From Candidatus Kapaibacterium sp. (lineage in GTDB: Bacteria; Bacteroidota; Ignavibacteria; Kapaibacteriales; UBA4661), in contig JANYIG010000267.1 in assembly GCA_025358765.1 (NCBI GenBank), forward strand, positions 1 through 48,793: a stretch of DNA of 48,793 bases, written 5' to 3'. Shown here piece by piece: positions 1 through 48,793 of the stretch. Within the stretch, counting starts at the first letter, position 1. Every line of letters starts with the position of its first letter. A model generated the notes under the pieces. The model was given only the letters and a program-made list of their open reading frames with translations, was not told the DNA's origin and did no database searches. The position numbers and the translations under genes are program-made.

Positions 1-1
1 A

Positions 2-1120
2 AAGCAGATGGAGCAGGGCAACCAACAACAAGCCAAAAAGCAGCAAGAGCAGGCGCAAAAAAATCTGCAACAGTTTGCTAAACAAATGCAAAACCTGAAA
101 AAAGAGATGCAGCGCAACGTGCAGCAAGAAGCTATTCGCTCTATGCAAAAGTCGCTTCAGAATATGCTTTCCCTCTCGAAACGTCAGGAACAACTCAAGC
201 AGCAAACGCAGAATATGGATTTTAACTCGAACCAGCACCGCGAGATGGCGCAGGAGCAGTCGAATCTTGCCCAAGACATGCGAAATGTCATCAGTCAGAT
301 GGTCGAGCTTTCGCAAAAATCTTTCTCTGTTACGCCGGAAATGGGCAAAGAACTTGGTGATGCTATGCAACAAATGGAAAACGCTACCGGTCAGCTTGAA
401 GAGCGCAACTCCGGACAGGCATCGCAGAACCAAGGGCAGGCAATGGGTTCTATGAACCGCGCTGCTCAAGGGATGCAAGGCGCATTGTCGCAAATGCAAG
501 GCGGTCAGGGTCCGGGCGGACAGGGACAAGGTGAGCAGGGCGATGGTCAGGGACAAGGCGGCGGACAGAGTTTCATGGAACGCTTGCAGCAGATGGCTGC
601 CCAGCAACAGGCGGTAAATCAAGGAATGCAACAGATGCAACAGCAACAAGGCGGCGAAAAACTTGGTCAGGCAAATGGTGAGCAAGTCGGACGGCTTGCC
701 GCGCAGCAAGAGGCGATTCGTAAATCGTTGGAAGAATTGAACAAGCAACAGAAAACAGGCGGCAAGCGGGCTATGGGCGATTTAGACCGTTTGGCAAAGG
801 ATATGCAGGAAATTGTTTCGGATATGAAAAATGGTGCGGTGTCTGAAGAAACCATGCGCCGTCAGGAGCGGATTTTATCGCGTTTGTTGGATGCCACACG
901 TTCCACCCGCGAACGCGATTATGAAAAACAGCGCGACTCGCGTGCCGGCGAAAATGTGTCGCGCCAAAGCCCGGCAGACGTGGATATGAAAACTCAAGAA
1001 GGTAGAAATCGTGCGCTTCAGGAGCTTTTAAAATCTGTGCAGCAGGGCTATACGAAGGATTATGAAACCTTGATTCGCAAGTATTTCGAGGCGCTACAAA
1101 AAACATCGCCGTCGAATTAG
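2..1120 (+). CDS. DUF4175-like Gln-rich protein, C-terminal part (5' partial)
   Basis: The reading frame is open to the first bases of the window, so the gene starts upstream; the first in-frame ATG at 8 is probably internal. The visible ~372 residues are dominated by Gln, Met, Gly and Lys. Residues ~1-100 are a Gln/Lys-rich, probably coiled-coil stretch. Residues ~150-220 are a Gly/Gln low-complexity segment. The last ~130 residues are more ordinary and charged, and end in a conserved-looking YTKDYETLIRKYFEAL segment. This layout matches the C-terminal half of the large DUF4175-type membrane proteins of Chlorobi/Ignavibacteria/Bacteroidetes, which have N-terminal membrane helices followed by long Gln-rich helices. 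Molecular function is unknown. The family call rests on recalled similarity, not on a search. Nothing suggests it is broken at its 3' end. Confidence 0.7.
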   Translation, partial: KQMEQGNQQQAKKQQEQAQKNLQQFAKQMQNLKKEMQRNVQQEAIRSMQKSLQNMLSLSKRQEQLKQQTQNMDFNSNQHREMAQEQSNLAQDMRNVISQMVELSQKSFSVTPEMGKELGDAMQQMENATGQLEERNSGQASQNQGQAMGSMNRAAQGMQGALSQMQGGQGPGGQGQGEQGDGQGQGGGQSFMERLQQMAAQQQAVNQGMQQMQQQQGGEKLGQANGEQVGRLAAQQEAIRKSLEELNKQQKTGGKRAMGDLDRLAKDMQEIVSDMKNGAVSEETMRRQERILSRLLDATRSTRERDYEKQRDSRAGENVSRQSPADVDMKTQEGRNRALQELLKSVQQGYTKDYETLIRKYFEALQKTSPSN

Positions 1121-1340
1121 GAAACACGGGAAAAATCTATGAGGACAGACACGTTCTTTTACACGTTGTTCAAACAAGTGCCGGAAGCATTTTTCGCGCT
1201 TATCGGCGAGGACGTGCGAAAGGCAGAACGGTACACCTTTACCCAACATCCCAATCGAAAGGATTGAAGCCATGATGGATATTTTTGATTTTGAAGAAAA
1301 AGTCCGCCAATCGCGGGCATATAAAGATATTGAGAAGCGC

Positions 1341-1376
1341 GGCGAACAACGTGGCGAACAACGTGGCGAACAACGC
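1341..1376 (+). repeat. 12-bp tandem repeat, three copies
   Basis: Three consecutive copies of GGCGAACAACG(T/C), each encoding Gly-Glu-Gln-Arg, lie in the tail of the DUF2887 remnant. RGEQ/EGRQEG-type repeats are usual in this family's C-terminus and arise by slippage, so this supports the family call. Confidence 0.85.
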
Positions 1377-1489
1377 GGGCGTGAAATTGGACACGAAATA
1401 GGGCAACACGAAGAAAAACGCGAAATTGCTCTTGCGATGCTTAAGGATAATCTGCCGTTGGAGCAGATAGCGAAATACACACAGCTTTC

Positions 1490-1494
1490 GGAGG
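1490..1494 (+). promoter_or_regulatory. Shine-Dalgarno GGAGG deciding the start at 1504
   Basis: GGAGG ends nine bases before ATG 1504. The alternative start ATG 1534 has no such site, so 1504 is preferred for the downstream secreted protein. Confidence 0.6.
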
Positions 1495-1503
1495 CTGAAC
1501 TTC

Positions 1504-2892
1504 ATGAACTTGCAAAAATCACTCATTAATCGTATGCGATACGTTGTTCGCACTATAACAGCTTGGTGCTTCTTTTGGGGTATAATTTCAGGCATGACCG
1601 CTCTGTCACCGTTGTCCGCGCAGGCTCAGACGGGCATGACCTTCGAGCAAATGCAGGAAAAGTTGCAACCATTTTTCGCGGATGAACTCATCGAAGACCT
1701 CAAAGAACAGCTTCCTAAAGGCACACAATATCGTATTTGGGGCTGGGATGTGGGCGATTTCTCCGGCGACGGTTTCCCGGACGTGGCGCTGTCTGTACGG
1801 CAGGCAAATGACAAAGGCAGAAATGTTCAGGTCTATTTATTTGTTGATATTGATGGTTATTTGACGCGTGTGGGCAAGTTCCAATATACGTTCATTGAAC
1901 TTCCGCTTGAAGTGGGCGTATTCATTAAAGAGAATGGCTGCTTTGTGTTGCAAAAATATCAGGATTTTGAGTGGTCTATCACCGGCTATAGGCTTGATAA
2001 TGGCTCGCTGATTGTGCTTGACCAATTCAAAACCGAGCGCATCAAAAATATGACCCACGAGACGTATCGCAATTATCAAGCGCTCACTGCTTACGAAAAA
2101 TATCGCGATACAAAATTGAATGACGAACTTTTTTACGCTGATTTCCTCTCGATTCCGTCATACCCGCGTGGGAATTACGTGTTCAAAGGCTTTTCCGCCG
2201 ATGCCGTGAGCAACTCCGTAAAATTCGCCACCAAAGGCGCATTCTACTGGGGCGGTAAGGATGATCTTTCATTCAATGTGCGGTCGGTTCACAACGAGCA
2301 ATATTTGTACTTTCTTGTGCGTGTGACCGATGACATCGTGGTTGCAAGCGGCAAAGACAGTCTTCCGCATGATAAAGTCGAGGTTTGGTTGGATATGTCG
2401 AATGTGGGAAATCGTTTTTTGCGGAAAAAGGGAAAAGTCGAGAGCTTCCGAACAAAGGCAGAATCAAGTATTTTTGCGTTTACGATTCATCCGGGCAACT
2501 TCACCGATCGTAAGCCGAGCGTCACGACAAGCGCAGTAGATAATCTCACGGATGCTCAAAAACAAGCCGTCACGCAAGTTAAGGTGGCATCAACGCTGTG
2601 GGACAAAGGTTATATCGTGAAGATTCGTATTCCGTTTCAGTTACTTGGTTTTACGGGTGTTCCGGTAGAGGACGGAAAGCCAACTGAATATGGCTGTACG
2701 GTTGCCGTCCATGATATTGATAATGAATTTCGTCCCGACGAAGAAACTGTGCTTGCCACCTCGAAGTTCGAGAATTCAAATCCGGCTTCCTACGGTTCCT
2801 TGATGCTTATTCCGCTTGGATTGGTCTATGGCGAGGCGCGAAATATTTATGTGGAGTCCGTGACGGACAGGCTACGGGAGATTGGGTTTTAA
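1504..2892 (+). CDS. secreted protein with CBM9/DOMON-like sugar-binding fold
   Basis: This 462-residue protein has an N-terminal signal peptide: a basic n-region, hydrophobic residues ~18-38 and a probable cleavage after AQA. The first half of the mature protein (to ~residue 225) contains an acidic GDFSGDGFPDVAL stretch resembling FG-GAP/calcium-loop motifs of extracellular proteins. The second half (~residues 245-445) reads like a family-9 carbohydrate-binding or DOMON-like module: YLYFLVRVTDDIVV, then DKVEVWLDMSN, then GYIVKIRIPFQLLG and GCTVAVHDIDNE. Such modules bind sugars or cofactors in exported proteins. No catalytic domain is visible. The start is set by GGAGG at 1490-1494; ATG 1534 is the alternative. 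The gene overlaps the DUF2887 remnant by 26 bases and converges with rnhA 26 bases downstream. The ligand is unknown. Confidence 0.7.
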   Translation: MNLQKSLINRMRYVVRTITAWCFFWGIISGMTALSPLSAQAQTGMTFEQMQEKLQPFFADELIEDLKEQLPKGTQYRIWGWDVGDFSGDGFPDVALSVRQANDKGRNVQVYLFVDIDGYLTRVGKFQYTFIELPLEVGVFIKENGCFVLQKYQDFEWSITGYRLDNGSLIVLDQFKTERIKNMTHETYRNYQALTAYEKYRDTKLNDELFYADFLSIPSYPRGNYVFKGFSADAVSNSVKFATKGAFYWGGKDDLSFNVRSVHNEQYLYFLVRVTDDIVVASGKDSLPHDKVEVWLDMSNVGNRFLRKKGKVESFRTKAESSIFAFTIHPGNFTDRKPSVTTSAVDNLTDAQKQAVTQVKVASTLWDKGYIVKIRIPFQLLGFTGVPVEDGKPTEYGCTVAVHDIDNEFRPDEETVLATSKFENSNPASYGSLMLIPLGLVYGEARNIYVESVTDRLREIGF

Positions 2893-2918
2893 GACGAGTG
2901 ATGTCAGCCAGCCAAAAA

Positions 2919-3398
2919 TTATTTTGATGCGTAGGTTTCGTAATATGCGTCGGCGGGTAGATTTGGTGCTTGCGAGGCAGCAACAGCAATTCTGTCCGCC
3001 CGTTCGTTTTCGGGATGACCGGCGTGTCCGCGCAACCAGTTAAATTCTACCGTATGCTCGTCGCATAGTGCCAGAAGCCGTTCCCAGAGGTCAGGGTTTT
3101 CTGCACGGTCTTTTTTATTTCGCATCCAGCCTTGCGAGCGCCATTTTTTTGCCCAGCCTTGTTTAATGGCGTTGCACACATACGAGGAATCCGTCCAAAC
3201 CGCCACGGCACACGGACGTGTGAGTGCCTCCAAACCCGCTATTACCGCAAGAATCTCCATGCGATTGTTCGTTGTTCGCCGAAAGCCGCTCGAAAGTTCT
3301 TTCCGGTGATTTCCACTTATCAATATTGTGCCGTAACCGCCCGGTCCGGGATTGCCACTACATGCGCCGTCGGTGTAGATAATGACTGAATTTGCCAT
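2919..3398 (-). CDS. rnhA: ribonuclease HI
   Basis: RNase HI cleaves the RNA strand of RNA-DNA hybrids in the cytoplasm, removing R-loops and primer RNA. The 159-residue product has the full catalytic set at the same numbering as the E. coli enzyme: Asp10 ([14 protein letters not shown]), Glu48 (TNNRMEI), Asp70 (WTDSSYV), His124 (WLRGHAGH) and Asp134 (NERAD). The basic handle region around residues 80-97 is present ([15 protein letters not shown]). Length is typical of bacterial RNase HI. The gene lies 27 bases downstream of the chemotaxis receptor gene on the same strand, so the two could share a transcript; no functional link is implied. Identification is firm. Confidence 0.97.
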
Positions 3399-3425
3399 AA
3401 AGTTTGCGTTTGTTCAAAATTATAT

Positions 3426-5594
3426 TTAGCCATGTAAACGACGCTCAGATGGTGATTGTAACGAGCGAGATGAGCGCGATGAATGTGACAAGCTGCCGTT
3501 ATATGCTTGAATAGTGAATCTGCCCACGAGTTCCTGCAAATTTGCCATTACCGACTGCAAATCTTCAGCGATGTCCGTTAGTTGTTTGATGTTTTGTCCT
3601 GATTCTAACGTCACATCAACAATCGTCGAGATGTCACTGCGAATATTTTTACTAAGCGTTATTTCTTCGCTACTGCTTTGCTGCACCTGCTGAATTGCGA
3701 CCGCTACTTGCTGCACGATGTTCATAATTTCCTCGAACATATAGGTAACGCCCTTCATCATCGTCATACCGCGCCCAACAATACTTCGTGCGGCTTGCAT
3801 TGCCGCGTCTGCTTCGTGTGCCTCGCGTTGCACGTGGACAATAGTTGAACCGATGTCCTTCGTGGCTTCAGCAGTGCGCTCGGCGAGTTTGCGGACTTCA
3901 TCGGCAACGACGGCAAAGCCGCGCCCTTGCTCGCCCGCACGAGCGGCTTCGATGGAAGCATTGAGTGCTAACAGGTTTGTTTGGTCAGCAATTTCACGAA
4001 TAGTATTGGCAACTTCGCTCACATTGTCAATTTGCTGACGCAGCGCAGCAATACGTTCTTCTACAGCAACCGTTGCCTCTACAATAGAGCCGATGCCGCG
4101 CGTACTTTGCTCCACGTGTTCCACGCCGCTGCGTGCATGATCGGTAGCAAACTGTGATTGAAGTGTCGCTTCATCCACTTTTTTGACGTTACGGTCTATA
4201 ATGGCACTAATAGCATCAATTGCCTGCACAGCAGCATTCGTGCGGCGTGTCTGTTCTTGTGCGCCAGCGCTGAGGTGAGCCGTTTTTTCAGCAATGACTG
4301 CCCCCGATGACGCTGTTTCTTGCACAGCTTCTATTACGCGCTGCACCATGTCCTGAATGCCTGTCAGCGCTTGATTGAAGCCACGATAGAGTTTGCCGAT
4401 TTCGTCTGTGTGATCCGCGTCAAGCCGCACGGTCAAATCGCCGTTAGAGAATCTGCCAATGCCTTCAAGCATCGTTTCAACACTGGTTGCAAGATATTCT
4501 TTTTCGTGTTCGGAAGCAGCAACTGCCACTTGAACCTTTTGTTCAACACTGGCTTTTTCAGTTTGCAGTGCGTTCGTAGCCTCACGGATATTCTGTACCA
4601 TTGTTGTGAAGGACTCCGCAAGGCTACCAACTTCGTCATTCGATGTTGCGGCAATCGTCACCGTAAAATCTCCCGCCGCCACTTGCCGAGCGGCTTCTTC
4701 CAACCGTACTATCGGTTTAGCAATGCTGCGTGCGGTGACAATCGCCAAGCCAATGCCGATGCCAAACGCGAGAAGTGTTGCGATAAAGGATAGTGTTTGA
4801 TACGACAGAGTGGCGCGTTCCTTTTCCGCCACGATACTCTCAATTTCTACGTTTACTTTGTCAAATTGCCCTTGCAATTGTGCGTCCACCGCATCAATTT
4901 TTTTGTATAAATCCACCAAATGCAAAAATTTCTCCTCAAAATCCCGTGCAAGCGTTGTCAACTGATTTTTGATGGGTTCGGGAAGTTTGCTTTCTTGTGC
5001 ATGATTGATGAGTTCTTTGATATTGTCTTTTATGTAACCAGCATATTTACCTGAGTTTTTCTCGGCATGACGCAGGAGGAAATTTTTTTCGCTACGGCGC
5101 AGTTGAAGCATACTTACTTGGAGTTCAACTTTTTTGAGCGAGTCAGTAATACTTTCAATCCCGTGAACGCTGTTGCGGAATGCGCCTTCTACGCCCATAT
5201 CCTCGTTCAGACCACGTTCTTTCATAGTGACAACAAGCGTTTGAAACATCGTATTATATTGGTCGCATTCTTGTTTGGTGCGCTGTTCCGTCACCGTCAA
5301 GCCGCTTAGCGCAAGGATTGAGTCAACAGCATGGGTGGAACGAGAGAATTGTTCAACATCTTCAAGTTTGCGAGTAACAAGAAACAAACGTTCAAAACGA
5401 TGAGCATTGAGCAGTGCAACATTCATCAAGCGGGCATCGTCGCGCTCGTTGAAAGCAACAGTTTGTAGGCGGTCGAAGATTTTTGCCACGATGCTCAGAC
5501 CAACAACCGTAAGTGCCAAGCCAAGAATTTTAGCAAAGAGTGTGAAGCGCGTACGCCTCAGACCACCCTGCTTCTTTTGTGCAGATGGTATCAT
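3426..5594 (-). CDS. methyl-accepting chemotaxis protein with HBM-like sensor and two HAMP segments
   Basis: A 722-residue inner-membrane chemoreceptor. TM1 is at ~18-39. A long helical periplasmic domain spans ~40-265 and contains [16 protein letters not shown], a signature seen in helical bimodular (HBM) sensor domains. TM2 is at ~267-288. A first HAMP follows at ~288-341 and a second HAMP-like segment at ~371-420. The cytoplasmic signalling coiled coil runs from ~430, and its conserved hairpin tip ([20 protein letters not shown] and onward) lies at ~532-574; this tip binds CheA and CheW. The final ~40 residues are Ser/Arg-rich with no CheR-docking pentapeptide that I recognise. The start is supported by GGGAGAGGG just upstream. 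No che genes lie nearby, so it is an orphan receptor. The HBM ligand is unknown; organic acids bind known HBM receptors. Confidence 0.93.
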
Positions 5595-5676
5595 GGAATC
5601 CCTCTCCCTTCAAAATACTGGTTCGCAAAACACAAACTCCCTTTTGACAGACGAAATGTACACAAACTTATGATAC

Positions 5677-5698
5677 CATAAAAGACCCATAAAAGACC
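5677..5698. repeat. 11-bp perfect tandem duplication
   Basis: CATAAAAGACC occurs twice in direct succession between the divergent chemoreceptor and purB genes. It could be slippage, or a pair of operator half-sites. Confidence 0.7.
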
Positions 5699-5758
5699 CA
5701 GCGCAAAAGAAACTTCGCACAGCTTCTGACGATATTTTCGCAACAACGCGAGAATGCG

Positions 5759-5766
5759 TAGTTTTG
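5759..5766 (+). promoter_or_regulatory. possible -7 element for purB (TAGTTTTG)
   Basis: TAGTTTTG matches the Bacteroidota -7 consensus TAnnTTTG, and a T-rich stretch sits about 20 bases upstream. A start of transcription near 5773 would place ATG 5780 almost at the 5' end and favours ATG 5822 for purB. This is weak, motif-only evidence. Confidence 0.25.
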
Positions 5767-5821
5767 TAGCGATTTTGAAATGAACAATTCTCTTTTGCCT
5801 TATCTTTTATTTCTTATAACC

Positions 5822-7135
<1,314 letters not shown>

Positions 7136-7170
7136 GTTCGGTGTGTGAACGTTTATGCCAGAATAAAAGA

Positions 7171-7205
7171 AAAGCGGTAGAAGTTTTGCTTCCACCGCTT
7201 TTTTT
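7171..7205. terminator. bidirectional Rho-independent terminator
   Basis: AAAGCGGTAGAAG, a short TTTTG-type loop and CTTCCACCGCTTT form a 12-bp stem with one mismatch. A T-run follows on the plus strand and an A-rich run precedes it. It lies between convergent purB and the BNR gene and can serve both. Confidence 0.85.
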
Positions 7206-7223
7206 CTTCTTCGTCACGCCTCA

Positions 7224-10200
7224 TCACTCAACAATCACCGCCGGAACGCTCTGCTCTTGAATCATCTTGTTAAACTTTGGTAATTCAACGCCCATAAGCG
7301 GCTTCAGACGGTTCATCTGTGCTTCCAAACGGATGCAAAGCTCCTTGAAAAGGTCGTACGCTTGTTGTGTGGGTCTGGTATCTGCCGATGAAACGTAACT
7401 TCCGAGCGATGCAAACTTATTGTCAAGGCGTGGTGGGAAGTTCAGCACATCTTGACTGCTTTTCAGTTTAGGTTGAATCAATTCGTTTTCAACCGATGCA
7501 AGGCTATCCAAAAACGGCTTGGCTGCATCTTTAGCGGCTTTTGCGTTCGGATGCGGCTTCGCGGGATCGCTCCCCGACAGGCGTTCAAGTGTTGAATTTA
7601 CTTGCTTGCGAACCTCACGGATTTGGTTAACCGCTTTGTTCGTTTCTGTGAGTTTTGTATTGATGTCTTGATGCAGCGCGAATTGCGCTTGTAAATCAGC
7701 AAGCGGCGTTTCCACACGCGGGTCTTTCAAAATCTCAAACGACTGTGTGCCGACAACTTTTCCGGCAATGCTCAAACGTACTTGATATTTGCCCGGAACC
7801 ACCTTTGGACCAGCCAACGAGCCGCCCCACAACAGCGCTCCTTGCACTTCGACTGCGTCGGGATATTGCATATTCCACACAAAACGGTTCATACCTTCGT
7901 TAGTCGTTACCACATCGGGGCGCTTGGTTTCGGGGTTTTCGTAAAATTCTTGCGATTCTTTTACTGGCTTGCCTTTGCGGTCTTGTTTGTTTGAATACCC
8001 AATCACGAGCGCACCTTTTTCATCTACGAACTCTAATTTCACCGTGTCTTTAGCGTCTTTTGCAGTAGCTTCTTTCAGGTTGTAATACACCAACACGCCG
8101 TTTGACGGATTTTCGCCGACGGTCGCCGCCCCACGACCACCGCCAGAACCACCATCCACGCGATAGGAATGACGCGGCGCAAAGAGGAAATCACCTGCTT
8201 TGTGGTCAGCTGCAACCGCGCCGTCTTTGATTTGATGAAGCGGCGTTACGTCGTCCAATACCCAGAAAGCCCGCCCGTGCGTGGCTGCAATCAAATCCTT
8301 CTCGCGTTTGTGGATAACCAAATCGTGAATGGGTGTGAGCGGAAGGTTGAGTTGAAGCGGCTGCCAGCTTGAGCCGTCGTTGAACGACACATACAACCCT
8401 GTTTCCGTGCCAGCATAGAGCAATCCGCGTTTGTTCGGGTCTTCGCGGACAACGCGGAGAAATGCGCCTTCGGGGATGCCATTTGTGATTTTTGTCCACG
8501 TTTTGCCGTAGTCATTCGTTTTGAAAGCGTAGGGTTTTTGATCGTCAAATTTATAACGATTCACCGCCACGTACGCCACACCTTTTTCAAACGGCGATGG
8601 CTCAATCATGCTAATCATCGCTTCTGGCAAATCTTTCGGCGTAATGTTCGCCCAATTTTTACCACCATCGCGGCTGACGTGAATCAGCCCGCAATCGCTC
8701 CCAGCCCAGAGTACATCTTTCTCAACGGGTGATTCGGCAAAGGTAAAAATGTCATTATAGACTTCTACGCCCGTGTTATCCTTCGTAATCGGACCGCCAG
8801 AGGGTACTTGTTTGTTTTTGTCGTTGCGCGTAAGGTCGGGGCTGATGCGTTCCCACGACATTCCTTCATTCGTAGTTTTCCAGACGTGTTGCGACGTTGC
8901 ATACATCGTGGTTGCGTCGTGTGGCGAAAACACAATTGGATATGTCCACTGGAAACGCTCTTTGCGGTTAATGGAACCTTCACCAATGACCTCTTCCGGC
9001 GCGGGTGATATGTCTTGCATCTGATCCAGTTTTGTGTCATATTTCGCTAACTGCCCTCCGTAGTTGCCGCTAAAAATCAGGTGCGGTTTTATTGGATGAG
9101 CCGTGATATAGCCTGATTCGCCGGGTGCACATACAAACCAATCTTTCGCCGTAATACCAAACCCACCGACGCTACGGCTTTTGATGCAGACACCGGAATT
9201 ATCTTGTTGGTCGCCGTAAATGCGGTACGGGAACTGGTTATCCACCGTTACGTGATAAAATTGTGCTGTTGGTAAATCAAGTTCCGACCACGTTCTGCCG
9301 CCGTTATAGCTCACTTCCGCGCCGCCGTCATCTGCTAAAATCATACGGTCGGAGTTTTTTGGATCTTGCCAGAGATCGTGTGTATCGCCGTGTCCGACGG
9401 AAATAGTCTTGAACGTTTTGCCGCCATCCACGGATTTCAGAAAATTCACGTTGTTGATAAAAACGGTTTCAGGATTTTTCGTGTCGGCGTGGACGTGCGA
9501 GTAATACCAGGCTCTCTGGCGTAAATTACGGTCGTCGGTTGTGCGCGTCCATGTTTTTCCGGCATCGTCCGAGCGAAACAGCCCACCATTCTCGCTTTCT
9601 ACGACTGCCCAGATGAGGCTCGAGTTCACGGGCGAAACAGTCACGCCAATTTTACCAATCACGCCCTTTGGCAAACCCGGATTGCGGGTGATGTCCGTCC
9701 ACGTATCGCCGCCATCGGTGGATTTCCACAAACCACTGCCTTCGCCGCCGCTCGACATGCTCCATGCGTTGCGGTATGCTTCCCACATTGCAGCATAGAG
9801 TATGCGCGGGTTGTTTGGATCCATCGCAATGGTCGTTGTTCCTGTTTTGTCATTTTTGAAGAGAATCTGTTTCCACGTCGTGCCGCCGTCCATTGAGCGA
9901 TACACGCCGCGTTCTTTGTTTTGCCCAAAAACATGTCCCATTGCTGCAACATAGACCACATCAGGGTTCTGTGGGTGAATCACAACGCGCCCTATAGCCT
10001 GTGTTTCTTTCAAGCCAACATTTTTCCACGTTTCGCCCCCATCGGTGGATTTATACACACCATCGCCCATCGCAATATCACCGCGAATATCCGTTTCGCC
10101 CATGCCGCAGTAAATCACGTTCGGGTCGCTCGGAGCCACTGCCAATGCGCCAACAGAACTTGTTTTAAAGAATTTATCGGACACACAGCGCCAATTCGTG

Positions 10201-10478
10201 CCGCCGTCGGTGGATTTCCATACTCCGCCGCCCGTTGCCCCAAAATAGTAGGTGTATGGCTGGTCAGCATGTCCCGCAGCAGCCAGCGAGCGCCCGCCAC
10301 GGTAAGGACCAATATTACGCCACTTCATTTCAGAAAAAAGTTTGTCGCTCACTTTATCTCCTACTGCGCCGGAAGGTGCATCGGATTTAGTTTTTTGGGC
10401 ATTGACATTGCCAAATGCTACCACAATCAGCAATAGAGCGGCTATGACGGTACGCTTCAGAGTAACAACAGTATTCAT
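7224..10478 (-). CDS. secreted BNR/Asp-box propeller protein (VPS10/sortilin-like)
   Basis: From ATG 10478 the product is ~1084 residues with a clean signal peptide (MNTVVTLKRTVIAALLLIVV... ending near VNAQ). The frame continues upstream to 10616, but that adds 46 residues without signal character. The mature N-terminal ~750 residues carry about eleven Asp-box motifs (STDGGTNWR, STDGGETWK, SMDGGTTWK, SDDAGKTWT, SVDGGKTFK, SRDGGKNWA, TNDYGKTWT and similar). These are typical of one or two ten- or seven-bladed sortilin/BNR propellers. The last ~250 residues hold an Ig/FnIII-like segment and a helical, Lys/Gln-rich segment. No T9SS sorting domain is visible. Databases often call such proteins 'glycosyl hydrolase', but sialidase catalytic residues are not evident, so activity is unknown. 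It lies 70 bases downstream of the Uma2 gene on the same strand. Confidence 0.85.
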   Translation of the reverse strand: MNTVVTLKRTVIAALLLIVVAFGNVNAQKTKSDAPSGAVGDKVSDKLFSEMKWRNIGPYRGGRSLAAAGHADQPYTYYFGATGGGVWKSTDGGTNWRCVSDKFFKTSSVGALAVAPSDPNVIYCGMGETDIRGDIAMGDGVYKSTDGGETWKNVGLKETQAIGRVVIHPQNPDVVYVAAMGHVFGQNKERGVYRSMDGGTTWKQILFKNDKTGTTTIAMDPNNPRILYAAMWEAYRNAWSMSSGGEGSGLWKSTDGGDTWTDITRNPGLPKGVIGKIGVTVSPVNSSLIWAVVESENGGLFRSDDAGKTWTRTTDDRNLRQRAWYYSHVHADTKNPETVFINNVNFLKSVDGGKTFKTISVGHGDTHDLWQDPKNSDRMILADDGGAEVSYNGGRTWSELDLPTAQFYHVTVDNQFPYRIYGDQQDNSGVCIKSRSVGGFGITAKDWFVCAPGESGYITAHPIKPHLIFSGNYGGQLAKYDTKLDQMQDISPAPEEVIGEGSINRKERFQWTYPIVFSPHDATTMYATSQHVWKTTNEGMSWERISPDLTRNDKNKQVPSGGPITKDNTGVEVYNDIFTFAESPVEKDVLWAGSDCGLIHVSRDGGKNWANITPKDLPEAMISMIEPSPFEKGVAYVAVNRYKFDDQKPYAFKTNDYGKTWTKITNGIPEGAFLRVVREDPNKRGLLYAGTETGLYVSFNDGSSWQPLQLNLPLTPIHDLVIHKREKDLIAATHGRAFWVLDDVTPLHQIKDGAVAADHKAGDFLFAPRHSYRVDGGSGGGRGAATVGENPSNGVLVYYNLKEATAKDAKDTVKLEFVDEKGALVIGYSNKQDRKGKPVKESQEFYENPETKRPDVVTTNEGMNRFVWNMQYPDAVEVQGALLWGGSLAGPKVVPGKYQVRLSIAGKVVGTQSFEILKDPRVETPLADLQAQFALHQDINTKLTETNKAVNQIREVRKQVNSTLERLSGSDPAKPHPNAKAAKDAAKPFLDSLASVENELIQPKLKSSQDVLNFPPRLDNKFASLGSYVSSADTRPTQQAYDLFKELCIRLEAQMNRLKPLMGVELPKFNKMIQEQSVPAVIVE

Positions 10479-10548
10479 ACAACGATTTGGGAAATAGATG
10501 AAGAGAAATAGTTCGGAAGGATTGTCGGTTGTGAGGCATATGCAAATT

Positions 10549-11127
10549 TTAGCGAAGTTCTTTAAGCTCATAGAGAAAATCCGGCAGTACATCTTCGCCA
10601 GAAATGCTGTTATCAAAACCTTCGACGACGCTCAAATCGCCGTCGGTACGGTAAATATAGACTTTTTCAGTTTTTGGGTTGATAAGCCACGCCAAACGGC
10701 AACCATTATCCATCCACTCGCGCATCTTGGCTTGGAGTTCTTTCAGACTGTCACTTTCGGACATCACCTCGACCAAAAAATCGGGACAAAGCGGCGGGAA
10801 TCTTGTTTGCTCCAGCTTGGAGAGCGCTTCCCACCGTGCATTCGTTACCCAAGCCACGTCGGGCGCACGCATAGCACCATTTGGCAGTGTGAAACCCGTC
10901 GAAGAATCGAAGACTATACCTTGTTTGTGACGTTTGTTCCATCGAACAAGTTCGCCAAGTATATCGCTGTTGCGGTAGCCGGAACCGCCGCCTGTAGGGT
11001 GCATGAGCATGAGTTCGCCTTTCTGGTTTCGTTCAATGCGAATATTCTTATTCGAGCTACACAGTCGGAAAAGTTGTTCATCGGTCAAACCACCGACCCG
11101 AGAAACATCTAAGATGAGGGTATCCAT
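10549..11127 (-). CDS. Uma2-family (DUF820) putative restriction endonuclease
   Basis: This 192-residue protein follows the Uma2/DUF820 plan of a PD-(D/E)XK nuclease fold. Residues ~1-45 form the N-terminal strand/helix. RAPDVAWV is at ~88-95, then CPDFLVEVMSESDS with the Asp and Glu of the active site. A KMREWMDNGCRLAWLINP segment supplies the helix and the conserved Trp-Leu-Ile-(D/N)-Pro strand, followed by YIYR. Uma2 genes are common and mobile in Cyanobacteria and FCB bacteria; their true substrate is unproven. No methyltransferase partner is nearby. It sits alone between an OmpA gene with its own terminator and the BNR gene. The DUF2887 remnant near 1.2 kb is another member of the same nuclease superfamily. 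Confidence 0.9.
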   Translation of the reverse strand: MDTLILDVSRVGGLTDEQLFRLCSSNKNIRIERNQKGELMLMHPTGGGSGYRNSDILGELVRWNKRHKQGIVFDSSTGFTLPNGAMRAPDVAWVTNARWEALSKLEQTRFPPLCPDFLVEVMSESDSLKELQAKMREWMDNGCRLAWLINPKTEKVYIYRTDGDLSVVEGFDNSISGEDVLPDFLYELKELR

Positions 11128-11248
11128 GCGATTCTCCGTGGAATTGAGATAACGAGTAAAAAAAGGAAATTCTCGTCGTGTTGCGGAAGACGGAAAATAG
11201 CATTCTTAGCGGTAATCACCAAATTTGTAGCAAAAAGTAGGTAAAGGG

Positions 11249-11284
11249 CAAAAAAATGGACGACATCACGAGAATGCCGTCCAT
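11249..11284 (-). terminator. Rho-independent terminator after the OmpA gene
   Basis: On the minus strand ATGGACGGCAT, a 7-base loop and ATGTCGTCCAT form an 11-bp stem with one G-T pair, followed directly by seven T. It lies 28 bases after the OmpA-family stop codon. Confidence 0.9.
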
Positions 11285-11311
11285 AATTCATCAATTAACC
11301 ATCACTCCGAG

Positions 11312-13456
11312 CTACCGTGCCGAAATTGGCGTTTCGACCACAATCGTCACCGTGCGACAATAGAAGCGCCCTTCGGGGACGTTGTTATCGTAGAGCAACA
11401 CGTTTTTGCCAATGCCTTTTACTTCGGCTTCATCCTGCCCGAGCGCCCTTGCAGTAACTTCTGCACGAGATTTGGAGAGTTTTTGTGCGTAATCCGCCGG
11501 ATTTGTGTAATCCGTATAACCTGCAATCCTCACCGTCGAAAGCGGTGAAATTTGTTGTTTGATATACTCAATAATCCGTTTGTGTGCTTCGGTAATCGTT
11601 GCTTTGTCGAAATCGAACAAAATCAAACTGTAACGGTCAATCACCTTGTCGTTGAGCCTTTCGCGGCGTTTGCGCTGGATTGTGATTTGCTCCACAGGCG
11701 CTTTGCCGACGGTTGTTTGGAGCGTACGTCCAGCATTGTCTGTCACCGACAGCGTGTATTCAAGCGGTGTGGAAGCGCGTGGCACATTTGTTTGTAACGA
11801 CGCAATTTCCCAATCAAGTTGCGCCGGTGGATCGCCGCCATTGCCCAAAAACTCTTTGAGCGTTTGGTTGTTCTGTCCCGCTTTCATGCTCCACGATGCC
11901 ACACCGTTCGTAGCCTTGACCACAGGGCGGAAGCGGATCACGGGCGGCGAAACGGTGCGAATGGTGTCCGCCGTCCGCACAGGTTCAAGGATTTCCCACG
12001 TATCAGAAAATAGCTCCACGCGGCGGTTTTCTTGGTTCACCTCGTTTTGATAATTTTTTGTTGAGGCAACAGTCGGAACCACTGACAGATTGCGGGCTTC
12101 GAGCTTTAAGCGTGTGCTTTCTATGCCCCAAATTTTTGTCAAATAGCTGCGTACAGCCTCAGCACGGCGATACGACACGTCCAAATCGCCTTTCTCGGAG
12201 GTCATAAAGTCATTGCAACCTGTAATGGTGAGCGTTGCGCCTTTGTATTTTTGCATCCGATTGCCAACGATATTCAGCAAGTGGCGGTACGTCGTGATAA
12301 TATCGAGGTTGTGAAGTTTGTCCACGTGGAAGTTTTTTGTTTCCTTTGGCGACAAGCGTTCGTAGCGGTCGGGAATTGTTGCGCTGCCTTCGTCAAAAAA
12401 TACGTAGGGCAACAGCGGACGAAGGTTGTCCGACAAAAACTCCTCAATGCGAAATTTTAACTCTGGCAATTCGCGTCCGTCTGCTTCCACTGCCGTAGCC
12501 GTGACGGATGCTGTGAGCGTGTCTGTCTTGCCTGACGGCGGCGTAACGACGGTTGGCGGCGGCGGTTCATGGAACGTTTCGCGCGGTTCTTTCGGAGGTG
12601 TTGGTGGTTCGATGGGGTCAGGTTTTGGGTCGTTAGGTTTTTTCGCTGGGGCAAATTTCAGTGCAATCCCAAAGCGCAATTGATTCACGCGCCACGTAAG
12701 CCCGTTCACCACTGGTGTCAGACCAAACGAATAAAAAATCTCCGGCGCAAGGAATACCGTACCGTTGCGGTTGAGCGGCAGTTCATAGCTCACACCGCCA
12801 AGCACCGAAGCCGTGAGGGTGCTGCCATCGGGCAGCGTTCCGCTAAATTCATTCCGCGTGCGGCGTTGGGTCTCAACAAATACGCCTTTATCGGTTGGGT
12901 CGGTGATTTCTTCTTTTTGTTCGTACTCACGTTGAAAAACATAGCCAATCCGTCCACCAAGGCTTACAATCAAGCCGCCTGTGCCGCCCTCGAACGAATC
13001 AAAGGGCTTGAAGTGCAATAGAGGCTCGAATCCGAGATTAGCGAGTTTTGCAGCAAGGCTGTGGCGGAATGTTGCTTGTACTGGTTCACCGCCGATGTTG
13101 ACTAATGAACTGTCATTGCGCTGGTCAAAGAAGAGCAATCCGTTTTGCGAATTGTACCCCAAACGCAGTGACACCGCTAATTTACTGGCAAAAGGAATTT
13201 CGTATAATAACCCAGCCGTGAAGCCGGATCCATTGCCTCCCGTAAAACCTCCACAACAGTTCGGGATGTTTGGTAATTTCCTGAAATCCGCCGTGTGGAA
13301 ATTGAGGTTGTATGCGCCGTACACGCCAAAACGATGCCGTAACTCCGTGTCTGGTGCAACGGTGGGAATAGTCTGCGAAATATTTTCCTGTGCGGTGGCA
13401 GTAATAGCCGCCATTGTAAGTATTGCGAGAGCGAGAACACTGAGTCTGTTCATCAT
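11312..13456 (-). CDS. outer-membrane protein with two OmpA-like domains
   Basis: From ATG 13456 (or the next codon, 13453) the product is ~714 residues with a signal peptide (MMNRLSVLALAILTMAAITATAQ). Residues ~30-280 look like an outer-membrane beta-barrel, with alternating hydrophobic strands such as FGVYGAYNLNFH and LAVSLRLGYNS. A Pro-rich linker follows. A first OmpA-like region (YVFFDEGSATIP ... RRAEAVRSYLTKIWGI) follows the linker, and a second at the C-terminus (LILFDFDKATITEAHKRIIEYI ... IAGYTDY ... LSKSRAEVTARALG). OmpA domains bind peptidoglycan and anchor the outer membrane. The frame is open to 13573, but that extension is the translation of an interspersed repeat (13472-13542). 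The gene follows the T9SS-cargo gene on the same strand and is probably co-transcribed. Two OmpA units in one chain are unusual compared with the common single-domain form. Confidence 0.85.
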   Translation of the reverse strand: MMNRLSVLALAILTMAAITATAQENISQTIPTVAPDTELRHRFGVYGAYNLNFHTADFRKLPNIPNCCGGFTGGNGSGFTAGLLYEIPFASKLAVSLRLGYNSQNGLLFFDQRNDSSLVNIGGEPVQATFRHSLAAKLANLGFEPLLHFKPFDSFEGGTGGLIVSLGGRIGYVFQREYEQKEEITDPTDKGVFVETQRRTRNEFSGTLPDGSTLTASVLGGVSYELPLNRNGTVFLAPEIFYSFGLTPVVNGLTWRVNQLRFGIALKFAPAKKPNDPKPDPIEPPTPPKEPRETFHEPPPPTVVTPPSGKTDTLTASVTATAVEADGRELPELKFRIEEFLSDNLRPLLPYVFFDEGSATIPDRYERLSPKETKNFHVDKLHNLDIITTYRHLLNIVGNRMQKYKGATLTITGCNDFMTSEKGDLDVSYRRAEAVRSYLTKIWGIESTRLKLEARNLSVVPTVASTKNYQNEVNQENRRVELFSDTWEILEPVRTADTIRTVSPPVIRFRPVVKATNGVASWSMKAGQNNQTLKEFLGNGGDPPAQLDWEIASLQTNVPRASTPLEYTLSVTDNAGRTLQTTVGKAPVEQITIQRKRRERLNDKVIDRYSLILFDFDKATITEAHKRIIEYIKQQISPLSTVRIAGYTDYTNPADYAQKLSKSRAEVTARALGQDEAEVKGIGKNVLLYDNNVPEGRFYCRTVTIVVETPISAR

Positions 13457-13471
13457 TTTGTATAAAGAATC

Positions 13472-13542
13472 CCTCATCCCCCGTTTTCTCTCAAAGGGAG
13501 AAGGAGCCAGAGTACGCCCTTTGGGAGAGGTTTGGGGTGAGG
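13472..13542. repeat. REP-like imperfect palindrome between two operon genes
   Basis: The ~71-bp element has arms CCTCATCCCCCGTTTTCTCTC and its near-complement GAGAGGTTTGGGGTGAGG around a ~20-base centre; the inner parts CAAAGGG and CCCTTTG also pair. The sequence style (CCTCACCCC...CTCTCCC...AAAGGG) is like high-copy interspersed palindromes seen in many bacterial genomes. It gives the OmpA frame a false N-terminal extension. Confidence 0.7.
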
Positions 13543-13569
13543 AGCTTAACGTAAATCGTGTTGCAGCTA

Positions 13570-16500
13570 TCATTTTACCACCTCCATACGCTTGGTCAGT
13601 CGTGCTGTTGGCGTTTGAAGTACGTAGAAATAGATACCAGACGAAAGCTGCGAAACATCAATTTCGGCATCGTAACCGCCCACTGGTAGCTCTGCGTCTA
13701 TCGCCCGCAAAACCTCCTTGCCCATGATATTAAATATCGTGAGTGACGTTTTTCCCGGCTCAAGAATACTAAAAGAAATCGTGGTTTTGTCGGCACTTGG
13801 GTTCGGGGCATTCTGTGCCAGCGATAATGTCGCATTGCCGTCGTCAAACAAGCGTGTACCACCTTCGTAGCAAAGCCCTATCAGATTAAATTGCCCCGGG
13901 ATGGTGTCCAATTTTACGATGCCACCCACCGCTACGAGACTGTCAAGGTGCAGCACCGTTCCCGTCGTGCTGCCAAGCGTCGTGCGGAATTTGAGCCGCG
14001 CCAATACAGTGTCTTTACCGCTTACGTCGGTCGTCTTCACAGGCAATCGTAGCGAAATTGTTCGTTCTCTGCCTTGAATACGTCCTTTTGCTGCTGTAAA
14101 CGGCGCGTTCTCAAGCGGATAGATCAGTGAATAATTGTAGCGAAGATTGACGGTAAACTCCGTCGCTTTGGATTCTTGTAGGTAGCGCCCGTTGCGGAGG
14201 TAAATTGGAATGATGACATCGGTTCCGGGCGAGGCAGAATCTCTGCCTGCTTCAAGCGTAGCGAGTGCGTCCAGCACGCTTGCCGCCATACGGAAATTTG
14301 CACTTTTATCACACAAGGTGTTAACGTTTGTTCGCAGCGTCGTATCAGCGCTGTAAAGTTGTATGAACTGCCCACCACCCGCCTTTGAATTAGGCGCTCC
14401 CAAGAAGGTTACCTGTACAGTGGACGTGCCGCCAACTGGCGTTTCAGGCGGCATAATAGCATCAATACGGAATCTACGATCGTCACCATTGCCAAACGTG
14501 AAAGGCGTTGTTCCCCACAGTATTTTCAAATTTCCTGTGTTGCGGATGGTGAATGTGGCTGTTGACGGCGTATTCGGCGGTAGATTGTTGAAAACAACGG
14601 ATGAAACCGAAAGGTCAAAACCAAGCGAGTCTTTGCGTGCCTGCAAGGTAACGGTCGTTGTGCCGTTGATGGCGTTCGAGCCGATACTCATAATTGCTTG
14701 AATATCACCCGTGCGACCAGCCGGCGGCACGAAATTGAGCCGAAATTCTGTGGAATCACCGCGCCGTATCACCAACGGCGTAACAGCACTAATGTTTGGA
14801 CTGACCACTGTGAATCCCGCATTGGGAGCGATTGTTGGCGGACTCGTTAGACGTAAATCCTGACCGCCCGTGTTTGTGACTTTGATTGTTGTCGCTAAAT
14901 TAGGCTCACATGTTAATATTCCAAACGCCGCGAACCCTCGGTCAGTGGCGATGCGTGGGCGGAGCATAGATGCTGTGATATTGACTGCATCTTGTTTACC
15001 ACAAATATCAACGAATGTTCCGCGTCCCGAAACGTCGTCCTGCGTAGTGCGGAAGCGAATCGTTACTAACGAGGTTTTGCCAACAGGCGTAGTTTGTGGG
15101 GTCACATCCATAAAAAATGGATTGGCAATAGCAAAAACGTTGTTTGGTGGTGCACCCCACGTCAAATCTACCGTTCCGGTGTTTGTCAGTGTAAGCGTGT
15201 CGCTGTAATCGGTGTTGGGTAAAAGATTGGTCAACGATATATCGTGGCGAGACAATGTAAAGCCAACAATGTCTTTAAATGCCTCCAATATAATCGTGTA
15301 GCGCCCACCATCTTGCGTTACATTCTGACCGTCGGAAACGATCGTCAACTGGGCTGTTTTACGCCCCGTTGTTCCGGCGCGTGGACGGAAAAGTAGGCGG
15401 ATTCTTGTGTCGGTGGTATTTGCTCCGATTTGAAACGGATATGTTGTTGGCTGCAAAATAAAATCAGCCGCATCAGTGCCGCTAATCATCACGTTACTAA
15501 TTATCAGCGGCGCACCGCTTGTTTTTGTGCGATTTGTGATAGGAACAGCGATGGAAGCCGTATCTGCACACGTAAGTTTTGGCACAATCAATGGATTTAC
15601 TATTTCAATGCCTGGTTTGGGCTGCTGTACTGTTTCGCGGAACACGACGGGGTAGATGCGCCCACAAGAATCTGTCAGATTGAGCGTATTTGAAAATGCT
15701 CCGGGTAGAGTAGTGTTTGTAAAGCGCACGGTTACTTGTGCTTGCTGTCCGGCAGGCGTGGGATTCGGCGTAATATTGTCCACAGTAAAATTTCCCACCA
15801 CAATCGGTAACGACCATGAACGTGGCACTGTGCCATTGTTGGTAAACGAAAATTGTTGTTGTTGTGCAACGTCACCTTGGTCAACCGTAGGAAACTGCAC
15901 AAGGGCTGTCGGCACGAGCAAGCTGGCAGAATCTTTCACTGCCGTGAGTGTAAGAGTGGTACTGCCCGTTGGGGTATTTGACGCATTCGAAAAAAAACGA
16001 AGCGCTACATTTTGTGTTCCGAGTGTACGAGGGTTGTAGCGAATGGTCACAGGCGTGGAGCTATAATAGGGTACTGTAAGCGGTGATGCCGATGAAATAT
16101 TCGGCGGGCTAATAATCTGGAAATCACCAGCCGGCGTAATCGTCGCCCCCGTCACAGTCAAATCTAACTGTCCCGAATTAAAAAGTTGAACTGTTATGTC
16201 TTTGGGCGCAGCTTCGCACAGAAAATTGCCATATTGCGAAGTAGATATCGGCACACTAGTTTGGGATTGTACAGTGATATTCTGAGGATTGGGGCGTACC
16301 GGAACGGTCACAGCAAACGGCGTGTTGATATTGCATGTACGGTTGATAAACGGTTGATCAAAAAATGCAATCGTCCCCGGCGGACCGCCATCAAAGGCAA
16401 TCGTGATTGTAGATACCCCTCCAACAGGTGTTGGGTTGGGCGACAAATTTGTAATGCTAACACCATTAACTTTTTTGCTTGGTAATGTCCAATCCAGAGG

Positions 16501-17250
16501 GATTGTGCCTGTATTTACAATGAAGGGAATCGTTGCGGTCGTAGCAGTAAAAGGCTGCATGCTTGGGAAAGTGTAATTAGCTGCTAACAACGAAAAATTA
16601 AGAAGCTGCTTTTCGGCTTCTATTGGCAACTGCTTTATTTGTATTCCACTTGACGAGCGAGCTTTATAGTTAAACGTGGCATTTTTAAAGCCGAGTGAGG
16701 TCGGAACAAAAACAAGACTGAATGTCAAAGGGACGGCTGCGGGCAAAATTAATGTGCGAGAGGCAGCGCTTATATCTTCCACTCTAAACTCATTCGCATT
16801 CGGACCAGAAATCCAGATAGAATCTACTGTGCCGGGAACTGATTTAGTAGGATTAAATGGATCGTAAATATTTATAGTATATATCCCAGAACTTGATGTA
16901 TTACAGACAACCCTGCCAAACTTGATAATATCTATTGGCGTAAAATCGGTCGTCGTGCCTTGTTTTTCTGAACCTGTGGCAGATAACGAATGTGCTTCTA
17001 CGGTATTTGTCGTACTTTTTTTGATTTGGTTCTTCTGCGTAGAAGAAACCTCATTGGTCGTTTTTTGTTCCAGCAAGACGGAAACAAACGACTTTGCGTT
17101 CGGAGAAATTTTCTCTTGAGCCTGTAGGCAAGGTGCTGTACTACTGATGGATAGAAGCAGCATCAAAAGAAGGCCTAATCTCCTCCAAAATAATAAACGT
17201 CTCATTGGTGTCGTAACGATTCGTTGAGTGGTAGCAGTACGGTTGCTCAT
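13570..17250 (-). CDS. giant choice-of-anchor-D-type secreted protein with T9SS type A sorting domain
   Basis: This 1226-residue exported protein starts with a signal peptide (RRLLFWRRLGLLLMLLLSIS..., ending near LQAQ). ATG 17205 is a plausible shorter start. The body consists of repeated ~110-residue beta-sandwich units of the ASPM/SPD-2/Hydin 'choice-of-anchor D' type. The repeated phrases include FTNNGTVPRSWSLP, LTNTGTVDLTWGAP and IRNTGNLKILWGTTP, each followed by NPTPVG/TTPVG and STVTIRF-type strands. The final ~85 residues are a T9SS type A C-terminal sorting domain: SLAQNAPNPSADKTTISFSI, then LTIFNIMGKEVLR, LPVGGYDAEIDVSQLSSGIYFY and a Lys-Arg end. It is predicted to be exported across the outer membrane and attached to the cell surface. 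The OmpA gene follows 113 bases downstream. The ligand is unknown. Confidence 0.88.
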   Translation of the reverse strand: MSNRTATTQRIVTTPMRRLLFWRRLGLLLMLLLSISSTAPCLQAQEKISPNAKSFVSVLLEQKTTNEVSSTQKNQIKKSTTNTVEAHSLSATGSEKQGTTTDFTPIDIIKFGRVVCNTSSSGIYTINIYDPFNPTKSVPGTVDSIWISGPNANEFRVEDISAASRTLILPAAVPLTFSLVFVPTSLGFKNATFNYKARSSSGIQIKQLPIEAEKQLLNFSLLAANYTFPSMQPFTATTATIPFIVNTGTIPLDWTLPSKKVNGVSITNLSPNPTPVGGVSTITIAFDGGPPGTIAFFDQPFINRTCNINTPFAVTVPVRPNPQNITVQSQTSVPISTSQYGNFLCEAAPKDITVQLFNSGQLDLTVTGATITPAGDFQIISPPNISSASPLTVPYYSSTPVTIRYNPRTLGTQNVALRFFSNASNTPTGSTTLTLTAVKDSASLLVPTALVQFPTVDQGDVAQQQQFSFTNNGTVPRSWSLPIVVGNFTVDNITPNPTPAGQQAQVTVRFTNTTLPGAFSNTLNLTDSCGRIYPVVFRETVQQPKPGIEIVNPLIVPKLTCADTASIAVPITNRTKTSGAPLIISNVMISGTDAADFILQPTTYPFQIGANTTDTRIRLLFRPRAGTTGRKTAQLTIVSDGQNVTQDGGRYTIILEAFKDIVGFTLSRHDISLTNLLPNTDYSDTLTLTNTGTVDLTWGAPPNNVFAIANPFFMDVTPQTTPVGKTSLVTIRFRTTQDDVSGRGTFVDICGKQDAVNITASMLRPRIATDRGFAAFGILTCEPNLATTIKVTNTGGQDLRLTSPPTIAPNAGFTVVSPNISAVTPLVIRRGDSTEFRLNFVPPAGRTGDIQAIMSIGSNAINGTTTVTLQARKDSLGFDLSVSSVVFNNLPPNTPSTATFTIRNTGNLKILWGTTPFTFGNGDDRRFRIDAIMPPETPVGGTSTVQVTFLGAPNSKAGGGQFIQLYSADTTLRTNVNTLCDKSANFRMAASVLDALATLEAGRDSASPGTDVIIPIYLRNGRYLQESKATEFTVNLRYNYSLIYPLENAPFTAAKGRIQGRERTISLRLPVKTTDVSGKDTVLARLKFRTTLGSTTGTVLHLDSLVAVGGIVKLDTIPGQFNLIGLCYEGGTRLFDDGNATLSLAQNAPNPSADKTTISFSILEPGKTSLTIFNIMGKEVLRAIDAELPVGGYDAEIDVSQLSSGIYFYVLQTPTARLTKRMEVVK

Positions 17251-17345
17251 AGCAGTCGTATAATGAGAAAAAATATCATACTTATGTAAACAAATCCCAC
17301 TTCAAAAACCGCGCCATAAAATTAAGCTCTTTTGGGATATGTAAT

Positions 17346-17381
17346 AAAAAAAGCCGACGCAAAGATTGCATCGGCTTTTTT
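17346..17381 (-). terminator. Rho-independent terminator after the Lys/Glu-rich peptide gene
   Basis: On the minus strand AAGCCGATGCAA, a short loop and TTGCGTCGGCTT pair over 12 bp with one G-T wobble, followed by a run of T. It lies 36 bases after the stop codon of the 57-residue gene. Confidence 0.85.
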
Positions 17382-17417
17382 CGACTGAAAGAGTGAGAGA
17401 CTTTAAGTCGAGAAGAA

Positions 17418-17591
17418 TTATTTCTTCTCTTCTTTTTTCTCTTCCATTTTCTTCTCTTTCTTTTCTTTTTTTGCAGCTTTTTTGTCTTTCATTTCGCCTT
17501 TTTTTTCTTCTTTTTTAGCTTCTTGAGCCAAAACTGGGGAAATAGCCGCGAAAGCGAACACTGCAAGGAATGCAAGACCAAATTTACGCAT
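17418..17591 (-). CDS. 57-residue Lys/Glu-rich exported peptide
   Basis: ATG at 17591 reads 57 codons to TAA at 17418. The first 23 residues are a textbook signal peptide (MRKFGLAFLAVFAFAAISPV..., ending LAQ). The 34-residue mature part is almost only Lys and Glu (EAKKEEKKGEMKDKKAAKK...), with a few Ala, Met, Asp and Gly and no Cys or aromatic residue. AGGAG lies six bases before the ATG and a strong terminator lies 36 bases after the stop, so this looks like a complete single-gene unit. Function is unknown. Small Lys-rich exported proteins of this sort are found in FCB genomes, often annotated hypothetical. The purine-rich coding strand could be mistaken for low-complexity noise, but the signal peptide, SD and terminator together argue for a real gene. 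Confidence 0.75.
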   Translation of the reverse strand: MRKFGLAFLAVFAFAAISPVLAQEAKKEEKKGEMKDKKAAKKEKKEKKMEEKKEEKK

Positions 17592-17892
17592 GGAAAACTC
17601 CTATAAATATGATTAGAAAAAAATTAAACCTACATCACTGAGAGTGATTGTCAGTTTTGATGATACAAAAGTAGTAAAGGTTTAATGAATTTTTGGTGAA
17701 CATCGAAAAAAAATATTCCGACCTTACAATGCGCCTTATCATTTATGCTATGTCTCACATCGGGCGCATCCTGTCTCACTTTCTCCACAACTTCTGTACA
17801 ATCGAGCACAAAACCGTTTGCATAGAATGGATGAAATCTGTATTTATGCCTGAAAATTCGTACTTCTTTAATTTTGTGGGCCAAATTACGCT
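17592..17892. other. intergenic region between divergent genes
   Basis: About 300 bases lie between the 57-residue peptide gene (minus) and the 85-residue gene (plus). AGGAG of the peptide gene is at 17598-17602 on the minus strand. Overlapping short frames here are not convincing. Promoters for both directions must lie here, but I cannot place them. Confidence 0.5.
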
Positions 17893-18150
17893 ATGGATTA
17901 CTTTGATGCCTCAGAAGAACTTTACCATACGGTTCAGGAGTTCATACGTGTTCACGATGGCGAACATCCGAACCGCGTCTATGTGTCACCCATGCTCTAC
18001 GATTGGCTTGTGCAAATGCAACGGGAGGAACGTTTGCTCAAAGGGCTGAACACAGAGGGCGTACAGTTGACGACTTTCCAAATGGATTTCGGTCCGCTTC
18101 CGCTTGTGGTTGACGAACTTCTTTCCGACTACGAAATCATTCCTGAATAA
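17893..18150 (+). CDS. 85-residue conserved-looking hypothetical protein
   Basis: I do not recognise this family. The 85-residue product (MDYFDASEELYHTVQEFIRV...) is acidic, soluble and of ordinary composition, with alternating helix and strand character. It has no signal peptide, membrane segment, metal-binding Cys/His cluster or helix-turn-helix that I can see. The reason to accept it is context: it stops 17 bases before the tsaB start on the same strand, with no terminator between, and codon use looks normal. It may therefore be co-transcribed with tsaB. No SD is visible at the ATG. Confidence 0.65.
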   Translation: MDYFDASEELYHTVQEFIRVHDGEHPNRVYVSPMLYDWLVQMQREERLLKGLNTEGVQLTTFQMDFGPLPLVVDELLSDYEIIPE

Positions 18151-18167
18151 TCATTCTCTCCGATCCC

Positions 18168-18872
18168 GTGCAACAACAATTCTCCGACGACGCACCCCTT
18201 CTGATTTGCATTGAAAGCTCTGGTACAACCTGTGGTATTGCTCTGGCACGTGCTCATACTATCATTGCTGAACTTGCTTTTTTTGAGCGGCATGTTCACG
18301 ATAGACTCATGGCGCAGTCCTGTGGCTTCCTCTGCGATGCGCTGGGCGTTCGTGTTGATGAACTTCAAGCGGTAGCTGTTTCGGCTGGTCCCGGCTCCTT
18401 TACGGGCTTGCGGATTGGTGCTGCATTAGCAAAAGCGCTCTGCTTTCCCGATGATTTTTCTCAGGCACCTTCAAACACCGCACCGCGCCTTATTGCTGTG
18501 CCAACTCTTCAAGCTGTTGCATACACAGCCTGTGATGCAGCACGACTTGTTGCTGCGAATCACATCACTGCCGTGATTCCGTCGCATAAAAATCTTGTCT
18601 ATGCTCAATCGTTCGATACCAATGGGAACCCGCTTGACAGCGTACGATTGATAGAGTTTGAGAAAGTTCTTGAGCATAGTTCGGAGGGCGGGTTCTACTG
18701 TGGTTCTGCGTTTGCAGGGCGTGAGCCTGAGTTTCGGACATTGCCGCATTTAACGACACTCAAGCCGGATTGTATTGCTCGTTTGGGGTGGCGGCAATAC
18801 GAACGTGGCGAATTTGCTGATGCTATGACGTTCGCGCCCCTTTATGGACAAGAGTTCGTGCCGAAGGTGTGA
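18168..18872 (+). CDS. tsaB: tRNA threonylcarbamoyladenosine biosynthesis protein TsaB
   Basis: TsaB is the inactive ASKHA-fold partner of TsaD in forming t6A37 in tRNAs that read ANN codons. The 234-residue product shows the N-terminal LLICIESSGTTCGIAL strand-turn and the conserved VSAGPGSFTGLRIGAALAKAL segment at ~70-90. Both are diagnostic. The catalytic metal-binding His pair of TsaD is absent, as expected for TsaB. The start is GTG at 18168; no earlier start is possible without running into the upstream gene, and the N-terminal strand follows about ten residues later as in the family. It ends 16 bases before the convergent hydratase gene. tsaD, tsaC and tsaE are not in this window. Confidence 0.93.
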   Translation: MQQQFSDDAPLLICIESSGTTCGIALARAHTIIAELAFFERHVHDRLMAQSCGFLCDALGVRVDELQAVAVSAGPGSFTGLRIGAALAKALCFPDDFSQAPSNTAPRLIAVPTLQAVAYTACDAARLVAANHITAVIPSHKNLVYAQSFDTNGNPLDSVRLIEFEKVLEHSSEGGFYCGSAFAGREPEFRTLPHLTTLKPDCIARLGWRQYERGEFADAMTFAPLYGQEFVPKV

Positions 18873-18888
18873 TGATGGATTTCTCCGA

Positions 18889-19656
18889 TTATTTTTTCTC
18901 CAAAAAACCTGCCACACCGCGTTTAAAATCATCCGTCGTGCGAGCAACAGCATTCATCGAACAAGCGTACTGAAGCGCCGATTCGAGTGACATATTCGGC
19001 AGATTGCCCAAAATTTCTTTTGTGAGTGCTATTGCCGACGAGCTGTTTGCCGCAAGCATTTGTGCGGTTTGTTGCACAGCAACATCTAAATCAGCATCGT
19101 TCACAACCTGCGTTACAAGTCCAAGCCTGAATGCTTCATCCGCATTGATATTTTCCGCAGAAAGCAGGAGTCGTCGTGCCTGCGTACCACCAATTTTGTT
19201 CACGAGATAGACGGAAACAATCGCAGGGATAAAGCCAATTTTTACCTCTGAATAGCCAAACAATGACTTTTCGCGGGCAGCAATCACAAAATCACATACG
19301 CTTGCTAATCCACATCCACCAGCAATCGCCGCGCCGTGTACACGAGCAATGACGGCTTTCGGACAGGTATAGACAGTATGGAGCATTTCTTGAAACGCTC
19401 GTGAATCCGTCATGTTTTCTAACACGGAAAACTGCGAAATGTCCTGTAAATATGCCAAATCCATACCCGCGCAAAATACTTTCCCTGCTCCAGCAAGCAC
19501 AATGACACGCACGGCAGGGTCGCCACCAGCAGCCAGAAACGCCTCGCGGAGTTCGCGGATGAGAGTTGGATTAAAGGAGTTACGTTTTTCGGGACGGTTA
19601 AGCGTGATAGTAGCTATGAAGTTCTGAACGTCGTAGGAAAGCGCTGTGTACGGCAT
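18889..19656 (-). CDS. enoyl-CoA hydratase/isomerase family protein (methylglutaconyl-CoA hydratase-like)
   Basis: A 255-residue crotonase-fold protein. Oxyanion-hole segments are visible: KVFCAGMDL at ~59-67 and AAIAGGCGLASVCDFVIAA at ~108-126. In classic enoyl-CoA hydratase the first catalytic Glu lies just after GGGC; here that place is Gly-Leu. The second Glu is kept in YSEVKIGFIPA. This pattern, and the run FGYSEVKIGFIPAIVSVYLV, resembles methylglutaconyl-CoA hydratases of leucine degradation more than fatty-acid hydratases. Substrate is an inference. It is a single minus-strand gene; no other leucine or beta-oxidation gene is adjacent. The ATG at 19656 fits the usual family N-terminus. 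Confidence 0.85.
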   Translation of the reverse strand: MPYTALSYDVQNFIATITLNRPEKRNSFNPTLIRELREAFLAAGGDPAVRVIVLAGAGKVFCAGMDLAYLQDISQFSVLENMTDSRAFQEMLHTVYTCPKAVIARVHGAAIAGGCGLASVCDFVIAAREKSLFGYSEVKIGFIPAIVSVYLVNKIGGTQARRLLLSAENINADEAFRLGLVTQVVNDADLDVAVQQTAQMLAANSSSAIALTKEILGNLPNMSLESALQYACSMNAVARTTDDFKRGVAGFLEKK

Positions 19657-19707
19657 GGGAGTTTGTACAATGAAAAAAATAAGACGGCGATAGAATCAGT
19701 TGGGTTA

Positions 19708-20556
19708 CTAATCAAAAATGTAGCGAGAGCCTTGTTGTGCATAACCCGCAAAATCATCCACGTTGTGCTGTTGCCAGTTGTCGGAGTAATGAATAAGGTA
19801 CATTTTGCGTTTGATGTCGTCGGGAAGTGTTTGTAAGTCGGAAAGTGGCGTGTGTACTGCGCCGGAGAAGAATTGAACGTCGTGGAACATTATTTCGGAA
19901 CGATCGGCGTACGAATAAATCAAGTCGAGATCAAGTCGCGTATCGGCAGAAATAAATACACGATTATTCACGTACAAACCGTAAGAAATGAAGGAATTTT
20001 GCCATGATGTTGCTTGTTCAGGAACGTGTTTGGTGCGAAAGATTTCAATGTGGATATCGCCAACGGTAACTTCAAGCGTTTCGCGGGATTGCCCTTGTTT
20101 CCAAGCAGGACGAATCGGGTTGAAATAATCATGAAAGCTCAGTTTTCTGCCTTCTGCATCCTGTTCGTTCCATTCCAAGCCACCTCGGAGCGTCATATCC
20201 CACAGAACGCGCTCATATTCGTCGTTGACAATCATGCGAAGTTTGGGTTTTCCCATAATACGGCGGGCGATGTAGCGGTTTGCTAACGCGAGCGATTCGA
20301 TGCCGCCAACATGGTCGGCATGGCTATGGGTGGGCAGAATAACTTCGATATTCGACATTTCCAAGCCCGCCGTCTCGTAAAGAGATTGTGGTCCGGTCAT
20401 GCCGAAGTCAACAAGGACGTGCGTATCGCCCTGAATCAGGAGAAGGTTTGTCTGGAAGAGCGTTTTCGAGAACGCCGAGCCTACGCCAAGGAAAAATATT
20501 TCTAACTTGCCATCATTTTTCAGACTCAATTTTCCGTTGGCAGGAAGAATGTGCAT
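19708..20556 (-). CDS. metallo-beta-lactamase-fold hydrolase
   Basis: From ATG 20556 (GAGG about nine bases upstream) the product is 282 residues; a longer frame from 20604 adds 16 unlikely residues. The HxHxDH zinc motif is THSHADHVGG (His77, His79, Asp81, His82). A later SADTRLD and VHTPLSDLQT and a C-terminal LIHYSDNW supply the remaining Asp/His ligand positions of the RNase Z/arylsulfatase-like branch. The N-terminal LEIFFLGVGSAFSKTLFQTNLLL strand, with its open GSA turn, also resembles RNase Z-like proteins. No RNase Z exosite is evident, so tRNA processing is not claimed. Substrate is unknown. The gene diverges from polX across ~210 bases. Confidence 0.85.
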   Translation of the reverse strand: MHILPANGKLSLKNDGKLEIFFLGVGSAFSKTLFQTNLLLIQGDTHVLVDFGMTGPQSLYETAGLEMSNIEVILPTHSHADHVGGIESLALANRYIARRIMGKPKLRMIVNDEYERVLWDMTLRGGLEWNEQDAEGRKLSFHDYFNPIRPAWKQGQSRETLEVTVGDIHIEIFRTKHVPEQATSWQNSFISYGLYVNNRVFISADTRLDLDLIYSYADRSEIMFHDVQFFSGAVHTPLSDLQTLPDDIKRKMYLIHYSDNWQQHNVDDFAGYAQQGSRYIFD

Positions 20557-20711
20557 ACGACGTACCTCGTGATTATGTTGGTTACATATGGCGTAAAATC
20601 GCAAATTATCGTACGCGAACCAACAACTTTGCGAAAAAAAATGCTAAAAATCTTGATTGTATCGTGTAATTTCGTTGTGTTGCGGTTTTATATGATTTTG
20701 CGTTTGTCTCG

Positions 20712-20741
20712 TTTGAAAAAGTCTATCATAACGTAACTCTG
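20712..20741 (+). promoter_or_regulatory. possible promoter of polX
   Basis: TTTG, an 18-base spacer and TAACTCTG resemble the Bacteroidota -33 TTTG / -7 TAnnTTTG promoter (one mismatch), 25 bases before the polX ATG. Motif-only evidence. Confidence 0.3.
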
Positions 20742-20765
20742 TCAATTTTCTACTTCGCTCACACT

Positions 20766-22457
20766 ATGGATGAACAACTAATAACACTTCTGGAGCAGAC
20801 GGCAACTCTTTTGGAGTTGAATAACGAGAATCCGTTTAAGGTCAGTGCTTTTGCTAATGCTGCGCGAGCCTTGGAGAAATCGGCACTAAGCGCAGTTGAC
20901 ATTGTAGCTGCTGTTGAAAATGGTTCTCTGTCAAGTGTTCAGGGTATTGGGAAAGGTTTACAGGAAACCATAGCCGAATACGTTCAAACAGGCAGTATTA
21001 CACTCTACGAAGACCTAAAAACGCAGGTTCCCGATGGTGTGCTTGCCATGACCACGCTGCGTGGCTTGGGTGCAAAAAAAGTCCGCACACTCTGGCGTGA
21101 ACTTGGGTTGACCTCTATCGAAGAACTCTCTACTGCTTGCCTGAACGACCGCATTGCAACGCTGAAGGGCTTTGGCGCAAAAACTCAGGCAAATATTTTG
21201 GAAAGCATCGCTCAATGGAAAACCGCGCAGATATTTTTTCACTTGCACATAGCACTCCGCGATGCCGATGAACTTCTTGGACAACTTCGTGCGCTGCCTG
21301 CCGTCAAGCAAGCAGAACTCTCTGGTGCTGCGCGGCGGTTTGCGGAGGTTCTTACGGAACTTATATTCGTCGTGCAATTACACTCACTTTTTTCAGATGA
21401 TTTTCAAGAGCAAATCCTATCGTTGGGATTTACCCGCAACGGTGCGGCACACGGCTATTATTACGGTGCATCGTCACACGGAATCCCAGTGCGGCTTATG
21501 CTTGCGACGGCAGAAGAATTTGCATGGGCATTGGTTCAAACAACAGGCTCGCCAGAATACGTCGAGCGTTTGAATGCAGTTTGTGCTGAAAAGAACGTTT
21601 CTCTTACTATTGCCGATGAACAATCGCTCTACAGCGCTATTGGACTGCCATTCGTCATTCCTGAACTTCGTGAGCCGGAGCATTGCGAACGGCTGTTTTC
21701 GCAGAACCAAGAGCTTTTAACCGCCGAATATATCACAACTTCACAGATGCGCGGCGTACTGCACGTACACTCGACGTGGAGCGATGGCAAAAACAGTATC
21801 GAAGAAATGGCGCTTGCGGCGAAAGAACTTGGGCATGACTATATTGCCATCTGCGACCATAGTAAATCCGCTATCTACGCCAATGGATTAACGGAAGAGC
21901 GCGTGAAACGCCAGCACGAAGAAATTGACCTACTCAATACAAAAAATCTCGGCATTCGCATTCTTAAGGGTATCGAGTCAGACATTCTTGCTGATGGCTC
22001 GTTGGATTATGCTGATGCTGTGTTGGATACGTTCGATGTCATCGTCGCGTCCGTACATTCGGGCTTCACCATGAGTGCCGAAGCCATGACGGGACGAGTG
22101 ATTCGCGCTCTTCAGCACCCGCACACAACGATTCTTGGTCATCCAACGGGGCGTTTACTTCTTGCCCGCAAAGAGTATGCCATACATCTGGAGGAAGTGA
22201 TGGATATTGCTGCTGAATATAATAAAATTATTGAAATCAATGCTAATCCGCACCGTTTAGATTTGACATGGCGCAATGCCATCCTTGCTAAACAGCGTGG
22301 CATCAGGCTCGCTATCAATACCGATGCCCATAATGCCCGTGATATTAGTTTTGTCCATCTTGGCGTTAGCATTGCCCGCAAAGCTGCTTTACAAGCGGCG
22401 GATGTTATCAATACGCTGTCTCTCGAAGATTTTCTTATATTTGCCAAACAGCATTAA
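20766..22457 (+). CDS. polX: PolX-type protein, polymerase site degenerate, PHP nuclease domain intact
   Basis: The 563-residue product has the full PolX layout and length. Residues ~1-95 are the 8-kDa/HhH domain, and a second HhH lies at ~95-150. A polymerase-beta-like core spans ~150-310 and a PHP domain ~325-563. In active PolX the palm motif GS-x-RR...DxD is followed by a third Asp in a V-D-L-R strand. Here the first motif reads SGAARRFAEVLTELIFV (186-202), so the DxD pair is Glu198 and Ile200. The V-D-L-R site reads VRLM with Arg243. The TGSPEYVERL segment is kept. The PHP metal site is intact: HVHSTWSDG (His333, His335), CDHSKS, GIESDI, VASVHSG, GHPTGR and NTDAHN. Polymerase activity is therefore doubtful, while 3'-5' exonuclease/AP-endonuclease activity is expected. 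Role: base-excision or end repair (inference). Confidence 0.9.
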   Translation: MDEQLITLLEQTATLLELNNENPFKVSAFANAARALEKSALSAVDIVAAVENGSLSSVQGIGKGLQETIAEYVQTGSITLYEDLKTQVPDGVLAMTTLRGLGAKKVRTLWRELGLTSIEELSTACLNDRIATLKGFGAKTQANILESIAQWKTAQIFFHLHIALRDADELLGQLRALPAVKQAELSGAARRFAEVLTELIFVVQLHSLFSDDFQEQILSLGFTRNGAAHGYYYGASSHGIPVRLMLATAEEFAWALVQTTGSPEYVERLNAVCAEKNVSLTIADEQSLYSAIGLPFVIPELREPEHCERLFSQNQELLTAEYITTSQMRGVLHVHSTWSDGKNSIEEMALAAKELGHDYIAICDHSKSAIYANGLTEERVKRQHEEIDLLNTKNLGIRILKGIESDILADGSLDYADAVLDTFDVIVASVHSGFTMSAEAMTGRVIRALQHPHTTILGHPTGRLLLARKEYAIHLEEVMDIAAEYNKIIEINANPHRLDLTWRNAILAKQRGIRLAINTDAHNARDISFVHLGVSIARKAALQAADVINTLSLEDFLIFAKQH

Positions 22458-22467
22458 CAGCAAGCTG

Positions 22468-22495
22468 TTAGAGACATAAACTTAGAGACATAAAC
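22468..22495. repeat. 14-bp perfect tandem duplication after polX
   Basis: TTAGAGACATAAAC occurs twice in tandem. The first copy overlaps the right arm of a small hairpin AACAGC-AA-GCTGTT that begins at the polX stop codon. Confidence 0.75.
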
Positions 22496-22602
22496 TCAAT
22501 CTGTGACCGCGATTGCAGCAGTTACGTTCCCATTTCTCCCATCGAATGCGGTATGATATTTGCTGATATGTCGGTTTATCAAATTTAATTATCAACAACG
22601 CT

Positions 22603-25600
22603 ATGAAGCTGCTCCCGACATCGTGCGTACCGAAGCAGATATTCGCCTGTCTGCTGCACATTGTTGTGTGTTGTAGTGTCGTTTCGGTGTTGTTTGCCTC
22701 GAACCTTTGCGCCCAAACAACGATTCAATTTGAGCATCTATCGCTTGAGCAGGGGTTGCCTCAAAGCAGCATCAATTGTGCGCTACAAGACCGCAAGGGG
22801 TTTTTATGGTTTGGTACGCAGGATGGGTTTTGTCGTTATGATGGTTATTCTTTTCTTGTGCATCGCCATAATCCCAAAGATTCTTCGACAATTTCCTCCA
22901 ATGATATTACCGCAATGTGCGAGGATAAGCAAGGCTATATTTGGATTGGGACGAGAGATGGCGGGCTAAATCGCTACAATCCTAAAACCGGCGCATTTAC
23001 CTGCTTTCGGCATGATGCGTTGAATCCGCGCTCTCTACCGTCAAATTATATTTCTACCGTGTATGAAGACGGGCAAGGAACGCTATGGGTGGGAACACAG
23101 GTAGCGGGATTGGGTGTACTCGACCGCACAACGGGCGCAGTGACAACATTTCATCATCAGCCGGGCAATTCCTCAAGCCTGTCCAACGATTCTGTGCGTT
23201 GCGTACTTGAAGATAGCAATGGAACGCTGTGGGTGGGAACAAGGAATGGCTTAAACACTTTCGACCGTTCACGCAGCGTGTTTACGGCAATATTCAACCA
23301 ACCCGGCAACCCTCAGAGTTTGAGCTATAATAATGTAGGATGTTTATACGAAGACAGACAAGGAACGTTGTGGGTGGGAACGGTGAAGGGTTTGAATGCG
23401 CTTGAGCGTCACAATAGGCAAAATAGGGCTTTTACGGTCTATCTTCCAAACCCCACGAACCCGCAAGCCTTACCAGCAAATAATGGGATTTGGACGGTAA
23501 TGGAGGACAGGCATGGGATAGTATGGATTGGTACCGATGGCGGTGGTGTGTGTAGTTTCGATCGGATTCGGGGTACATTTGTATCATTTCGAGCAGAACA
23601 GGGCAATCAAACTGCACTCACCAATAATAGCGTTTTGACGGTCTTGGAAGATCGGCAAGGTATTCTTTGGGTGGGTACCGATGGTGGTGGTGTGTGCAAA
23701 TACGACCCGCGCCGAAGCCTATTCACCATACATTCGGCAGCAATGACATCCTCAAAGCCACGGTCGGAGGCATTGATAGATAATATCATTAATAGCCTTT
23801 ATGAAGATCGGCAAGGCATTCTTTGGATAGGAACAGATGCGGGTTTACACTATCTCAATCGCCCTGATGGCAAATTTGTTGTTTTTCAGCACGATGCCAA
23901 GAATCCTCAAAGCCTGCCACATGATTACGTTGTGGCACTCCACGAAGACCGAACAGGGCTGCTTTGGGTGGGAACGCGAGGAGGTGGTTTGAGCCTCTTC
24001 GACCGCGTTCGGAAAACATTTCGTACCTTCAAAAATGACCCGACAACTTCTCGCAGCATCAGTGATAATCAAATCAATACTATCTACGAAGATCACCAAG
24101 GGATGCTTTGGATTGGCACGAACAAAGGCTTGAACCGCTTTGAGCGCACGACCGAAACCTTTACAACGTTTCATAACGATCCACACAATCCACAAACACT
24201 ATCAAATGATGCGGTGTTGGCACTGTACGAAGACCGCTGGGGCATATTATGGGTGGGAACAGGCGGCGGCGGCTTAAATAAATTTGACCGTACCTCCGAA
24301 ACATTTCGCTCCTTTCGCAATAACTCGAATAACCCCAAAAGCCTGAGTAGTGATTTTGTGTATTCTCTCTGCGAAGATACAGGCGGAAACCTTTGGGCTG
24401 GCACGAATACAGGGTTGAATAAATTTGACCGAAGCACGGGTACGTTCACCGTGTTGTACGAAGCCAATGGTCTGCCGAATGATCTCATTTATGGGATATT
24501 GCCCGACAAACGAGGGAATTTCTGGATAAGTACCAACAAAGGCATTTGCAAGATGAATCCGCGTCAGATGACGTTTCATTCGTACGATGTCCGCGACGGC
24601 TTGCAGAGCAATGAATTTAACCAATATGCCTATCATCAGGGTCGCAGCGGACGGATGTATTTTGGGGGCGTAAACGGCTTCAATGAGTTTTTCCCCGACA
24701 GCATTCGGGATAATCCATACACTCCGCCGGTAGTGATTACGAGCTTCAAAAAGTTTAATAAAGCGGTTGCGCTCGACACGGTGCTTTCCGAAATGCACAG
24801 CATAACGATGGATTACACGGACAATTTTTTCTCGTTTGAATTTGCCGCGCTGAACTACTCAATTTCCGAGAAAAATCGGTATATGTACATGATGGAAGGG
24901 TTCGACAAGGATTGGATAGATGCGGAAACGAAGCGCGAAGCGACGTACACGAACTTGGACGGTAAAACCTATACGTTTCGTGTGAAAGCCAGTAACAACG
25001 ACGGCGTTTGGAACGAGGTAGGTACAGCAATCACGGTGGTCATTCGACCACCATGGTGGAAGACGTGGTGGTTTCGTTTAGTAGCAATTGTGACGGGTGT
25101 GACGGGTGGGCTTGCTTGGTACCGCCTACGGGTCTATCAAATTCAGGTTCGTAACCAAGTTCTTGCTCACCAAGTTGAACAACGTACCGCAGAGTTGAAA
25201 GAGAGCAACGAAGAGATTCAGCGACAAAATCGTCAATTGCTTGACCTGAACAAAGAAAAGAACGAAATCATGGGCATTGTAGCGCATGATCTCAAAAACC
25301 CGCTTTCGAATATTCGTATGCTGGCAAAACTCTTGAATCAAGAGTCAAAAGTTCTTCCGCCAGCAGAAATCAGTGAATTTTCGAGTGACATCCAAAACAT
25401 AGCCGAACGAATGTTTGACCTCATTACTAACCTGCTCAATGTGAACGCTATTGAGCAAGGTGGTGTCAAACTCCATCCTTCAACGTTCGATATTCAAGCA
25501 CTTGTGCAGTCCATTGTTCATGATTACAAAACGAGTGCCGATGAAAAAAACATCCGCCTTGGGCTGGACAATATTCTCAACGCAAATGGTGAGGGTATTC

Positions 25601-25962
25601 CCGTCTATGCCGACCGCAGCGCAACTGTGCAGGTAATAGACAATATCATCTCCAATGCGGTTAAATATTCGCCATTAGACAAAGAGATTTTTGTTCGTAT
25701 TATGCCCAACAAAACGACAAAACACATCCGTGTGGAAATACAAGACCAGGGACCGGGTTTGAGCGAGGACGATAAGAAGCTCTTGTTCGGCAAGTTCGCA
25801 CGGTTATCGGCGCAGCCTACGGGCGGTGAAGATTCTACTGGCTTAGGGCTTTCCATCGTCAAAAAACTCGTCGAGGCAATGCACGGTCAGGTATGGTGTG
25901 AAAGCGAATTAGGAGATGGCGCAACATTTATTGTCGAACTTCCTGTGCAAAAACCGATGTAA
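22603..25962 (+). CDS. propeller sensor histidine kinase (first of a tandem pair)
   Basis: A 1119-residue membrane kinase of the two-component-regulator-propeller class. It starts with a signal peptide (residues ~1-38). The periplasmic part (~40-735) holds 13 clear Reg_prop motifs of the LWVGT.GGGLN.FDR type plus a final RMYFGGVNGFNEF unit, which suggests two seven-bladed propellers. A Y_Y_Y immunoglobulin-like domain is at ~745-812, then PPWW and a TM helix at ~820-842. A coiled coil leads to the HisKA domain with H-box IVAHDLKNPLSNI; the phospho-acceptor is His895. The HATPase_c domain shows the N-box NIISNAVKY, DQGPGLSEDD, the F box and GLGLSIVKKL. No receiver or AraC domain follows, so it is a plain kinase and not a hybrid one-protein system. 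The paralogue lies 202 bases downstream. No response regulator gene is nearby. Confidence 0.93.
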   Translation: MKLLPTSCVPKQIFACLLHIVVCCSVVSVLFASNLCAQTTIQFEHLSLEQGLPQSSINCALQDRKGFLWFGTQDGFCRYDGYSFLVHRHNPKDSSTISSNDITAMCEDKQGYIWIGTRDGGLNRYNPKTGAFTCFRHDALNPRSLPSNYISTVYEDGQGTLWVGTQVAGLGVLDRTTGAVTTFHHQPGNSSSLSNDSVRCVLEDSNGTLWVGTRNGLNTFDRSRSVFTAIFNQPGNPQSLSYNNVGCLYEDRQGTLWVGTVKGLNALERHNRQNRAFTVYLPNPTNPQALPANNGIWTVMEDRHGIVWIGTDGGGVCSFDRIRGTFVSFRAEQGNQTALTNNSVLTVLEDRQGILWVGTDGGGVCKYDPRRSLFTIHSAAMTSSKPRSEALIDNIINSLYEDRQGILWIGTDAGLHYLNRPDGKFVVFQHDAKNPQSLPHDYVVALHEDRTGLLWVGTRGGGLSLFDRVRKTFRTFKNDPTTSRSISDNQINTIYEDHQGMLWIGTNKGLNRFERTTETFTTFHNDPHNPQTLSNDAVLALYEDRWGILWVGTGGGGLNKFDRTSETFRSFRNNSNNPKSLSSDFVYSLCEDTGGNLWAGTNTGLNKFDRSTGTFTVLYEANGLPNDLIYGILPDKRGNFWISTNKGICKMNPRQMTFHSYDVRDGLQSNEFNQYAYHQGRSGRMYFGGVNGFNEFFPDSIRDNPYTPPVVITSFKKFNKAVALDTVLSEMHSITMDYTDNFFSFEFAALNYSISEKNRYMYMMEGFDKDWIDAETKREATYTNLDGKTYTFRVKASNNDGVWNEVGTAITVVIRPPWWKTWWFRLVAIVTGVTGGLAWYRLRVYQIQVRNQVLAHQVEQRTAELKESNEEIQRQNRQLLDLNKEKNEIMGIVAHDLKNPLSNIRMLAKLLNQESKVLPPAEISEFSSDIQNIAERMFDLITNLLNVNAIEQGGVKLHPSTFDIQALVQSIVHDYKTSADEKNIRLGLDNILNANGEGIPVYADRSATVQVIDNIISNAVKYSPLDKEIFVRIMPNKTTKHIRVEIQDQGPGLSEDDKKLLFGKFARLSAQPTGGEDSTGLGLSIVKKLVEAMHGQVWCESELGDGATFIVELPVQKPM

Positions 25963-26164
25963 CTGTCCGCCAGTATAACCTGCGGCGAAGTCATGCTGCC
26001 ATATTACCGCACCGTTATCTCTCCTCAAAACACTCCCTATTATTTTTACATAGAATTTTACTGAAAGGGGCTTTCATCTGTCATTAAAATCTCTTATCTT
26101 ACCGAATTATAGCATACACAATTCTGCGTACAAAATCTCAGCCACCGTAGATAAAAAAACCTTC

Positions 26165-29100
26165 ATGCCTCAAGGCTCTGTTGCACCGTTTGTATCCGTG
26201 TGCCGTATTCTGCCACTGTCTTCGGATTCTTCAATCTGGCTGTGTTGCTGTATCTGGCTTATCGCCTGCGTTTTCTGTACGGGCATCATATTTGCCGATA
26301 CCTCATTACGTCCAGCTCAGGCTCCAACCATTCGCTTTGAAACGCTGTCGTTGGAACACGGTCTCTCCCAAGGAACAATTCCGTGTATTTTGCAGGATAA
26401 AAAAGGTTTTCTCTGGTTTGCCACCCAAGACGGCTTGAATCGGTACGATGGTTATGGATTCACAGTCTTCAAGCATGATGCGCTTAATGCGAATTCCATT
26501 GCCGACTCGGATATTTCTTCGTTGTATGAAGATAGTTATGGGAATATATGGGTGGGTACAGTCGGCGGCGGATTGAATAAATATGACCCTAAACGCGGCA
26601 TTTTTACCGCATTTCGCCACGACCCATCAAATCCTAATAGTCTTTCGAGTAATAGTGTTACATGTATTGTTGGTGATACAAACGGAATGTTATGGGTGGG
26701 AACAGAAAACGCTGGTCTGAATAGGTTTGACCCGAACAACGGCACAGTCACCCGCTTTGCACACTATCCAAACAACCCCAACAGCCTATCGAACAATGTA
26801 ATTACAGCCGTATATGAGGACAAACAACGCACACTCTGGGTTGGAACGATGGATGGCTTAAATAAATATGACCGTGAGCGCAATCTTTTTTCAGTCATTC
26901 GTTCTGAGCATTCTTCCCATTCTTCCTTGCCGACACTTGCCCACAACAGTATTACCGCTATCACACAAGATAATATGGGTGCATTGTGGGTGGGTACTAC
27001 CGATGGGTTGAATCGCCTCACTTTCAGTGATACCGCACGGACACAGCTTGTGTGGAGCATTTTCCGCACGATAGCGGGCAACCCCCATAGTTTAGGATAT
27101 AATCACATTTTAAGCGTTTACCAAGACCCTCTTGGGCGGCTTTGGGTGGGTACACGCGGTGGCGGCTTACATTGGTACAATTCGCAGACGCAAGACTTTA
27201 CGGTTTTTCGGAATGAAGCCGGCAATCCATACAGTTTGGCAAACAATATTGTGCGCTCGGTGTATCAGGATCGTCAGGGGATTTTGTGGGTGGGAACTTC
27301 TGGGAATGGTATTTGCAAATATGATGCGGCGCGTTACGCTTTTACTACTATCCGCAACAATCCCAAAAACATCAATAGTTTAGCAAATAACATCGTCTGG
27401 TCGCTTTGCGAAGACCGCTCTGGCGTTTTGTGGATAGGCACATTCGAGGATGGCGTGAATCGTTACGATCGCTCGACTGAAACCTTTTCAGTGTTTCGTC
27501 ATAATCCCAAAAACAACCATAGTTTGTCAAACAATGGTGTCAACTGCATTTTGGAAGACCGTCGCGGAACGTTGTGGATGGGAACAAACGATGGGCTGAA
27601 CATATTTGACCGCAAACGGAATGTATTCACCGTCTTTCGCAAGGATACAGCAAATCCACATAGCCTTGCTCATTCCTTCGTTCGATGCCTCTATGAAGAC
27701 CGCTCTGGTGTTTTGTGGATAGGCACAAAAGGCGGGCTACAGCGCGTGGATAGCTACGATGCCGATAAAGGTTTATTTGTCGGCACAACCTTTTGCACTA
27801 TCCCCAATGACCCGCAAAGCCTTTCCCATGATAATGTCTCGACACTGTATGAAGACCATCGGGGCGTTTTTTGGGTCGGAACGCTTGGCGGTGGCTTGAG
27901 TACATTCGACCGTGTCCATAATGCGTTTACGGTCTTTCGCCACGATCCCGCCAACCCCAAATCGCTGACGAATAATGCTATTTTCGCCATCTATGAAGAC
28001 CGACAAGGAGTATTATGGATAGGTACAAATGGTGGTGGTTTGAATAAATTTAATCGTGAGCGAGGTGATTTTACTGCATTTCAGGAGAAGGATGGGCTGC
28101 CAAACGGCGTTATCTACGGCATTTTGGAAGATGGAAATGGCAATCTTTGGATGAGTACGAACAGAGGTCTGGTGCAGTTTAACGCGAGTACGAACAAGTT
28201 TCGTACTTTTACGGCGCGGGAAGGTTTGCAAAGCGATGAATTTAACAGAAACGCATATTTGAAAGCACACGACGGACGCATGTATTTTGGCGGCAATGAG
28301 GGTTTGAACGGGTTTTATCCCACCAGCATCCGCACCAACCCATACACCCCGCCTGTTGTATTGACCGATTTTAAAAAATTTAATCGCTCTGCAACGCTTG
28401 ACAGTTCTATTGCCGAGATGCACACGATTGAACTTTCTTACAAAGAGAATTTTGTTTCGTTTGAGTTTGCAGCGCTTAACTACACACTTCCAGAAAAAAA
28501 CCGCTACCAATACAAACTCGAAAACTTTGATGCAGCGTGGATTGACGCTGGAACCAAGCGTGAAGCCACTTACACAAATTTGGATGGCGGTACGTACATC
28601 TTCCGTGTACGCGGCAGCAATAATGATGATGTTTGGAACAATGCCGGAGCAATGATACGTGTTATCGTGCATCCGCCGTGGTGGGAGACGCTTTGGTTTA
28701 GGCTTGGAGGTGTTGTTGTACTCATTGTGGGTATTGTTGCAGGTTTTCGCATTCGTACACGGCAGATTCGTCAGCAGAAGGTCGCGCTCGAACGCAAGGT
28801 ACAAAAACGCACAGTGGAGCTTCGTGAAAGCAACCTTGAAGTGCATCGGCAATTAGAGATATTGGATTCGCAGGCACGGGAAATTGAAATGACAAATTCC
28901 GAACTCCAATTCGTGAACACGTCACTCGCTCACTCGAATCTCGAACTTTCCGAACTCAATAAGGAAAAGAACGAAATCATGGGGATTGTGGCGCACGACC
29001 TCAAAAATCCGCTTTCCAATATCAAGATGCTTGCAAAACTGATGCGGCACGAGGCAGTCACACTATCATCGGCAGAGGTTGAGGAATTTGCAACGGATAT

Positions 29101-29665
29101 CCAAAACTCGTCTGAACGAATGTTCGACCTGATTTTGAACTTGCTAAACGTCAATGCGATAGAGCAAGGCGGAATCCAGCTCCATCCAGCTCCATTCGAT
29201 ATGCGGGTTGTCGTACAGTCTATTGCTCATAACTACAAACAGAGTGCTGAGGCTAAATTTATCCAACTACGCATCAACACTGCCTCAGAATTAGGAGCCG
29301 ATCCCGTTCAGGTATTTGCTGATCGCAACGCAACAGTGCAGATTGTTGACAATCTCATTTCCAATGCTGTAAAATACTCACCCCTTCACAAAGCCGTTAC
29401 TGTTTGTATTAAGCCAAATTTGGTGTGTAAGCGTGTCCGCATTGAGATTCAAGACGAAGGTCCCGGATTGAGCGAAGACGATAAAAAAATGCTCTTTGGC
29501 AAGTTTGCGCGGCTTTCTGCACAGCCAACGGGAGGCGAAAGTTCAACGGGTTTGGGTCTGTCTATCGTCAAAAAATTAGCCGAAGTGATGAATGGTAATG
29601 TCTGGTGCGAAAGTGAGCTTGGTAGAGGTGCAACATTTGTTGTTGAGCTTCCGATAGCAGAATAA
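26165..29665 (+). CDS. propeller sensor histidine kinase (second of a tandem pair)
   Basis: A 1166-residue paralogue of the preceding kinase with the same order of parts. The N-terminus is hydrophobic (~25-45) and Cys-rich, so it may be a signal anchor rather than a cleaved peptide. Fourteen Reg_prop blades follow (first FLWFATQDG, last RMYFGGNEGLNGF). Then come a Y_Y_Y domain, PPWW at ~837-841, a TM helix at ~842-864 and a longer coiled coil. The HisKA H-box IVAHDLKNPLSNI has His944, and the HATPase_c domain carries DEGPGLSEDD and GLGLSIVKKL. The HisKA-HATPase halves of the two kinases are nearly collinear, while the propeller blades differ in many loop residues. This fits duplication followed by change of ligand. 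Again there is no receiver, no DNA-binding domain and no neighbouring response regulator. Confidence 0.93.
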   Translation: MPQGSVAPFVSVCRILPLSSDSSIWLCCCIWLIACVFCTGIIFADTSLRPAQAPTIRFETLSLEHGLSQGTIPCILQDKKGFLWFATQDGLNRYDGYGFTVFKHDALNANSIADSDISSLYEDSYGNIWVGTVGGGLNKYDPKRGIFTAFRHDPSNPNSLSSNSVTCIVGDTNGMLWVGTENAGLNRFDPNNGTVTRFAHYPNNPNSLSNNVITAVYEDKQRTLWVGTMDGLNKYDRERNLFSVIRSEHSSHSSLPTLAHNSITAITQDNMGALWVGTTDGLNRLTFSDTARTQLVWSIFRTIAGNPHSLGYNHILSVYQDPLGRLWVGTRGGGLHWYNSQTQDFTVFRNEAGNPYSLANNIVRSVYQDRQGILWVGTSGNGICKYDAARYAFTTIRNNPKNINSLANNIVWSLCEDRSGVLWIGTFEDGVNRYDRSTETFSVFRHNPKNNHSLSNNGVNCILEDRRGTLWMGTNDGLNIFDRKRNVFTVFRKDTANPHSLAHSFVRCLYEDRSGVLWIGTKGGLQRVDSYDADKGLFVGTTFCTIPNDPQSLSHDNVSTLYEDHRGVFWVGTLGGGLSTFDRVHNAFTVFRHDPANPKSLTNNAIFAIYEDRQGVLWIGTNGGGLNKFNRERGDFTAFQEKDGLPNGVIYGILEDGNGNLWMSTNRGLVQFNASTNKFRTFTAREGLQSDEFNRNAYLKAHDGRMYFGGNEGLNGFYPTSIRTNPYTPPVVLTDFKKFNRSATLDSSIAEMHTIELSYKENFVSFEFAALNYTLPEKNRYQYKLENFDAAWIDAGTKREATYTNLDGGTYIFRVRGSNNDDVWNNAGAMIRVIVHPPWWETLWFRLGGVVVLIVGIVAGFRIRTRQIRQQKVALERKVQKRTVELRESNLEVHRQLEILDSQAREIEMTNSELQFVNTSLAHSNLELSELNKEKNEIMGIVAHDLKNPLSNIKMLAKLMRHEAVTLSSAEVEEFATDIQNSSERMFDLILNLLNVNAIEQGGIQLHPAPFDMRVVVQSIAHNYKQSAEAKFIQLRINTASELGADPVQVFADRNATVQIVDNLISNAVKYSPLHKAVTVCIKPNLVCKRVRIEIQDEGPGLSEDDKKMLFGKFARLSAQPTGGESSTGLGLSIVKKLAEVMNGNVWCESELGRGATFVVELPIAE

Positions 29666-29725
29666 CAGGAGTAATAGAGCCTGAAAAAACAGCCCACATT
29701 GAGAGGGTAATATTACATAGGCATT

Positions 29726-30286
29726 ATGGCAACAAAAATCTATACGAAAACGGGTGACGACGGCACAACGGGCTTGTTTGGGGGCGTACGTGTTCCCAAA
29801 TATGACCTTCGCATTGAGGCATATGGTACGGTGGATGAACTAAGCTCCGTGTTGGGCGTGGTATTGGCAAACGATGTGCCAGATAGATTGCGTAATGAAT
29901 TAGAAGCCTTACATGCTTTGTTATTCACGGTTGGTGCGGATTTGGCAACACCGCTACAGCCACCGCCGCAATATGCTATTCCTCGCATTGGAGCTACTCA
30001 TATTGAACATTTGGAGCGTTTAATTGATGCAAACGAAGCAGAATTAGAGCCACTTAAAAATTTTATTTTGCCGGGCGGCTCGTCCACCGCCGCATATCTA
30101 CACGTAGCGCGAACGGTCTGCCGCCGTGCCGAACGGCGTACTGTCGAACTTGCCCAGCACGAGGACGTTGGTGATTATCTGACAACGTTCTTGAATCGGT
30201 TATCGGATTATTTCTTTGTGACGGCACGATTAGCAAACAAGTTTGCAGATATCGGTGATGTAGCATGGAAAAACCCAATGACATGA
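29726..30286 (+). CDS. cob(I)yrinic acid a,c-diamide / cob(I)alamin adenosyltransferase, PduO type
   Basis: The 186-residue enzyme transfers the 5'-deoxyadenosyl group of ATP to Co(I) of corrinoids to make coenzyme B12. The PduO/MMAB family hallmarks are present. The N-terminal ATP loop reads YTKTGDDGTTGLFGG, preceded by a Met-Ala start. GTVDELSSVLG is at ~35-45. The C-terminal half has FILPGGSSTAAYLHVARTVCRRAER and FLNRLSDYFFVTAR, which carry the Arg and Asn-Arg-Leu-Ser-Asp active-site residues. The length is typical. It is the last plus-strand gene before the convergent cupin gene. No other cobalamin gene is in the window, so it may serve a B12 enzyme elsewhere (methylmalonyl-CoA mutase or ribonucleotide reductase; inference). 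Confidence 0.95.
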   Translation: MATKIYTKTGDDGTTGLFGGVRVPKYDLRIEAYGTVDELSSVLGVVLANDVPDRLRNELEALHALLFTVGADLATPLQPPPQYAIPRIGATHIEHLERLIDANEAELEPLKNFILPGGSSTAAYLHVARTVCRRAERRTVELAQHEDVGDYLTTFLNRLSDYFFVTARLANKFADIGDVAWKNPMT

Positions 30287-30359
30287 ACGATATGGGGTAA
30301 CAAATAACAACAAACAGGCAGTAATCAAGATTCTTGCTCCAAAGATGATTACAAAGAGA

Positions 30360-30947
30360 TTACGTCCAATGCGTCTCTCGATTACGTAGAAAGCTGAATG
30401 ACCGCAACAATGTTCGTTTAAGCGTTTTGCCCGCAATGCTCCAGTACGCTTGTTTGTAATCTTCCAGCGCAACCACGAGCAGTAGCTTCGTCCCTGTCTC
30501 CGTGCTAATTGCTCCGTGATGGCTTCCTGCCTCGGCGTGGTGGAAATCACCGGCATTAAGGATATGTCCCTGCACATTTGCCGTTCCTTCAAGGACGTAG
30601 CATTGCTCTGAGCCGGTGTGGTTATGCGACGGATACACGGCTCCCGGAGCCATTTTCATGAGCATCATCGCATAATTACGGTCTGTATCCTTCGCAAGGT
30701 TTTTTACCCACACACCCTCGTACTCGTGCGGCAACCAACCGCTTTCATCATCGTTGTTATACAGATAGGTAAATTGGGGCAATGGTGCTGGCTTTGAGAG
30801 TGTTTGTTGTTCTCGAATCTGCGCCATAATGGATATTTTTACGTATGATGGTGGAGAAGTGAGAACCACCGATGCTGGCAAATGTTGTGCTGCCCATACC
30901 ATTTCGGGCATTGAAGCATCATGGTCGTTAGGATGTGCTGTTTCCAT
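30360..30947 (-). CDS. ChrR-type cupin protein, probable anti-sigma partner lacking the usual zinc ASD
   Basis: From ATG 30947 the product is 195 residues. The C-terminal half is a ChrR-like cupin. His108, His110, Glu114 and His144 (SHNHTGSEQ ... GSHHG) repeat the spacing of the ChrR cupin zinc ligands (141, 143, 147, 177). Residues ~22-47 (LPASVVLTSPPSYVKISIMAQI) resemble the linker after the anti-sigma domain in RskA/ChrR proteins. The usual N-terminal HxxxCxxC anti-sigma domain is missing; only METAHPNDHD-type residues stand there. Start choice: ATG 30947 lies inside the sigma-factor gene, overlapping it by 20 bases in another frame, which implies translational coupling. Its likely job is to hold or sense for the ECF sigma factor encoded just upstream, by analogy with RpoE-ChrR (singlet oxygen). 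Direct binding is inference. Confidence 0.8.
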   Translation of the reverse strand: METAHPNDHDASMPEMVWAAQHLPASVVLTSPPSYVKISIMAQIREQQTLSKPAPLPQFTYLYNNDDESGWLPHEYEGVWVKNLAKDTDRNYAMMLMKMAPGAVYPSHNHTGSEQCYVLEGTANVQGHILNAGDFHHAEAGSHHGAISTETGTKLLLVVALEDYKQAYWSIAGKTLKRTLLRSFSFLRNRETHWT

Positions 30948-31530
30948 GGTCGTATTGTATTTGCTTTTGAAGAATATCGTGTAATTTTTGTAGCCCCTGC
31001 CGCATCCGAGTTTTAACCGTCCCAAGCGGGGTTTGAAGTTGTTCGGCGATTTCTGATTGCGTGTAACCCTGAAAATACGCCATTTCTAATGCCTCGCGTT
31101 GTCCCGTAGAAAGCTGCGCCAGTGCTGTACGGACAATACCAGCACGTTCCAATACTACTGTCGCATCCAACGGCGTGAGTGCTCCATCGGGGTGTTCCAA
31201 AACACCATCTAATGAGGTATCTGCTTGACGCTGCTCACGAAAGCTCTTCGATCGAAGTTTATCTATTGCCCGATTGCGCGTGAGTGCTACTAACCATGAA
31301 TAGGCAGTGCCGCGTGTGGGGTCGAAACTACCCGCATTGTTCCAGATTTGAATAAACACCTCTTGAAGCAAATCTTGGGCATCTGGTGGGTGCTTGAGCA
31401 TTGCCAAAATTACACTATAAAGCAGCCGCGCATAGCGCTCGTACAGCACTTCTAATGCTGCTTCATCCCGCCGAGCTATACGTTGCAACAGTTCGCGTTC
31501 TTCACTTATACCGTCTCTATATTGTTCCAT
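30928..31530 (-). CDS. ECF RNA polymerase sigma factor
   Basis: From ATG 31530 the product is 200 residues, normal for ECF sigma factors; the frame extends to 31605 but the extra 25 residues do not look native. Region 2 is clear: RYARLLYSVILAML, DLLQEVFIQIWNNAGSFDP and YSWLVALTRNRAIDKLR, which bind core polymerase and the -10 element. Region 4 has LSTGQREALEMAYFQGYTQSEIAEQLQTPLGTVKTRMRQGL, the -35-binding helix-turn-helix. The pattern is closest to the SigK-like/RpoE2-like ECF groups that pair with RskA or ChrR anti-sigmas, in line with the overlapping cupin gene. Targets are not known; self-regulation from the upstream 31531-31683 region is usual for such loci. Confidence 0.93.
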   Translation of the reverse strand: MEQYRDGISEERELLQRIARRDEAALEVLYERYARLLYSVILAMLKHPPDAQDLLQEVFIQIWNNAGSFDPTRGTAYSWLVALTRNRAIDKLRSKSFREQRQADTSLDGVLEHPDGALTPLDATVVLERAGIVRTALAQLSTGQREALEMAYFQGYTQSEIAEQLQTPLGTVKTRMRQGLQKLHDILQKQIQYDHGNSTS

Positions 31531-31683
31531 CCAACTACCAATACGAAAGTTTGTAGCATATAGATTGCTTATTTTGTTCGTAAGCATGTAAAAATTACGG
31601 AACAAGACGAACTGTTCCGCAAGAAACTTGTATCATCGTGAAAAATTTCGTAATTTCGCTGCGAGTGAAATTTTAAAATCACA

Positions 31684-31824
31684 ATGCGAATCAAAACTCT
31701 CATATCATCCCGTGTCTCGCAAAAAGGCACTATTCGTGGCGGCTCGTATCTTAGCGGGTTGCTGTTGCGATTGTGCTTACTCCTTATCATCTCGCTTGCC
31801 AGTGCGCTCCCTGTCACACTCTGA
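31684..31824 (+). CDS. 46-residue hydrophobic peptide (doubtful)
   Basis: ATG 31684 reads 46 codons to TGA: a basic first part (MRIKTLISSRVSQKG) and a hydrophobic end (LSGLLLRLCLLLIISLASALPVTL). It looks like a signal anchor without a mature domain. No SD is visible and no terminator follows. It could be a small membrane peptide, the start of a lost gene, or chance. Confidence 0.2.
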   Translation: MRIKTLISSRVSQKGTIRGGSYLSGLLLRLCLLLIISLASALPVTL

Positions 31825-32078
31825 ACCACTCTCATACGCGTTGCCCAGTTGAACCGAGTCCAATTGAACCGATTGGGTTCCCAACATTCTCAATAACCCG
31901 TCGCTGTAATAATAAATACACGATAAAAGAACAGGTGTTCTTGCGCTATAAACTTATTGATTTACCATAGAATGGTACGATAGCGACGATAGCAATGCTT
32001 CCGGGTATCAAGCGCGACTACAAACGGCGACAAAATTTCGATATTCAAATCTCTACAATACTTCATTCACTGTTTTTC

Positions 32079-32083
32079 AGGAG
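32079..32083 (+). promoter_or_regulatory. Shine-Dalgarno AGGAG for lysine transaminase
   Basis: AGGAG ends eight bases before ATG 32092 and confirms a start that includes the unusual low-complexity N-terminal extension of the enzyme. Confidence 0.7.
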
Positions 32084-32091
32084 AAATACCT

Positions 32092-33582
32092 ATGAAATCT
32101 ACAGCAAAAAAAACCGTTATCAAGCCCGTTGCGAAAAAAAACGCTTCAAACGGTACAAATGGTGTTCATAAGAATGGCTCATCGAAGAGCGCTTTTGCCG
32201 TTCAAGTGCCGGCAACCAAAGTTCACACTACGCTTCGGGAGCATATTTTGGCAGACGGTTTCGACATGGTACTCGACCTTTGCGGCAGCTCTGGCTCATA
32301 TATGACCGATGCACGCAATGGCGATAAATATCTTGACTTGTTCACCTGCTTCGCTTCAATGCCGATTGGCATGAATCACCCGAAAATGATAGACCCAAAG
32401 TTTATCCAAAAGATTGGCGAAATCGCCATCAATAAGCCGTCGAACTCTGATCTTTATACCGCAGAAATGGCAGAATTCGTGAAGACCTTCTTTAATCTTG
32501 CCGTCCCATCGCACTTCAAATATGGCTTCTTCATCGAAGGTGGAGCATTGGCAATTGAAAACGCATTAAAAACAGCATTTGACTGGAAAGTACAAAAGAA
32601 TTTCCAAAAAGGCTACAAATTTGAGCGCGGTCACAATATCATGCACTTCCACCAAGCATTCCACGGACGCACAGGTTACACGATGTCGCTAACGAACACC
32701 GACGAAAAGAAAATCAAGTATTTCCCGAAATTCCAAAACTGGCCCCGTATCACCAACCCCGCTATCCGCTTCCCGATGACGGGCGAAAATCTTGATATGG
32801 TGAAACGCCTCGAAAAACAGGCAATCGAAGAGATGAAACAAGCATTTTTCGAGCAAAAAGACCATATTGCTGCGATTATCATTGAGCCAATTCAAGGCGA
32901 AGGCGGCGACAATCACTTCCGCCCCGAGTTCCTGAAAACAATGCGCCAGCTTGCCGACGAAAACGAAGCGCTGCTTATTTTTGACGAAGTGCAAACAGGT
33001 GTTGGTATCACGGGGACAATGTGGGTACATGAGCAGCTTGGTGTGAAACCAGACATCATGGCGTTTGGTAAAAAAATGCAGGTTTGCGGCATCGTAGCCG
33101 GCAAACGTGTGGATGAAGTCGAAACAAATGTATTTAAGGTTGCAAGTCGCATCAATTCTACATGGGGCGGCAATCTTGTGGATATGACTCGCGCAGCGAA
33201 ATATCTTGAAATTATTACCGAAGAAAAACTTGTTGAAAATGCAAAGAATGTTGGCGCACACCTGCAAAAACGTCTTGTGGGCTTGGGTAATCAATTTCCT
33301 GAATTTGTCTCGAATGCTCGCGGACGCGGCTTATTCTCAGCGTTCGACATGAGTACGCCGGAATTGCGCGATGAATTCCGCAAACATTGTTATACGAACA
33401 AAGTAATCGTGCTTGCTTCGGGGGATAAAGCTATTCGCTTCCGCCCACCTGTAAACCTGACGAAATCACAGGTTGACGAGGGTATTGACGTGATGGAAAA
33501 TGTTCTCCGTAAAATGTCGAGCAGCAAAAAGACGAATGGTACTCACACCAATGGTACGGCTAAAAAAGTCGTCAAGAAATAA
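32092..33582 (+). CDS. lat: L-lysine 6-transaminase (class III PLP aminotransferase)
   Basis: The enzyme moves the epsilon-amino group of L-lysine to 2-oxoglutarate, giving aminoadipate semialdehyde (piperideine carboxylate) and glutamate. The 496-residue chain has a class III aminotransferase core at ~45-475. FFIEGGALAIENALKTAFDWK marks the cofactor-phosphate region, then FHQAFHGRTGYTMSLT, IIIEPIQGEGGDNHFRPEF, LLIFDEVQTGVGITGTMW (the Asp that pairs with the pyridine nitrogen) and AFGKKMQVCGI with the Schiff-base Lys (327 or 328). The GKKxQVCG and EGGDNHF phrases are typical of LAT and set it apart from ornithine or GABA transaminases. Oddity: both ends carry Lys/Asn/Thr/Gly-rich tails (residues ~1-35 and the last ~20, each with NGT and AKK repeats). 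The SD at 32079 supports the long N-terminus. A single gene; it may serve lysine breakdown or stress-linked pipecolate/aminoadipate formation. Confidence 0.92.
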   Translation: MKSTAKKTVIKPVAKKNASNGTNGVHKNGSSKSAFAVQVPATKVHTTLREHILADGFDMVLDLCGSSGSYMTDARNGDKYLDLFTCFASMPIGMNHPKMIDPKFIQKIGEIAINKPSNSDLYTAEMAEFVKTFFNLAVPSHFKYGFFIEGGALAIENALKTAFDWKVQKNFQKGYKFERGHNIMHFHQAFHGRTGYTMSLTNTDEKKIKYFPKFQNWPRITNPAIRFPMTGENLDMVKRLEKQAIEEMKQAFFEQKDHIAAIIIEPIQGEGGDNHFRPEFLKTMRQLADENEALLIFDEVQTGVGITGTMWVHEQLGVKPDIMAFGKKMQVCGIVAGKRVDEVETNVFKVASRINSTWGGNLVDMTRAAKYLEIITEEKLVENAKNVGAHLQKRLVGLGNQFPEFVSNARGRGLFSAFDMSTPELRDEFRKHCYTNKVIVLASGDKAIRFRPPVNLTKSQVDEGIDVMENVLRKMSSSKKTNGTHTNGTAKKVVKK

Positions 33583-33765
33583 AAAATTGTCTGGATACCA
33601 TACGCTGTGTCATGATGATAGTAAGTCCATTGCGATACGGTATAAAAGGTTGCGGATAACTGTCGAAAAAGTGGTATATTACAAATCTGGATTGTTCTAC
33701 TCTGCTTACGCTTTCGCCAGCAAGCAATTAACACAATCAGTTCACATTTTTTCGGAGTACATTGG

Positions 33766-34032
33766 ATGATTTCCAAAGAGCGCAAAGCTGAACTTGCCCA
33801 GCAATACGGCAGTTCACCAACGAATACCGGCAAAGCCGAAGTTCAAGTTGCAATTTTGACCGAGCATATAACCTTGTTGTCGGGTCATTTGAACACGCAC
33901 AAGAAGGATAACCACTCGCGTCGCGGCTTGCTGAAACTTGTTGGTCAGCGGAGAAAACTGCTCGCATACTTGCAGAAATACGAAATCACGCGCTACCGTG
34001 CAATTGTAGCGGCGCTTTCGCTTCGTAAGTAA
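33766..34032 (+). CDS. rpsO: 30S ribosomal protein S15
   Basis: S15 binds 16S rRNA early in assembly of the 30S platform and bridges to the 50S subunit. The 88-residue product matches the family in length. It has the conserved [27 protein letters not shown] and [22 protein letters not shown] segments, including the rRNA-contacting His/Asp/Ser residues. GGAG at 33754-33757 lies eight bases before the ATG. A terminator follows directly and pnp comes next, the order widely conserved in bacteria. Autoregulation by the mRNA leader is known in E. coli, but I see no comparable pseudoknot here. Confidence 0.98.
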
Positions 34033-34038
34033 AACGTT

Positions 34039-34071
34039 TAACGGCGCATCATTTTATGGTGCGCCGTTTTT
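34039..34071 (+). terminator. Rho-independent terminator between rpsO and pnp
   Basis: ACGGCGCATCA, a TTTTA-type loop and TGGTGCGCCGT form a stem of about 11 bp with one wobble pair, followed by a T-rich tract. It begins seven bases after the rpsO stop, so pnp is probably also expressed from its own promoter in 34072-34226. Confidence 0.9.
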
Positions 34072-34226
34072 CTTTGATAGAACTTCACCTTCTTTGTCAA
34101 TTCCCGCTTCTCCCCATTGTTGCCAGAAACGCCCCACGTTCCTGCTCCTGTTTGTAGCCGGTACGTGGTTCGTTTTATGACGACAGTGTGGGAGGACATT
34201 TCTCTCATTTTTGTTGATATATCTCA

Positions 34227-36485
34227 ATGGCACACACAACAGTTTCGCTCCAACTCAACGGAGCAGAATTATCTCTCGAAACAGGCAGATTCGCCACGCT
34301 TGCCGATGGAGCAGTGATGGTACGGCATAACGACACGATGGTGCTTGTTACCGCGATAGCCAACTCGAACGACAGCTCGCTTGATTTTATGCCGCTTACG
34401 GTCGAGTACCGTGAAAAAACAGCTTCTTCCGGCAAAATTCCGGGTGGTTTTATGAAGCGTGAAGGTCGTCCGTCGGAAAAAGAAATTCTCACCTGCCGTT
34501 TGATTGACCGCCCTATTCGCCCGATGTTTCCCGAAGGATGGCGACGCGAAACGCAAATTATCGCAACTGTATTTTCCTTCGACAAAGAATATGACAGCGA
34601 CATGATTGCTATGGTTGGCGCTTCTGCCGCTCTGATGCTATCGTCCGTGCCATTTGCCGGTCCGGTATCGGAAGTGAAAGTTTGCCGCAAGGATGGCACT
34701 ATGATTGTGAACCCAACTTTCGCACAGCTTGAAGGTGCGGACTTTGACATCGTTGTTGCCGGAACCGATGATTCCATCTTGATGGTGGAAGGTTCCGCGA
34801 ACGAGATTTCAGAAGAGCTTTTTGTGGAAGCAATCACGTTCGGACATGAAGCCGTCAAAAAACTCAACGCTTTGCAACGTGAACTTCTTGCTTTGGTTTC
34901 CAAACCGAAAGTAGAATTTACCGCGCCGGAACGCCCGAAAGATATTGTAGAATTTGTGGAAAAAGAAGCGACGGCAACTGTCCGCGAGCAAGTTCGCACA
35001 AACTCTGCAAAGGAAGAACGTTCTGCACGCCGCAAAGAACTGAAAGATTCGCTCGTAGAAAAAGCAACAGCGCTGTTCACCGAAGAAACGCATCCGGGGG
35101 TGAATGTGGCGAAACTTGTGGGCGACATTTTGAGTGATGTTGAATATGTGGAAATGCGCGAGATGATTCTTGCGGAAAACAAACGCTTGGACGGACGCGA
35201 TACCAAACAAATCCGCCCAATTACCGTGGAAGCAACCGTTTTGCCTCGCACACACGGTTCGGCGTTGTTTACCCGTGGCGAAACGCAAAGTTTGAGTACG
35301 GTCACGCTCGGTACGAAAAAAGACGAGCAGATGATTGATGGGTTGCTGCCGAAATACGACAAAAACTTCATGTTGCATTACAACTTTCCGCCGTACAGCA
35401 CGAACGAAGTGAAGCGGATGTTTGGCTCCAGCCGCCGCGAAATCGGTCACGGCAATCTTGCCGAACGCGCATTCTTGGCGCTGTTGCCCGCAGCGGATGA
35501 TTTCCCGTACACGGTTCGCATTGTTTCAGACGTGTTGATGTCCAACGGTTCTTCGTCTATGGCGACAGTGTGTGCGGGCAGTTTGGCACTCTTCGATGCT
35601 GGTGTACCGCTTAAAAAGCCAGTGTCCGGTATTGCAATGGGTTTGATCAAAGAAGGCGATCGCGTGGCGATTTTGAGCGACATTTTGGGCGACGAAGATC
35701 ACTTAGGCGATATGGACTTCAAAGTGTGTGGAACCGCTGACGGTATCACGGCGTGCCAGATGGATATGAAGATTCAAGGCATTTCGATGGATGTTGTTAT
35801 GAAGGCTCTTGCACAAGCCCGCGAAGGTCGGATGCACATTTTGGGTAAAATGAATGCAATGCTCGCCGAACCGCGAGAAGAACTTTCCATGTATGCACCG
35901 CGCTTCACGGTCATCTACGTGCCGGTGGAATCTATTGGTGCGGTCATTGGGTCGGGCGGCGAGACGATTCGTGCGCTTACCAAAGAAACGAATACAGAAA
36001 TCAATATTGACGATGACGGTCGTATCAGTATTGCTGCGGTCTCTGGCGAGGATGCACAACGTGCCGTTGAAGCTATTCAAGCGCTGACCCGCAAACCGAA
36101 GGAAGGCGAAGTGTATAACGCCAAAGTTATGGAAGTCCGCGAGGGCTTGGGCGCAATTGTCGAATTCCTTCCAAAAACAAAAGGTTTGCTCCATATCTCG
36201 CAACTTGATTACAACCGCGTGGAATACGTGAGTGATATCCTCAAAGCAGGCGACCGCGTGGATGTGAAACTTATTGAAATTCAATCGGATGGTAAATTCC
36301 GTCTGAGCCGCAAAGCGTTGATGGAAGCGCCTGAAGGTTATGTTGAGCCGGAACCGCGTCCACGTCGTGAATACGGTGATGGTGGCGACGATCGTAGAGG
36401 TGGTTATGGCGGTGACCGTCGGGGTGGTGGTGGTGACCGTCGAGGCGGCGGCGGTTATGGCGGCGACCGTGGTGGTCGCAGATAA
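34227..36485 (+). CDS. pnp: polynucleotide phosphorylase with RGG-rich tail
   Basis: PNPase degrades RNA 3'-5' with phosphate and is a trimeric degradosome exonuclease. The 752-residue chain has RNase PH domain 1 (~10-220), the alpha-helical linker (~240-310), RNase PH domain 2 (~315-545), a KH domain with the IGAVIGSGGETIRAL GxxG loop at ~571-590 and an S1 domain at ~625-692. The catalytic FFR-like arginine and GSSxxATVCAGSLAL/DxxGDxDxK aspartates are present in PH2 (EDHLGDMDFKVCGT). The last ~45 residues are a Gly/Arg/Asp RGG-type tail (GDRRGGYGGDRRGG...), which is not in the E. coli enzyme and probably adds RNA contacts. The gene follows rpsO after a terminator and ends in its own terminator. 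Confidence 0.98.
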   Translation: MAHTTVSLQLNGAELSLETGRFATLADGAVMVRHNDTMVLVTAIANSNDSSLDFMPLTVEYREKTASSGKIPGGFMKREGRPSEKEILTCRLIDRPIRPMFPEGWRRETQIIATVFSFDKEYDSDMIAMVGASAALMLSSVPFAGPVSEVKVCRKDGTMIVNPTFAQLEGADFDIVVAGTDDSILMVEGSANEISEELFVEAITFGHEAVKKLNALQRELLALVSKPKVEFTAPERPKDIVEFVEKEATATVREQVRTNSAKEERSARRKELKDSLVEKATALFTEETHPGVNVAKLVGDILSDVEYVEMREMILAENKRLDGRDTKQIRPITVEATVLPRTHGSALFTRGETQSLSTVTLGTKKDEQMIDGLLPKYDKNFMLHYNFPPYSTNEVKRMFGSSRREIGHGNLAERAFLALLPAADDFPYTVRIVSDVLMSNGSSSMATVCAGSLALFDAGVPLKKPVSGIAMGLIKEGDRVAILSDILGDEDHLGDMDFKVCGTADGITACQMDMKIQGISMDVVMKALAQAREGRMHILGKMNAMLAEPREELSMYAPRFTVIYVPVESIGAVIGSGGETIRALTKETNTEINIDDDGRISIAAVSGEDAQRAVEAIQALTRKPKEGEVYNAKVMEVREGLGAIVEFLPKTKGLLHISQLDYNRVEYVSDILKAGDRVDVKLIEIQSDGKFRLSRKALMEAPEGYVEPEPRPRREYGDGGDDRRGGYGGDRRGGGGDRRGGGGYGGDRGGRR

Positions 36486-36514
36486 CATCGTTGCGTTCTC
36501 TCCCAGTAGAATAT

Positions 36515-36560
36515 GAAAAAAGGCTTCAGCATTTGTCTAAATTTGCTGGAGCCTTTTTCA
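36515..36560. terminator. bidirectional Rho-independent terminator
   Basis: AAAAAGGCTTCAGCA, a loop and TGCTGGAGCCTTTTT give a stem of about 15 bp with one wobble pair; the A- and T-runs serve both strands. It separates convergent pnp and the M48 protease gene. Confidence 0.92.
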
Positions 36561-36587
36561 TTTTAAATCCGATAGTCTTCTTGCTCT

Positions 36588-37397
36588 TTACGGTAGCTGA
36601 CGGCGGATTTGCTGATAGCGCGTGGCAAAAAGATTCGCCTCCGTCGGAGCCGCAAGATTTGCATCGGCGACTTTTTTGTTAAATGCCTCAATACGGTCTT
36701 GCGGCAGGGGATGGGTTGACATTAAGCGTTCAAGCGTTCCGCCGGATTGCCCACCTTTGCTAATTTTCTCAAAAAAGTATTTTGCCGCACCAGCATACCA
36801 TTTGCTTGTTTTCAAGTAGCGAAAGGATAAATCATCTGCTTGTGCTTCGTCGTCGCGGCTGTTTTTGAGCAATGCCAAACCTGTGAACAAATTTGAGCCA
36901 ACCTGTGCCAATTGCCCGGGATTGGAGCCGAGCAAAAGATCCGTGACCACTTGTGCGCCATATGCCTTTGTCATGCGCTGGGTGGCGTGCCGCGCCTCAG
37001 CGTGACCAATTTCATGCCCTACAACGCCTGCCAATGTTGCCTCGTTATCCACAAACTTCATCAAGCCCGTGTAAACGTAAATATAGCCGCCAGGCGTACA
37101 AAACGCATTGATGGTTTTATCGTCATGAATGACCTCTACTTGGTACGCAAACTTGCCTTTGTACTTAACTTCCGGCGATTGCAGCAAATCGTTCACCATT
37201 GCTTGAATATACTGCTTGACAGGTTGGTTATTGAGAATCGGATATTCTTTCGGATTGCTGTGGATTTGCTCATCCACTTGCTTGCCGAGTTGGATGTCTG
37301 TATCCGTGCCGTAGAGATTTAACCCACAATATGTAGCCGTCGCGCATAGTGCGGCAATACAGCAATACGATAGAATTTTCTTGAAACGAGATTTCAT
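36588..37397 (-). CDS. M48-family metalloprotease (BepA/LoiP-like)
   Basis: A 269-residue exported zinc protease. Residues ~1-28 form a basic, hydrophobic export signal with a Cys at 24 (ATYCGLN); the lipobox is poor, so lipidation is uncertain. The catalytic site is HEIGH at 128-132 with third zinc ligand Glu184 in DEAQADDLSFRYL, the M48 layout. The conserved INAFCTPGGYIYVYTGL strand-loop lies at ~96-113, and the late MSTHPLPQDRIE segment is typical of BepA/YcaL/LoiP peptidases that act on outer-membrane protein assembly. No TPR domain is attached, unlike E. coli BepA. GGAGGG lies just before the ATG. It is the last gene of a minus-strand run and may cooperate with the TPR protein two genes upstream (inference). 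Confidence 0.93.
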   Translation of the reverse strand: MKSRFKKILSYCCIAALCATATYCGLNLYGTDTDIQLGKQVDEQIHSNPKEYPILNNQPVKQYIQAMVNDLLQSPEVKYKGKFAYQVEVIHDDKTINAFCTPGGYIYVYTGLMKFVDNEATLAGVVGHEIGHAEARHATQRMTKAYGAQVVTDLLLGSNPGQLAQVGSNLFTGLALLKNSRDDEAQADDLSFRYLKTSKWYAGAAKYFFEKISKGGQSGGTLERLMSTHPLPQDRIEAFNKKVADANLAAPTEANLFATRYQQIRRQLP

Positions 37398-37469
37398 GCG
37401 CCCTCCAGAAATGCGTACACAAAAAAGTAATCATTGATTTGCCGTAAAGATAGCAAAAAAGGCAGCATT

Positions 37470-38081
37470 TCAGAAAGGATTGTTCTTCAGCATGAGTGTT
37501 ATAGCAATACCAGCCGCCGCGCCAGAGAGAATGAGTGACCAATCACGACGCTGCACGTCCACAGGGCGCGTCATCAGCCAGGTGAGTGCAAGAGCCAACG
37601 TGACGATGAGGATTTGCCCAATCTCCAAGCCAATATTAAACGAGAAAAGTTGCAGCACGACATTCTGGTCACGTCCGAGTAGGCTTTTGAGGTAAGTGGA
37701 AAATCCCATACCGTGAATTAATCCAAATGTCATTGCCATTACGTATTTGGAACGCTCTTGGAAGCTGGTTTGTACGACTTCACTTCTACCCCGCAATGTA
37801 CGAATATTCACCACGCAGGTTAAGAAAATGGTGACGGGAATCAGAAACTCCACAATCTTCGACGGTAGTGTGAAAATATTGAGCGTCGAAAGTGCAAGTG
37901 TAATCGAATGTCCAATCGTAAACGCCGTAACGAGCCACAGAAGTCGCCTCCAATCTTGTGGCTGGTAAAGCGCACAAAGAGCCGTCACGAAGAGGATGTG
38001 GTCATAACCGTTGATGTCGGCAATATGCTGGAAACCAAGTTGGAGATAAATGAAAAATTCAGATTGTAGAATAGATTGCAT
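37470..38081 (-). CDS. HupE/UreJ-like integral membrane protein
   Basis: A 203-residue membrane protein with about six hydrophobic helices. It carries the HupE/UreJ-2 signature features: an early His and Asp-His pair (GFQHIADINGYDHILF: His19, Asp27, His28), TAFTIGHSITLALS with His58, and a later FGLIHGMGFS. HupE and UreJ are secondary nickel/cobalt permeases; the short 'HupE/UreJ_2' type seen here lacks a cleaved signal peptide. The metal is not proven. It sits 64 bases after the TPR gene on the same strand. The neighbouring block encodes a divalent-metal exporter, which fits a metal-related role, but the position could be coincidental. Confidence 0.8.
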   Translation of the reverse strand: MQSILQSEFFIYLQLGFQHIADINGYDHILFVTALCALYQPQDWRRLLWLVTAFTIGHSITLALSTLNIFTLPSKIVEFLIPVTIFLTCVVNIRTLRGRSEVVQTSFQERSKYVMAMTFGLIHGMGFSTYLKSLLGRDQNVVLQLFSFNIGLEIGQILIVTLALALTWLMTRPVDVQRRDWSLILSGAAAGIAITLMLKNNPF

Positions 38082-38145
38082 GAGACAGTCCTAATGTTCA
38101 TAAACACCGCAGAAAGAAATAATTCAGGACAAAGATACACATTCC

Positions 38146-39480
38146 TTACTTTGCAGCCATCATGCGCCGCGCATCCACGGCGTAGGGCAACTGTGCTGCA
38201 AGGTTTTCCCGCAATGCTTGTTGCAGGAACATTTTTGACTTGTCCGATTGTCCAAGCGCTTGGTATATCAAACCTGCGTGGTAATGAAGACTTGCGTTTT
38301 TTGTTCCCAAACGCATTGCACGTTCGATGAATGGCGGCGCTTCAGGCGCACGACCGTTTTTCACGAGGGCAAAAGCATAAGTATCTAAGGCATCAATATT
38401 GTCCGGACGGCTCTCGTAATCACGTTTGGCACGGGTGAGTGCTTCTGGAAGATTCATATCGTGATTCAGGCAAAATACAGCATATTCACGGTCAATATTC
38501 CAGCCTTCTTGCTCGTGTTGAAGGAACGCTTGCAGTGCTCTTTCCGCCATAGCGTGCGAGCTTTCAAGCTCGTTTGATGCTCGATAGACATCAGCAATTT
38601 GCTCTATAAATGTATGCTCCGGCGTAAGCTGTACGGCGCTTACCAAAAGTTCCACAGCGCCCGTCAAATCATCCTTTGCGGCTTTCACTCGTGCCAATCC
38701 GGCCATCGCATATGGGTATTGCGGACGCTCATCTAAAATGCCCTTAAAAATAAATGTCGCCGTGTCCATCTTGTTTTGCTGAATAAAAAGATTGCCAAGA
38801 TTGTACAGCACCCATGCACGATTTTCCTGCCCCGTTACGCCGGCATCGGCGGCAAGGCGCATGGCATCGGTCGCTCCGCCAAGGTCGCCATGAATCTCGC
38901 GCAAATATGACACCCGTGCATATGCCCGCAAATCGGGTCGCGTGGCGGTCATCTTGTCGGCAGTTTTTACGGCGGTTTCATATTCGCCCAACTCGACTTG
39001 AGCATCGCACAATGCCCCCAATGCCGCAGCGCTGTGGGTGTTTTGCGCCACACAGCGCTCGGCAAGTTCCCTTGCATTCTTGAATTGGTGGAAGGTGAGT
39101 AGTAGGCTTGATTTGGTTAGAAGTGCGTCAAAATTGTTGGGGGCGATACTGAGTGCCATGTCTAAAAGGTTATTTGCCTTCGGCACGTACTCGTGATGGT
39201 TGCCCGTCACCCGCGCTTCTTGCATGAATACTTGCGCGAGTTCGATATAGTTTTTTATAACATTTGGATGCAAGCGGATTTGTTCGCGGTAATATTCCAC
39301 GGTACGCTCGGCATTGAGATATTCTGAGGAAGGTTTTGCTTCTCCAGCACGACGTGAAATTGTAGGAACGGTGCGTTCGATTGCCGTTTGTGGCTTGCGA
39401 AGCAGCATATATGCGCTCACGGAAGCACTAACAATACCGATAGCAACGGCAAGGGCGGCGAATTTTTGTTTGTGGGTCAT
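38146..39480 (-). CDS. membrane-anchored tetratricopeptide repeat protein
   Basis: From ATG 39480 the product is 444 residues; the frame reaches 39534 but the extra 18 residues run into a 23-bp inverted repeat. A hydrophobic segment at ~7-25 (FAALAVAIGIVSASVSAYML) is a signal anchor or signal peptide. The rest (~60-440) is helical TPR pairs, about nine units, with the usual W-LG-Y-A-Y-A-P pattern: YNLGNLFIQQNKMDTATFIF, YPYAMAGLARVKAAKDDLTGA, LDTYAFALVKNGRAPEA and LHYHAGLIYQALGQSDKSK. TPRs hold protein partners; the partner here is unknown. Genome order DUF4331-TPR-HupE, all on one strand, suggests a shared job. Confidence 0.85.
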   Translation of the reverse strand: MTHKQKFAALAVAIGIVSASVSAYMLLRKPQTAIERTVPTISRRAGEAKPSSEYLNAERTVEYYREQIRLHPNVIKNYIELAQVFMQEARVTGNHHEYVPKANNLLDMALSIAPNNFDALLTKSSLLLTFHQFKNARELAERCVAQNTHSAAALGALCDAQVELGEYETAVKTADKMTATRPDLRAYARVSYLREIHGDLGGATDAMRLAADAGVTGQENRAWVLYNLGNLFIQQNKMDTATFIFKGILDERPQYPYAMAGLARVKAAKDDLTGAVELLVSAVQLTPEHTFIEQIADVYRASNELESSHAMAERALQAFLQHEQEGWNIDREYAVFCLNHDMNLPEALTRAKRDYESRPDNIDALDTYAFALVKNGRAPEAPPFIERAMRLGTKNASLHYHAGLIYQALGQSDKSKMFLQQALRENLAAQLPYAVDARRMMAAK

Positions 39481-39526
39481 TGGTATGGTTGTAAAATTTC
39501 TTGAAATCAAGAATGGATAGAATCTG

Positions 39527-39650
39527 GTTCTCATTGGTTTTAGTTGGAAAAACCAGTTTTTAGGAAAAAAAATTGCGGCTATGAATTGCGGTTATGAACT
39601 CCGGCTGGGGTTGGAATGACAGAACACTTCCAACTAAAACCAATGAGAAC
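39527..39650. mobile_element. 124-bp MITE-like element with perfect 23-bp inverted ends
   Basis: The left arm (39527-39549, begins GTTCTCATTGG, ends AGTTGGAA) is the exact complement of the right arm (39628-39650). The 78-base centre contains two copies of ATTGCGG(C/T)TATGA. It has no coding capacity. Perfect long ends around a short non-coding centre fit a miniature inverted-repeat element, but I cannot see target-site duplications with certainty. Confidence 0.55.
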
Positions 39651-39693
39651 TAAATTTTCAAGGTTTTTCGTAGGATTGCTGATACTATGCGTA

Positions 39694-39736
39694 TAAAAAA
39701 GGGACGCACGGAATGTTTGCACAGTATGTACGTCCC
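39694..39736 (-). terminator. probable Rho-independent terminator after the DUF4331 gene
   Basis: On the minus strand GGGACGTAC and GTGCGTCCC pair over 9 bp (one G-T), with an 18-base loop, followed by six T. The loop is long, so this is less certain than the other terminators. It would separate DUF4331 from the TPR gene. Confidence 0.5.
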
Positions 39737-39846
39737 ATCAAGTCTTCGTGGTTCGCCGGAACGTCAGTTGGAGAGGAACAGTACAGTAACACCAGAAAGG
39801 AAGTCACTGATAATTCACGTCGGAACACGAAGAGAAGTTTTTTGTA

Positions 39847-42078
39847 TTAGCGCGTCAGCAAGACTTTTTGTGTGGCAACGCGCTGTCCGTTCACTTCGAG
39901 TGTTACCATATACGTTCCTGTTGCCACATTCGCTGGAGTCCACGAAACCGCGTATTTACCGGCTTGCTGGCTCTGGTTGAGGATGGTTGCTATTTCTTGC
40001 CCTTGCATCGTAAACACCTTTACCGCTACGGAACCCGATTTTGCAACAAAGTATTGCAGTTCCGTGGAATTCGTGAACGGATTCGGTGAATTGGCGCTCA
40101 TAAAGCCACCCACAGGCGCACTCAAGCCAAGCGGGTCGTTCGACGTAGCCGCCACTACCGCCGTCACCGTTCCCGGAGCACTTGTGGTCAGCTGTTTTAC
40201 GTAATCGTAGCCACGATGCGGGTGTGGTTCGTACGGAAATGTTGTAAGCGTAGCTTTATCGTTTGCCGTTGGACCAGCATTGTACGACAGTTCTTTCACT
40301 AATTGTGGCGAAGCAAGATCGCTTAAATCAGCTTTTGTTGCATCGTCAAATGGCAACCCGACAGCCGCAAGCACCAAGCCGCCCAACGCCTGAAGTTCAA
40401 TCGTCGTTACGTCGTCTTCCAAACGCCGACCATTAGGGAAGCCGTCCAAATGGGGAATCGCTTCAAGGTTCTTGTTCGTGTTGTATGGCGCAGCCGTCAA
40501 GCCGATAGCTGCTGCACGAATCAAGCCCAAATACGCATTTTTCTTGAACTCATCTGTAGTGCGATCGGTGACGGGTGTTGCCATGTTCAGACGCAACATG
40601 TCGCCGCCGTAGAGCTTGCCGTCTGCGGTTTGCGTGAGCGGCAGAAAGTTGTTAATAAATGGTTTGCCCGCACTCAGTGGTCCGCCAGTTTTGCCCGTTG
40701 CTAATTGATATGGAATCGCATTCGGTACACCGAAGCAGAAAATTGGGAAAATATCTACCAAACGAGGCTTCCCAGCAGCAACCAGACCGGGTTGCACGGG
40801 AACAGCAATCGCAGTTCCAGCAAAGTTCAGCGCCGGAGTAATTTTGGTAAGAGCAAACGCGCCGTCTTTGCCATTGCGGAAATCCAAACCGGGCGTGGTA
40901 TAACCTGGGATCACGCCAAGCGCGGGATAAGATTTTGACTGGGTACGCAGCGCCGCGAGCGCCGGTATTGCATCACCAAAGTAAGGACCAGAGCCGTCTG
41001 GTAATACACCCGCCCCATTTGCCATGTACAGCACCGGTTCGGGATTTGCATAATAATCTGCAAATTTCTGTTCGTCAGCACTGTACGGCGTGACGGCATT
41101 CCAGTAGTCTTTCTGACCAATCGGAATCACAACTTCGTTTGTAAGCGGCATTCCTACACGCGAAACCTGCACCCAATCGCCACTGTACGTTGGTTTGTCG
41201 CCTGTTTTCGACAAAACTGATGTTTGCGGACGCGCGGCGGAAGCCCAGATGCCAATCACAAAATCGCCGTCGAGAATGTCTTTTGCTGCACTCACGTCTT
41301 TACCATCTTTTTGCAGCGATTTAATCGGGATTTGCAAACAAATCGCGTGGCAGTTAAAGCCTGAAAGAGCATCACGGGAATTTGCGGCATTTTTCGGGTC
41401 GCTACCAAACGAAGCACGGGTTTGCCCCAAATCAAACACGCCGCCCAAATCCACAAAAAACGCATCATCACGCGGTCCGCAAAAGATTTTTTCGCCGCCC
41501 GCTGCCGTTGCAATAGCGTTGCTTACGAGCGTTTCGTACTTTGTATTCATCCCCGCCCCGCCTTCAATGGAACGCGGACCAATGTTGTTTGGCGGAACCA
41601 CGCCGCCCGTGACAACTGCCGTGAATGTTTTGCCGCCGTCTGTGCTTTTTTCACACGTATAAGTTGTTTTTAAGTTTTGCTTACCCAAACGGATGTTGAA
41701 GAACGTTGTGGGGTCTTCGTTCGTTTGTTTGAAGGTAAAACGATACGTGATATCGTCAGTAGCAGAGCCAAGCGCACCAGCAGAGGTTTTGTTCTTGACG
41801 TGAATTTCGTAGCGGATGTTCTCACCAAACGTAGCATAATTCGGACCGCCTTCGGGCAGTTCAAGCGGAATATAGTTTGCGATAATCGTCACCGTACTGG
41901 GATTGTCGGGCGAACGAAAGGCATAAAGGTCAGTATTATCAGCAAGCGGGTCGTTGCTGATAAGCGGTGCTTCACGATGGCTGGAAGCATCTGTTTTTGC
42001 GGGCTGCATCAATGATAATCCGATGCCGCCTGTAAGTGCCGTCGCAACAAACGTTGCAGCGATGAGTAGTCGTTTCAT
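39847..42078 (-). CDS. DUF4331 protein with T9SS type A sorting domain
   Basis: A 743-residue secreted protein. The signal peptide is MKRLLIAATFVATALTGG... and the mature part begins with SSHREAPLISNDPLADNTDLYAF, the hallmark start of DUF4331 proteins. The family region continues to ~residue 640, with a Cys pair (GFNCHAICLQIP) and a RLEDDVTTIELQALGGL segment near its end. The last ~85 residues are a T9SS type A sorting domain: NSPNPFTNSTELQYFV, VAVKVFTMQGQEIA, AGKYAVSWTPANVATGTYMVTLE and a basic end. AGGAG lies nine bases before the ATG. DUF4331 has no established function. In FCB bacteria it is often encoded with TPR and HupE/UreJ-like proteins, as here (recalled association). The T9SS tail predicts a cell-surface location. 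Confidence 0.9.
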   Translation of the reverse strand: MKRLLIAATFVATALTGGIGLSLMQPAKTDASSHREAPLISNDPLADNTDLYAFRSPDNPSTVTIIANYIPLELPEGGPNYATFGENIRYEIHVKNKTSAGALGSATDDITYRFTFKQTNEDPTTFFNIRLGKQNLKTTYTCEKSTDGGKTFTAVVTGGVVPPNNIGPRSIEGGAGMNTKYETLVSNAIATAAGGEKIFCGPRDDAFFVDLGGVFDLGQTRASFGSDPKNAANSRDALSGFNCHAICLQIPIKSLQKDGKDVSAAKDILDGDFVIGIWASAARPQTSVLSKTGDKPTYSGDWVQVSRVGMPLTNEVVIPIGQKDYWNAVTPYSADEQKFADYYANPEPVLYMANGAGVLPDGSGPYFGDAIPALAALRTQSKSYPALGVIPGYTTPGLDFRNGKDGAFALTKITPALNFAGTAIAVPVQPGLVAAGKPRLVDIFPIFCFGVPNAIPYQLATGKTGGPLSAGKPFINNFLPLTQTADGKLYGGDMLRLNMATPVTDRTTDEFKKNAYLGLIRAAAIGLTAAPYNTNKNLEAIPHLDGFPNGRRLEDDVTTIELQALGGLVLAAVGLPFDDATKADLSDLASPQLVKELSYNAGPTANDKATLTTFPYEPHPHRGYDYVKQLTTSAPGTVTAVVAATSNDPLGLSAPVGGFMSANSPNPFTNSTELQYFVAKSGSVAVKVFTMQGQEIATILNQSQQAGKYAVSWTPANVATGTYMVTLEVNGQRVATQKVLLTR

Positions 42079-42270
42079 AAAAAACGCTCCTGGTTATAGA
42101 TGGACAAAATGTGGACAAAACGTGTGTTCCTGTTCCTCTCCAGATGCACAGCGCATGACGACCTAACCAGCATATCCTCAGATAAAGAACAAATACGGAG
42201 CAATAGTAAGGTTTGGATTTAAATATTTTCGCTCACCTGTGATTCAGAAATTTTTTCGTACATTTGAGAA

Positions 42271-42669
42271 ATGAAGTCTGTTGTTGCTATAATCTTGAGC
42301 GTCTGGTTTTGTGTGGGAGCATTGCTACCACAATCGGACATGGCGGAAGCGGGGAAAATCGCTTCGCTTATACAGCATTTCCGCGAACACCAACGCGAGC
42401 AACATATCACCTTTTTCGACTTCCTTGTGTTGCACTACAGCCCTTCGTCGCAGCATTCCCAATCGTCAGAACACCATAACCAACATCATTCGTTACCGCT
42501 TCATTCCTGCTCGTTTGCGGCGATTGCCGCTACCATGCTGGCGATGCCACAGCTACTCAGTATGGCTGCCGTCCGTGCCTTGCAAGCACAAACGCCAAAA
42601 TTCCTCGCTCACACGCCTTGCTACGCCTTCATTTTCTATACCTCCATCTTCCAACCCCCCAAGTTCTGA
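42271..42669 (+). CDS. small exported His-rich protein of the metal-efflux locus
   Basis: A 132-residue protein with an N-terminal signal peptide or anchor (MKSVVAIILSVWFCVGALLP). The FREHQREQHITFFDFLVLHY segment (~38-57) matches a family of small proteins encoded just ahead of CusA/CzcA pumps in Bacteroidota. It is followed by a Ser/His-rich stretch (HSQSSEHHNQHHSLPLHSC) that could bind metal, and a second hydrophobic segment at ~82-100. Function is unknown; a periplasmic metal-binding or sensing role is inferred from the His cluster and position. It is the first gene of the efflux locus. The overlapping frame at 42311-42742 is rejected. Confidence 0.7.
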   Translation: MKSVVAIILSVWFCVGALLPQSDMAEAGKIASLIQHFREHQREQHITFFDFLVLHYSPSSQHSQSSEHHNQHHSLPLHSCSFAAIAATMLAMPQLLSMAAVRALQAQTPKFLAHTPCYAFIFYTSIFQPPKF

Positions 42670-42741
42670 ATGCCAAACGAAACGTTTGTGTGGACGGGAA
42701 AGCCGCATTTTTTCGTTTCGTTCAGACACTTTTCAGATATA

Positions 42742-42783
42742 GGTGAGAAAAGTATTCATAATCTTGAATACCTATTTCTCACC
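42742..42783. promoter_or_regulatory. 42-bp interrupted palindrome, possible operator or hairpin
   Basis: Outer arms GGTGAGAAA and TTTCTCACC are perfect complements; inner arms GTATTC and GAATAC are also perfect, around an 8-base loop. No T-run follows at once, so an operator or an RNA switch is as likely as a terminator. Its place ahead of the pump genes suggests metal-responsive control (inference). Confidence 0.5.
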
Positions 42784-42818
42784 ATTCCGTTCGCATTTTT
42801 TCCTCAAGGTTAATTCTG

Positions 42819-43036
42819 ATGGACGATATCACTGCGTTTTCTTCCACGCAACAAATTCGTTATAAGCGCCACCGTGTGCGTGTGCGGCGCTTATAGTGGT
42901 GTGGGGCGGCTATGGGTTTTCGCAATCGCCGATTGGTGTTGTTCCAGACATCACGAACAACCAAGCGCAATATATCACAAATGCCCTCACGCTTGCCACG
43001 CATGAAGTGGCGCTATTTGGGCACCGCACCGCCTGA
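42819..43036 (+). pseudogene. decayed N-terminus of a second CzcA/CusA pump gene
   Basis: Reading ATG 42819 gives MDDITAFSSTQQIRYKRH..., resembling the start of CzcA proteins. After a frameshift near 42880-42895 the next frame reads ALIVVWGGYGFSQSPIGVVP followed by DITNNQAQYITNALTLATHEV, then loses similarity and stops at 43036. The intact gene just downstream has LIAWGTYSVIQLPIDAVPDI and TNNQVQIITRSPSLAAQEI at the matching place. So this looks like the first ~60 codons of a diverged CzcA copy, broken by at least one frameshift and cut off. DNA identity to the neighbour is low, so the copy is old or came from a different pump. Confidence 0.6.
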
Positions 43037-43103
43037 AATAAATCTTGCTGCCTTGAAGGATGGTACATTCTTGAATCATATTTTTTACTATTGAATTCTT
43101 TCT

Positions 43104-46100
43104 ATGCTTAACAGCATTATTTCATTTTCCATCCGCAATAAACTTATTATTGCCATGCTCACGCTCGTGCTTATTGCATGGGGCACGTACTCCGTTATAC
43201 AGTTGCCGATTGATGCTGTACCTGACATTACCAACAATCAGGTGCAAATCATTACTCGTAGCCCTTCGCTGGCTGCACAGGAAATCGAACGTCTTATCAC
43301 TTTTCCTGTGGAAACGGCATTAGCGAATATTCCCGGACGTGAGGAAATACGCTCTTTGTCGCGCTTCGGTTTATCGGTTGTAACAATAGTCTTCAAAGAA
43401 AACATTGATATTTATTGGGCGCGGCAGCAGGTTTCCGAACGAATGAAGGAAGCAGCCGTGCAAATTCCGCAAGGTATAGGCTCGCCGGAAATGGCACCTT
43501 TAACGACCGGCTTGGGTGAAATTTATCAATATGTATTGCAGCCAAAACAGGGTTTTAAAGACAAATTTTCGTTAATGGAATTGCGTTCCATCCAAGACTG
43601 GATTGTTCGCCGCCGCTTACTTGGCACCGAAGGCGTGGCAGATATTAGCAGTTTTGGTGGTCGCTTAAAACAATATGAAATTGCGCTTGATCCCGACCGC
43701 CTCCGTGCTTTGAACATTAGCATCGGGGATATTTTTACGGTATTGGAACACAACAATCAAAACACGGGCGGCGCTTATATTGATAAACAACCGCAAGCAT
43801 ATTTTATCCGAACCGAAGGTTTGGCGCGGAGTCTGGAGGACATTGGCAAAATTGCCGTCAAAACCCGTCCCGATGGTATTCCTGTACTTATCCGAGACGT
43901 GGCGACCGTACAATTTGGAAATGCGATTCGCTACGGAGCAATGACCCGCATCACTGCCGAAGGCGAGCGCGGTGAAGTCGTCGGTGGTATTGTAATGATG
44001 CTCAAGGGTGAAAATTCCTCGAAGGTAATTGCAAACGTAAAAGAACGTATTGCTGATATTGCCGCGTCGTTGCCCGAAGGTCTCGAAATTATCCCTTTTC
44101 TCGACCGAACAAAACTTGTGAACAACGCAATTTCTACTGTTTCCACAAATCTTGCCGAAGGTGCGTTGATTGTTGTGTGTGTGTTGGTACTCTTTCTGGG
44201 TAATCTTCGTGCGGGCTTGGTGGTTGCTTCTGCAATTCCGCTCTCGCTTCTTTTTGCCATTGCACTTATGAACATCTTTGGTGTATCGGGCAATCTTATG
44301 TCGTTGGGAGCAATTGATTTCGGCATTATTGTTGACGGGGCGGTCATTATTGTAGAAGCGACGCTGCACCACCTCCACGAACCTAAGGCGAACTACCGTT
44401 TGAAGCAAAGCCTCACGCAAGAAGAAATGGACGAGGAAGTGTATCAATCCGCCTCAAAGATTCTTTCTTCTGCCGCTTTTGGCGTTATTATCATTCTCAT
44501 TGTGTATTTACCGATTCTTTCGCTTGTGGGTGTCGAAGGTAAGATGTTCCGACCGATGGCGCAAACGGTAGCGTTTGCTATTTTGGGAGCGTTTATTCTG
44601 TCGCTTACTTATATCCCGATGATGTCTTCGCTCTTTTTGAGCAAAGAGCCTTATACGAAACAAAATTTTGCAGATCGCATGATGATGGTTCTCCGTCGCA
44701 ATTACGCACCCGTGCTGGTCTGGGCACTCAGGCGAAAAATTATTATTATCGCTGCTTCTTTTGTATTGTTCCTCGGTACTCTTGTTCTGTTTTTGTCAAT
44801 GGGAGGAGAATTTATTCCAACGCTCGACGAAGGTGATTTTGCCGTCGAAACTCGTACTCTGACTGGTTCTTCGCTTTCGCATACCCTCGAAACAACATTG
44901 CAAGCCGGCACACTGTTGACAAAAAATTTTCCCGAAGTAAAGCTGGTCGTTGGCAAAATTGGCTCTAGCGAAATTCCTACCGACCCCATGCCGATTGAAG
45001 CCGCCGACCTCATTATTATGCTTAAACCGCGCAATGAGTGGACAAGCGCACACTCACGCGACGAGCTTGCCGAAAAAATGCAAAACGCTCTTGAGGCAAT
45101 CCCGGGTGTGGAATTTGGTTTCCAACAGCCGATTCAAATGCGCTTTAATGAACTAATGACCGGAGCAAAACAAGATGTAGTGCTAAAAATTTATGGTGAA
45201 GACCTTGACGTACTTGCCGAACAAGCCGCAAAAGTGGGAAAAATTGCCTCCGGCATTCAAGGTGCAACCGATGTTTACATTGAGCGTGTGACAGGCTTGC
45301 AACAAATTGTCGTGCAGTTTGAGCGCGATGAATTAGCACGTTTCGGTGTGGCGGTGAACGACATTAATCAAGCCGTTCGGACGGCATTTGCTGGTGAAAC
45401 TGCGGGGCTGATGTTCGAGAATGAACGACGGTACGACCTTGTGGTACGTTTAGACACCGCAAGCAGAAGAACGCTTGAGGATGTCCAAAACCTCCTTATC
45501 ACAACACCCTCCGGCAATCAAGTTCCATTGCGCCAGCTTGCCTCGGTGCGGGTAGAGCTTGGACCAAATCAAATCCAACGCGAAGATGCAAAACGTCGTA
45601 TTATGGTTGGTTTTAATGTCCGCAACCGCGATGTGGAGAGCATCGTACTGGAGTTGCGCCAAAAAATTCAAGCGCAGGTAAAACTGCCCGTTGGATACTT
45701 CATCACCTACGGCGGCACGTTTGAAAACCTTGTCGAGGCAAAAAAACGCCTGTCTATTGCCGTACCGATTGCACTGCTGCTTATCTTTGCAATTTTATAT
45801 TTCACCTTTCACTCGGTCAAATACGGGCTGCTTATTTTTACGGCAATCCCGCTTTCGACTATTGGCGGCGTACTTGCGTTATGGCTGCGTGGTATGCCGT
45901 TTTCGATTTCAGCAGGTATCGGATTTATTGCGCTCTTCGGGGTGGCGGTGCTGAACGGCATTGTGCTTATTGGCTACTTTAACCGTTTGAAAGACGAAGG
46001 CATAACCGACATATGCGAAATAGTCATGCTCGGAACCTCAGCGCGTCTGCGTCCGGTGCTGATGACGGCAGCAGTTGCTTCGTTCGGTTTTTTACCGATG

Positions 46101-47570
46101 GCGATTTCTACATCATCCGGCGCAGAAGTCCAGAAGCCGCTTGCAACAGTTGTTATTGGCGGGCTGGTCTCGGCAACGCTCCTTACGCTTATTGTCCTAC
46201 CGGTGTTGTACGTTCTCGTAGAAACATGGTCGGAGCGGCGTATTATTCGCAAAGCCTATCGTGTAAAAAGTGGGCAAGCTGATAATCAAGCCGATAACCA
46301 AGCGGGTTCTGTTATTATTATCGCGCTGTTGTTGTTGGGCGCTGGGGCATTCCGTCCTGTGTTCGCCCAAACGCCGAATGCTCCGGGGCTTCAAAACTTG
46401 ACATTGGAACAAGCCATCGAAAGGGCAATCAAGCATAACCCCACGATCCAATCGGCAAACACAGAAATCAACCTACAACGCGCTTTAAAACGAACGGCAA
46501 CGGACATTGGCAAAACAAATGTTTCGCTGTCGTTAGGGCAATACAATAGTTTCGCACAGGATAATAATATTACTCTTTCGCAAACTATACCGTTCCCAAC
46601 CGTGTTTTTCGGGCAAGCTGCATTGGGCGAGGCGCAGGTTCGTGGTGCGGAGCTAAAACTTGCGACCACGCAAAACGAACTTGTGTATGCCGTAAAATCG
46701 GCGTTTTATCAAGTCGTGGTGCTGACGGAGCGCGAACGGCTGTTGCGCGAACAAGACAGTATGGTGACTATTTTTGTCAAGGCTGCTGATACGCGGCATA
46801 AAATCGGTGAAACTACGCAACTTGAGGCATCTACAGCCGCGTTGCAAGCCTCTGAAATCAACGTAGCACTTGCCCAAACCCGCGCCGATATTCACACGGC
46901 GGAGCGGCAATTGCAAACTATTCTGGCAAGTGATTCCTCTATTGGTATTATTCCACCTTCATCACTCAAGCGGGCGCTGCAAATGCCGAGTGATACAGCG
47001 ACGTTCGCACGTAACCCGCTTTACGCTTTCGTGAAGCAGCACATTGAGATTGCCGCTGCCGCCAAAACAGTAGAAGCAGCGCGTATTTTGCCCGATGTGA
47101 GCATAGGCTATTTTTCACAAACCCTGATTGGAACGCAGGAAGGCGGACGGGTCTATGGAGCAAGTGACCGTTTTTCGGGCTTTCAGGTTGGTATTTCGGT
47201 GCCGCTTTGGATTGTGCCGCAGCTCGCAAAGATAGAAGCAGCAGAGCTTGCAGCCGATATTGCCCGCACAAACGCTGAAGCCTATCGTCTCCAGCTTTCA
47301 GGCGTTTTTGCTAAGGCTGTGCAACAATTTTTGAAACTCCAAACCAGCGTAACGTTTTACGAACAAAACGCACTTCCACAAGCCGCTTTGGTACAATCCA
47401 CCGCGCAAAAACTGTACGAGCGCGGCGAAGTGGGTTATGTAGAATACTCGCAAAGCCTCGCCCGCGTTATCACGGTCAAAACGAACTATGTGGAATCCCT
47501 TGCACAGTATAATCAAGCCGTTCTCACGCTTGAATATCTTGCCGGAAATGACGTTGCAGAAATCAAATAA
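43104..47570 (+). CDS. CzcA/CusA-type heavy-metal RND pump fused to a TolC-type outer-membrane channel
   Basis: This 1488-residue chain joins two parts of a tripartite efflux pump. Residues ~1-1040 are a complete HME-type RND proton/metal antiporter. They hold LPIDAVPDITNNQVQIITRSP near the N-terminus, twelve TM helices, and the TM4 motif DFGIIVDGAVIIVEA (Asp405, Asp411), which is close to the DFG-DGA-VEN pattern of divalent-cation pumps (Zn/Co/Cd/Ni) with Asn changed to Ala. A short Gln/Asn/Asp linker leads to a hydrophobic, signal-peptide-like segment at ~1069-1088 ending VFAQ. The rest (~1095-1488) is an outer-membrane factor domain with two TolC repeats (LTLEQAIERAIKHNPTIQSA, LSQTIPFP, later GISVPLW and LYERGEVGYVEYSQS). 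Such fusions are known in Bacteroidota. The adaptor gene follows 27 bases downstream. Confidence 0.95.
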   Translation: MLNSIISFSIRNKLIIAMLTLVLIAWGTYSVIQLPIDAVPDITNNQVQIITRSPSLAAQEIERLITFPVETALANIPGREEIRSLSRFGLSVVTIVFKENIDIYWARQQVSERMKEAAVQIPQGIGSPEMAPLTTGLGEIYQYVLQPKQGFKDKFSLMELRSIQDWIVRRRLLGTEGVADISSFGGRLKQYEIALDPDRLRALNISIGDIFTVLEHNNQNTGGAYIDKQPQAYFIRTEGLARSLEDIGKIAVKTRPDGIPVLIRDVATVQFGNAIRYGAMTRITAEGERGEVVGGIVMMLKGENSSKVIANVKERIADIAASLPEGLEIIPFLDRTKLVNNAISTVSTNLAEGALIVVCVLVLFLGNLRAGLVVASAIPLSLLFAIALMNIFGVSGNLMSLGAIDFGIIVDGAVIIVEATLHHLHEPKANYRLKQSLTQEEMDEEVYQSASKILSSAAFGVIIILIVYLPILSLVGVEGKMFRPMAQTVAFAILGAFILSLTYIPMMSSLFLSKEPYTKQNFADRMMMVLRRNYAPVLVWALRRKIIIIAASFVLFLGTLVLFLSMGGEFIPTLDEGDFAVETRTLTGSSLSHTLETTLQAGTLLTKNFPEVKLVVGKIGSSEIPTDPMPIEAADLIIMLKPRNEWTSAHSRDELAEKMQNALEAIPGVEFGFQQPIQMRFNELMTGAKQDVVLKIYGEDLDVLAEQAAKVGKIASGIQGATDVYIERVTGLQQIVVQFERDELARFGVAVNDINQAVRTAFAGETAGLMFENERRYDLVVRLDTASRRTLEDVQNLLITTPSGNQVPLRQLASVRVELGPNQIQREDAKRRIMVGFNVRNRDVESIVLELRQKIQAQVKLPVGYFITYGGTFENLVEAKKRLSIAVPIALLLIFAILYFTFHSVKYGLLIFTAIPLSTIGGVLALWLRGMPFSISAGIGFIALFGVAVLNGIVLIGYFNRLKDEGITDICEIVMLGTSARLRPVLMTAAVASFGFLPMAISTSSGAEVQKPLATVVIGGLVSATLLTLIVLPVLYVLVETWSERRIIRKAYRVKSGQADNQADNQAGSVIIIALLLLGAGAFRPVFAQTPNAPGLQNLTLEQAIERAIKHNPTIQSANTEINLQRALKRTATDIGKTNVSLSLGQYNSFAQDNNITLSQTIPFPTVFFGQAALGEAQVRGAELKLATTQNELVYAVKSAFYQVVVLTERERLLREQDSMVTIFVKAADTRHKIGETTQLEASTAALQASEINVALAQTRADIHTAERQLQTILASDSSIGIIPPSSLKRALQMPSDTATFARNPLYAFVKQHIEIAAAAKTVEAARILPDVSIGYFSQTLIGTQEGGRVYGASDRFSGFQVGISVPLWIVPQLAKIEAAELAADIARTNAEAYRLQLSGVFAKAVQQFLKLQTSVTFYEQNALPQAALVQSTAQKLYERGEVGYVEYSQSLARVITVKTNYVESLAQYNQAVLTLEYLAGNDVAEIK

Positions 47571-47597
47571 GCATCAACAATCTTTATTATTTTTATC

Positions 47598-48793
47598 ATG
47601 ATACCATACTCCAAACGCCCGTTTTTCCTAATGCTTTCCTATGTGCTTGCCTTCGGATTGCTCATCTCCTGTAGCAAAAAAGATATTCCGGCGGTAGCGG
47701 AAAAACCATTGCCAGAAGAAAATGTCACAAAGGTTGAACTCACGAGTGACCAATACACGATGGCGGGTATTGAGCTTGGCAAAGTGGAAATCAAAAATTT
47801 GAGCAGCATTCTCAAACTCAATGGAATGCTTAGTACGCCGCCGCAAAATGCGGTTTCCATTTCGCCACGCATCGGTGGTTACATCCGTTCCACGACGCTT
47901 TTGCAGGGGCTTCGTGTTCGCAAAGGGCAGACACTTGCCGTGCTGGAGCATCAAGACGTGATAACACTTCAACAAGAATTTCTTGAAACACGCAATCGCT
48001 TGGAGTTTGCCGAAGCAGAATTTAGACGGCAGGAGACTTTGCAAAAGGAAAATATCAATGCTATCAAAACCTTTCAGCAAACTGCCACTGACTACAAAAG
48101 CCTCAAAGCACGATTGTATGCGCTCAAGCAGCGCCTTGCACTCATCGGCATCAATGCTGATGCCCTTCAAGATAGTGGAATTACCGGAACGTACACCATC
48201 ACCTCGCCAATAGACGGTTATGTGGCTGAAGTAAACATCGTACTCGGTCAATTTGTTTCGCCGAATGATGTGGTGTGTCGGATTATCAACAATACACATT
48301 TACACGCCGAATTAACAGTGTTTGAGCGGGATGTTCCTAAAATTCGAGAGGGGCAGCACATTCGGTTTACACTTGTGAACGAAACGGAAGAGCGCACGGC
48401 AACAGTGTTTATGATTGGTCGGGAAATCACCAAAGACCGCACACTCCGTGTTGATGCTCATTTGGAAAAAGAAGATATGCGGCTTTTGCCAAATACTGCA
48501 TTGAAGGCGCTGGTTGAACTTGGTGAACAGCCGGTGAGTGCGGTGCAAGATGCTGCCTTGCTGAGTGCGGGCGGTAAAGAATATATTTTTATTGCCTTGG
48601 CGGAATCTTCCGACATAAGCAGTAAAATAGATAACAAGAACAAGGCTACGAACGTTGGAAAGAAGCTCTTTCAAATGATGGAAGTAAAGCGAGGCGCTTC
48701 GGTGGGTGGGTGGACGGAAGTTTCCTTGCCTTCATCATTTGACACAACAAACGCAAAAGTGGTTGTCAAAGGAGCATATTCGCTGCTCTCGAA
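47598..48793 (+). CDS. CusB/CzcB-type periplasmic adaptor lipoprotein (3' partial)
   Basis: ATG 47598 opens a frame that runs to the end of the window (~398 codons), so the 3' end is cut off. The N-terminus is a lipoprotein signal with lipobox LISC at Cys25, followed by SKKD. The body is a membrane fusion protein: a barrel-sandwich half (SISPRIGGYIRSTTLLQGLRVRKGQTLAVLEHQ), an alpha-helical hairpin (~120-180), the returning lipoyl half (YTITSPIDGYVAEVNIVLGQFVSPNDVVCRI) and a beta-barrel (LHAELTVFERDVPKIREGQ). It links the RND pump to the outer-membrane channel and in CusB binds metal ions. The gene lies 27 bases after the pump-channel fusion and is surely co-transcribed. No SD is visible. Confidence 0.93.
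   Translation, partial: MIPYSKRPFFLMLSYVLAFGLLISCSKKDIPAVAEKPLPEENVTKVELTSDQYTMAGIELGKVEIKNLSSILKLNGMLSTPPQNAVSISPRIGGYIRSTTLLQGLRVRKGQTLAVLEHQDVITLQQEFLETRNRLEFAEAEFRRQETLQKENINAIKTFQQTATDYKSLKARLYALKQRLALIGINADALQDSGITGTYTITSPIDGYVAEVNIVLGQFVSPNDVVCRIINNTHLHAELTVFERDVPKIREGQHIRFTLVNETEERTATVFMIGREITKDRTLRVDAHLEKEDMRLLPNTALKALVELGEQPVSAVQDAALLSAGGKEYIFIALAESSDISSKIDNKNKATNVGKKLFQMMEVKRGASVGGWTEVSLPSSFDTTNAKVVVKGAYSLLS

Follow-up and report, generated by a model that had tools for sequence, protein, structure and literature searches.

Organization of the DUF4331 Locus

The window, a 48,793-nucleotide stretch of Candidatus Kapaibacterium sp. DNA, contains four genes on the minus strand that encode a DUF4331 protein, a TPR protein, a HupE/UreJ-like permease, and an M48 protease, with a metal-efflux locus as the divergent neighbor. 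The features are as follows.

36588..37397, minus strand: M48 lipoprotein-like protease with an HEIGH motif (PF01435, 107.1 bits); adjoins the module, not a member
37470..38081, minus strand: HupE_UreJ_2 permease, 203 aa (PF13795, 171.5 bits, cut-off 24.5)
38146..39480 (open frame from 39534), minus strand: TPR protein with an N-terminal membrane anchor (several TPR models above cut-off)
39521..39656, no strand assigned: MITE-like element with inverted arms in the DUF4331/TPR interval; multicopy, outside the conserved module
39701..39736, minus strand: intrinsic terminator in the DUF4331/TPR interval (9-bp stem, -17.7 kcal/mol, z -2.98)
39847..42078, minus strand: DUF4331 protein, 743 aa (PF14224, 389.8 bits); single copy in its own genome
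39850..40086, minus strand: T9SS C-terminal sorting domain, starting at residue 665 of the DUF4331 protein (TIGR04183, PorU CTD fold match)
41977..41985, minus strand: codons of Ser32-Ser33-His34, the predicted mature N-terminus NH2-Ser-Ser-His, an ATCUN-type Cu/Ni motif
43104..47570: RND pump of the CzcA/CusA type with a fused TolC-like part, the divergent neighbor

The DUF4331 protein is composed of a signal peptide, a predicted mature start at Ser32-Ser33-His34, a core spanning residues 32–616, and a T9SS C-terminal domain. In the profile search its score lies far above the PF14224 cut-off of 27, and profile positions 1–417 of 421 are covered. The tail scores as a T9SS substrate with TIGR04183 (36.4 bits, cut-off 23), falls just below the cut-off with PF18962 (25.8 bits, cut-off 27), and, as modeled, resembles the PorU C-terminal domain (6za2; Z 10.9, rmsd 2.2, 88 residues) in a fold search. 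When the full model was used, clear matches were obtained for this tail only, and no convincing solved relative of DUF4331 was found by sequence (best E 0.027). The N-terminal half (mature residues 1–300) returned generic Ig-like β-sandwich matches (best Z 8.5, rmsd 3.7, 109 residues); these are tied with many antibody domains, have Foldseek E values of 0.023 or worse, and are unspecific, ruling out no family.

The TPR protein looks membrane-anchored, judging by its sequence, and its true start is likely Met19 at 39480, because the initial codons of the open frame fall within a repeat arm of the MITE-like element. A lipobox pattern, crude and unused as evidence, occurs in 35 of 96 TPR proteins. 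In the HupE permease, H19, D27, H28, H58, H123, and E153 of the membrane core are invariant across eight aligned members; the older PF04955 model scores below its cut-off. The terminator stem is followed by a six-U tract at 39700–39695 and was overlooked by a simple scan because its loop is too large. The 29-nt arms of the MITE-like element (39521–39549 and 39628–39656) are 93% complementary, and a 126-bp query across the element matched the window's own genome 50 times, in full or in part. The first-pass annotation of this DNA had described the four same-strand genes, the T9SS export tail of DUF4331, the anchored TPR protein, the divergent metal-efflux neighbor, and a terminator and MITE-like element separating DUF4331 from TPR, all of which agree with the positions, domain scores, and repeat structures given here.

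Conservation of the Gene Cluster

DUF4331, TPR, and HupE constitute a conserved cluster that includes neither the M48 protease nor the metal exporter. DUF4331 is found in 38 of 296 sampled genomes, as a full-length protein in 19 and in split or short forms in the other 19. HupE occurs in 25 of these 38 genomes versus 62 of the 258 others (p = 6e-7; adjacent in nine), and a nickel-type TonB-receptor subfamily occurs in 24 of 38 versus 21 of 258 (p = 1e-13; no more than 10 kb away in 18), p-values that ignore shared ancestry. Loci were fetched from 28 of the 37 other DUF4331 genomes, and a contig scan, which favors close relatives, kept 80 of 564 relatives; 8 of 34 DUF4331 plasmid loci were opened. 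A TPR homologue lies beside DUF4331 in 62 of 64 and 27 of 28 surveyed loci, and the wider loci contain HupE in 26 of 54 and the TonB receptor in 36 of 54. The gap between the TPR and HupE genes has a median of 18 nt (37 loci). The order DUF4331-TPR-HupE is also observed in Variovorax, Comamonadaceae, and Marinobacter, and DUF4331-TPR-NicO in Streptomyces.

The M48 protease and the CzcA pump are ruled out as module members. M48 adjoins DUF4331 at none of the 28 and none of the 80 other loci (0/108), and CzcA is close to it in just 4 of 108. The earlier placement of M48 within the block and of the exporter as a linked partner is not supported, whereas the association of DUF4331 with TPR and HupE genes, whose lack would have refuted the first-pass reading, is strongly enriched and visible as adjacency. 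The TonB receptor, a sigma/anti-sigma pair, and the N-terminal motif were all absent from that annotation.

The Mature N-Terminus of DUF4331

Conservation of DUF4331 begins abruptly at the predicted mature start, where S, S, H, R, E, and A occupy positions +1 to +6 in all 148 unique sequences. The residue at -1 is Ala in 138 sequences, Ser in seven, and Gly in three, and entropy dips at -3. Under the -3/-1 signal-peptidase rule, cleavage directly before the His fits 148 of 148 sequences and cleavage before Ser-Ser-His fits 111 of 148 (strict residue set). The N-terminus is poorly modeled in the structural model. Both the alternative site before the His and this poor modeling weigh against the proposed metal-acquisition module. 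A Ser-Ser-His N-terminus is the classic ATCUN copper/nickel-binding motif, and the Cu(II) affinity of such motifs is established chemistry. The core that follows contains invariant columns throughout, many of them Asp or Glu.

Nickel Context of the TonB Receptor and of DUF4331 Genomes

The receptor subfamily linked to DUF4331 is nickel-type, as seen from urease operons and from nikR and NiCoT neighbors. Its gene lies within the urease operons of three genomes (G186, G206, and G210), and urease is found in 9 of 45 genomes with the receptor versus 1 of 251 without (p = 2e-7). Among 48 plasmid records, 14 receptor loci outside Bacteroidota and two within were sampled; nikR or NiCoT adjoins the receptor in 8 of the 14 opened loci, but 5 of the 14 contain no Ni/Co gene, which counts against a nickel module. 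Transporters of the Bll6948 and Daro_3944 kind are likewise assigned to nickel, as predicted in the portions of PMC11247825 and PMC7142613 consulted, a likeness by assignment. The window's genome has no copy of the receptor subfamily (alignment A2), which weighs against the proposed module; the best matches cover the N-terminal part of the profile only, at ≤71.9 bits.

The distribution of nickel enzymes also counts against nickel. In the window's genome, profile searches found no urease and no CobN, and NiFe hydrogenase is absent among the matches listed. Urease or NiFe hydrogenase occurs in just 7 of 38 DUF4331 genomes, among the matches listed; urease is weakly enriched (4/38 vs 6/258, p = 0.03), and NiFe hydrogenase is depleted (3/38 vs 77/258, among the matches listed). 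These counts include only matches over 180 bits for urease and 190 bits for hydrogenase, weaker ones being excluded as look-alikes. CobN is present in 3 of 38 DUF4331 genomes. Ni-SOD has 0 of 38, but the control is equally without a match, and the figure is hence no measure of absence.

Comparison with Related Metal-Binding Families

The anglerases Ang-1 and Ang-2, as described in the part of PMC12537917 consulted, comprise an exported metal-binding part with a His at the mature N-terminus and a permease of the same PF13795 family. DUF4331 differs in being a separate and larger product with the predicted His at position 3 instead of 1, and in the window DUF4331 and HupE are separate genes, not the fusion of a His1 domain to a permease that defines an anglerase. 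Among the HupE copies of the clusters, a leader precedes a His in 35 of 40, and in 32 of these the His is part of Ala-His; the HupE of the window has no N-terminal His leader and no extra domain. The same portions of PMC12537917 describe the DUF4198 and DUF6702 N-terminal-His proteins as small, exported, and metal-binding, the neighbors of DUF4198 including TonB and NikR, and DUF6702 as a Ni/Co-binding family in which Ni gives the largest shift. DUF6702 sits between TPR and HupE in three of the present clusters: L038, L048, and L063, the last assigned by sequence likeness. Both this and the His after the HupE leaders favor the proposed module. DUF4331 belongs to another Pfam family, with a 421-position domain and often a surface-sorting tail. 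In the text of PMC12537917, DUF4331 does not appear among the matches listed for DUF and PF14224 (12 of 20), and no paper naming it was found in the literature searched.

A Proposed Metal-Acquisition Module

DUF4331 lies in a conserved cluster with a nickel-type permease and often a nickel-type receptor and bears an invariant Ser-Ser-His at its predicted cleavage site; it therefore probably belongs to a metal-acquisition system that has been overlooked. On balance, we favor the reading that DUF4331, TPR, and HupE form a module for metal acquisition in the envelope, with nickel the most likely metal and cobalt or copper possible. The DUF4331 protein would be exported, in the window to the cell surface via T9SS, and NH2-Ser-Ser-His at its mature N-terminus would bind a square-planar metal ion. 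In many relatives, the nickel-type TonB receptor would take the metal or metal complex through the outer membrane, HupE would transport the metal through the inner membrane, and the membrane-anchored TPR protein may act as a scaffold or hand-over partner. The idea of a surface metal-binding DUF4331 working with HupE, put forward at first pass, gains from the linked receptor and the predicted Ser-Ser-His; the binding itself and the identity of the metal are what we infer.

A more specific version is tentative: DUF4331 may be a nickelophore made of protein, a carrier either secreted or held at the surface whose Ser-Ser-His takes Ni(II) (or Cu(II)) and passes it to the dedicated TonB receptor where one is present. 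HasA-HasR, a secreted carrier and TonB receptor for heme, resembles this proposal in that a secreted protein hands a cofactor to a TonB receptor, but its cargo is heme and not a metal ion, and the likeness is one of arrangement.

A module of the same kind could serve copper, with HupE_UreJ_2 as a copper permease, which we consider rather unlikely. The Cu(II) affinity of ATCUN motifs and the few Ni enzymes in DUF4331 genomes, among the matches listed, are consistent with it, as is the preference of Ang-1, fused to HupE/UreJ-2, for Cu (Kd of 74 nM vs 220 nM for Ni in the part of PMC12537917 consulted); the ties of the receptor subfamily to urease, nikR, and NiCoT, the NicO of the Streptomyces cluster, and the nickel binding shown for the DUF6702 family point instead to nickel. 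Less likely still, DUF4331 might be the user of the metal, as an enzyme or structural protein at the cell surface, or might use calcium because of its many invariant Asp residues, with HupE and the receptor just securing supply. Invariant columns across the whole Asp/Glu-rich core exceed the need of a simple chelating tail, and the module is present where no known Ni enzyme was found among the matches listed; HupE and the receptor, however, would bring metal inward and give no direct service to an extracellular enzyme, and the core lacks a fold match to an enzyme, a weak test. Sequestration of excess metal outside the cell by DUF4331, in a defense unit with the adjoining exporter, is improbable: the CzcA neighbor of the window and the induction by high Ni of a HupE-like gene and TonB receptors in Sphingobium ba1 (in the part of PMC5557971 consulted) would suit it, but CzcA is rare at other DUF4331 loci and the receptor and permease are of uptake type. 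That a terminator and a MITE-like element separate DUF4331 from TPR in the window counts against the module, yet that the four genes are neighbors without a functional link is very improbable, the order being kept across several phyla and the co-occurrence survey refuting it for DUF4331-TPR-HupE, while it holds for M48 and CzcA.

DUF4331 is, to our knowledge, a widespread family with no assigned role, and a role in metal capture would account for it and its neighbor genes together. If the metal-acquisition reading is correct, nickel (or copper) uptake would gain a protein step exposed at the cell surface, and urease-type nickel receptors would be tied to genomes without a known nickel enzyme. 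The mature Ser-Ser-His is a motif open to a simple binding assay. Should DUF4331 prove to be a nickelophore, it would be the protein equivalent of the small molecules that carry nickel, in both Gram-negative and Gram-positive phyla.

Genes and Elements of the DUF4331 Locus

The locus comprises the following features.

39847–42078, minus strand: DUF4331 protein, with a signal peptide (by sequence) and a T9SS sorting tail
39521–39656: MITE-like element with 29-nt inverted arms
38146–39534, minus strand, likely start 39480: TPR protein
37470–38081, minus strand: HupE_UreJ_2 permease
36588–37397, minus strand: M48 protease
43104–47570, opposite direction to the four minus-strand genes: CzcA/CusA RND pump and TolC-like outer-membrane part, fused in one frame

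A terminator and the MITE-like element, which is multicopy (50 full or partial matches in the window's own genome), separate DUF4331 from TPR. Because one arm of this element runs into the opening codons of the TPR frame, 39534 is probably not the true start. A small exported-looking His-rich frame (HHNQHH, 42271–42669) lies upstream of the CzcA pump gene; it has a near-consensus promoter (42264–42293) and probably serves the pump as a metal-binding accessory. An ECF sigma factor at 30928–31587 (221 bits), resembling those beside DUF4331 in other loci, lies ~8 kb from the DUF4331 gene, with no recognized anti-sigma gene beside it. Elsewhere in the genome, a single DUF6702 gene (Ni/Co-binding family; C275 15973–16389, locus L185) is found outside the cluster.

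Conservation of the Gene Cluster

Across 296 evenly sampled genomes of the phylum, DUF4331 (PF14224) is present in 38, in 19 as full-length proteins and in 19 as short neighboring frames, and HupE (PF13795) in 87. In some families (loci L049–L058), DUF4331 is split into two short adjacent genes (~220 and ~185 aa), one per profile half. Both families occur in 25 genomes, and in nine (G000, G033, G072, G126, G140, G150, G166, G200, and G280, the last at a distance of 6.6 kb) they are close and on the same strand, versus ~0.1 expected if a 0.5% chance per genome is assumed. Among the 28 loci fetched from this sample, 27 have a TPR homologue adjoining DUF4331; a wider contig scan gave 64 usable loci, 62 of them with the same arrangement. 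Of 54 loci from that scan, 26 carry HupE and 36 carry a TonB receptor. The TPR–HupE gap is usually 18 nt (median, n = 37), 50 of 80 loci have multiple DUF4331 copies, and an ECF sigma/RskA-like anti-sigma pair is nearby in 8/23 and 6/46 loci of two surveyed sets. From these recurrences, the module is [sigma/anti-sigma]–DUF4331–TPR–HupE–TonB receptor, with parts absent in places; the window has only the three core genes, DUF4331, TPR, and HupE.

The first-pass annotation described the window genes correctly (four same-strand genes, a divergent exporter, the terminator and MITE-like element), and its association of DUF4331 with TPR and HupE is borne out by these counts. M48, which it had placed in the block, is found beside DUF4331 in none of 108 other loci, and the metal exporter gains no support as a linked partner, with CzcA nearby in only 4/108.

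Outside the phylum, 8 of 34 plasmid records with DUF4331 were opened. A TPR-like gene follows DUF4331 in seven (the L151 copy is under Pfam cut-offs), and four carry a nickel-type permease: HupE in Variovorax, a Comamonadaceae bacterium, and Marinobacter, and NicO in Streptomyces anulatus, with a sortase gene nearby. The Jannaschia record has neither a TPR-like gene nor a nickel-type permease by DUF4331.

N-Terminal Histidine Motifs

Of 157 full-length DUF4331 proteins from several phyla, 156 (148 unique) were aligned at the N-terminal motif; one had too little upstream sequence. Before the motif, the signal peptides are highly variable (~3.7 bits at −2 and −4). Entropy drops to 2.55 bits at −3, the pattern expected of a signal-peptidase site, and position −1 is Ala (138), Ser (7), or Gly (3). 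From +1 onward, Ser-Ser-His-Arg-Glu-Ala is invariant among the unique sequences. The natural reading is that the predicted mature chain begins Ser-Ser-His, an ATCUN motif. Such motifs bind Cu(II) and Ni(II). Cleavage directly before His fits the signal-peptidase rule in 148/148 sequences, versus 111/148 for cleavage before Ser-Ser-His, but is unlikely because Ser-Ser would then be an invariant part of a discarded signal peptide. His3 of the predicted mature chain is the sole invariant histidine in 58 aligned DUF4331 sequences, and the ten short forms listed all have Ala-Asp-His at the motif site.

The predicted HupE N termini add to the N-terminal-His theme of the putative Ser-Ser-His start of DUF4331. 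Of 40 cluster HupE proteins, 35 have a leader and then a His, which is part of an Ala-His pair in 32; across loci L034–L126, this His sits ~20 residues before the membrane core (35/40). The five exceptions are the window, L038, L047, L048, and L063. A DUF6702-type gene lies between TPR and HupE in L038, L048, and, by likeness, L063. A 2025 paper (PMC12537917) showed that DUF6702, DUF4198, and HupE/UreJ-2 N-terminal domains bind metal and have an N-terminal His; no mention of DUF4331 was found in its available portions. Our literature search found no paper naming DUF4331 or PF14224.

Identity of the Metal

The cluster TonB receptor has an invariant, His-rich plug, and its subfamily is present in 45 of the 296 genomes. 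Urease is enriched among these (9/45 versus 1/251 others). In G186, G206, and G210, the receptor is inside a urease operon; for G186, this was confirmed from the urease alpha gene together with UreG-type and urea transporter genes. A distant member (252 bits) in G198 has nikR on one side and, on the other, an ABC system that includes a NikA-type binding protein. Of 14 opened plasmid receptor loci, eight have nikR or NiCoT adjacent, the hydrogenase plasmids of Cupriavidus and Afipia among them. One further locus has only cobalamin genes, and no Ni/Co-type gene was found at the other five. These urease-operon, nikR, and NiCoT neighbors point to nickel as the metal of the subfamily, with cobalt as second choice. 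Bll6948 and Daro_3944 appear in PMC11247825 and PMC7142613 as predicted nickel TonB transporters, the metal also proposed here for the cluster receptor.

In Bacteroidota urease operons (L178–L180), the receptor is near the operon end, and a 233-aa membrane protein matches no Pfam family. At loci L169 (3255–11666) and L182 (6505–11271), which lack DUF4331, HupE and the same nickel-type receptor are accompanied by DUF3500 proteins, one of which carries a T9SS tail; these proteins may stand in for DUF4331.

Several observations count against a nickel-capture module. Profile searches of the window's own genome found no receptor of this subfamily, urease, or CobN, and no NiFe hydrogenase was among the matches listed. 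Urease or hydrogenase is among the matches listed for only 7 of 38 DUF4331 genomes, and copper is preferred by the Ang-1 domain fused to HupE/UreJ-2, according to PMC12537917. Structure comparison found no close likeness of DUF4331 to any known metal protein; its N-terminal half is modeled as a generic Ig-like sandwich, the first ten residues at low confidence.

Functional Implications

HupE linkage, the nickel-type receptor, and the predicted Ser-Ser-His start strengthen the earlier proposal that a surface metal protein works with HupE. Judged from sequence, the DUF4331 cluster most likely serves to acquire nickel (or copper/cobalt), with DUF4331 as the putative metal-capturing part. As such, it is most likely a variation on metal capture by an N-terminal His, not a system of a new kind.
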